Under the pieces are notes generated by a model. That model ran no database searches. It saw only the letters and a list, made by a program, of their open reading frames with translations, and was not told the DNA's origin. From a virus, in the IMG/VR virus record IMGVR_UViG_3300017742_000056, positions 1 through 32,310 of that record: a stretch of DNA of 32,310 bases; one strand, given 5' to 3'. A program made the translations under genes and the position numbers. Below, piece after piece: positions 1-32,310 of the stretch (position 1 is its first letter; every line of letters starts with the position of its first letter).

Positions 1-1385
1 CCCCTGTCAGCTAATGATTTACGTGCTTGCTCTATTTGAGTATTAATTATCTGTGCATTCGCATTGGTTGTATCCAGTAGCTGTTCCCCAGAGGATCGTA
101 GTATTTCTGGTTGTGTCTGAGCTTTTTTCTCCATGCTCTTCTGCACACTATCGGGAAGCGAAGTAGCTAGCTCGTTTGCATTAGCTAGGGCTAAAGATAG
201 AAGCCTGTAGTCCTCTGGGCTTTTCTTTCTTAGCTCTATCATCTGCTGGCTAAATGGATTAACTGCTTTCTTGTATTCAGTTATTTTTACGCCAGTGTTT
301 CTTTCAAAGTTTCTAAACTCGCGGACAACTTCTTTTCCCGCACGACCCAACCTACGGCTTATTGGCGTTAGAACCTTGGAAGCAAACTCCTTAAAGCTAT
401 TGGGGTCGGTAACTGCCAGTTGCTGAAGACTTTCCGCTTCTGGGATAGATCCGTTTTGCATAGCAATTTCAGCCATAGGACCCCCAATATCTGGGTCAAT
501 GACATCCTTGGCATTAATGCTTCCATCCTTTACACCAGCCTCCAGCCTGTCTGATTGCGTCATAGCACGATCAACCGTATCAATGCCAGCATTTACTCCT
601 CCACCAACCAAGAAGCCTATAACGGCGGACTCAGCCATGCCCTGAGTGATTGGGCGATTGGGGTCATACTTGCTTACATATGCGGAAATTGCATTGATTA
701 TCCCAGACTGCGTAACTTCCGTTGCGGCTTCACCTAAACCAGCACTTGTATACTGAGCAATGCGTTCCATTACTTTACCAGCGGGTATAGGTCCCTTCGA
801 GAAAGGGCGAAGTATCATTCCCGCACCCAGTTTTTCAGCTAGAGCAATGGGAATAGCACCGATAGCCCCCGCCTTGTTGGATTCAGCCATCTGTTCATCA
901 GTAGCATTTTCCGAAGTTATGCCCTGCGTTCCCAAGTAATCGTCGCGAACTTGCTGACCAGCGGATGCCAAAAAGAATCCATTAGCGGCTACTTTAGCTA
1001 TCATATCTCCTCGTCTGGATACAATTGCCGCGGCTAGATATGGTAGAGTGCTTCCAAGCCCAGAAGCCAGCTTATATGCAAAATCGCTTTTAACGGACTC
1101 AGGGGCATCCCCCATAATTACATCGTTTACATCCGTCCTGATTTCAGCTATGTTCCTAGCTAGGTCATAATCACCAGTAACTGAACCAATAGCAGAAGCA
1201 AGTCCCTCGGTTGCACCTATAGTAATGTCCGCACCCGTAGCTGGGATAGCTCTTAGATAATCACCCACGGTGGGCTTATCTATCATTGCTTCTTCGTATT
1301 CTTCTTGCGATAGAATTTTAAAACCAGATGGCTTTTTTTCGCCAGCTACTCCGTCATACTCCTCTTGGGTAAGTATTTTAGCCAT
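1..1385 (-). CDS. Large hypothetical virion-associated protein, 3' end outside window
   Basis: This open frame begins with an ATG at 1385 and runs without a stop to the window edge, so only the first ~461 residues are visible. The N-terminus holds two copies of a short motif, KILTQEEYD (residues 3-11) and KILSQEEYE (about residues 23-31). An Ala/Gly-rich stretch with several hydrophobic segments follows (for example LGSTLPYLAAAIVS and ANGFFLASAG), and then a charged helical region. I recognise no enzyme motif in the visible part. The gene lies 15 bp downstream of the 683-aa gene at the far end of the leftward structural block. In podovirus-like genomes that place usually holds internal virion (ejection) proteins, so that role is inferred from position and size only. 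Confidence 0.6.
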   Translation of the reverse strand, partial: MAKILTQEEYDGVAGEKKPSGFKILSQEEYEEAMIDKPTVGDYLRAIPATGADITIGATEGLASAIGSVTGDYDLARNIAEIRTDVNDVIMGDAPESVKSDFAYKLASGLGSTLPYLAAAIVSRRGDMIAKVAANGFFLASAGQQVRDDYLGTQGITSENATDEQMAESNKAGAIGAIPIALAEKLGAGMILRPFSKGPIPAGKVMERIAQYTSAGLGEAATEVTQSGIINAISAYVSKYDPNRPITQGMAESAVIGFLVGGGVNAGIDTVDRAMTQSDRLEAGVKDGSINAKDVIDPDIGGPMAEIAMQNGSIPEAESLQQLAVTDPNSFKEFASKVLTPISRRLGRAGKEVVREFRNFERNTGVKITEYKKAVNPFSQQMIELRKKSPEDYRLLSLALANANELATSLPDSVQKSMEKKAQTQPEILRSSGEQLLDTTNANAQIINTQIEQARKSLADR

Positions 1386-1400
1386 ATTTTTTAAAACTTA

Positions 1401-3452
1401 TTATGGTTTTTCGTAACCAGTATGCTCGTAATTTCCGTCTGGATATATTTTGAATATTCTTCCATCATCTGCCTTAACTCTAGCATAACCATTTGTATCT
1501 GTTTTGGCTATAGTAGTAAGTTCTTCGTAATTGTCCATTACATCCGAGGGGGGCTGTAAGAAGAATTCCGAACCCTCCATTTGTTGAAGTTGAGCATACT
1601 TGGGACTGCTTGGGTTTAATATATCGTCAGTAAATGTTCCAGTGCCATCTTCCCTGAACAAACCAGTTTCTGCATCATAAGTCAAACCCAAGTCCGATGC
1701 TGTGTCAATAAACTTGCTAACCTTAGAGGGGTCTGGACGCTCTGGTGCTTCAGGCAACAGTTTTCTTCTCTTTAGTTCTAGGTCAGCTTCCGCTGTAGAT
1801 ATATCAAGTTGATCCTTAATGCGATCAACGTCCTGTTGATAGCTATCATTTCTCCTTGTTTGCATTCCATCAGCAATAAACTGCTTTTTCTCAGCACCCC
1901 TTAGACCATCGCGGTCGGCTTCTGCTCCAAGTGCTTTTTCCTGTTGCTGTCTTGCTCTGTTTTCTTTAGTAGCTGGAACAGTTTCTCCTCCTACCCTAAT
2001 ACTTACTCCTCCGCTTTCTTTTCGGGCTTCTCTTTCACTCTCCATGACAATACGATTGGATTCGTATTCGCGTTTGCTTTGCTCTTGGCGTTCATTGCGT
2101 TCCCTATTAACAACATCCAATTGGGATTCTCTTCCTAGGCTAGCTGGATCAATAACGCCATCCTTAACGCCCTCTTGATAGATACGCATTATTTCTGGAC
2201 TAAATTCTTCCGAATAACCAGTTTCTGGATCAAAGGTTCTTCCAACGGAGTTTGCTAATAAACTAGCTTTGTTTTCCATTTCTGGAGTCATCTCTTTGCC
2301 ACTTTCCTTAAAGTCCTTAAAATCAACACGCATTTTTGCTTCAAGATCATTCATCTTTGGTTTTCCTGAACCCCCAGATAAAGTCGGACTATCTGCATTC
2401 TGGCTAGCAAAATAGTTAGCCATTAATTCCTTGGACTTCTGCTCTTTTTCCGCTGTGCTTAAACCAGATTTTCTCATTTCATCAAACTGTTGAGTAAGTT
2501 GCTCTTGAGAAATTTTAGGCTGAAGCGTAGATGATAGAGGCAATTGAACAGAACCCTGTGTTCCCTCTACGTCTTGATATTCACCCATGGGCTTAGAGTA
2601 TTCGTTGGCTGTTCCAGCTACTCTGGCTTTCTCAAAGGAATCAATTTCTTCTGGAGTCATTGTCCTTGAAGTTCCGTCACTAAGTTTGCCTTTAGTGCTT
2701 CCGTCTCGCATTAAAGCCGATCCCTCAAATTGATTTGATAAACCACTGGGGGTAGGAACAGCGGGAGCAACTGGTGCTTCGGTTGGAGCAGGTGCTTCGG
2801 TTTGAGCGGGTGCGGGAGCATTTCCACCAGCCCTAATGTTAAAGGGGGTGTATCCGTTGAGTCCCAATGATGGCTGTTCAGAAAATTCACCTTTGTTTAA
2901 GGGCATTTCAGTTCCTTCAGCCCTAGCTTTTGCCCTAGCATCATTTAAATCCAATTGGGCTTTCATCTGATCTGGACTCAATACATTGGGTTGATCTGGC
3001 TTTATAAACGGTAGGTTAGAAACGAATGTCCCAGCCGCATTTTGCATTCCGCGAACAAGAGGATTGTCTAATACTGGAGTATCCCTGTATTGTTCTTCAA
3101 ATTCTTGCCCAAGTCTGAATCCCCCAGTAGCTGAAGCCTCTGCAATTAATGCTCTAGTTCCAGCTACGCCCTTCAGGACTCTAGGAATTCTTCCCAATAC
3201 AGGCACTTTAGATAGTGGGCTAGTTACAACACCACCACCAGCACCTAATCCAAATTGCATCGCGGCATTCTTTGCAATTTCTTTAGTTACATCCAACGTC
3301 CCAGAAACTGCATCCTTGCTAAAGTTTTTAAGTCCCTCTAGGGTAGGGTTATCTGAACCCCCGTAGTCCTTAGCGGATGCCGCTTTTGCCGCATTAGCTA
3401 GGTTCTGTTGATCTTTGGGTAGCAGTTTTTTGTTGTTTTCTTCTTCAGCCAT
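1401..3452 (-). CDS. Hypothetical structural protein, probably internal virion
   Basis: A 683-aa protein that I cannot assign to a family. Residues ~30-110 contain a Gly/Ala-rich, partly hydrophobic region (QFGLGAGGGVV). Residues ~210-235 are a Pro/Ala-rich linker made of repeated APAPTEAP-like units. The rest is charged, Gln/Glu/Arg-rich and probably helical (for example RNERQEQSKREYESNR). The C-terminus is more globular, with many Tyr, Asp and Gly. Size, low complexity and position beside another large protein at the end of the structural block fit an internal virion or ejection protein, but no motif proves it. An extended -10 sequence lies just upstream of the ATG, which has no Shine-Dalgarno sequence. 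Confidence 0.55.
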   Translation of the reverse strand: MAEEENNKKLLPKDQQNLANAAKAASAKDYGGSDNPTLEGLKNFSKDAVSGTLDVTKEIAKNAAMQFGLGAGGGVVTSPLSKVPVLGRIPRVLKGVAGTRALIAEASATGGFRLGQEFEEQYRDTPVLDNPLVRGMQNAAGTFVSNLPFIKPDQPNVLSPDQMKAQLDLNDARAKARAEGTEMPLNKGEFSEQPSLGLNGYTPFNIRAGGNAPAPAQTEAPAPTEAPVAPAVPTPSGLSNQFEGSALMRDGSTKGKLSDGTSRTMTPEEIDSFEKARVAGTANEYSKPMGEYQDVEGTQGSVQLPLSSTLQPKISQEQLTQQFDEMRKSGLSTAEKEQKSKELMANYFASQNADSPTLSGGSGKPKMNDLEAKMRVDFKDFKESGKEMTPEMENKASLLANSVGRTFDPETGYSEEFSPEIMRIYQEGVKDGVIDPASLGRESQLDVVNRERNERQEQSKREYESNRIVMESEREARKESGGVSIRVGGETVPATKENRARQQQEKALGAEADRDGLRGAEKKQFIADGMQTRRNDSYQQDVDRIKDQLDISTAEADLELKRRKLLPEAPERPDPSKVSKFIDTASDLGLTYDAETGLFREDGTGTFTDDILNPSSPKYAQLQQMEGSEFFLQPPSDVMDNYEELTTIAKTDTNGYARVKADDGRIFKIYPDGNYEHTGYEKP

Positions 3453-3464
3453 AATTATTATCCT

Positions 3465-3473
3465 ATTGTATCA
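3465..3473 (-). promoter_or_regulatory. Candidate extended -10 promoter for the two leftmost genes
   Basis: On the minus strand this reads TGATACAAT, an extended -10 element (TGnTAnAAT), in the 36-bp gap between the oxygenase gene and the 683-aa gene. The 5' leader would be only about 6-8 nt. There is no convincing -35 box. The same TGnTAnAAT pattern occurs in two other gaps of the leftward block. Confidence 0.35.
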
Positions 3474-3488
3474 TAAATTGTTTAAATT

Positions 3489-4037
3489 TTAGTTCTCTCT
3501 CCACCACGATGTTACTATATATTTTTTTCCTAATTTGACTTTTTCGCCACTATGAATTTTTGAACTATCTGGCTTTCCTTTGCGTAAGTTGTTCCAAGTT
3601 ATAGCTTTGTATTTTTTAGGATGTATTTCCGTTTTTAAGTTTTTAAAATTTGTAGTGCCACCAGTAAAATCATCATTTAAATAGAACATAAAAGTGTGAG
3701 TTCTATTTCCTGATTTTAAACAGTTTTCGTTGTAGTTTTCTCCCGTAAAACAATCGTAATGTTCTTTAAAATATTGACCTGCTTCATACCTTTGTCCCTG
3801 TAGGATTTCACCCTTAGAAATTGGAACATTTAAATATTTAGCAATCCTCCGATGAATTTTTTTTACAACAGGATTTTTGCTATCCAACATTGCCGAGCAT
3901 GACGTTCTGGCAGTATTTGTTTTATTGCGTTGATCTCCAGAACCCGCAACCGTAGACTTATAAGCAAATTTATCAATTAAATCCATCAGGTAATCAGCTT
4001 CTGATTTATCTATAAAATTTTCTATTTCCTTTATCAT
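3489..4037 (-). CDS. 2-oxoglutarate/Fe(II)-dependent dioxygenase (prolyl 4-hydroxylase-like)
   Basis: A 182-aa protein with the double-stranded beta-helix signature of the 2OG-Fe(II) oxygenase superfamily. The iron-binding HxD is H93-Y94-D95 (in FKEHYDCF), the distal histidine is H162 (in IHSGEKV), and a basic residue near K171/K172 (LGKKYIV) is placed to bind 2-oxoglutarate. The segment HTFMFYLNDDFTGGTTNF (about 114-131) is the typical core strand pair. The length fits a single catalytic domain. Such enzymes hydroxylate protein side chains or other small targets; the substrate here is unknown. It sits between structural genes, 7 bp from the 145-aa gene upstream, so it is probably made late and could modify a virion or host protein. 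Confidence 0.85.
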   Translation of the reverse strand: MIKEIENFIDKSEADYLMDLIDKFAYKSTVAGSGDQRNKTNTARTSCSAMLDSKNPVVKKIHRRIAKYLNVPISKGEILQGQRYEAGQYFKEHYDCFTGENYNENCLKSGNRTHTFMFYLNDDFTGGTTNFKNLKTEIHPKKYKAITWNNLRKGKPDSSKIHSGEKVKLGKKYIVTSWWREN

Positions 4038-4044
4038 TAATTAC

Positions 4045-4482
4045 TTAGACACTGGGGAACTTTTTGTTTAGATATTCTCTTCTTTTCTTACAACCCCCGC
4101 AAGCCTCAATATTAGTTCCAGCTATTGAGTCTATTTTTCTTGCTATGGGTTTTGCAAATTTTTCAACTACGTCTCCCAATCCTCTAGTTTTTTGTTTGGA
4201 TTTAGAAGAATTATTTTTTAGTTTAAGAATTGTTGATTCCAAAGAATCATACACTTCATCTCCCCTTACAAAATTAAAGTTTATTATTTTTTTCTCAGGA
4301 TGAAATAAGAAATAGCGAGGGTTATGTATTTTAGTTGCATATACTTCCCAACCTTCCTCAATTATTTTAGAATCTTTTTCTAATCCAACCAGTCCGTAGT
4401 CTTCCTTTTTTAACAATTTTAAATCTCCAAAAATATTTTCCACTACAATTGCCTCCATTATATTTTCACTTATGTATTCCAT
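4045..4482 (-). CDS. Small phage protein with C-terminal CGGC motif
   Basis: A 145-aa protein. The C-terminal third contains GLGDVVEKF (about 101-109) followed by ACGGCKKRREYLNK (127-140). A CxxC next to an Arg-rich LN segment recurs at the ends of small phage proteins in structural regions, and it could bind zinc or another metal. The N-terminal part is mixed alpha/beta (EGWEVYATKI, RYFLFHPEKK) and I do not recognise it. The gene starts 12 bp after the stop of the repeat-rich 710-aa gene and is followed by the oxygenase, so the three are probably co-transcribed. Function unknown. Confidence 0.6.
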   Translation of the reverse strand: MEYISENIMEAIVVENIFGDLKLLKKEDYGLVGLEKDSKIIEEGWEVYATKIHNPRYFLFHPEKKIINFNFVRGDEVYDSLESTILKLKNNSSKSKQKTRGLGDVVEKFAKPIARKIDSIAGTNIEACGGCKKRREYLNKKFPSV

Positions 4483-4494
4483 TTTTAGTATTTA

Positions 4495-6627
4495 TTATAC
4501 TTTTTTCCAGTCGTTACAATTATCTTTTGAATTCCAATCAATTATTAAACCAAGATTTCCTATAGCATGAAAGCCCTCGGTTACTGGTAAAGTTACACTT
4601 TCCATTTCTTGCCAAAAATCTTGTGGATTGTCTCGAAAATCATCCTCGTTGGAAGACCTATTGTTGTATCGATCTACAATTTTTCCAAAATCCTTTGTAT
4701 TTGCATCCGCAACAAAAGGAATTCTAACTTTTTTTATTGTGTAACTATTAGGTGGGTCATTGAATTTTCTTTGGTATAAGTTGTATCCAAAAATATATGA
4801 AAACCCCACTATTAAACCATATAATTTAACCGCAAGTTTTGGTTTTGCTCCGTATAACGTTGCAGTTCCCTGTTTGTAAAATGATTTGTTCATCTTCCAT
4901 GATCCATAAGCACCCCTTTCTTGTCCAGCTGAACCCCCATAATTGGTAACAGAATGCTCCCGAACTGTATATTCAAACTCTTTATACCTTCCAGACCCAT
5001 TTGTGTTATAATCCGACCACAACTGACTTGATCGAATGGGGTTTTTCATTACTATTTTAGTCCCCTGATATCCAGAGTTTCCATCCTTGCAACCAGTGGC
5101 TACGCATGGTGATCCACATGTTCCTACGTCTGTTTCCCGATGGCATTTCCATTCATCTGGTTCATCCTCATCATTTTCACTATCCTCATTGGACTCTCCA
5201 TTGTCATCGGCGAGAGCTTGATCGTCATCGGCGGCTTCATCTTCAGCAATTATATCTTCTAGCTTCCGCACCTCATAAGTTACAGTTTTTGTTATTGATT
5301 GTTGTATGCTTGATGGTTCATCGTCTTCCTCCGATGAGTTATCACAACTCCCGCCTACCCCGCACCCCTTTCTTGATGTATACCCCCCATACCGAACTTC
5401 TGTTTTTAATTTATACGGATCGTCGCCAGAAGAAGGCGAGTCATTATCATTTCTGCTCGTGTCGGGATTGTAACTCACTGAGGAAGTAGTATCTTCTAAC
5501 GGAGATGAGCTACTTCTGCTTTCTGATTCTTTTAGTGCCGCGTATTTTTGCTGGGATACAGACCTGAATCTTGCATATGTAATATTAGCTTCAAGTCCTC
5601 CACTGGGTTCTAGTCCTCCACTGGGTTCTAGTCCTCCACTAGGTTCTAGTCCTCCACTTGGCTCAAGTCCTCCACTTGGCTCAAGTCCTCCACTGGGTTC
5701 CAACCCACCGCTGGGTTGTATACCACCGCTGGGTTGAAGACCTCCGCTGGGTTCTAGACCGCCACTTGGTTGTATACCACCGCTGGGTTGAAGACCTCCG
5801 CTGGGTTCCAGACCCCCGCTGGGTTGAAGTCCCCCGCTGGGAGTTATGCCCCCGCTGGGTTGAAGTCCCCCACTTGGTTGTAGTCCCCCACTTGGTTGTA
5901 TACCACCGCTTGGTTGCAGTCCACCGCTGGGTTCAAGTCCATCACTGGGTGTTATGGTTGGGTCGTAGCCATCATCATCTATACCACCTTGATCTTCACC
6001 ATTTCTGTATGCTTCTTTTTGTGCCTCACAGTCGTCTAACAATGCTTGTTGAGCCGCCAATTGAGCTTCAGATAGGGCGGTAAATTTATCGCTCCAGTCC
6101 GCAGTATCGTCATCCATAAGAGCATCGACGTAAGAGTCTGCCATTGCACCATATGCCTTAGCTTGAGCATCCAACAAGTTCTGCATTCGTTCATCACAAG
6201 CTTTTTGTATATCGTCTAAACCAGTATCTTCGTCTTCTTCACCTATTGTGGGGGGGTCTGTAGTAACAGGAGGATCATCTTCGTCTTCTGGGCATAATCT
6301 TGCTCCACCCCCCGATGGTAGAAAGTTTGTTCCGCAATAACTACCTGACCAATGTTTGTTTGAAAATTGCACACGCATCATGCACCGCGAGTATTTCTCT
6401 TTATACACTTTATAAATAAAATCCCTCGACCCGTCCGCATTTCCGCTCCTGTTTGACGCAAAACTAACTTGAATAGTGCTAGGAATAGGCTTGGGTGAAC
6501 TATAGCTAACATCATTGTCCTCTCTAGAAACATAGAAAGGTTTTGAACTCGGACAATCAAGACAAGAAAATTGACCTTCACTAAAACCTCCTATTGAGGT
6601 GGCAGGAGTTTTATAATCGGTTCCCAT
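4495..6627 (-). CDS. Repeat-rich structural protein with 19 PSGG hexapeptides
   Basis: A 710-aa protein in three parts. The N-terminal ~110 residues have paired Cys and strand-like segments. An acidic coiled-coil region follows (about 112-215, DEDDPP to LDDCEAQKEAY). Next comes a tract of 19 contiguous hexapeptides of form (L/I)(Q/E/T)PSGG at residues 231-344, preceded by one degenerate unit. The second half is Ser/Asp/Glu-rich, with Cys clusters near GSPCVATGCKDG. It ends in a more globular domain with many Tyr and aromatic residues. The PSGG tract is a flexible or extended stalk by its composition. Position among fibre-like genes suggests a tail or surface appendage protein. I cannot name a family. 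Confidence 0.6.
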   Translation of the reverse strand: MGTDYKTPATSIGGFSEGQFSCLDCPSSKPFYVSREDNDVSYSSPKPIPSTIQVSFASNRSGNADGSRDFIYKVYKEKYSRCMMRVQFSNKHWSGSYCGTNFLPSGGGARLCPEDEDDPPVTTDPPTIGEEDEDTGLDDIQKACDERMQNLLDAQAKAYGAMADSYVDALMDDDTADWSDKFTALSEAQLAAQQALLDDCEAQKEAYRNGEDQGGIDDDGYDPTITPSDGLEPSGGLQPSGGIQPSGGLQPSGGLQPSGGITPSGGLQPSGGLEPSGGLQPSGGIQPSGGLEPSGGLQPSGGIQPSGGLEPSGGLEPSGGLEPSGGLEPSGGLEPSGGLEPSGGLEANITYARFRSVSQQKYAALKESESRSSSSPLEDTTSSVSYNPDTSRNDNDSPSSGDDPYKLKTEVRYGGYTSRKGCGVGGSCDNSSEEDDEPSSIQQSITKTVTYEVRKLEDIIAEDEAADDDQALADDNGESNEDSENDEDEPDEWKCHRETDVGTCGSPCVATGCKDGNSGYQGTKIVMKNPIRSSQLWSDYNTNGSGRYKEFEYTVREHSVTNYGGSAGQERGAYGSWKMNKSFYKQGTATLYGAKPKLAVKLYGLIVGFSYIFGYNLYQRKFNDPPNSYTIKKVRIPFVADANTKDFGKIVDRYNNRSSNEDDFRDNPQDFWQEMESVTLPVTEGFHAIGNLGLIIDWNSKDNCNDWKKV
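5596..5937 (-). repeat. 18-bp tandem repeat array (19 units) encoding (L/I)xPSGG
   Basis: Nineteen in-frame 18-bp units encode hexapeptides such as LQPSGG, IQPSGG and LEPSGG. The six units at the C-terminal end of the tract are all LEPSGG, while the others alternate Q, E and T. This suggests recent expansion at that end. Codons vary between units, so the array is under protein-level constraint as well as prone to slippage. Confidence 0.9.
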
Positions 6628-6635
6628 GATTATAT

Positions 6636-7115
6636 TTACATATAAAGAGAGCTAGCCATAAGGAAATTATTTTCCCCACAGGAAAAAAGAGTTAAGCCAC
6701 CAGAACGCAATATTTGAACAATTTCTCCTTCATTGGAAACTGATCCAATGACCGTAACAGCCTTAGTTCTTGATACACTTCCCTTGGAAGTTGATATATT
6801 AGCACTTGAAGGTTGACCGTCTTCATCAATTGTTACATTTAAATAAAGAGTTTTTCCGTAACTGAATTCTGTTGCTCTGTCAAGGTCTATGTCAACTTGA
6901 GGAGGAGAAATTGGGGCTTCGCTTGAACCAGTAACCGTTCCATAGGATACAACTACTTTTTCAGCTGTATTGCCCCTGCTATAATGTATTCTAAATCCAT
7001 GATCTTCTCCCCTTCGTGGTTGAGGGTTTTCTTGAGTAGACTCGGTTGACCCTTCAAATTTTGTAATTGATAATTTTGATGGAAACCAATCTCCTACTGG
7101 AAAATTTTTATTCAT
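6636..7115 (-). CDS. Hypothetical structural protein
   Basis: A 159-aa protein starting with MNKNFPVGDWFPSKL. The open frame extends further upstream to 7184, but that part overlaps the end of the 733-aa gene. The ATG at 7115 lies one base after that gene's TAA, which fits coupled translation, so I chose it. The sequence is rich in Ser, Thr, Val and Gly with alternating hydrophobics (FRIHYSRGN, VIGSVSNEGEIVQIL), which suggests a beta-rich fold. It ends in a hydrophobic segment (SGGLTLFSCGENNFLMASSLYM). Its place between two tail or fibre-like genes suggests a small structural component. Function unknown. Confidence 0.5.
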   Translation of the reverse strand: MNKNFPVGDWFPSKLSITKFEGSTESTQENPQPRRGEDHGFRIHYSRGNTAEKVVVSYGTVTGSSEAPISPPQVDIDLDRATEFSYGKTLYLNVTIDEDGQPSSANISTSKGSVSRTKAVTVIGSVSNEGEIVQILRSGGLTLFSCGENNFLMASSLYM

Positions 7116-7116
7116 T

Positions 7117-9318
7117 TTATATGGATGCAGTTGTGTGCGTTGTTTTCCAAATGGTGGTTCCCCCTGCATAAAAATACGGAACACTTTCCCAACCCAAAGT
7201 TACTTTCCCTGTTGGTAAACTTTGACCATAGGAATCTACAGTCCCAGATGAAACAGCGGTTCCTAGATATTCTCCATTAGTGACAGTCGAGCCAGCATTG
7301 TCGTGATAAGTATTTGTAAAAACAGTGGACCTAACTAACCTTGTCCCATCCTTATATTTCACCTGCTCCTTAGCAACACAACTTACGCTTAAATCAGAAA
7401 CAGGAATTCCTGAGGGCACTTCTACAGTAAATGTAACTTTTGATGTAGCACTTATGGAGTCCATTGAACCCACTGTTCCAATATGAAACCCCTGTTCTCT
7501 GTCCCAAGCTAAATATGACGGTTTATTCCAAGTAGTTTCAACATCTACATCGTAATCCGATGGCTTTTTATAATAATAATATGTATAAATATCATAGCCC
7601 TCTGCCGCTTGAACCGATTGTTCTAATAAGTAATAATCTGAATTATTTTCTTCGGGGGGCTTTTCTTCTTCGCCTAAATATACATATGTTTTTACTACTG
7701 ATCCGTCATTCCTGTTTTCAGTGCTATAAGATATTTGCCCTCTACCTTTAGCATAAGTATAAGTTACAACAGTTCCATAATCTCCGTCATTTGAATCAGT
7801 GTTAACTAAAACATATTCACTTGGTGTGGTTGGACTAGGATCATTTAAATAAGTTTTCGCTTTAATTAAAAGTTTGCCATTATGCTTGCTAGTTGTTACT
7901 TCTGCTATTTCTCCTGAACCTTCAGCAAACGAATAGGTGTAAATGATTCCATATTCACTTTGAACTACATTAGTTTTAAAAACGTATCCCGAAGTATTAG
8001 GAGCTTTATTTAAGCTTGTTTTTGTTGTTATTGTAAGTTTGCTGTTATATTTTTTTTCATCAGTTGATCCTATTTCCCCCTCACCAGAAGCAAAGGTGTA
8101 GGTGTATACGGTTCCATATTCCCCCTCTTGAATGCTTGATTTAACTAGAGTTGCTTCAAGTTCGGGAACTTTATTAATGCAAGTTATTGTTGTTACTGTA
8201 AGTTTTTTGTTATATTTGGTTTCAGAACTTCTTCCTATTTCCCCTTGACCGCTTACATATGTTGTTGAATATAAAAGATATCCAGCTTCTTCTCTAACCA
8301 TGGCTTCCTTTGTAAAAGCACCTGAGGGAACAGTGGGTATCTGGTTTATTGATGTTACTGTTACAACATCCAAAGTAGCTCCATATTTATTTGATGTCTC
8401 TGTAGATACAATCCCCTGCCCTGAAACAAAAGTATATGTATATAAAACAAACTCATCTCTGGCTTCTGATTTGCTTTCAATTAGCACGGAACCATCGGGT
8501 TCAACTGGCTCGTCGTCTATTGATACAATAGTAGTTCTAATTAACTTGTTGTTGTGGGATTTGGTTTCAAGATTAGAAATTACTCCACTGCCAGTAAAGA
8601 ATTCAAAGGTATTTGTTTCTAGACCAAGTAAATTAGATATTTTTTTCCCGTAGAATTTAGCATCCGCTGGAAGATCAGTAATTGCGGCTCTTGCTTGGTC
8701 TGCCGTTATATTTATTCCTTCAACAGAATATACTTCTACCTTGTTTCCGTATCGATGACTTTGAGACAAACTAAGAACGCCTGACTCTATGTATTCCTCT
8801 GTTAATTCCGCAAACCCAGTGTTGTCCTCTATCTTAGAGCTAGCTAGTATAATTCCATCAGAAACTGCCTCGGTGTCCGCTGGGTCTATTGGGTTTAGGA
8901 GAGTAGTCCCCACCGTGTTAGAGTTAGTGGTCCCAGATATTGCACGATAAACTTTTGTTATCTTTTTTAAATTACTTTCTCCAACCTCTTGGGTGTCGCT
9001 ACTAATTTCTACAAATTGATTTGTTAGAGTTTCATAGGTTTTTACAAGAACCGCGTTATCCGCATTTGCTTGTTGATTAAAGCGAGTGTCTACTTCTACT
9101 GAAATTAGACGGCAATTGCTATACCCCTGATTGACAACCTGTTCGTCGGCTGTATCCAAATCACCAAAATCTCCCATAAGGGAACCCAAGTTTACATTGT
9201 CAACATCCTCTCTGGTAAACTTCTGAAAACGACGAATTACCCTAATGCGATTATTGGGTAATTTAATAATTTCTGGGATTTCTCCCTGCTGATGTATATT
9301 ATCGTTTCCTATGCTCAT
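7117..9318 (-). CDS. Tail/fibre-like protein with tandem beta-rich repeats
   Basis: A 733-aa protein. The N-terminal ~230 residues include RIRVIRRFQKF and look globular. From about residue 235 to 570 there are roughly six imperfect repeats of 55-70 residues. Each has a YTYTF-SGxGxI element, then a KYNxKL-(T/V)xT strand and a LNKxP or INxxP turn (examples: YTYTFASGEGEIGS, KYNSKLTITTKTSLNKAP). Such repeats suggest stacked beta modules of a fibre, spike or tail needle-like structure. The C-terminal ~160 residues differ, with Ser/Thr/Gly-rich strands. The start ATGA overlaps the stop of the 44-aa gene upstream. The family is not recognised; the fibre role is inferred from repeats and neighbours. 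Confidence 0.6.
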   Translation of the reverse strand: MSIGNDNIHQQGEIPEIIKLPNNRIRVIRRFQKFTREDVDNVNLGSLMGDFGDLDTADEQVVNQGYSNCRLISVEVDTRFNQQANADNAVLVKTYETLTNQFVEISSDTQEVGESNLKKITKVYRAISGTTNSNTVGTTLLNPIDPADTEAVSDGIILASSKIEDNTGFAELTEEYIESGVLSLSQSHRYGNKVEVYSVEGINITADQARAAITDLPADAKFYGKKISNLLGLETNTFEFFTGSGVISNLETKSHNNKLIRTTIVSIDDEPVEPDGSVLIESKSEARDEFVLYTYTFVSGQGIVSTETSNKYGATLDVVTVTSINQIPTVPSGAFTKEAMVREEAGYLLYSTTYVSGQGEIGRSSETKYNKKLTVTTITCINKVPELEATLVKSSIQEGEYGTVYTYTFASGEGEIGSTDEKKYNSKLTITTKTSLNKAPNTSGYVFKTNVVQSEYGIIYTYSFAEGSGEIAEVTTSKHNGKLLIKAKTYLNDPSPTTPSEYVLVNTDSNDGDYGTVVTYTYAKGRGQISYSTENRNDGSVVKTYVYLGEEEKPPEENNSDYYLLEQSVQAAEGYDIYTYYYYKKPSDYDVDVETTWNKPSYLAWDREQGFHIGTVGSMDSISATSKVTFTVEVPSGIPVSDLSVSCVAKEQVKYKDGTRLVRSTVFTNTYHDNAGSTVTNGEYLGTAVSSGTVDSYGQSLPTGKVTLGWESVPYFYAGGTTIWKTTHTTASI

Positions 9319-9449
9319 TTCTTTTTCTTTTTTCTTTTAGGAAACCCAGCCTTCATGTTCTTGTAAGCCTTATCCGAAATTGTAGACTTAGATTTTGAGC
9401 GACTTTTTCCTGCTTTTTTACGCTTGTTTATGTTTTCATATAGACTCAT
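9315..9449 (-). CDS. 44-aa Lys-rich phage protein (MSLYENINKRKKAG type)
   Basis: A 44-residue, extremely basic protein that starts MSLYENINKRKKAG and ends in a run of lysines. Small proteins with this kind of N-terminus (MSLY-NI-KRKKAG) recur near tail or lysis genes in many marine phage genomes, from memory of the family; their function is unknown. Its TGA overlaps the ATG of the 733-aa gene (ATGA), and its own ATG lies 2 bp after the stop of the 51-aa membrane protein. That tight packing, with no alternative frame, supports it being real. Confidence 0.6.
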   Translation of the reverse strand: MSLYENINKRKKAGKSRSKSKSTISDKAYKNMKAGFPKRKKKKK

Positions 9450-9451
9450 AT

Positions 9452-9607
9452 TTATTTTTTTCTTTTATTGTGAAAATCAAAAAGAACCTTTACCTTTTCT
9501 GTGAGAGCCTCTAGGTTGTAATGCATCCTAGCTAGCACAATAATTAGTGTAATAATACCAATTAGAACTGGCGTAATAGAGGATATAATTTGAAGAAATT
9601 CATTCAT
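9452..9607 (-). CDS. 51-aa single-pass membrane protein (possible lysis accessory)
   Basis: A 51-residue protein with one hydrophobic segment at about residues 5-27 (LQIISSITPVLIGIITLIIV). A short amphipathic, charged C-terminal helix follows (NLEALTEKVKVL) and the protein ends in KRKK. This N-in or N-out anchor plus coiled-coil tail fits small holin accessory or spanin-like proteins, but there is no diagnostic motif. The ATG overlaps the TGA of the 132-aa membrane protein. Three membrane proteins in a row (with 9604-10002 and 10002-10181) make a membrane or lysis cassette the best guess. Confidence 0.5.
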   Translation of the reverse strand: MNEFLQIISSITPVLIGIITLIIVLARMHYNLEALTEKVKVLFDFHNKRKK

Positions 9608-10002
9608 TTAATTTGAGATGAACCAAAGTAAAATCCTACGATGGCTAAGGCGGTTTGCCTAATTTCTGGTAAAATAACAAATCCCTGAACAGTATCCCAT
9701 TTAACGCCCTTAAATAGCCCTAGAAAGCCGTTTGTTTCTCTAGCTATGCTTACCCCTACGTCAGTCCACGCAAAGACAAAGGGAGCTATTACAATGGCAA
9801 ATACAGTAGATACAACAAGGAACCTGCGAACCAACACGCCACCACTGCGTTTAGCCGCGGCATCCGCTGAGGCATCCGCTGTTTGCTGGGACGCTATCAT
9901 ACGCTCAAACTGCCGAGCTTGACTTTCCATCTGAGTGCCAATGAGTTTCATTACGAAGCCACTGATTCCTCCTCCGAGCATTGCTATTAGTTCTGGGGTC
10001 AT
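9604..10002 (-). CDS. Holin-like multi-pass membrane protein
   Basis: A 132-aa protein with a small hydrophobic N-terminus (MLGGGISGFVMKLIG) and a charged Ala/Gln stretch at 24-52. There is a strong transmembrane segment at about 54-78 (LVVSTVFAIVIAPFVFAW) and a hydrophobic C-terminal segment (QTALAIVGFYFGSS). The topology resembles the three-segment holin-like proteins of marine podoviruses, in which RRF precedes the main segment, but I cannot confirm family membership by eye. It starts at a TAATG overlap with the small membrane protein upstream, so the pair is translationally coupled. The lysin is not adjacent: the only cell-wall hydrolase seen is at 27791-28222 on the other strand. Confidence 0.5.
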   Translation of the reverse strand: MTPELIAMLGGGISGFVMKLIGTQMESQARQFERMIASQQTADASADAAAKRSGGVLVRRFLVVSTVFAIVIAPFVFAWTDVGVSIARETNGFLGLFKGVKWDTVQGFVILPEIRQTALAIVGFYFGSSQIK

Positions 10003-10181
10003 TATTTCTTTTTAAGTTCTTTAATTACCCTGATTGCGGATGCAGTCATATAAATAAAGGTAGCTAGACCCACAAGGAATCCAAGCAATTCGTTAATGGG
10101 AGATAGTTCGATGGTGGCTATAAACCCCCCCGTTCCAATCGTAGATTTGTATATAATATCATTCATTAAAAATATTTCCAT
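10002..10181 (-). CDS. Small membrane protein, possible holin partner
   Basis: A 59-aa protein with one transmembrane segment (INELLGFLVGLATFIYMTASAIRV) and a basic C-terminus (KELKKK). Three in-frame ATGs are possible: 10199, 10181 and 10166. I chose 10181 because it forms a TAATG overlap with the stop of the fibre gene, the coupling pattern used repeatedly in this block. Its own TAA overlaps the ATG of the 132-aa membrane protein. A lysis or membrane role is inferred from topology and neighbours only. Confidence 0.5.
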   Translation of the reverse strand: MEIFLMNDIIYKSTIGTGGFIATIELSPINELLGFLVGLATFIYMTASAIRVIKELKKK

Positions 10182-12211
10182 TAACCCAATTCGTTCCACT
10201 GAGTTCCATCGTATCCATAAAATTTGTTAACATTTGTGCTGTTGTCAAAAATAATCATACCAGCAGAGGGCGAAGATGGGTAGTTGGAACTTCCATCAAA
10301 GGACCCAGTTTTTGTGTATCCATCAATTGTGACATCTCCATTCCATGAAACATTTCCACTTACGCTTAACGATCCGCAATCAAGGCTTCCCTGAATTTCA
10401 ACATCGTCTTCAAATGTAGCTTGACCACCGCATTCAATAACGTCACTTGTTGACAAACTAACTGACTCAATTTCTCCGTCGGATATAATGTTTGATACGT
10501 TATATAAGTTTCCAAATGTATCTGTTTGGAAGTTTCCATTAGATGCACTTAGAGTTCCGTCAATTTGAGCATCATTCATCTCCGTCCTTGGGGATTCCAT
10601 TCTAACGTAATTGTTGTCTTTTTCTACACATATTACGTCAGATGTAGTCGAAAAACTATCCGTGTGAGTTAACTTAAATTTTCCAAAATCTGAACTCCCA
10701 GATGAACCATACATTCCTAATTGAATGGTAGGAGCATCAGTTCCAGAATGTTCAAAAATCAATCCCTCATTGGAAGTCCTAGAATCCTTGAATACTAATT
10801 TCTTGTTAGCTATAATGTTAGTGTCGCTGTATATTTTTACTAAGTCAGTCTCAAACCCCGTTCTCTGATTAAATCCAATATCTACATGGTCGGCTTCTAG
10901 TCTTACCTTGCTTCCGTCGGTAGTATTTCCCAAGAATTTTATATGACCTTTTTCGTTGCCCCCAGAAAATTGTTGAATAACAAAATCATTGCTGTTTTGC
11001 CCTAGATAACGCATTAAAATCTCGTCATCAGTGGAAGATGCTCTTTGAAGTCTAACCGCACCGCTTTTAAAGTAGCAATCCTCTTTTATCAAACTTGTAG
11101 ATGATTGAGAAAGAGTCATTCCACCGTTGGAAAGTTTAACGCTATTAGAATTATTTGTTTCAAATAATAAGTCTGTGCTAGTAATCTGAACGTCTCCAAT
11201 CGTTCCAATAGTTGCCAATATTTGCGGACAGTCAATTGTTTGACTTGCATTAAGCTGTCCACTTACGTCTATGTTTCCAGTTAAACTAGCGTTTCCAGAA
11301 AAAGTAACATCATCATTAAAAGTAGTTTCTCCGCTAACATCCAAATCACCGCAAAGAATATTATCTACAAAAAGATCGCCTCCGTAAAGAGAGTTATTTA
11401 CGGTTAAATCCCCCGTGTAAATTTGACCAGAAGTTCCAGTTGTCCTTATTTCTCCGACTACCTCAAGGTCATAACTTGGAGAACTAGTGTTAACCCCCAC
11501 ATATCCATTATTTTGGACAGTTAAAACATTGGGTGGGTTAGGATCAGAAAAAGTGCTGGCTTTGAATTCAACATCCCCAGTAAAATCTGGTGAGTCCAGT
11601 GGAGCTTTTAGACTAGCAAGTGAGTCAATTCCAGTGCCATGTATTGCCGAATCATCGTTTAACTGGTCGATGTTAGTAGTATGACCAGCAATGCTAGTAG
11701 TGTTTGTAGCTATATCCGTAGCATTTGTAGCTATATCCGTGGCATTTGTAGCTATGTTTGTGTTGGCGGTTGCTATATCTGTAGCATTAGTTGCTATATT
11801 TGTTACGTTAGTAGCAATGTTCGTGTTAGCTGTGCCAATGTCAGTAGCATTAGTAGCAATGTTTGTTGCATTAGTAGCAATGTTTGTTACGTTAGTAGCT
11901 ATATTTGTTGCATTTGTAGCTATATTTGTTACGTTACTAGCTATATCCGCTGTGTTGTCCGAAATGGCAGTTGCTTGTTCTGTCGTTATGCCAACCTTGT
12001 TAGTGTTAACCGCAATAGCCGAAGCCTGTGATGTTGTTATACCAACTTTAGCCGTGTTAAGTGCAATGGCACTTGTGTTTGTAGCTATGTCTGCGGTGTT
12101 TGTATCCGTGTTGCTCTTAATTGTATTTACGCCCAAAAATGCATTTACCTCTGCTTTTGTAGACTTGCGTAGGATTTCATCAACGTCCGAGGATACTTTA
12201 AAATTTGACAT
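10181..12211 (-). CDS. Tail fibre protein with long heptad-repeat shaft
   Basis: A 676-aa protein. Residues 1-28 (SSDVDEILRKSTKAEVNAFLG) form a short helical head. Residues ~30-182 consist of near-continuous seven-residue units of the form NxTxIAT, typical of a trimeric coiled-coil fibre shaft. After this come many beta-rich repeats with the pattern xGDLTVNNSLxGGDLxVDN, which resemble phage-fibre beta-helix segments. The C-terminus ends in FYGYDGTQWNELG, a sequence type seen at the ends of phage fibre and tail collagen-type proteins. It probably binds the host surface. There is no visible chaperone or peptidase (SGNH, S74-like) domain at the C-terminus. Confidence 0.8.
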   Translation of the reverse strand: MSNFKVSSDVDEILRKSTKAEVNAFLGVNTIKSNTDTNTADIATNTSAIALNTAKVGITTSQASAIAVNTNKVGITTEQATAISDNTADIASNVTNIATNATNIATNVTNIATNATNIATNATDIGTANTNIATNVTNIATNATDIATANTNIATNATDIATNATDIATNTTSIAGHTTNIDQLNDDSAIHGTGIDSLASLKAPLDSPDFTGDVEFKASTFSDPNPPNVLTVQNNGYVGVNTSSPSYDLEVVGEIRTTGTSGQIYTGDLTVNNSLYGGDLFVDNILCGDLDVSGETTFNDDVTFSGNASLTGNIDVSGQLNASQTIDCPQILATIGTIGDVQITSTDLLFETNNSNSVKLSNGGMTLSQSSTSLIKEDCYFKSGAVRLQRASSTDDEILMRYLGQNSNDFVIQQFSGGNEKGHIKFLGNTTDGSKVRLEADHVDIGFNQRTGFETDLVKIYSDTNIIANKKLVFKDSRTSNEGLIFEHSGTDAPTIQLGMYGSSGSSDFGKFKLTHTDSFSTTSDVICVEKDNNYVRMESPRTEMNDAQIDGTLSASNGNFQTDTFGNLYNVSNIISDGEIESVSLSTSDVIECGGQATFEDDVEIQGSLDCGSLSVSGNVSWNGDVTIDGYTKTGSFDGSSNYPSSPSAGMIIFDNSTNVNKFYGYDGTQWNELG
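11666..12124 (-). repeat. 21-bp tandem repeats encoding NxTxIAT heptads
   Basis: About twenty imperfect 21-bp units inside the fibre gene, each encoding a heptad such as NATNIAT or NVTNIAT. They explain two long open frames on the opposite strand, which I take as spurious. The uniform repeat makes this stretch prone to expansion or contraction, which would change fibre length. Confidence 0.85.
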
Positions 12212-12221
12212 AGCTAATTAC

Positions 12222-12296
12222 TTATGGGGTTACGTTCTGGGATACCACAACAGTAGTATCACTAACTGACATACCTAGTGCTAAAGACATTTGCAT
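12222..12296 (-). CDS. 24-aa mini-ORF between fibre and upstream gene
   Basis: A 24-residue frame (MQMSLALGMSVSDTTVVVSQ, then NVTP) fills the 89-bp gap between the 86-aa gene and the fibre gene. Its ATG lies 4 bp after the stop of the former and its TAA lies 10 bp before the fibre ATG. Packing elsewhere in this block is as tight, so a real micro-gene is plausible. It has no Shine-Dalgarno sequence and no recognised family. It could instead be a translational relay or plain spacer. Confidence 0.35.
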   Translation of the reverse strand: MQMSLALGMSVSDTTVVVSQNVTP

Positions 12297-12300
12297 GGCA

Positions 12301-12561
12301 CTAAGCGTTGTATGCTTCGATTGATGAAGTTGCTCCAGTTACCGTAATGCTTGTGAAGTTTCCGTAGCTGGTGTAGCCAGCGGGAAGAGTTCCAACAAGA
12401 TCACTTGCGTCTTCTTTGTTTGAGCAAGTAATAGCTGACAATTCAGCTCCTCTGGGACCAGCAACGATAATTGCGAAATTACCCTCGACTGCCGCTCCAG
12501 CAGTAATTACTCTGCTACCACGCTTGCCTAGACTTTGTTCTGTAAATGCGGGTGTTGACAT
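12301..12561 (-). CDS. Small structural protein of unknown function
   Basis: An 86-aa protein, MSTPAFTEQSLGKRGSRVIT at the start, followed by alternating small and hydrophobic residues (GNFAIIVAGPRGAEL, FTSITVTGAT). The pattern suggests a small beta-sandwich. It lies between the 241-aa adaptor-like gene (3-bp gap) and the fibre, so it may be a minor head, decoration or tail protein. No specific family is recognised. Confidence 0.55.
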   Translation of the reverse strand: MSTPAFTEQSLGKRGSRVITAGAAVEGNFAIIVAGPRGAELSAITCSNKEDASDLVGTLPAGYTSYGNFTSITVTGATSSIEAYNA

Positions 12562-12563
12562 GA

Positions 12564-13289
12564 TTATATGATTGTTTGGTTGTAGTTGTTTCGCACATTT
12601 TTAACAATATACGAGTTTGCGATGTTTTGATCGGAAATTTTAGCTAGCTCATCTTCAAGAACTGAATTGACCAAAGCCAAGGATAGCTGAAAGTTTGAGT
12701 CACTTGCGTTTTGCTCAACACTGCGTTGCCAAGTGTAAGCCGCGTAGTGAGCCATGTATGCCATAAATTCTTCGGGTATTGTCGTATTGCCCCCCTGCTG
12801 TTTTCCTAGTTTTAAATTCAGTGTTTTTTTGTAAGTTACGAATGCAGTTGGGTTACCTGATGAACCGCTGGAACTTGAATCGGGTTGCAAATAAAATGAA
12901 TCCCCGTCCTGAGATTCATATAAGTCCAGCAATTCAGAGGATGTCTTGCCAGCACCCCCAGTTAATGTTGCTCCTTGAGAATTTACAACAAATTTATAAT
13001 CACCGCCCCTTGCCTCCTTGGGGTTGTTTTTGTAAATCCTTAAAAACGTGTCAATGGAATCCTTGCCGTCCTGCGTTCTGGATATTTGATTTTTATTATC
13101 TACTTCGCGTTCATCGCCAATAACCAAATAGCGTTCCCAGTAATTTGTAGCCCTGTGTGCTTTATTAGCCGCATAATTCCAAAGGGAAATAAGTCTAGTG
13201 TAGCTAGCAGAGGTGTTTGCGTATTCTCTTCCAATTAACGCAAAAGTTAAATCCCTGAGTTCTTGTATCGTTGAATTCTGAAGAGCCAT
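12564..13289 (-). CDS. Putative head-tail adaptor / tail tubular-like protein
   Basis: A 241-aa protein. The N-terminal region (NSTIQELRDLTFALIG, SLWNYAANKAHRATNYWERYLV) is a helical bundle like that found in podovirus head-tail connector or tubular proteins. The middle is Ser/Gly-rich (QPDSSSSGSSGNP). The C-terminus has IPEEFMAYMAHYAAYTWQ and a helical tail. It follows the capsid and a 101-aa gene and precedes the fibre, which is where adaptor genes usually lie. The start ATG at 13289 overlaps the preceding stop (TAATG). The role is inferred from position and fold type, not from a diagnostic motif. Confidence 0.5.
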   Translation of the reverse strand: MALQNSTIQELRDLTFALIGREYANTSASYTRLISLWNYAANKAHRATNYWERYLVIGDEREVDNKNQISRTQDGKDSIDTFLRIYKNNPKEARGGDYKFVVNSQGATLTGGAGKTSSELLDLYESQDGDSFYLQPDSSSSGSSGNPTAFVTYKKTLNLKLGKQQGGNTTIPEEFMAYMAHYAAYTWQRSVEQNASDSNFQLSLALVNSVLEDELAKISDQNIANSYIVKNVRNNYNQTII

Positions 13290-13594
13290 TATAATTTACT
13301 TGCCGCCATGCCGTTGGGCATAAGGACTTTGTTGTTTAAATACTTCATGAACTCGTCATCATTAGAGAAGCCCACTCCGTATTTTTTATTCATAGCGTAG
13401 TATTCATTCATTGGCACGCTACCAATGTGTTTGCCAAAGATGGGGTGATTTTTGCCCCTAAAATTGTTTGCTGATTTCCGAGCTAATCTAATCCTTTGCT
13501 CTTGAGCTTTGGGATTAAATATTTCTTCGGACTTAGCGTTAAGAATCTTAAATTGATTCTCAATGAGTTCTTCTTCTGATGGTAGTTCTGGCAT
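13289..13594 (-). CDS. Small hypothetical protein after the capsid gene
   Basis: A 101-aa protein starting MPELPSEEELIENQFKIL. The frame stays open upstream to 13753, but that part lies inside the capsid gene and across a hairpin terminator, so I chose the ATG at 13594. Residues ~25-55 are basic and helical (AQEQRIRLARKSANNF), followed by RGKNHPIFGKHIG and a C-terminal EFMKYLNNKVL. It could be a minor head or connector component. Function unknown. Confidence 0.55.
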   Translation of the reverse strand: MPELPSEEELIENQFKILNAKSEEIFNPKAQEQRIRLARKSANNFRGKNHPIFGKHIGSVPMNEYYAMNKKYGVGFSNDDEFMKYLNNKVLMPNGMAASKL

Positions 13595-13597
13595 AAC

Positions 13598-13630
13598 AAA
13601 AAGGGTTGGGGGTATTAAACCCCCTAACCC
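13598..13630 (-). terminator. Rho-independent terminator behind the major capsid gene
   Basis: On the minus strand a stem of 10 pairs (GGGTT-GGGGG type arm 13620-13630 with one bulged base, pairing with 13603-13612) encloses a 7-nt loop and is followed by five T residues (13602-13598). It lies 16 bp past the capsid stop and just before the next ATG. It would cap capsid mRNA while letting some transcription read through into the adaptor and tail genes. Confidence 0.8.
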
Positions 13631-13646
13631 AGAATTGTCAATAGGA

Positions 13647-14660
13647 CTAAGCGGTAGCGAAGTCCGTGATCTTACCGAGACCGTTGGGACCCTTACAGAT
13701 AAGAGTTCCCATTGTGTCGATGTAGCCACGAGGACCTCCACCTTGGTCTTCAAGCATTGTTGAACCCATGCTCATTGCTTCCGCGAATCCAAGTAGGCTT
13801 GGGTCGAGGAGGTATGCACGCTTGTGATCAAGGCACTTTGGATTGCCAGAGATGATCTTCACGATGCCATAAGGACCTTGGAAGATTTCAACATTGTAGT
13901 TGACTTCAGAACCATCACCTTGGTTGAACTGAGTAGCAGTTGGAGACACGCGAGTGAAACCATCAACGATTTCGTTGCGGACAGATGTGCCAGCAACAAG
14001 AACGTGGTCACCTTGCTCACCAGTTTCTTGGAAAATGCTTGTGAGCATATTGTTGAAACGGGCTTCAGTTAGCTCTAAAGCACCATCGCCAGACTCATCA
14101 CCAATAATAGATGCAGATGGAGTCACAAAGTCCGAAGGAACGGCTTGAACGCCATCCGCAGTTGGGCTGTTGTTGATCCATTGACCTAGTCCACGAAACT
14201 CATTTGCAGTGCTTCCGTTGCCAGTAACAGCAACATTGTCCGAGCAAATTGACTTCTCAATGTCGCGAAGGACTTGGGAAGCGGCTTTTTCTTCGGCTTC
14301 TTGGATGCGGACTGGAGTAACGGAGTCCATGATTTCTTGCTTCTTTGTAACAGCGAATGTTTCGCGGAAGTGTTGAAGGCGATTGCCCAAGCGAGCTAGC
14401 TTAGTGAACTGACCGTCAAAGCCAGTAGCACTATCTACGTCTACACCCTCAGCAACAGCGTTGTCCGCAGTTGCATCACGAAGACCATCAACGGTCCATT
14501 CAACCAAGTCCGCAGTTGCGGCTTGTTTAGGAAGCATGCCGTAAACGGGAGCTTGACGGGGAGCAAGAACAGTAGTTAGGTCTAACAACTGCTCGCGATT
14601 GCCTACATTGGAGCCTGTATCGGCTGTCGGTAGACCTGTGTATGTATTATCAAATGCCAT
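13647..14660 (-). CDS. Major capsid protein, SU10 type (HK97 fold)
   Basis: A 337-aa protein matching the SU10 major capsid family (formerly DUF5309). It has an N-terminal arm (MAFDNTYTGLPTADTG, REQLLDLTTVLAPRQAPVYG), the WTVDGLRDA segment, and RLGNRLQHFRETFAVTKKQE in the E-loop and spine region. It continues with an Asn/Gly-rich P-domain and the C-terminal YIDTMGTLICKGPNGLGKI. It polymerises into the icosahedral shell. It follows the scaffold gene and precedes a strong terminator, which fits the need for high copy number. The ATG has no Shine-Dalgarno sequence; the leader is AT-rich and carries a 10-bp tandem duplication. Confidence 0.9.
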   Translation of the reverse strand: MAFDNTYTGLPTADTGSNVGNREQLLDLTTVLAPRQAPVYGMLPKQAATADLVEWTVDGLRDATADNAVAEGVDVDSATGFDGQFTKLARLGNRLQHFRETFAVTKKQEIMDSVTPVRIQEAEEKAASQVLRDIEKSICSDNVAVTGNGSTANEFRGLGQWINNSPTADGVQAVPSDFVTPSASIIGDESGDGALELTEARFNNMLTSIFQETGEQGDHVLVAGTSVRNEIVDGFTRVSPTATQFNQGDGSEVNYNVEIFQGPYGIVKIISGNPKCLDHKRAYLLDPSLLGFAEAMSMGSTMLEDQGGGPRGYIDTMGTLICKGPNGLGKITDFATA

Positions 14661-14673
14661 GATATTAATTTAT

Positions 14674-14696
14674 TTTGAGTTAATTTGAGTTAATTT
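14674..14696. repeat. 10-bp tandem duplication in the capsid leader
   Basis: Two direct copies of GAGTTAATTT (14677-14686 and 14687-14696) lie between the scaffold stop and the capsid ATG, and the second overlaps the scaffold TAA. The leader is AT-rich and unstructured, which would favour initiation at a start without a Shine-Dalgarno sequence. Confidence 0.6.
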
Positions 14697-15804
14697 ATTT
14701 GTAACGAGAGTTAATTTGTAGTTGCCGTAATTGGCGAGCCGCAATAAGGTTTCCTTTACCAGCCGCTTCTCTCAACTTCTTAACATTGTTGGATTCCACT
14801 GTATTTCGTGAGTTAGTAGCTGTGCTACCACTTACTGCATTTCGTGGAACTTTTTTAGGAATAATGATCTTTTTCTTTCGGGTGGCTTTTGGTTTAACCA
14901 TGTTAGTTGCGGCATGAGCCAACTGATATTTCAGTTTTGCGGCTAATGCTGGAGCTACCTTGGAAACAATTGCCATGTCCTCAGAGCTAATCATTTTCTT
15001 GTATTCAAGCTGAGTTGGTGATTCGTCATCCCCAAGCCAAGTAAACTCATCTTGGGCTTTGGAAGATAATTCCTCTGCCTCTTTTTGAGCGTTAGCTAGT
15101 CGTTTTAAATACTTTCTCTGCTTAGGCAGATCATCGTATTTATCCTGTAGACTAGATATATATTGAACAACATCACTACGAGTGTATTCACCCCCGTTGT
15201 ATTCAAATGTATCTTCGTCCCCAGCTAGCCAGCGTTGATAATAACGGATATTGTCCTTTGTTTCCTTTTCAATGCTTTCTAGTTCGTCTTCTGTAGTGAC
15301 CGAAGCTAATGCATTTCTGGGAGCAATGACGGTATCCAAGCTACTTGATAAAGCGGCATTTTTACTATCTAACTCACTCTTGAGTTCCTTGATTTGAGAA
15401 GTCAGTTCCCCTATTCGTTTACCACTACCACTGCCCATTTTCTTTGCCAGCTCACCAAGTTTTTCTGGTGGTAGCACTTCCATGGCTTGTATAGCGATTT
15501 CCGAACGAGAGTCATCATCTATCTCATCCCAATCAATCTGTGAAAGAACGCCTTCGCCTTCCTCTACCTCTTCAGTAACTTCGCTAGTTTCCGTCTCCTC
15601 TGTTTTCTCCACTTCGGATACTTCTTCCGTGGGTTCCTCTTCCTTGACTTCCTCTGGCTCTTCTACTGTTTCCAGTGTTGGAGTTAGCTTTTCCACTCGT
15701 GCTTTCCGAATATCTTCCAGCGTTTGCGGTTTGGCTTGTTCGACTGTCGATGCATCTTCTTCGTGGAGGGCTACATCGTTACCCTCAGTTGCGGTTTCAT
15801 CCAT
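14695..15804 (-). CDS. Capsid scaffold protein
   Basis: A 369-aa protein directly upstream of the capsid gene. The N-terminal third is strongly acidic (many Glu in residues ~45-85, such as EEPEEVKEEEPTEEVSE). A coiled coil follows (IGELTSQIKELKSELDSKNA), then a helical charged middle with an aromatic patch (NIRYYQRWLAGDEDTFEYNG). The C-terminus is basic (KPKATRKKKIIIPKKVPR, ending QLRQLQINSRYK). An acidic and coiled-coil body with a basic C-terminal tail that can touch the capsid is the classic layout of phage scaffolds. It guides shell assembly and then leaves or is cut. There is no protease domain in the protein. Confidence 0.8.
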   Translation of the reverse strand: MDETATEGNDVALHEEDASTVEQAKPQTLEDIRKARVEKLTPTLETVEEPEEVKEEEPTEEVSEVEKTEETETSEVTEEVEEGEGVLSQIDWDEIDDDSRSEIAIQAMEVLPPEKLGELAKKMGSGSGKRIGELTSQIKELKSELDSKNAALSSSLDTVIAPRNALASVTTEDELESIEKETKDNIRYYQRWLAGDEDTFEYNGGEYTRSDVVQYISSLQDKYDDLPKQRKYLKRLANAQKEAEELSSKAQDEFTWLGDDESPTQLEYKKMISSEDMAIVSKVAPALAAKLKYQLAHAATNMVKPKATRKKKIIIPKKVPRNAVSGSTATNSRNTVESNNVKKLREAAGKGNLIAARQLRQLQINSRYK

Positions 15805-15848
15805 AATACTGTTCTGCAGTTTTACGCCAAGCAGTGAGGCGAAAGTGT

Positions 15849-15857
15849 ATTATAGCA
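15849..15857 (-). promoter_or_regulatory. Candidate extended -10 promoter for scaffold and capsid
   Basis: On the minus strand this reads TGCTATAAT, a perfect extended -10 element, 45 bp upstream of the scaffold ATG. The -35 region at the proper spacing (TACGGA) is weak, as is usual for extended -10 promoters. The gap is the longest in this part of the leftward block, which supports a regulatory role. Confidence 0.5.
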
Positions 15858-15865
15858 AACTGAAT

Positions 15866-16402
15866 TTAACGTCCGTATATACGTCTACGGGCTTCGTCGT
15901 AATCAGCTTGCGTGTATGAGCTTTTATTTGAAACTGTATTGGAAGATGAACCCCCAGCGGCTTTTGCTCCTCCATATGCAGAAACTCCACTAATAGCGGA
16001 CATCTGAACAAATTTATTTTTAACTATTTTTTTAGGATACCTTGAAATTTTACGGGTAATCGTATTTGTTTTACCAATTTTCCTAGCTAAAGATATAGCC
16101 CGATTTGATCCCAAGCCTCGCTCTTCGCGTGGGGTCAGTTTCTTTGTTTTGCCAGATGTCTTGGGTTTACTGGAAGTAACCTTTGATCTGTTCCTCTTTG
16201 CACGACCTGCTTTATCCTGAGCCGCCTTGATTTCCTTGGCTCTTGTAGCCGCACGTTTTGCCGCACGTTCCGCGTTTTTCTTAACTTTTTCTTTTGCGAG
16301 GCGTTCAGCCTTGCGTTTAGCCGCCCTTTTTACAAGTGCGGATGACGCTTTTCGCGATAATGCACTTCCTGCCGCGAGTATTCCTTTTCCTGCTACTGCC
16401 AT
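15866..16402 (-). CDS. Lys/Arg/Ala-rich basic protein, possibly DNA-binding
   Basis: A 178-aa protein. After a hydrophobic N-terminus (GKGILAAGSALSRKASSAL), residues ~25-75 are an Ala/Lys/Arg helix (KRAAKRKAERLAKEKVKKNA) that resembles histone H1 or other nucleic-acid-condensing tails. A second basic domain follows (KKLTPREERGLGSNR, KISRYPKKIVKNKFVQ). The C-terminus is Ser/Gly-rich and ends YDEARRRIYGR. It is one of four basic proteins between portal and scaffold. A role inside the head, packing or ejecting DNA, is likely but inferred. Confidence 0.5.
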   Translation of the reverse strand: MAVAGKGILAAGSALSRKASSALVKRAAKRKAERLAKEKVKKNAERAAKRAATRAKEIKAAQDKAGRAKRNRSKVTSSKPKTSGKTKKLTPREERGLGSNRAISLARKIGKTNTITRKISRYPKKIVKNKFVQMSAISGVSAYGGAKAAGGSSSNTVSNKSSYTQADYDEARRRIYGR

Positions 16403-16421
16403 AATAATATAGTGTTAATTG

Positions 16422-17087
16422 TTATTTAGATTGAGAAGCCTTCCACTTCTTGTATTTACGTCTTTCCATTCCACCAAGTCTATTTATTTGAGCAGTATTC
16501 ATGCGAGCATATTTGCTAGTTGGTTTTTTACCAGTGGGTGCGTTAACCTTTTTAATTGCTCCTTTTCGATCACGAATTATAGATGATCCAACTTCCACTT
16601 GAGTCTTTGGACCCGTAGTGGGTGTTCTGCGATTTCTTACAGTTGGAACACTAGTCATGCGTTTTGCCGCTTTTTTAACTGGTTTTTTAACTGGGTTTTT
16701 CTTTACGGTAGGTGCGGTAGGTGTAGTAGGTGCGGGTCCTATCTTGCGGTCGTATGGCTTTGGTTTGGAAGCTGGTTTTTGGGGCTTTGTGTTCCTAGCT
16801 CCCCCAGTCGCCTCAAAAGCAACATACGCTGGAGCCGCTACATAGCTTGAACGAACAATGGTTTTAGCTAAGTTCCTGCTGGAATTAGCCGCGGCATCAA
16901 CAGCTTTTACCTTTGCCGACACGCTCATATCGCGAGTAAGGGCTGGCTTGGGCATAATCTTATTGTTAACTTTGCGGACCAACGCGGAGTCCACTTGTTG
17001 GAACTTGCTTACAGCTTTGTTAAATGCGGGTTTAGCGGCTCTCTTTGCCACATTAATTCCCATGGATGCTAATTTACCTAATATCAT
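16422..17087 (-). CDS. Basic, Pro/Lys-rich protein, possibly head-internal
   Basis: A 221-aa protein. The N-terminal ~95 residues are helical and basic (INVAKRAAKPAFNKAVSKF). Residues ~105-145 form an extended Pro/Lys/Thr-rich linker (PAPTTPTAPTVKKNPVKKPV then KKAAKR), as in H1-like DNA-binding tails. The C-terminus has KYARMNTAQINRLGGMERRK. It is the second of the basic proteins between portal and scaffold and ends 19 bp before the next one begins. DNA condensation or ejection is inferred from composition. An extended -10 promoter lies just upstream. Confidence 0.5.
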   Translation of the reverse strand: MILGKLASMGINVAKRAAKPAFNKAVSKFQQVDSALVRKVNNKIMPKPALTRDMSVSAKVKAVDAAANSSRNLAKTIVRSSYVAAPAYVAFEATGGARNTKPQKPASKPKPYDRKIGPAPTTPTAPTVKKNPVKKPVKKAAKRMTSVPTVRNRRTPTTGPKTQVEVGSSIIRDRKGAIKKVNAPTGKKPTSKYARMNTAQINRLGGMERRKYKKWKASQSK

Positions 17088-17110
17088 AATTTTAAAGTTT
17101 TGAAATAAAT

Positions 17111-17119
17111 ATTATATCA
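17111..17119 (-). promoter_or_regulatory. Candidate extended -10 promoter before the basic protein genes
   Basis: On the minus strand this reads TGATATAAT, an extended -10 element in the 36-bp gap upstream of the 221-aa gene. The -35 position (CTACAA) is poor. The predicted start gives a leader of about 17 nt. It matches the pattern at 15849-15857. Confidence 0.45.
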
Positions 17120-17123
17120 CTAT

Positions 17124-17372
17124 CTATTTTTTCTTGTAGATTTTTTTCATGGTTTCTACTTCACCCTTGGCTGGTGGAGTTTTTGGAATCCGACCCAGCG
17201 GGCTGGGCATGGTTTTCATGGAACCCATGGATTCTACGCCAGCCTTGGATGCCTTACCAGCACCCCCAAGCATTCCCTGAGTTGTTTTTTGACCAGCTCC
17301 TCCAGAAATAAGTCGTATTCCTTTTTTTGCTAATTGATTTGCCGCGTATGATACTGCTTTTCCTATTGCCAT
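17124..17372 (-). CDS. Small basic protein
   Basis: An 82-aa protein starting MAIGKAVSYAANQLAKKGIR. A longer frame reaches 17444, but the ATG at 17372 forms a TAATG overlap with the stop of the 96-aa gene and is preferred. It is rich in Gly, Lys and small residues (SGGAGQKTTQGMLGGAGKAS) and ends EVETMKKIYKKK. Its N-terminus resembles those of the two larger basic proteins downstream (small residues plus an amphipathic helix), which suggests related roles in or on the head. Function unknown. Confidence 0.5.
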   Translation of the reverse strand: MAIGKAVSYAANQLAKKGIRLISGGAGQKTTQGMLGGAGKASKAGVESMGSMKTMPSPLGRIPKTPPAKGEVETMKKIYKKK

Positions 17373-17662
17373 TAGTATTTTCCTTTTCTTGATTTTGGTG
17401 ATGATTTCTTGCTTCCTCCCTTGCCTGCCCAGAGTTTTGTGCAAGCCAAGTGTTTGGCTGTTCCTGATTTAGCGGTTGAGCATTTGTGCCTAGCCTTAAA
17501 ACTTTTACGAGCGGCTGGTGAGTAGTTGTGACCATACCCAGATGCCCCAGCATGAACCAGCTTCTTTTTGCCCCCAGAGCAATAGAGCTTCATGATTTTT
17601 TTTCCAGCTCGCGTGCTTCTGCGGGTTTCTCCGCAACGCATACTTGATTTAGGACTAGCCAT
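17372..17662 (-). CDS. Cys/His-containing basic phage protein (KLVHAG...HLACTKLW type)
   Basis: A 96-aa basic protein with four Cys (10, 28, 61, 74) and several His (37, 45, 59, 71). The core KLYCSGGKKKLVHAGASGYG, then SFKARHKC, then HLACTKLWAG is a conserved pattern I associate with small proteins of marine tailed phages and some giant viruses. It probably forms a zinc-stabilised nucleic-acid-binding unit. The C-terminus is a Lys/Ser/Gly tail. It overlaps the preceding 74-aa gene by 8 bp and couples to the next gene through TAATG. Its exact role is unknown; a DNA-binding head protein is plausible. Confidence 0.55.
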   Translation of the reverse strand: MASPKSSMRCGETRRSTRAGKKIMKLYCSGGKKKLVHAGASGYGHNYSPAARKSFKARHKCSTAKSGTAKHLACTKLWAGKGGSKKSSPKSRKGKY

Positions 17663-17879
17663 CTTTTGGGGGTGTTAGGACTTTAATGAGGTAATCGTCT
17701 TCGATCATTCCTCCAATAATTTTTGCGTCAGCTCTTTCAGACGCATCCAGACTTTCTTCAAGTAGGTGAAACTTTGTTTCCCTGCATTCTTTAATAAATT
17801 GTAAAATGTATTGATATTGTTCATATTGTGATAAGAAGCTCACTGCTTCCGTTAGGCTATCGGTTTTCTTTACTGACAT
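17655..17879 (-). CDS. Small hypothetical protein after the portal
   Basis: A 74-aa acidic, helical protein (SVKKTDSLTEAVSFLSQYEQ at the start). The central segment FIKECRETKFHLLEESLDAS looks amphipathic. It starts at a TAATG overlap with the portal stop and overlaps the Cys/His protein at its end, so it is translated with head genes. I do not recognise it; a small portal-associated or assembly factor is possible. Confidence 0.5.
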   Translation of the reverse strand: MSVKKTDSLTEAVSFLSQYEQYQYILQFIKECRETKFHLLEESLDASERADAKIIGGMIEDDYLIKVLTPPKDG

Positions 17880-19972
17880 TAGGATTCTCCTATGTTTTGA
17901 GTGTCAACTGAACCCATCTTTGCGGGAGCAGTTCCAAGTCTTCCAATCTCTGCATTTTGTTGTTGAACAACCTGCTGTTGGTATTGTGCGGAGTAATTCT
18001 GTAGATTAGCTAAGAAAGCTGGATCGCTTTGAAGTCTAGCTTGAATTCCCTCTTGGCTGGTATATTCCTGAACGACCTGCATAGCTATCTGACCACCGTT
18101 GGGTCTAGCACCCACTGGAATGCCAGCGTATATCTTAGTAAGGTCATCAGTAACATCCTTAACCATTTCTTCCTGCCCTTGACCTTCGGGCTGAATAATA
18201 ACATCAGCAATACTTGGATCAATTGCATTAGCCGCTAATTGCTCCGCGGCTTGTAGATTAAAAGTATTATTCGGAGAGTTTCTAGCTAGCTCAAGTATGG
18301 ACTGTATCTTGGCTTTCATCATCTCTGGGTCTTGGTTTTGGACATCAAAGGATATGCAAACATCTATAACCTCGTCCTCTGGGGACTTGTAAATAACGAG
18401 TTCGTTTGGATAGCCAGTTACTCGGAAGAACTTTTCGTCGGGTCCAAAAACTAGGAACGATTTGTAAGCTAATTTTAAAATGCTTGAGCAGTGCGTAAGG
18501 AATTTATCGATAAAGAACTGCTGACGTTGCTGACTTAGCTGACTTTGCTCATTTAGTCCCACCAAATCCATGGCTTCCTGTTGAACATACTTCTCTAGCT
18601 GGCTAGCCGCGGAAGATGTATTGGGGACATTCATGTATTCAAACTTTTCGTTTGCACGAACACCAATCCATGCACCTGCACCCATTTGTGCTGGTGGGCG
18701 ACCCACTGGGTGTAGTAGGGGTGGTGCAACAGCCAAAGCCATTTGATCACTCCAACCATCCCTAAGTGTCTTCATTTGTTTTTGCGGACCCCTGAGAAGA
18801 TCGCTAAATGTATTTACATCGTATACTCTTTTTCCCCCGTTACTTAAACGAGTAAGAACAAAGGGGTATTCATCATACCCAGACATAAGCTCATTGCTTA
18901 AATGCCCCGTAGTTAGCCTTGGGTTCCATACGGTCAAATAAATTCCTTCGGAGTTGCTCTTGGTGTCAATAAGCCTGCGGTATGTGTAAACAACTTCAAT
19001 TAAGTCCTTGGAGTCATTCATTCCAGACATTCCATAATTTGAACCCCCTCTACTTTGAGAGGATTTCATTGAACTATATGTAGTCTGATTCATTCCAGAG
19101 TAATCAAAACCCCTATGGTTTTCAATTAACTCCTCTGCTATTGACTTATCCCATCCCTTGGTTTCTACACAATTTTCAATTTCTTGGGGTGTAAGGAATG
19201 CTCGCATATGCACTCTGGGTGAGCGTTGAATATCCGTAACGTAGCTAGGAATAACAATATCAATATCAGAGAACTTTGATTCCACGAAGGGTCTTGAGAC
19301 ATCCTTTTTAGCTACTGGTATTTTTGCTACTCCAAAATCCCTTAGTTCTTTTAATGCGGACTTTGCTTTACGGGCATCCACATAATCAAACATATCCGTC
19401 ATCATAGCGATTGTTTCATCATCGCGGTTTTCGTCAGCTAGAAGTTCATATAGCTCTGGAGCTACCTCTTGAATTAGTTCTAGGTTGAATTCTTCGTCAT
19501 GAGTTCTGGATTTCATCTCCCAGTCCACGTAGGTAATTGCAATACCTTTTTCTAGCAAGTTGTTAGCCGCGGTTTCGCACTCCGAACGGAAGTCCCGTAT
19601 GTATGACTTCTGCATATACTTTAAGAAAGAAGAAATAACTCCAGCTTGCTTAATGTCAGAGGACTCCGTGGGATAAGCACGGATGTTACTCTTGCTAAGT
19701 GCGTTCATCATTAGCCCCACGTATGTGGATATGCACTGCTCTATTAGTCTTACCTCTGTGTCACACGCCCCGTCCCAAGGGAACGCATCTTCTCCGCTTT
19801 TAACTAGCTGGTTGTTTTTACCCAACCACTCTGCGTTTCGATTGTTGTAACTATCTTGGCACTGAGAAACATAAGCACTTAAATCCGTTACGTCGGATTC
19901 ATAATCACGCTTTAATTCGTTAATGTCGGGCTTTGATGTGACGTAATAGGCTTCTAGCTCTTTGTCTTCCAT
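17879..19972 (-). CDS. Portal protein
   Basis: A 697-aa protein with the features of podovirus-type portals related to P22 and SU10. The N-terminal region has YNNRNAEWLGKNNQ and FPWDGACDTEVRLIEQCI, where the PWDGA(S/C)D motif is characteristic. The wing and clip regions follow (YEMKS-like acidic segments, VVYTYRRLIDTKSN, DEYPFVLTRLSNGGKRVYD). A Gln-rich C-terminal helix (YSAQYQQQVVQQQNAEIGRL) resembles a barrel. It would form the dodecameric ring through which the terminase pumps DNA. The position between terminase and scaffold supports this. Confidence 0.85.
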   Translation of the reverse strand: MEDKELEAYYVTSKPDINELKRDYESDVTDLSAYVSQCQDSYNNRNAEWLGKNNQLVKSGEDAFPWDGACDTEVRLIEQCISTYVGLMMNALSKSNIRAYPTESSDIKQAGVISSFLKYMQKSYIRDFRSECETAANNLLEKGIAITYVDWEMKSRTHDEEFNLELIQEVAPELYELLADENRDDETIAMMTDMFDYVDARKAKSALKELRDFGVAKIPVAKKDVSRPFVESKFSDIDIVIPSYVTDIQRSPRVHMRAFLTPQEIENCVETKGWDKSIAEELIENHRGFDYSGMNQTTYSSMKSSQSRGGSNYGMSGMNDSKDLIEVVYTYRRLIDTKSNSEGIYLTVWNPRLTTGHLSNELMSGYDEYPFVLTRLSNGGKRVYDVNTFSDLLRGPQKQMKTLRDGWSDQMALAVAPPLLHPVGRPPAQMGAGAWIGVRANEKFEYMNVPNTSSAASQLEKYVQQEAMDLVGLNEQSQLSQQRQQFFIDKFLTHCSSILKLAYKSFLVFGPDEKFFRVTGYPNELVIYKSPEDEVIDVCISFDVQNQDPEMMKAKIQSILELARNSPNNTFNLQAAEQLAANAIDPSIADVIIQPEGQGQEEMVKDVTDDLTKIYAGIPVGARPNGGQIAMQVVQEYTSQEGIQARLQSDPAFLANLQNYSAQYQQQVVQQQNAEIGRLGTAPAKMGSVDTQNIGES

Positions 19973-19998
19973 AAATCGTTAATTATAGCAGGTGCAAT

Positions 19999-20217
19999 TT
20001 ATTTTTGTAGGCGAACTTTGATGTTATTTAAAAATGTTGTATACCATTGGTAGTCCTTGGATATTATGTCCAAAAAATCGTGCAGGGGAATTTCTTCGTA
20101 TATATCATTATATACACGATACATTATTTCCCAGTCAATAAACGCTGATGAGTGACGACTAGCGAATCTCTTTAAGTCTTTGCTCTCGCTGGAACTCTCT
20201 ATTGTAGATAATCTCAT
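19999..20217 (-). CDS. Small hypothetical protein between portal and terminase
   Basis: A 72-aa protein (RLSTIESSSESKDLKRF at the start; core YNDIYEEIPLHDFLDIISKD). The first ATG lies 59 bp inside the preceding gene; a later in-frame ATG at 20124 would remove the overlap but leave only 41 residues. I kept the longer form. The C-terminus (TTFLNNIKVRLQK) is basic and amphipathic. No family recognised. Confidence 0.4.
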   Translation of the reverse strand: MRLSTIESSSESKDLKRFASRHSSAFIDWEIMYRVYNDIYEEIPLHDFLDIISKDYQWYTTFLNNIKVRLQK

Positions 20218-20578
20218 GGCGGTAAAAGTTTTCGTCGTTCTTGTTAATAACCTGTGCCTTAAAAATTAGGTTGCGTCTCATTATTCCATTGTGCGTATGG
20301 GGAATAGACACCCTAACTTTTCTTACGGGTTTTTCAAGTAGTTTGCAAAACCAGAACAAGGGGTTCGGGGTGGGGTTCAACGCCTGAACCCTAACAAACT
20401 GGGGTTCGATGATTGCATCATCTTGCTTATTGAAATACTCTTCAATTTTTGCTACACCAGAATCCGTTAGTTCTCTGGTTTTTGTGCAGTAATCTTCATC
20501 ATTGCACACCTCTTTGCGTATTTTACCTATTTTGGGTGCAGTTACCCCGTATTTTTCTGCTAGTTCTTTTTGTTTCAT
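20159..20578 (-). CDS. Small HTH-containing protein next to terminase
   Basis: A 139-aa protein. The N-terminus (KQKELAEKYGVTAPKIGKIR) is a clear helix-turn-helix, with the turn near YGVT. The middle has VRKVRVSIPHTHNGIMRRN and the C-terminus is basic (HEIIYNREFQREQRLKEIR). Such proteins can act as transcription or packaging regulators. It starts at a TAATG overlap with the large terminase stop, so it is co-translated. The target DNA is unknown. Confidence 0.5.
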   Translation of the reverse strand: MKQKELAEKYGVTAPKIGKIRKEVCNDEDYCTKTRELTDSGVAKIEEYFNKQDDAIIEPQFVRVQALNPTPNPLFWFCKLLEKPVRKVRVSIPHTHNGIMRRNLIFKAQVINKNDENFYRHEIIYNREFQREQRLKEIR

Positions 20579-22227
20579 TAGTATCCTCCTGTTGATTTTA
20601 CTTGTTGGAAGTCATAATCCGTGTAGTGAATTGGACCATCTCCAGCATTTGCCATTCTTAAATAGCGTATTAAGTCAAAGAAGTCCTTGAGGGCTTCATC
20701 GGACTTTCCTTGTGCGTTGTAGTTAATAAGACTGTCTATTAGATTCTCGCAGGAATCGTGTATAAAGCATCGGGGCTTGTTTGCGGCATCCAGTTCGTTA
20801 TTGGGGTTATAGCTAAACCATTCGTCCAGTGCCTGTATACCTATCTGCTCCTGTCTTCCATCCGAGGGAACAAAGTGGAAGTCGAACTCCTCAAAGGAAG
20901 CAAATAAGTCCAAGTTGTTCTCATTCTCCCTAGCGAAGTATCTGGAGTCCCCTATGCGTTCAAATACCTCTATCCCTAACTCGTCCTCAATATCCGCAAA
21001 GAGTTCGCAGTATCCCTGAACGTCGTATCCTATCTTTTTGGAAGCTGGACCATACTTCCACTTCTCCCCGAACAATGCCCACTCTCCGTATTGCGACCTC
21101 TCTGGGAACTCCTTGGTTATATATATCTCTCCGAGTTCGTTTACTGCCGCCCACAAGGCACAGAAGTTTCTATTGCCCGCGGGATCAACTACTTGGTAGT
21201 GAGTGTATTCATCGGTCGATACGTCTGGGAACGTCATCCCCACAGCGTTTTCCTCCTCGCCCAGCACTTGCACCTCAGTGGAAAATAGGGGTAGCAAAGA
21301 AGTAATACTCTTGACGGGGATTCCGTAGGCACGAACCATGATTTCCTCGTCTGGACGACCAATTAGGTCCTTCTTGATACGCTCGTATCCCCCAAAGGGG
21401 TTTTCGTCGGAGTGCAAGTAGACAACAGCGGCATCCCTAGATGGGGCATATTGAACGACGGGGACTTGCTCTCCCCGAAGGAGTTCTGCGGATTTGGTAG
21501 ATATGGTTCTTGCGTTCTTTTGGTATTCAGCTACAAAGGGTGTAAAGCCGTCGATGGGTGTAAACCCCAGTAGCATTTTTGAATTCCTAGTAGCTAGGCG
21601 AAAGCGTAGTGTGTTTACGAGTGCCGCATCCCCCAGATACTCATCCAGCCAGCTACCTATGTTTAGCTCTGGGTTGTTCTTGAAGCCGAACTCAAAGCCC
21701 TCTAAAATAGTCTGATTGTTGGAGAACTGGGTGTATGTCTTGAAGTCCACTCTTGTTCTAGTGTCTGGAAAGATAAAGCTACTCCCCGTGAATCCATTCT
21801 GCATGGAGAAGTTTATGTATCCCTCTATGCTCTTGGTCTTCTTCTTGAACTCCTTGGGCATCATTTCCCAAATTGCGGCTTGCTGAACTTTGACGGAGGT
21901 GTCCGCATTCTGGCTGAAGCAAACGATGTGTCCGTCGGGATTGTTGGTAACGGCTTCCATTACGAGCTTTGCACACCCCGTGGTTTTCCCCGATCTATTT
22001 CCTCCTAGGGCTAGGACTTCGTTGTATTCATTTAGACCCCTCCTTATCCTCCCCCAGCCCTCTAGGTCAAACCCCTGACGCAGGGGGTCCTCCTGAGATG
22101 CCCGTATAAGCCCCTCACGCACCCTATGAAGCTCTTGCAGGGCTTTGGGGTCACTCTCCCCCAGAAGGACTATCTCCTCGTCTGTGGGGGCTTCTATTAG
22201 GGGGTGCGGGGTGAATGTTAGTTCCAT
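20578..22227 (-). CDS. terL: Terminase large subunit (packaging ATPase and nuclease)
   Basis: A 549-aa protein. The Walker A motif is GGNRSGKT at about residues 75-82. The Walker B-like element IGSWLDE lies near 190-196 with its acidic pair at D195/E196. A coupling motif-like GFTPIDGF follows. The RNase H-type nuclease domain has the first Asp in VVDPAGNRNF (D348) and further acidic residues in IGDSRYF and KDFFDLIRYL near the C-terminus. It pumps DNA into the prohead and cuts concatemers. I chose the ATG at 22227 because it overlaps the upstream stop (TAATG); an ATG 15 bp upstream is an alternative. Confidence 0.92.
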   Translation of the reverse strand: MELTFTPHPLIEAPTDEEIVLLGESDPKALQELHRVREGLIRASQEDPLRQGFDLEGWGRIRRGLNEYNEVLALGGNRSGKTTGCAKLVMEAVTNNPDGHIVCFSQNADTSVKVQQAAIWEMMPKEFKKKTKSIEGYINFSMQNGFTGSSFIFPDTRTRVDFKTYTQFSNNQTILEGFEFGFKNNPELNIGSWLDEYLGDAALVNTLRFRLATRNSKMLLGFTPIDGFTPFVAEYQKNARTISTKSAELLRGEQVPVVQYAPSRDAAVVYLHSDENPFGGYERIKKDLIGRPDEEIMVRAYGIPVKSITSLLPLFSTEVQVLGEEENAVGMTFPDVSTDEYTHYQVVDPAGNRNFCALWAAVNELGEIYITKEFPERSQYGEWALFGEKWKYGPASKKIGYDVQGYCELFADIEDELGIEVFERIGDSRYFARENENNLDLFASFEEFDFHFVPSDGRQEQIGIQALDEWFSYNPNNELDAANKPRCFIHDSCENLIDSLINYNAQGKSDEALKDFFDLIRYLRMANAGDGPIHYTDYDFQQVKSTGGY

Positions 22228-22421
22228 TATTCTTCGTCCCAAATTACTTCTACATTGTCGTCCCTAAAATCCAAGGATGCCTCTCTGAGTAACATCCTAG
22301 CTACGGATACCGTCGTGTATTCGGATTGCACTTCGCCCTCCTCGTCCAGAACTACTATTAGGTAGTTGGGGTAGTGTTCCCCAAGTATTTCCTTTAGCTT
22401 ATCAAGAATCTCCTGATCCAA
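22227..22421 (-). CDS. Small acidic protein between terminase subunits
   Basis: A 64-aa acidic protein (MDQEILDKLKEILGEHYPNY, then LIVVLDEEGEVQSEYTT and an RMLLREASLDF helix). It overlaps the end of the terminase small subunit gene by 20 bp and its stop overlaps the terL start, so all three are probably coupled. Function unknown; a packaging accessory is possible from position. Confidence 0.5.
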   Translation of the reverse strand: MDQEILDKLKEILGEHYPNYLIVVLDEEGEVQSEYTTVSVARMLLREASLDFRDDNVEVIWDEE

Positions 22422-23007
22422 CTGAATCCTCCCCTTCTACTACTTGGGCTTCGATGGCTCCCTCCCTTATTTGCTCTATACGCTTTCTAGCGGCATCCAG
22501 TGTATCCTTGTAGTCCTCCGCTGTATATATATTCTTTACATCAACCACCTGAGAAGCCTCGCCCCTAGCGGTCATAGCTTGTCTCTGGGAGTTTGCCTTG
22601 GCTATTGATATCTCTTTTAGGTCTCTGAACTCTGGTTCATAGCCACCTTCCAGCTTTACTCTAAGGGCATCAATCATATCTTCTTCTAGGGATTCTAGGT
22701 TAAGATAGCTCCTAGCGGCTAATTGCCCTCCTAGCTCGCGGAAGGAGTTTGTGTGATCCGAGTAGTCCGATAATACAGCTACCACGGTAGTCCTAGGTAT
22801 GCTGTGCCTGCGGATCATGTTCGTCTGCGAACAGCCCAGTGCGTGCAGGTAAAGTATCTTAGCTACCTTCTCTGGGTTGTGCCTAGATAGGCTTTTGATC
22901 TTGGATGCTTCTTTCTCACGCTGGATGGTGACAATAGCATTAGAGATGCTTTGCATCAACTCGTCCTTCTCGTCACCCTGTTTCAATTCTGCAATTGGCT
23001 TTTCCAT
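22402..23007 (-). CDS. terS: Terminase small subunit-like DNA-binding protein
   Basis: A 201-aa protein, first gene of the leftward block. Residues ~43-80 (PEKVAKILYLHALGCSQTNM then IPRTTVVAVLS) form a helix-turn-helix. A long helical region follows (LESLEEDMIDALRVKL, LKEISIAKANSQRQAMTARG) suited to oligomerisation, and the C-terminus is acidic (VEGEDSVGSGDS). This layout and the position upstream of terL match small terminases that recognise the packaging site. A further near-copy of the 21-bp-array palindrome (22981-22994) lies inside its first codons, so an initiator or repressor could affect its expression. Confidence 0.75.
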   Translation of the reverse strand: MEKPIAELKQGDEKDELMQSISNAIVTIQREKEASKIKSLSRHNPEKVAKILYLHALGCSQTNMIRRHSIPRTTVVAVLSDYSDHTNSFRELGGQLAARSYLNLESLEEDMIDALRVKLEGGYEPEFRDLKEISIAKANSQRQAMTARGEASQVVDVKNIYTAEDYKDTLDAARKRIEQIREGAIEAQVVEGEDSVGSGDS

Positions 23008-23013
23008 ACTCTA

Positions 23014-23110
23014 TTTCATTTTTGCGATAACGGATTGCAATTCTGCAATAACCCATTGCAATTTTGCAACACCTATACCATTATACATACATTATATATA
23101 TAATTATAAG
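23014..23110. repeat. Iteron-like palindrome array A with AT-rich flank (candidate origin or operator)
   Basis: Three 14-bp palindromes of type TTGCA-N4-TGCAA start at 23014 (left arm imperfect), 23035 and 23056, so they are exactly 21 bp apart. The last is followed by CACCTATACCATTA and ~35 bp of almost pure A/T. A fourth near-copy is at 22981-22994. The same arrangement and flank occur at 29596-29690 inside the replication initiator gene. This layout of spaced binding sites next to an easily melted region is typical of theta-type phage origins. The sites also sit in the 5' region of the packaging genes, so they may act as an operator. Confidence 0.7.
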
Positions 23111-23586
23111 GGAGATGAAGATTATAGCACCCGCGAATTTGATTTCAATGTCATTCATGAACTGTGCTTATGACCTCTGGGCTTTGGATTGTCAAGCTAA
23201 AGCCAATCGGAATGTCAATTTTTTTATGGGGTTGTTTATATATATATAGAAATTCTGTCGCAACTTTTTGCAGACCCCCTCCTCCCCATGTATCCAGATT
23301 TCCACTACAAACTGACGTAAGTCGTTGGTATACAGCTACTATGGACACATCTGAGCCTAGCTAACCTAGCTAATCTAGCTAAGTCACTGGTTATCAATTA
23401 CTTGTGTTACATATGAGGTAGTAAAATGTTTCTCCTTATGGAAATGTATCAAGAATCCCACTACAAACACCCATATTAGTGGTATCACTTTGGTCTCAGT
23501 TTCTAGCTAATCCTCTAGCTAACCTTCTAGCTCGTTTCATAAGTCGTTGACTATCAATACTATGGACAACACTAGGAAAACAGGGT
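23111..23586. other. Non-coding switch region with dispersed repeats
   Basis: No convincing gene is visible. Contents: (i) a 25-bp direct repeat (23288-23312 and 23444-23468, three mismatches, starting ATGTATC and ending CCACTACAAAC); (ii) AAGTCGTTG followed 8-9 bp later by TACTATGGACA, twice (23319-23347 and 23541-23568); (iii) three tandem 9-bp units of (C/T)CTAGCTAA at 23356-23382 and three looser CTAGCT units around 23500-23535; (iv) an A/T tract at 23236-23250; (v) GCA-N6-TGC at 23269-23272 and flanks, a looser relative of the array palindrome. The region probably holds regulatory and origin functions. Confidence 0.6.
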
Positions 23587-23599
23587 CATGGAGAGATAG

Positions 23600-23640
23600 T
23601 TGAGAAAAACCTTCCAATTATTTGATAATCAGTTTATAAT
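23600..23640 (+). promoter_or_regulatory. Candidate rightward early promoter
   Basis: TTGAGA at 23600-23605, a 17-bp spacer and TGATAA at 23623-23628 give a plausible sigma-70-type promoter. A perfect TATAAT lies a few bases further on at 23635-23640. Either would start the transcript that carries the structured leader and the first hammerhead ribozyme. Confidence 0.4.
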
Positions 23641-23673
23641 GGTGGCTCGTTCTTTTCCAGTCTCGCCCAGCAA

Positions 23674-23730
23674 TGAGCCAGACAGAGTTAGCTAAAGCTA
23701 GCTACTTCGCCAGCCAGCGTTACCGCTGAG
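23674..23730 (+). CDS. Possible 18-aa leader peptide
   Basis: An ATG-initiated 18-residue frame (MSQTELAKASYFASQRYR) lies about 35 bp after the candidate promoter and ends in TGA. It has no Shine-Dalgarno sequence and no known family. A second 29-codon frame follows at 23753-23842. Both may be chance; they are recorded because the leader is otherwise empty of genes and shows local duplications. Confidence 0.2.
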
Positions 23731-23866
23731 TAACATTATCCGATATCTCGACATGGAGAGATGGGGATTAGTTGCCAGCCAGCTGGGTGAGCCAAGCACA
23801 ATGACTCCATGCAGTTACCGCTCCACTTTGATCATCCCTTGATGTATGTGCCAGCAGACTCAGAGC

Positions 23867-23918
23867 CAGTGACATCGATCACTGAGCTAGGTTATAAGTT
23901 GCCAGTTGGATCGGCAAC
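23867..23918 (+). other. Two RNA hairpins in the 5' leader before ribozyme 1
   Basis: Hairpin one pairs CAGTGA (23867-23872) with TCACTG (23879-23884); flanking AGC/GCT can extend it past one bulged A. Hairpin two pairs GTTGCC (23898-23903) with GGCAAC (23913-23918). They immediately precede the first hammerhead ribozyme, so the whole leader is strongly structured. Their role is unknown; they could stabilise the upstream cleavage product or insulate ribozyme folding. Confidence 0.5.
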
Positions 23919-23925
23919 GAGACGA

Positions 23926-23973
23926 GACCGAAACGCGAAAGCGTCCAGTGCTATCTGCACTGCTGATGAGGTC
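23926..23973 (+). ncRNA. Hammerhead ribozyme 1 (open stem II, type II)
   Basis: All core positions are present. Stem II is GACC (23926-23929) with GGTC (23970-23973). GAA is at 23930-23932. Stem III is ACGC with GCGT around a GAAA tetraloop (23933-23944). The cleavage-site C is 23945. Stem I is CAGTGC with GCACTG around the loop TATCT (23946-23962). The catalytic CTGATGA is 23963-23969. Self-cleavage is predicted between 23945 and 23946, leaving a 5'-OH on an RNA that starts with the stem I hairpin, 67 nt before the ATG of the first gene. The stems differ from copies 2 and 3 but always pair, which is strong evidence for a real ribozyme. Confidence 0.9.
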
Positions 23974-23983
23974 AGAACACCTC

Positions 23984-24012
23984 GTATCAATAAACCAAAT
24001 ACAAAAATAGAT
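23984..24012 (+). promoter_or_regulatory. Conserved SD-less leader, copy 1
   Basis: A 29-nt A-rich leader (GTATCAATAAACC, then AAATACAAAAATAGAT) runs directly into the ATG. It is identical to copy 2, nearly identical to copy 3 and similar to a copy before the VWA gene. It has no Shine-Dalgarno sequence. Its conservation down to the start codon decided the start of the 89-aa gene. Confidence 0.7.
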
Positions 24013-24282
24013 ATGAAAAACAAAAGCGACAACAACACCTATGCAGTCATCACCCGTGAAAGCATCTTCGTCGAAGCTCCATGTGAGACTACTTACTTCA
24101 AGAATCTACTGGATGCAGAAAGATTCATGGCTAGCTACTTAGCACGACCAAGAGAAGTCGAGCAGTGCCAGCTGGTCAAAGTAATGCAGTGGCACGAGGA
24201 AGATGAAAACTGCACTGAATACGATGATGCGGTAAGAAGAGTTCAATCTCTTCGCGACCGCAGACCAGTGCATCACTTCTAG
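24013..24282 (+). CDS. Hypothetical early protein, first gene of the ribozyme operon
   Basis: An 89-aa protein starting MKNKSDNNTYAVITRESIF. The frame is open upstream to 23809, but that part overlaps the hammerhead ribozyme and leader, so the ATG at the end of the conserved leader is chosen. It looks like a small alpha/beta protein (YAVITRESIFVEAP, DAERFMASYLARP, CQLVKVMQWHEED) with an acidic middle and a basic C-terminus (VRRVQSLRDRRPVHHF). No family recognised. Its stop codon (24280-24282) overlaps the first base of ribozyme 2, so a terminating ribosome would cover that ribozyme's stem II and GAA. Confidence 0.6.
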   Translation: MKNKSDNNTYAVITRESIFVEAPCETTYFKNLLDAERFMASYLARPREVEQCQLVKVMQWHEEDENCTEYDDAVRRVQSLRDRRPVHHF

Positions 24283-24333
24283 ATCGAAACACCCTCATGG
24301 GTGTCTGACGGTATCTCCGTCACTGACGAGATC
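24282..24333 (+). ncRNA. Hammerhead ribozyme 2 (open stem II, type II)
   Basis: Stem II is GATC (24282-24285) with GATC (24330-24333). GAA is 24286-24288. Stem III is ACACCC with GGGTGT around loop TCAT (24289-24304). The cleavage-site C is 24305. Stem I is TGACGG with CCGTCA around the loop TATCT (24306-24322). The catalytic CTGACGA is 24323-24329 (the variable position 7 is C here). It begins at the last base of the upstream stop codon and ends 30 nt before the next ATG. Cleavage between 24305 and 24306 would leave the upstream mRNA ending in the stem III hairpin. Confidence 0.92.
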
Positions 24334-24334
24334 A

Positions 24335-24363
24335 GTATCAATAAACCAAATACAAAAATAGAT
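24335..24363 (+). promoter_or_regulatory. Conserved SD-less leader, copy 2
   Basis: The 29 nt are identical to copy 1 at 23984-24012 and end directly at the ATG of the 151-aa gene. The leader starts one base after the 3' strand of ribozyme 2 stem II and its adjacent A. Confidence 0.7.
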
Positions 24364-24819
24364 ATGAAAAATAAATGCGAACCAACAATAGATCTCAATT
24401 ATAAATACAAAGCCACAGAAGCTGAGATACTTCGTATGTGGCTTAGGAATAATAAAGATGTGGATAAGGAAGACTTAGCTAAGGTAGTTAAAGCAAATGT
24501 CGTAGTGCTACATAGGTTAGTGACTTTCTATGATGGCTCACCGAATGCGATTGTTCGTAGATGGCGTAAGCATGGTGACTTCTTAGTAGCGGAGTATACA
24601 CCACCAGTCACTCAATCATATGAGGTCACTGCTACCGTTACATTGATAGTGGATGCCACTGATGAACGCGATGCCATGCAGAAAGCAGACGAAGAGTTTG
24701 AGTCCAGAGACTTATGCTGTGAGATGCCATGGGAAGCAAAGCTAGAAGAGGATCGTGAAGACGATGAAGCAGATGAGTTTGATGCCATAGGCATGAAAGA
24801 ACTCTGGAACCAATGCTAA
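24364..24819 (+). CDS. Hypothetical early protein with N-terminal module shared with the MoxR gene
   Basis: A 151-aa protein starting MKNKCEPTIDLNYKYKATEA. Residues ~22-63 (ILRMWLRNNKD to FYDGSPNAI) resemble residues ~6-49 of the downstream MoxR ATPase (LKTWLRKNPNR to ELGGDPEMI): both have a WLR-N start, a helical middle and a G-x-P ending. This may be a small DNA- or partner-binding helix-turn-helix. Residues ~86-115 (SYEVTATVTLIVDATDERDA) form a beta-strand-rich domain like those in several small phage proteins. The C-terminus is very acidic. The longer upstream GTG frame overlaps ribozyme 2 and is rejected. Confidence 0.6.
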   Translation: MKNKCEPTIDLNYKYKATEAEILRMWLRNNKDVDKEDLAKVVKANVVVLHRLVTFYDGSPNAIVRRWRKHGDFLVAEYTPPVTQSYEVTATVTLIVDATDERDAMQKADEEFESRDLCCEMPWEAKLEEDREDDEADEFDAIGMKELWNQC

Positions 24820-24821
24820 CA

Positions 24822-24872
24822 GGTCGAAACACCCACTGGGTGTCTGGCGGTATCTCCGTCACTGATGAGACC
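24822..24872 (+). ncRNA. Hammerhead ribozyme 3 (open stem II, type II)
   Basis: Stem II is GGTC (24822-24825) with GACC (24869-24872). GAA is 24826-24828. Stem III is ACACCC with GGGTGT around a three-base loop ACT (24829-24843). The cleavage-site C is 24844. Stem I is TGGCGG with CCGTCA (one G-U pair) around the loop TATCT (24845-24861). The catalytic CTGATGA is 24862-24868. It begins 2 nt after the stop codon of the 151-aa gene. Relative to copy 2, stem II changes on both sides (GATC/GATC to GGTC/GACC), which is direct covariation. Confidence 0.92.
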
Positions 24873-24876
24873 ATCA

Positions 24877-24905
24877 GTATCAATAAAACCAATACAAAAA
24901 TAGAT
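24877..24905 (+). promoter_or_regulatory. Conserved SD-less leader, copy 3
   Basis: A 29-nt leader identical to copies 1 and 2 except that CCA/ACC is shifted within the A-rich middle. It runs directly into the ATG of the MoxR gene. Confidence 0.7.
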
Positions 24906-26234
24906 ATGAATAATAACGACAAACTAAAGACATGGCTCCGCAAGAATCCTAACAGATCAACGCTGAGTGCAAACGCGACAGACATAGCTTGTGCAGGTAA
25001 GCCACAGCTAGAGAAGTGGGTGATCGAATTGGGTGGTGATCCAGAGATGATCTACAATACAGAATACACCAAGACATCCGCATCAACTCCAGTAACTACA
25101 CCAGTAGCTACACCAGTAGCTAGCACTGAGGTATCCGATGCAGAAAGAATCAAGATACTACAAGATATGTTCGGCAGTAGTAGTGACAATCTTGATACAG
25201 ATAAGGTAGAGCAGATCGTGCGATCCGTAATGGATACCGAAATCCTACCCACCATCGATCAACTGAAGGATGATGTTAAAGAGTTGGCTCCGCTAGCTAG
25301 CACACTGAAAGAGATCGCTGACATAATGAAGACAAAGACATCGGCAAGGTTGCCAGTAGCTACAGCAGTAGCCAGCGGTAACAATCCTATGCTTGAGAAG
25401 GTTGCACCCTATTACACTGCTGGTGAAACATGTTGTGTGCCAGTGTGCATCTCTGCTCCACCATCCTATGGTAAAAGCTACAGCGTCGAGATTCTTGGCA
25501 AGCAATACGAGACGTTCGTCCAGCATGGATGCAATGGATCAGAGGATGAGTTTGCATCTCTGCAAGGTGGCTTTCAACCAGACAGTAAGACTGGTGGATG
25601 GAAAGTAGTAGACGGAAAATTAGCACAAGCAGTGCGATCAGCGAGTGAAGGTAACAATACGTTATTCTTTTTCGACGAAGCGTTCCGAATGCATTCAGAG
25701 ACCGCTGAAAATCTTCTACAGTTTCTGGCTCCGCAACCAGACGAAGATGGCGATGATGTATACCAGCTATACACCAAGCATAGCGATGGTAGTAACCTAG
25801 AGTTACTGCAATGCAAAGCGGACAAGTTGCACATCATATGTGCGACCAATCTCTGCGAGATTGAACCACCAGAAGCACTGATGTCTCGCTTCCTAATAAA
25901 GCACGTTCAATACGAAACAAAGATGATTGAATACATCAGTGAATCAGTAGCTAAGAAGTTTGGCATAGCTAATCCAACAAACCTAGCGAAGCTATACGCT
26001 AAAGCCATGGGTGAGTCTCGCAAGATGCGAGCCAATGGTCAGATACTATTGCCACTTTGCATCCGCACACTGAAGCGTGCGTGTATGGTAGCAAAGGATG
26101 CCACTGACGAAAGCGTTCGCGAGTGGATCAGAGACGAGAGTATGGATGCCATGCTCATGTGGAATTCTGACACTGGGGATGTCACTGAGGATAGTGTGGC
26201 TGGTGTTAGGGAACTAGCTAAGATTCTTAGCTAA
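24906..26234 (+). CDS. MoxR-type AAA+ ATPase
   Basis: A 442-aa protein. An N-terminal helical module (residues ~6-49) is followed by a Thr/Pro/Ala linker (TPVTTPVATPVAS) and a coiled segment (IDQLKDDVKELAPLASTLKE). The AAA+ core begins near residue 155. Walker A is APPSYGKS (184-191), with Ala where Gly is usual. Walker B is LFFFDE (253-258). Sensor 1 is the Asn in ICATN (N315) and the arginine finger candidate is in EALMSRF (R328). A helical lid follows. The fold and the adjacent VWA partner fit the MoxR/AAA_5 family, which remodels or activates proteins. The ATG at the conserved leader was chosen over the longer frame at 24813, which overlaps ribozyme 3. Confidence 0.85.
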   Translation: MNNNDKLKTWLRKNPNRSTLSANATDIACAGKPQLEKWVIELGGDPEMIYNTEYTKTSASTPVTTPVATPVASTEVSDAERIKILQDMFGSSSDNLDTDKVEQIVRSVMDTEILPTIDQLKDDVKELAPLASTLKEIADIMKTKTSARLPVATAVASGNNPMLEKVAPYYTAGETCCVPVCISAPPSYGKSYSVEILGKQYETFVQHGCNGSEDEFASLQGGFQPDSKTGGWKVVDGKLAQAVRSASEGNNTLFFFDEAFRMHSETAENLLQFLAPQPDEDGDDVYQLYTKHSDGSNLELLQCKADKLHIICATNLCEIEPPEALMSRFLIKHVQYETKMIEYISESVAKKFGIANPTNLAKLYAKAMGESRKMRANGQILLPLCIRTLKRACMVAKDATDESVREWIRDESMDAMLMWNSDTGDVTEDSVAGVRELAKILS

Positions 26235-26235
26235 C

Positions 26236-26262
26236 GTATCAACAAATCAAATACACATAGAT
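26236..26262 (+). promoter_or_regulatory. Conserved SD-less leader, copy 4 (no ribozyme)
   Basis: A 27-nt relative of the leaders at 23984, 24335 and 24877 (GTATCAACAAATC, then AAATACACATAGAT) ends at the ATG of the VWA gene. No hammerhead core precedes it, so the MoxR and VWA genes would stay on one mRNA. Confidence 0.65.
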
Positions 26263-27786
26263 ATGAATATGCTAGATACCATAACTAAAGCGTATCGCTT
26301 TTGTAAGCGTAACGTAACCGCTACCCAGAAGGGTGGCGTTCTAACACGAATGAAGATAGCTACTGGCAGACGATATCAGTTTGATGTCGATGCCAGTGTT
26401 AACACTGCAAACTGGTGTTATAACAATCGTCTCAATCGACATGAGATAAAATGCGGAACATCATTGGATCGTATCTGTAATGCTGATACAAAGTCATCTC
26501 CGAAAAAGATGAAGGAGTTTATCCAGCAGATCATCCGACATGAGACTGAGCATGGCATCCAGACTGATCGCACTAATGTGGTCGGCACTTGGTGTAAGGA
26601 TCATGGCATCCCATTCAGATTGTATAATCTGTTTGAAGACTGTCGCATCGAATACAACAGTGCTATCCGCAAGGATGGCGATGGTGCGTTCCGCTGGGTT
26701 AAATACCAAGATGTGGATACCAGCTATAACCTAGCTAGCTCACTACTATGGGCAATCAAGATCAATGAAGCTGGTATTAAAAAGTCAGCTAGTGCATATG
26801 TGCCAGATTGGACGGGATCAGAGTATATGATCTACGCTGGTAAGAGACGTAAGACTCGTCTCATCGTGCTGGCTTTTTATCGCAGGATAATAGCTACCAC
26901 TTGTTCGATGAACCTAATGCCAATCTGTCTTGAGTGGATAGAGTTATTCGGCAAAGAGGTTCCGCCATCCATGGGCGATGATACCATCAATGGTGAGCTT
27001 GATCCCAATTCACCAGAGGGTGAGGAAGTCGATGAGACTTCCCAAGTCGAAGTCGATGACACTAACCCAAACCAAGATAGGCAGAGTAGCTGGTGGGATC
27101 AAAAGACAAAGCCAATCAACGATCACCAGATATCAAGGATAGCTAGGGCGATGAATTCCATCGTTACCAAAGCTAAGTCCACCAAGAATAAGCTATCCAC
27201 CATGGGTAGTAAAATCTCAGTGGATCGTATCATACAGGGAAGCGAGAGATCGTTTTTCAAACGTGGTCGCACGAGAGGTAAGCGTAGAGTAACGCTCATC
27301 GTGGATACCAGTGGGTCGATGGAAAACACATGGAATGTTCATGGCGGTAGGGAATTCGTGTTAGCTTTCAGACAGCTAGCTAGGAAAAACCTAATCGATC
27401 TGGACATCCTATTGACTCAAGTCGATTGCACACGGAGTGCGGTATCCAAACGTATCGATAAAACTGATACAGATGAGTGGATCAACAACCTAGACTGCCA
27501 AGGATGTGGCGAGGGTGTTATGCAATGCATCAAACGGTTCCTACCGATGATCAAGAAAAGCACGACATCGATCATATTCACTGATGCGTATCTAACGGAT
27601 GATGACATCGATACCCAGTTTTATCGCAACTTGGGTCTCAACATGATCGCATCATACATCGAACCCAATGACTGGGCGGTAGGTGGTGGTCGCAATAGGA
27701 TGAATCAGCACTTCGCCAGAAGTGTCATCGCGACCAACGCTACTGATCTAGCTAGAAGGTTAATGCGTGAAATCCTCAAGGACTAA
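26263..27786 (+). CDS. Metallopeptidase-like plus von Willebrand A domain protein
   Basis: A 507-aa protein. The N-terminal domain has a zincin motif HETEH (H93-E94-x-x-H97) in IIRHETEHGIQ, followed by NLFEDCRIE (122-130), where acidic residues usually complete the metal site. An acidic Pro/Glu/Asp linker follows (~235-275). The C-terminal von Willebrand factor A domain has the MIDAS motif DTSGS (348-352) and later an IIFTDA strand. This combination matches the DUF2201-type putative metallopeptidase/VWA family, which pairs with MoxR ATPases. The gene follows the MoxR gene by 28 bp, so the two probably work as an ATPase-VWA chaperone pair. Whether the peptidase site is active is unknown. Confidence 0.82.
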   Translation: MNMLDTITKAYRFCKRNVTATQKGGVLTRMKIATGRRYQFDVDASVNTANWCYNNRLNRHEIKCGTSLDRICNADTKSSPKKMKEFIQQIIRHETEHGIQTDRTNVVGTWCKDHGIPFRLYNLFEDCRIEYNSAIRKDGDGAFRWVKYQDVDTSYNLASSLLWAIKINEAGIKKSASAYVPDWTGSEYMIYAGKRRKTRLIVLAFYRRIIATTCSMNLMPICLEWIELFGKEVPPSMGDDTINGELDPNSPEGEEVDETSQVEVDDTNPNQDRQSSWWDQKTKPINDHQISRIARAMNSIVTKAKSTKNKLSTMGSKISVDRIIQGSERSFFKRGRTRGKRRVTLIVDTSGSMENTWNVHGGREFVLAFRQLARKNLIDLDILLTQVDCTRSAVSKRIDKTDTDEWINNLDCQGCGEGVMQCIKRFLPMIKKSTTSIIFTDAYLTDDDIDTQFYRNLGLNMIASYIEPNDWAVGGGRNRMNQHFARSVIATNATDLARRLMREILKD

Positions 27787-27790
27787 TACG

Positions 27791-28222
27791 ATGATCAGAA
27801 ACCTAGAAGTCATCCTATACGTAGTCATACTGCTCGCGGCAGTAATCATCAGCGAAGCACAAACACCATCGGAGATCGTCACAGCTACCATCATACTGGA
27901 AGCTGGTGGCGAATACTCTGAGGGTGCGATGCAAGCGGTATACGAAGTGATCGCCAACCGATCAGCTAACCGCCAGCTAGCACTGAGTGAGGTCTGCCTG
28001 CAGGCATCCCAGTTTGCTTGCTGGAGCGACAAAGACGTAGCTAGCCAGATAGCTAAAGCCAAGTCTCACCCTAGATGGGGTGAGGCTTTTGTTATAACCC
28101 TGTATCCGAAAACCAACTACACTAACGGAGCAGATCACTACCATGCGGATCATGTCGATCCATACTGGAATAAACACATGAAGGTGACCGCCATCATTGG
28201 TCGGCACATCTTCTACAAATAG
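27791..28222 (+). CDS. SleB-like cell-wall hydrolase (endolysin candidate)
   Basis: A 143-aa protein starting MIRNLEVILYVV. Residues ~6-23 are a hydrophobic signal or anchor ending SEA-Q, a possible cleavage site. The hydrolase domain has the SleB/CwlJ pattern: IILEAGGE (catalytic Glu E37, E41), a YEVIANRS helix, FACWSD, and near the C-terminus GADHYHADHVDPYW with several His. This family cuts peptidoglycan glycan strands. The signal would let it reach the wall without a holin, or be anchored as a signal-arrest-release enzyme. It sits 4 bp after the VWA gene in the rightward operon, far from the structural genes. The upstream ATG at 27767 overlaps the VWA gene and is less likely. Confidence 0.8.
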   Translation: MIRNLEVILYVVILLAAVIISEAQTPSEIVTATIILEAGGEYSEGAMQAVYEVIANRSANRQLALSEVCLQASQFACWSDKDVASQIAKAKSHPRWGEAFVITLYPKTNYTNGADHYHADHVDPYWNKHMKVTAIIGRHIFYK

Positions 28223-28233
28223 AAAGATAAATC

Positions 28234-28509
28234 ATGGCTAATAAAGAGATAACAATAGAAAGATGCAGATATGGTGCATGGGATGGCTGGAGCGTATACG
28301 AGTTTGATGTATACCCAAAGTCATCCGTGCTAGCTGGTCAAACCCGCAAGCGTCACATCAATACCTACGAGAGTCTAGTGGAAGCTGAGAAGCACTATCC
28401 CCAAGCGGACGTAGGTTGCAGGGATGCACACAATTCATTCGACCATCTGCCAGATGGGGATGACATGGAAGCGTTTGAGCGGGAATGCTTGAGACGCGAA
28501 CAATACTAG
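28234..28509 (+). CDS. Small hypothetical early protein
   Basis: A 91-aa protein (ANKEITIERCRYGAWDGWSV at the start; RKRHINTYESLVEAEKHYP; DHLPDGDDMEAFERECLRRE). The HINTYESL-EA--YP and DVGCRD elements look like a small conserved phage domain, but I cannot name it. It is the last gene before the terminator at 28526 and begins 11 bp after the hydrolase gene. Confidence 0.6.
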   Translation: MANKEITIERCRYGAWDGWSVYEFDVYPKSSVLAGQTRKRHINTYESLVEAEKHYPQADVGCRDAHNSFDHLPDGDDMEAFERECLRREQY

Positions 28510-28525
28510 CTAGCTAGCTAGCCAA

Positions 28526-28556
28526 GCTCACACTCTTCGGGGTGTGGGCTTTTTTT
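28526..28556 (+). terminator. Rho-independent terminator closing the ribozyme operon
   Basis: A 10-pair stem (GCTCACACTC 28526-28535 with GGGTGTGGGC 28540-28549, including two G-T pairs) with a TTCG tetraloop is followed by seven T residues. It lies right after an 18-bp run of repeated CTAG units (28506-28523). It ends the transcript of the MoxR/VWA/hydrolase operon. Confidence 0.92.
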
Positions 28557-28830
28557 ATGCCCGCACACAAAAAATTTCAGGGCGGAAATTTACTATGGAC
28601 AACCCTCTATCCTAGCTACCCCATCAATTCCAAATCAAAACGATTCCTAGCCCCCATGATACCCCAAATCTTTGTGCATACGCAGGGTAAAAACGACTAT
28701 GGACAACCCTCGCTCCTATATATATTGAAGTTTTTTAATTAGGTGCTTGACACCCTATTGCATAACTGCAAACCTACGCTCATAGACCAGCACTAAGCTG
28801 TCTAATAAAAACATAACAAAAGGAGACAAA
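28557..28830 (+). promoter_or_regulatory. Intergenic control region of the second rightward operon
   Basis: No gene is convincing here. The region contains two copies of ACTATGGACAACCCTC (28592-28607 and 28696-28711), also found in variant form in the 23.3-23.6 kb region, and an A/T tract (28716-28740). There is a -35-like TTGACA (28747-28752). A perfect TTGCA-TAAC-TGCAA palindrome (28758-28771) sits where a -35/-10 spacer would be. No good -10 box is visible at 17 bp. AGGAG at 28821-28825 is a proper Shine-Dalgarno for the ATG at 28831, unlike most genes here. Confidence 0.55.
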
Positions 28831-29274
28831 ATGCGAAAGCTAAAAGAGTATAGAGTATTACTATCAACCCTCTACGGGGAGTGGGTAACAGTGCAAGCCG
28901 AGAATGAAGGCGAAGCAATGGACAGAGCCTCAGAGGGTTACCACAATGGGGTGGAGGACTCCGAAGTCATCAACTCAGATATAGCTGGGGAGGTTGAGCT
29001 GGTATCCGAAGAACCCTATAGCACAGAGCAAGTTCTGGATTTCATCAGAGATCACTGTATCCAGTGGGAGATGATTGGTCATCCATCGGAGGGTGATGCT
29101 CACATTGAGTTCCATAACTATGAGAATTCTACTAAGTTCTGCAACTATCCCTATGATGATCGTAATTCTGTTATTGAGGGTATCTGGTTTATAATGGATA
29201 TGCATTACCAGCGAGAAGACTACTACGCTCAAGACGCAAAAACTCAAAAGTTATATCCCCATGCTGATGTTTAA
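28831..29274 (+). CDS. Hypothetical protein, first gene of the replication operon
   Basis: A 147-aa acidic protein. The N-terminus (LKEYRVLLSTLYGEWVTVQA, then ENEGEAMDRAS) has the beta-strand plus helix pattern of small phage domains, also seen in the 151-aa protein at 24364. The C-terminal half (WEMIGHPSEGDAHIEFHNYE, RNSVIEGIWFIMDMHYQRED) is rich in aromatic and acidic residues. It has a clear Shine-Dalgarno sequence. The next gene begins inside its last codons. Function unknown. Confidence 0.6.
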   Translation: MRKLKEYRVLLSTLYGEWVTVQAENEGEAMDRASEGYHNGVEDSEVINSDIAGEVELVSEEPYSTEQVLDFIRDHCIQWEMIGHPSEGDAHIEFHNYENSTKFCNYPYDDRNSVIEGIWFIMDMHYQREDYYAQDAKTQKLYPHADV

Positions 29275-29701
29275 TGAAGACCATGCATCCAAATATGGAC
29301 TCAAGGAGGCTGTTGTGCTTCACAAGATTATATTCTATGTTCTCATCAATGAGAAGGACGGGAGGAATTTTCACAAGGGACAATACTGGACATTTAACTC
29401 AAGAGAAGGCTGGCGAAATGTTTTCAAATGCTTTTCTTATGAACAAGTATGGAGATCACTCAAGGCTCTCGAAAAGAAGGGTGCTTTGGTCTCTGACTCG
29501 TTCAATAGAAGAGCGTATGATAAGACTCGCTGGTATTCTCTTTCGGATTCCCTTGTTAAAGAGGCAAAGGGAAGTGAATACTGGCAGAAAGCCATTCGCA
29601 ATTCTGCGAAACCCAAACGCAAAACTGCGATAACCGATCGCAAAACTGCAACACCAATACCATTAGATAATAATATTATACAAGAAATTAAACCCTATTA
29701 A
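29261..29701 (+). CDS. Winged-helix replication initiator / replisome organiser
   Basis: A 146-aa protein with the pattern of the winged-helix domain at the N-terminus of phage replisome organisers: ASKYGLKEAVVLHKI, KGQYWTFNSREGWRNVF, CFSYEQVWRSLKALEKKGAL (recognition helix region), then NRRAYDKTRWYSLSD (the wing). The C-terminal ~45 residues are encoded by an array of 21-bp palindromic units (29596-29651), as happens where the origin lies inside the initiator gene (lambda O type). It probably binds these repeats and recruits the host helicase machinery. An ATG two codons downstream (29267) is an alternative start; both overlap the end of the preceding gene. Confidence 0.75.
   Translation: MLMFNEDHASKYGLKEAVVLHKIIFYVLINEKDGRNFHKGQYWTFNSREGWRNVFKCFSYEQVWRSLKALEKKGALVSDSFNRRAYDKTRWYSLSDSLVKEAKGSEYWQKAIRNSAKPKRKTAITDRKTATPIPLDNNIIQEIKPY
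29596..29690. repeat. Iteron-like palindrome array B inside the initiator gene (candidate origin)
   Basis: Three 14-bp palindromes start at 29596 (TCGCA-ATTC-TGCGA, perfect), 29617 and 29638, each 21 bp apart. They are followed by CACCAATACCATTA and AT-rich DNA. Spacing, palindrome core (GCA-N4-TGC) and right flank match array A at 23014-23110. Because 21 bp equals seven codons the repeat is also visible in the protein (KTAITD, KTATPIPL). Confidence 0.75.
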
Positions 29702-29703
29702 TT

Positions 29704-30465
29704 ATGAGTCATTTTTATAACTGCGATGAAACCGAACCCTTCCTTACGGAAGCCAGCACACCACCCCAAGCTAGAAAGATAGGTGCATACCCATCTGTCA
29801 CTACAGTTATGGGTATCGTTAAAGAACCATTCCTTGACGGAATTTGGTCACCAGAACAATACATCCGATTAGCCAGAGAGTTTCCCAATGCTAGCCAACG
29901 GGACATCGAAAGACTGAAATATGGAATGCGTGTTTCTCCAGTGGACGGAAAAGAAATAACTTCCTCGGAGTTCGGAACCACTGTTCATGCTAGACTTGAG
30001 GATCACACAAATTCTATCATAGCTACAAGATCACCAGCTAAGATGGATTCCGAATGGGATGCTTGGGCTGAACCCTTTTTGAAGCACATAAAGGATAAGG
30101 ATATTGAACCCGTAGCTAGCGAGCTTATAGCTTGGGACGATGAGATAAAAGTAGCTGGTTCCGTGGACTTCATTGGCAGATTACCAGACGGAAAATATTA
30201 CATGGCTGATTACAAGTGCAGGGACTGCAAGGGTAAAGGCGGTAAATTCTACGAGAAGAAGGACTGCACCCAGCTAGCTATTGAAAGTTGGATGCTAGCT
30301 AGGATGTGGGACTTAGAGTATCTACCTACCATTGTTAGCGTTTGCATTGATGTTGGAACCCAGAAGCATTTTCACAAGGAGTGGACTTGGAAGCAAATGC
30401 AGAAGGGCATCGAAAGATTTAAGCTAACCGCTGAACTCTATTGGATGGACTTCATGAACCCCTAG
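29704..30465 (+). CDS. PD-(D/E)XK nuclease (Cas4/RecB-like)
   Basis: A 253-aa protein with PD-(D/E)XK signatures: GTTVHARLE (H95), VASELIAW (E140), AGSVDFIG (D155), YMADYKCRD (D169 and K171), and QLAIESWMLAR (Q190), which fits the QxxxY-like motif of RecB/Cas4 nucleases. It lacks the four Cys of an iron-sulfur cluster seen in typical Cas4; the KCRDCKGKGG and CTQ Cys may be incidental. It would cut single-stranded or double-stranded DNA ends, most likely to prepare substrates for the ERF-type annealing protein downstream. It starts 2 bp after the initiator gene. Confidence 0.85.
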   Translation: MSHFYNCDETEPFLTEASTPPQARKIGAYPSVTTVMGIVKEPFLDGIWSPEQYIRLAREFPNASQRDIERLKYGMRVSPVDGKEITSSEFGTTVHARLEDHTNSIIATRSPAKMDSEWDAWAEPFLKHIKDKDIEPVASELIAWDDEIKVAGSVDFIGRLPDGKYYMADYKCRDCKGKGGKFYEKKDCTQLAIESWMLARMWDLEYLPTIVSVCIDVGTQKHFHKEWTWKQMQKGIERFKLTAELYWMDFMNP

Positions 30466-30469
30466 CTAC

Positions 30470-30745
30470 ATGAGGGCATACCTATTCACATATAAACATC
30501 TGGATGATGATTCGGATACAACATACTGTTGTTGGAAAATAGCTAAGGATGAAAACACTGCGTTCAAATTCGCATTTGGTAAAAGTAAAAAGAGAAATCA
30601 AAATACATTAACAACCAAGCGTGGAATGAGGATTCACGTATTAAACACCGAAGAACATGACGTATCTAAAATATTCCCAGTTAGCTCAATACCGAAAAAA
30701 GAACTTGCCGAAGGAGTGTCCGATAATGAAAACTGGATGCTTTAA
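30470..30745 (+). CDS. Small hypothetical basic protein
   Basis: A 91-aa protein (RAYLFTYKHLDDDSDTTYCC at the start, then FKFAFGKSKKRNQNTLTTKR). It is basic in the middle and looks like a small strand-rich domain. It begins 4 bp after the nuclease gene and overlaps the endonuclease VII-like gene by 20 bp. Function unknown. Confidence 0.5.
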   Translation: MRAYLFTYKHLDDDSDTTYCCWKIAKDENTAFKFAFGKSKKRNQNTLTTKRGMRIHVLNTEEHDVSKIFPVSSIPKKELAEGVSDNENWML

Positions 30746-31100
30746 TCCCTGCGTGGATCACGATCACAAAACTGGCATGGTCAGAGGCGTGGTATCCATG
30801 GAGGGCAACACATTCTTGGGGCGTGTAGAAAATAGCTTCCGAAGATTTGGGACAAGCTCCTCCGAGAGTCTACCAACTATACTCAGAAACATGGCTAATT
30901 ACTTGGAAAAAGAATGCACAAATGTTCTTCATCCAGTGGGTCTCAAGCAATTATCTGGACGATTTAGTCGCTTAGTCGTTCATGATCAAGTGTTTGCATT
31001 AAAGAAACTTGGAGCAAAAAAAAGTGAAATAAATGCTTGCACTAACTCAAAACAACGCACAGTCTTATATCGTAAACTTACTACTAATTATGGAAAATAA
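30726..31100 (+). CDS. Endonuclease VII-like (T4 gp49-type) nuclease
   Basis: A 124-aa protein with the core of recombination endonuclease VII: CFNPCVDHDHKTGMVRGVV (Cys5, Cys9 and the metal-binding D11-H12-D13) followed by EGNTFLGRVEN (the metal-ligand Asn). The second Cys pair (usually LLCxxCN) is replaced by VVSMEGN, so the zinc site is incomplete. The C-terminus is helical and basic. This family resolves branched DNA such as Holliday junctions, which fits the recombination gene set here. I chose the ATG at 30726 because it has AAGGAG 9 bp upstream; the frame is open to 30657. Confidence 0.75.
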   Translation: MKTGCFNPCVDHDHKTGMVRGVVSMEGNTFLGRVENSFRRFGTSSSESLPTILRNMANYLEKECTNVLHPVGLKQLSGRFSRLVVHDQVFALKKLGAKKSEINACTNSKQRTVLYRKLTTNYGK

Positions 31101-31542
31101 AAACATACTATCGGAAATACAAACCGAACTCAAAGCCCCCAAAGGGCAACGCAATAACTTTGGCAACTACAACTATCGTAGTGCTGAAGATATTTTAGAG
31201 GCTGTAAAGCCCCTACTTAAAAAGCACAACTGTGCATTGGTGTCCAACGACGAAATGGTAGAACTCTCTGGTCGAGTATATGTAAAGACAACAGTTATTC
31301 TGGCGTTTGAAAATACTCCATTTGCTAGTGCTACTGCTTTTGCTCGTGAGGCTCTTACTAAAAAAGGTATGGACGAAGCCCAGATTACTGGATCAGCTAG
31401 CTCGTATTCCAAAAAGTATGCCTTGAACTCCCTGCTGGCTATCGATGATACCAAGGATGCGGACTTCACCAATAAGCACGGCAAAGACTCTCCAGCTACT
31501 TCCACGAAGGCGGTAGCTAAAACTAAATCCGAACTAATATAG
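31090..31542 (+). CDS. ERF-type single-strand annealing recombinase
   Basis: A 150-aa protein starting MENKNILSEIQTELKAPKGQ. It carries the ERF family pattern: NNFGNYNYRSAEDILEAVKP (a conserved Y-Y-(R/S)-xxD-I core), then CALVSNDEMVELSGRVYVKT, FASATAFARE, and AQITGSASSYSKKYALNSLL with the AIDDTKDAD ending. This family anneals complementary single strands in phage recombination. The C-terminus is a Ser/Lys tail that may bind SSB. The ATG at 31090 overlaps the end of the endonuclease gene; a longer frame at 31033 overlaps it too far. Confidence 0.88.
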   Translation: MENKNILSEIQTELKAPKGQRNNFGNYNYRSAEDILEAVKPLLKKHNCALVSNDEMVELSGRVYVKTTVILAFENTPFASATAFAREALTKKGMDEAQITGSASSYSKKYALNSLLAIDDTKDADFTNKHGKDSPATSTKAVAKTKSELI

Positions 31543-31556
31543 GAGATATATAAAGT

Positions 31557-31775
31557 ATGCAAGAATACGATAATACCAATAAGGGTGCGATGTTTAAAAA
31601 CGATCGCAAACAAACTGAAACTCACCCAGACCTAGGTGGGACAATCAATGTAGAGGGCAAAGACTTTTACATTAATGCTTGGAAAAAGGAATCCAAGAAG
31701 GGCGTGCCTTTCTATTCCCTATCCGTTAAGGAAAAGGTGGCGAAGGAAGCTGTCGCTACCGAAGCACCTTTCTAG
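31557..31775 (+). CDS. Small replication/recombination-associated phage protein
   Basis: A 72-aa protein (QEYDNTNKGAMFKNDRKQTE, then LGGTINVEGKDFYINAWKKE). The YDNTNKG--FKN-RK-ETHPD and NV-GK-FYI-AW-KESKKG pattern is common in small phage proteins next to recombinases. It looks like an OB-fold or other small beta barrel, so single-stranded DNA binding is possible. It follows the ERF gene with a Shine-Dalgarno sequence (AGGAG at 31541-31545) and precedes the terminator. Confidence 0.6.
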   Translation: MQEYDNTNKGAMFKNDRKQTETHPDLGGTINVEGKDFYINAWKKESKKGVPFYSLSVKEKVAKEAVATEAPF

Positions 31776-31799
31776 CACTAGCTAGCTACTAAGCCCCAG

Positions 31800-31845
31800 T
31801 GGGAGTTAGGAGGTTTTCATATCCCCTCTTAACTCCCATTTTTTT
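31800..31845 (+). terminator. Rho-independent terminator of the replication operon
   Basis: A 14-pair stem (TGGGAGTTAGGAGG 31800-31813 with CCTCTTAACTCCCA 31825-31838, one G-T pair) with an 11-nt loop is followed by seven T residues. It lies 24 bp after the stop of the 72-aa gene. Confidence 0.92.
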
Positions 31846-31878
31846 CACTACAAATAAAAATCAAATAAAAATAATAAA

Positions 31879-32244
31879 ATGGTAACTTCTCAAGAAAATA
31901 ATAACAAACTCCCCTCCAGCGGATCGATGACTAACTTCTCTAGTGGTGCAGTAAGAGATTCAATGCAGGGCAAGGGATTTCCCTCGCTGATTCCGACCTG
32001 TGCTTTAACTTCTCTAGCTAAACGCTTTGAGGACGGTGCAACAAAGTATGGCAGAGATAACTGGAAGAAAGGAATTCCGCTATCTAGATACTGCGATGCC
32101 GCGAATCGCCATCTCTGGGCATTGATGGAGGGACGCACGGACGAAGATCACTTTGGTGCAGTCATGTGGAACATAGCCTGTTGGCAAAAAACAAAAAGAA
32201 TGATTGACAGTCACCTGCTTTCAGAAGAACTTAACGACCTTTAA
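31879..32244 (+). CDS. dATP/dGTP diphosphohydrolase-like protein
   Basis: A 121-aa protein with the pattern of the dATP/dGTP diphosphohydrolase N-terminal family (DUF5664): FSSGAVRDSMQGKGF, LAKRFEDGATKYGRDNWKKG, IPLSRYCDAANRHLWALMEG, and DHFGAVMWNIACWQ. The acidic and His residues of these helices are those that would bind the metal and nucleotide. The family hydrolyses purine deoxynucleoside triphosphates, changing the pool for phage replication, and some members supply diaminopurine synthesis. No purZ-like gene is in this window, so that use is not shown. It has its own leader after the terminator. Confidence 0.75.
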   Translation: MVTSQENNNKLPSSGSMTNFSSGAVRDSMQGKGFPSLIPTCALTSLAKRFEDGATKYGRDNWKKGIPLSRYCDAANRHLWALMEGRTDEDHFGAVMWNIACWQKTKRMIDSHLLSEELNDL

Positions 32245-32263
32245 TTCAACCCAAATAATAAAA

Positions 32264-32310
32264 ATGGATTACATCGACACATATAAAAAACAATACCGCA
32301 AGGCTTTTGA
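32264..32310 (+). CDS. Start of a rightward gene, cut by the window edge
   Basis: An ATG at 32264, 19 bp after the previous stop, opens a frame beginning MDYIDTYKKQYRKAF that continues out of the window. Only 15 residues are visible, which is too few to identify it. The AT-rich spacer before it resembles the leaders of neighbouring genes. Confidence 0.45.
   Translation, partial: MDYIDTYKKQYRKAF

Follow-up and report, generated by a model that had tools for sequence, protein, structure and literature searches.

The window, by which we mean the whole 32,310-nucleotide stretch analysed here (IMG/VR record IMGVR_UViG_3300017742_000056), carries a set of genes on one strand with three type II hammerhead motifs, C1 to C3, placed along them. 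The features of this region, with bit scores from a covariance model of our own that is described below, are as follows.

23642–23925, + strand: structured non-coding leader RNA directly 5' of C1, recognised by folding and by covariation of its last hairpin
23926–23973, + strand: C1, type II hammerhead (51.1 bits, E = 1.7e-12)
23963–23975, + strand: C1 alternative fold CTGAT-GAG-GTCAG, over the core and a stem II strand
23966–23986, + strand: longer C1 hairpin ATGAGGT/ACCTCGT, the one preferred by RNAfold
23985–24017, + strand: leader repeat 1, A-rich, no Shine-Dalgarno sequence, ending in the gene 1 start
24013–24282, + strand: gene 1, 89 aa, no family match
24282–24333, + strand: C2, type II hammerhead (68.0 bits, E = 2.6e-17)
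24323–24335, + strand: C2 alternative hairpin CTGA-CGAGA-TCAG
24336–24368, + strand: leader repeat 2, ending in the gene 2 start
24364–24819, + strand: gene 2, 151 aa, no family match
24822–24872, + strand: C3, type II hammerhead (60.1 bits, E = 4.6e-15)
24862–24877, + strand: C3 alternative hairpin CTGATG-AGAC-CATCAG, 6 bp, which excludes stem II and the core
24878–24910, + strand: leader repeat 3, ending in the gene 3 start
24906–26234, + strand: gene 3, 442 aa, AAA+ ATPase (PF00004)
26237–26267, + strand: leader repeat 4, diverged, before the VWA-like gene, no hammerhead
26263–27786, + strand: gene 4, 507 aa, VWA-like (DTSGS motif found by eye, no Pfam match)

A longer open reading frame, 23809–24282, was considered for gene 1 and rejected, since it spans the ribozyme and the leader repeat puts the start at 24013. 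The preliminary description of this DNA spoke of an early operon; that label is unsupported, the same-strand unit also including an endolysin-like gene (27767–28222). It also had a ribozyme in front of each successive gene, which is right for the first three genes and wrong for genes 4 to 6, where there is none. Gene 4 has a leader repeat and no ribozyme, so the leader works without cleavage. The gene 3 protein had no match among the INPHARED phage records, and neither it nor the gene 4 protein has a sequence relative in the PDB. These two neighbours (24906–27786) are 50% and 47% identical to their counterparts in the related contig L006, with no ribozyme between them. There are no tRNA or tmRNA genes in the window, and the one site suggested by a promoter scan (23600–23629) was no better than chance. 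Two further observations concern the window as a whole. The words TAGCTA (73 against 9.8 expected from base composition), AGCTAG (42 against 6.4) and GCTAGC (31 against 5.4) are overrepresented 6 to 7 times, which is visible in relatives as well, and an 82-nt direct repeat of 71% identity occurs at two distant places, 23017–23098 and 29599–29680.

The approximately 290 nt before C1 fold better than their shuffles, with a z-score of -3.45 in the window and -2.77 in L006. A position-matched leader RNA is found in relatives (112–360 in L006, 5098–5362 in L273 and 5583–5905 in L286; about 260–335 nt overall), with a shared GTTCTTT near the 5' end. Its last hairpin (23898–23918) pairs in all five distinct forms, and both sides vary at five of its five pairs. 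The RNA has no match in Rfam. Cleavage of C1 would create its 3' end.

Three type II hammerheads in the window

C1, C2 and C3 have the element order stem II, GAA, stem III, H, stem I, CUGANGA, stem II, with stem II open. The core (CUGANGA, GAAA, and UH before the cut) is present in all three, and loop I is TATCT in each. The stems differ. C1 has GACC/GGTC for stem II, ACGC/GCGT for stem III and CAGTGC/GCACTG for stem I; C2 has GATC/GATC, ACACCC/GGGTGT and TGACGG/CCGTCA; and C3 has GGTC/GACC, ACACCC/GGGTGT and TGGCGG/CCGTCA, the last with one G-U pair. The cuts predicted from the core fall at 23945/23946 (C1), 24305/24306 (C2) and 24844/24845 (C3). The window thus has several hammerheads, three in number, flanking single genes on one strand. 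The first base of C2 is the last base of the gene 1 TAG, and C3 begins 2 nt past the gene 2 TAA. On all of these points, the stems, the loops, the cut positions and the offsets of C2 and C3 from the preceding stop codons, inspection of the sequence agrees with the preliminary description.

The same description had placed three type II hammerheads with perfect cores here, and two independent approaches recover them. A strict descriptor, demanding CTGANGA, GAAA, T-H before stem I and pairing in every stem, returned C1 to C3 and nothing else on both strands of the window, and gave 0 matches in 40 Markov-shuffled windows. The covariance-model check that had been proposed came out differently with different models. 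The Rfam model Hammerhead_II (RF02276) reports nothing in the window at its gathering cut-off of 37 bits; with a relaxed limit it scores C2 at 27.6 and C3 at 20.6 bits and does not list C1. Our own covariance model (R1), which was built from 62 copies on unrelated IMG/VR contigs with the window phage and its near relatives excluded, matches all three copies at 51 to 68 bits and finds no other match in the window. The Rfam shortfall reflects the narrow range of that model and not a loss of the core, and Rfam was dropped as a sole test because RF02276 is too narrow for copies of this kind.

Loop I of C1 to C3 has no complement directly after stem II. A pairing of TATCT with AGATA at the start codon was also considered. 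It is exact in the window, but L006, with the loops TACAT and TATCT, lacks AGATA, and the candidate was rejected.

A wider subtype and its place between genes

Two pattern scans of IMG/VR, together with fetched relatives, yielded at least 373 type II hammerheads (at least 304 distinct) in at least 242 loci. The patterns demanded the core and stem II only, yet among the matches listed stems I and III also form in 268 of the 274 distinct core-and-stem-II pattern matches; the class is therefore real, and the test is not circular. We rely on this result instead of the pair counts from alignment A1, which are circular in that the descriptor had demanded pairing. Arrays of up to 8 ribozymes occur on other contigs among the matches listed. 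The stem I hairpin is 17 nt long in 270 of the 304 copies, and an A stands before stem II in 296 of 302 and after it in 255 of 302, again among the matches listed and neither of them demanded by the pattern. Stem II has 4 bp in nearly all copies listed, a length that was part of the search patterns, which also bias the proportions of the stem II families. Where fixed-length copies with a five-nt loop I were tabulated, the first nucleotide is U in 67 of 67 and the third is A in 51 of 67.

Most published type II hammerheads pair loop I with the 3' tail in a pseudoknot, although this is not a defining feature (PMC3088659, PMC6155905). Watson-Crick matches between loop I and the tail in the 302 copies listed were not above permutation, and no pseudoknot is evident. 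Type I and type III hammerheads were absent from the loci fetched for type II, as judged by descriptors that find the positive controls. In 14 hammerhead-rich loci, most of them picked because they hold arrays, no Rfam hammerhead match reached the cut-off, and the best score in five of these loci was 34.6 bits. A scan of genomes among bacterial assemblies added at least 25 stretches, all confirmed by our own covariance model, several of which come from Gastranaerophilales, Synergistales and Verrucomicrobia-related assemblies. Taken from sequence, these copies appear to make up a real and widespread type II subtype with a 17-nt stem I hairpin and without the usual loop I-tail pseudoknot. Phages have hundreds of copies, and in the loci tested most of these score too low for Rfam; many are probably overlooked by current annotation.

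The preliminary description had proposed a search of related phages for the same arrangement, and it is present there. Related contigs carry L-numbers here, and those ending before the leader were left out of the counts of ribozymes and genes. Every complete relative that keeps any ribozyme follows one plan: the leader RNA, and then ribozymes that outnumber by one the genes preceding the ATPase gene. There are two genes and three ribozymes in the window and L005; one gene and two ribozymes in L004, L006, L274, L277, L278, L279 and L281; and no gene and one ribozyme in L273, L275, L280, L282, L284 and L286. In L287 (5570–6000) no hammerhead was detected, although the ATPase gene is there and the leader begins in a similar way. 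The stem sequences differ and pairing is retained in L005, L006, L274, L279 and L286. Two hammerhead subtypes occupy the same, orthologous sites among these relatives; the first hammerheads of L273–L284 belong to a pseudoknotted subtype (TGGCT/AGCCA), which in L284 gives an Rfam hammerhead match. In L274, two ribozymes of different subtypes are each followed by identical leader sequence. Gene 1 and C2 are missing from L004, where the junction falls within the identical leader repeat; on this evidence L004 looks like the window minus one ribozyme-gene cassette.

Separately from the ribozymes, four of the relatives have RNAs of 66–67 nt (L006 4679–4744, L273 10005–10071, L274 8684–8750, L286 9946–10011) that are absent from the window. 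They match tmRNA (RF00023) above cut-off with about 310 nt missing and consist of the tRNA-like domain alone with a CCA end.

The placement between genes is also regular in the larger set. Among the matches listed, an upstream reading frame end could be detected for 276 of 304 copies, and in 236 of these 276 the stop lies within -12 to +4 nt of stem II, against about 5% for random positions. The commonest arrangement among the matches listed has the last base of the stop codon somewhere from 3 nt ahead of stem II to 1 nt within it; the conserved A that precedes stem II therefore often belongs to the stop codon. On the downstream side, the median distance from stem II to the ATG is 23 nt among the matches listed, and a Shine-Dalgarno-like sequence is present in 255 of 290 copies listed. 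The predicted cut comes after the upstream stop and well ahead of the downstream start, and thus leaves both reading frames undamaged.

An alternative hairpin over the core

Many copies can form a second hairpin from the 3' half of the core and the nucleotides just past stem II. It takes core nucleotides and the last nucleotide of stem II, so the active fold is excluded while it is formed. After a stem II strand GGTC, an AG follows in 90 of 106 copies listed, giving CUGAN-GAG-GUCAG, and in other stem II families CUGANG-NNNN-CNUCAG occurs. Near the core, 143 of the copies listed have a TCAG, while non-overlapping control words reach at most 7. The hairpin is not universal: most copies with a GGTC/GACC stem lack the TCAG tail.

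Evidence for this pairing comes from the N of CUGANGA, a free nucleotide in the hammerhead fold. A further, independent scan listed 80 new copies from 74 loci, in which N and its partner are T-A in 42, C-G in 37 and T-T in 1; that is, Watson-Crick in 79 of 80 against 39.7 expected (Fisher 2e-23, a value that is indicative, the copies being related by descent). By RNAfold, the alternative fold of C1 to C3 equals or exceeds the hammerhead secondary structure in stability, and with the leader included this or a similar hairpin is preferred in all three. The hammerhead is the RNAfold minimum in 14% of copies with a TCAG tail and in 63% of those without (436 copies, among the matches listed). RNAfold omits the tertiary contacts that stabilise hammerheads, which makes the balance between the two folds uncertain. 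Should the alternative hairpin be the first to form, it could prevent cleavage rather than come after it.

Proposed transcript processing, rival readings and known systems

We favour, with a probability of about 0.72, the reading that three active hammerheads process one polycistronic transcript and that the alternative hairpin locks the product. It is built on the motif, the subtype, the covariation of the ribozyme and of the alternative hairpin, and the positions relative to stop and start codons. From these we infer cleavage activity, a stabilisation of the mRNAs and a role for refolding. The cuts would fall downstream of the leader RNA and between genes 1, 2 and 3, releasing the leader RNA and separate mRNAs. 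Each upstream piece would end in the stem III hairpin with a 2',3'-cyclic phosphate, and each downstream piece would start with a 5'-OH at the stem I hairpin; with stem II open, both new ends are hairpin-capped. Judged by topology, type II would be the form that leaves a complete hairpin flush at both new ends. Once cut, the strand carrying half of the core may refold with the nucleotides past stem II into a second hairpin, which would make cutting irreversible and add a second 5' hairpin before the unstructured A-rich leader, where translation would start. For tandem arrays of the same broad type, cleavage has been published both in vitro and in E. coli (PMC3088659).

The main rival to processing with a post-cut lock reverses the order of events. 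As a two-state switch, the alternative hairpin would precede cleavage and keep the ribozyme off, and translation would gate the cutting: a terminating ribosome covers the 5' strand of stem II and GAAA, so that the cut is made only when the upstream frame is not being translated. The near-perfect covariation of the hairpin suits this reading as well, as do the stop codon's distance of no more than a few nt from stem II in most listed copies and the predicted stability of the alternative fold before the cut, at least equal to that of the hammerhead. Stops and starts are packed tightly in compact phage genomes regardless, however, C1 is preceded by a non-coding leader and not by an open reading frame, and many copies have no such hairpin. 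We regard the switch as possible but doubtful, in the details of ribosome coverage as much as in outline, and are equally tentative about its extension to the large phage type II class, whose members would be two-state RNAs, core or hairpin, with the ribosome at the stop choosing and cleavage coupled to upstream translation.

The ribozymes may also be relics or borders of mobile cassettes, where ribozyme and leader repeat travel or recombine together with small genes and the phage has no use for cleavage. L004, lacking gene 1 and C2 with its junction inside an identical leader repeat, would be such an exchange, 0, 1 or 2 genes lie between leader RNA and ATPase across relatives, and the literature reports an association of hammerheads with phages that has no known role (PMC10085705, PMC6155905). 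We think this unlikely in view of the core and stem pairing, which is perfect despite changed stem sequences, the constant position with respect to stop and start codons, and the two subtypes that substitute for each other at the same site. Covariation by itself would also be produced by a DNA-binding palindrome, and the CTGANG-NNNN-CNTCAG inverted repeat has zero G-U pairs in the independent tetraloop set, as an operator in DNA might. Yet U-G pairs are common in the GACC/GGTC family (about 30 of 104 listed), the repeat lies within transcribed gaps between genes and keeps a fixed register with the ribozyme core throughout, and among the matches listed it is found in arrays of up to 8 ribozymes and on many unrelated contigs, all of which makes an operator very improbable.

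The preliminary description knew of no comparable operon, but the clustered arrangement is already known since 2011, when Perreault et al. described hammerhead clusters that flank single phage genes, prophage genes included, and tested tandem arrays, which were shown to cleave (PMC3088659). What hammerheads do in bacteria and phages is described in the literature as an open question (PMC6155905, PMC10085705). The stop placement, the hairpins at both ends and a covarying, core-hiding hairpin in many copies point to a role in mRNA processing. In the literature covered, to which most subscription papers do not belong, we found neither the fixed-geometry subtype as such nor the placement beside stop codons nor the alternative hairpin described. 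As far as we found, the subtype, the stop abutting or overlapping stem II, the alternative hairpin and the plan of one ribozyme more than genes are new.

With the published type II hammerheads of RF02276 (PMC3088659), C1 to C3 share the core, the element order, the open stem II and, by prediction, cleavage after C. The present subtype differs in having no evident loop I-tail pseudoknot, a 4-bp stem II flanked by A, a 17-nt stem I hairpin, a five-nt loop opened by U, the alternative hairpin, and Rfam scores below cut-off. Another relative in arrangement is HHphage of haloviruses HF1/HF2, likewise a hammerhead just 5' of a viral gene, where a mapped transcript 5' end lies at most three nt from the cleavage site; unlike C1 to C3, it is a single copy with a variant core in an archaeal virus (PMC3088659). 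Also close are the prophage clusters (the Agrobacterium ardA triple, Azorhizobium and Clostridium scindens), which also have several hammerheads per transcript flanking single genes and were proposed to give single-gene mRNAs (PMC3088659). As they are described, what sets the window and its relatives apart from these clusters is that the ribozymes lie directly beside stop codons, have repeated leaders after them, and begin after a structured leader RNA.
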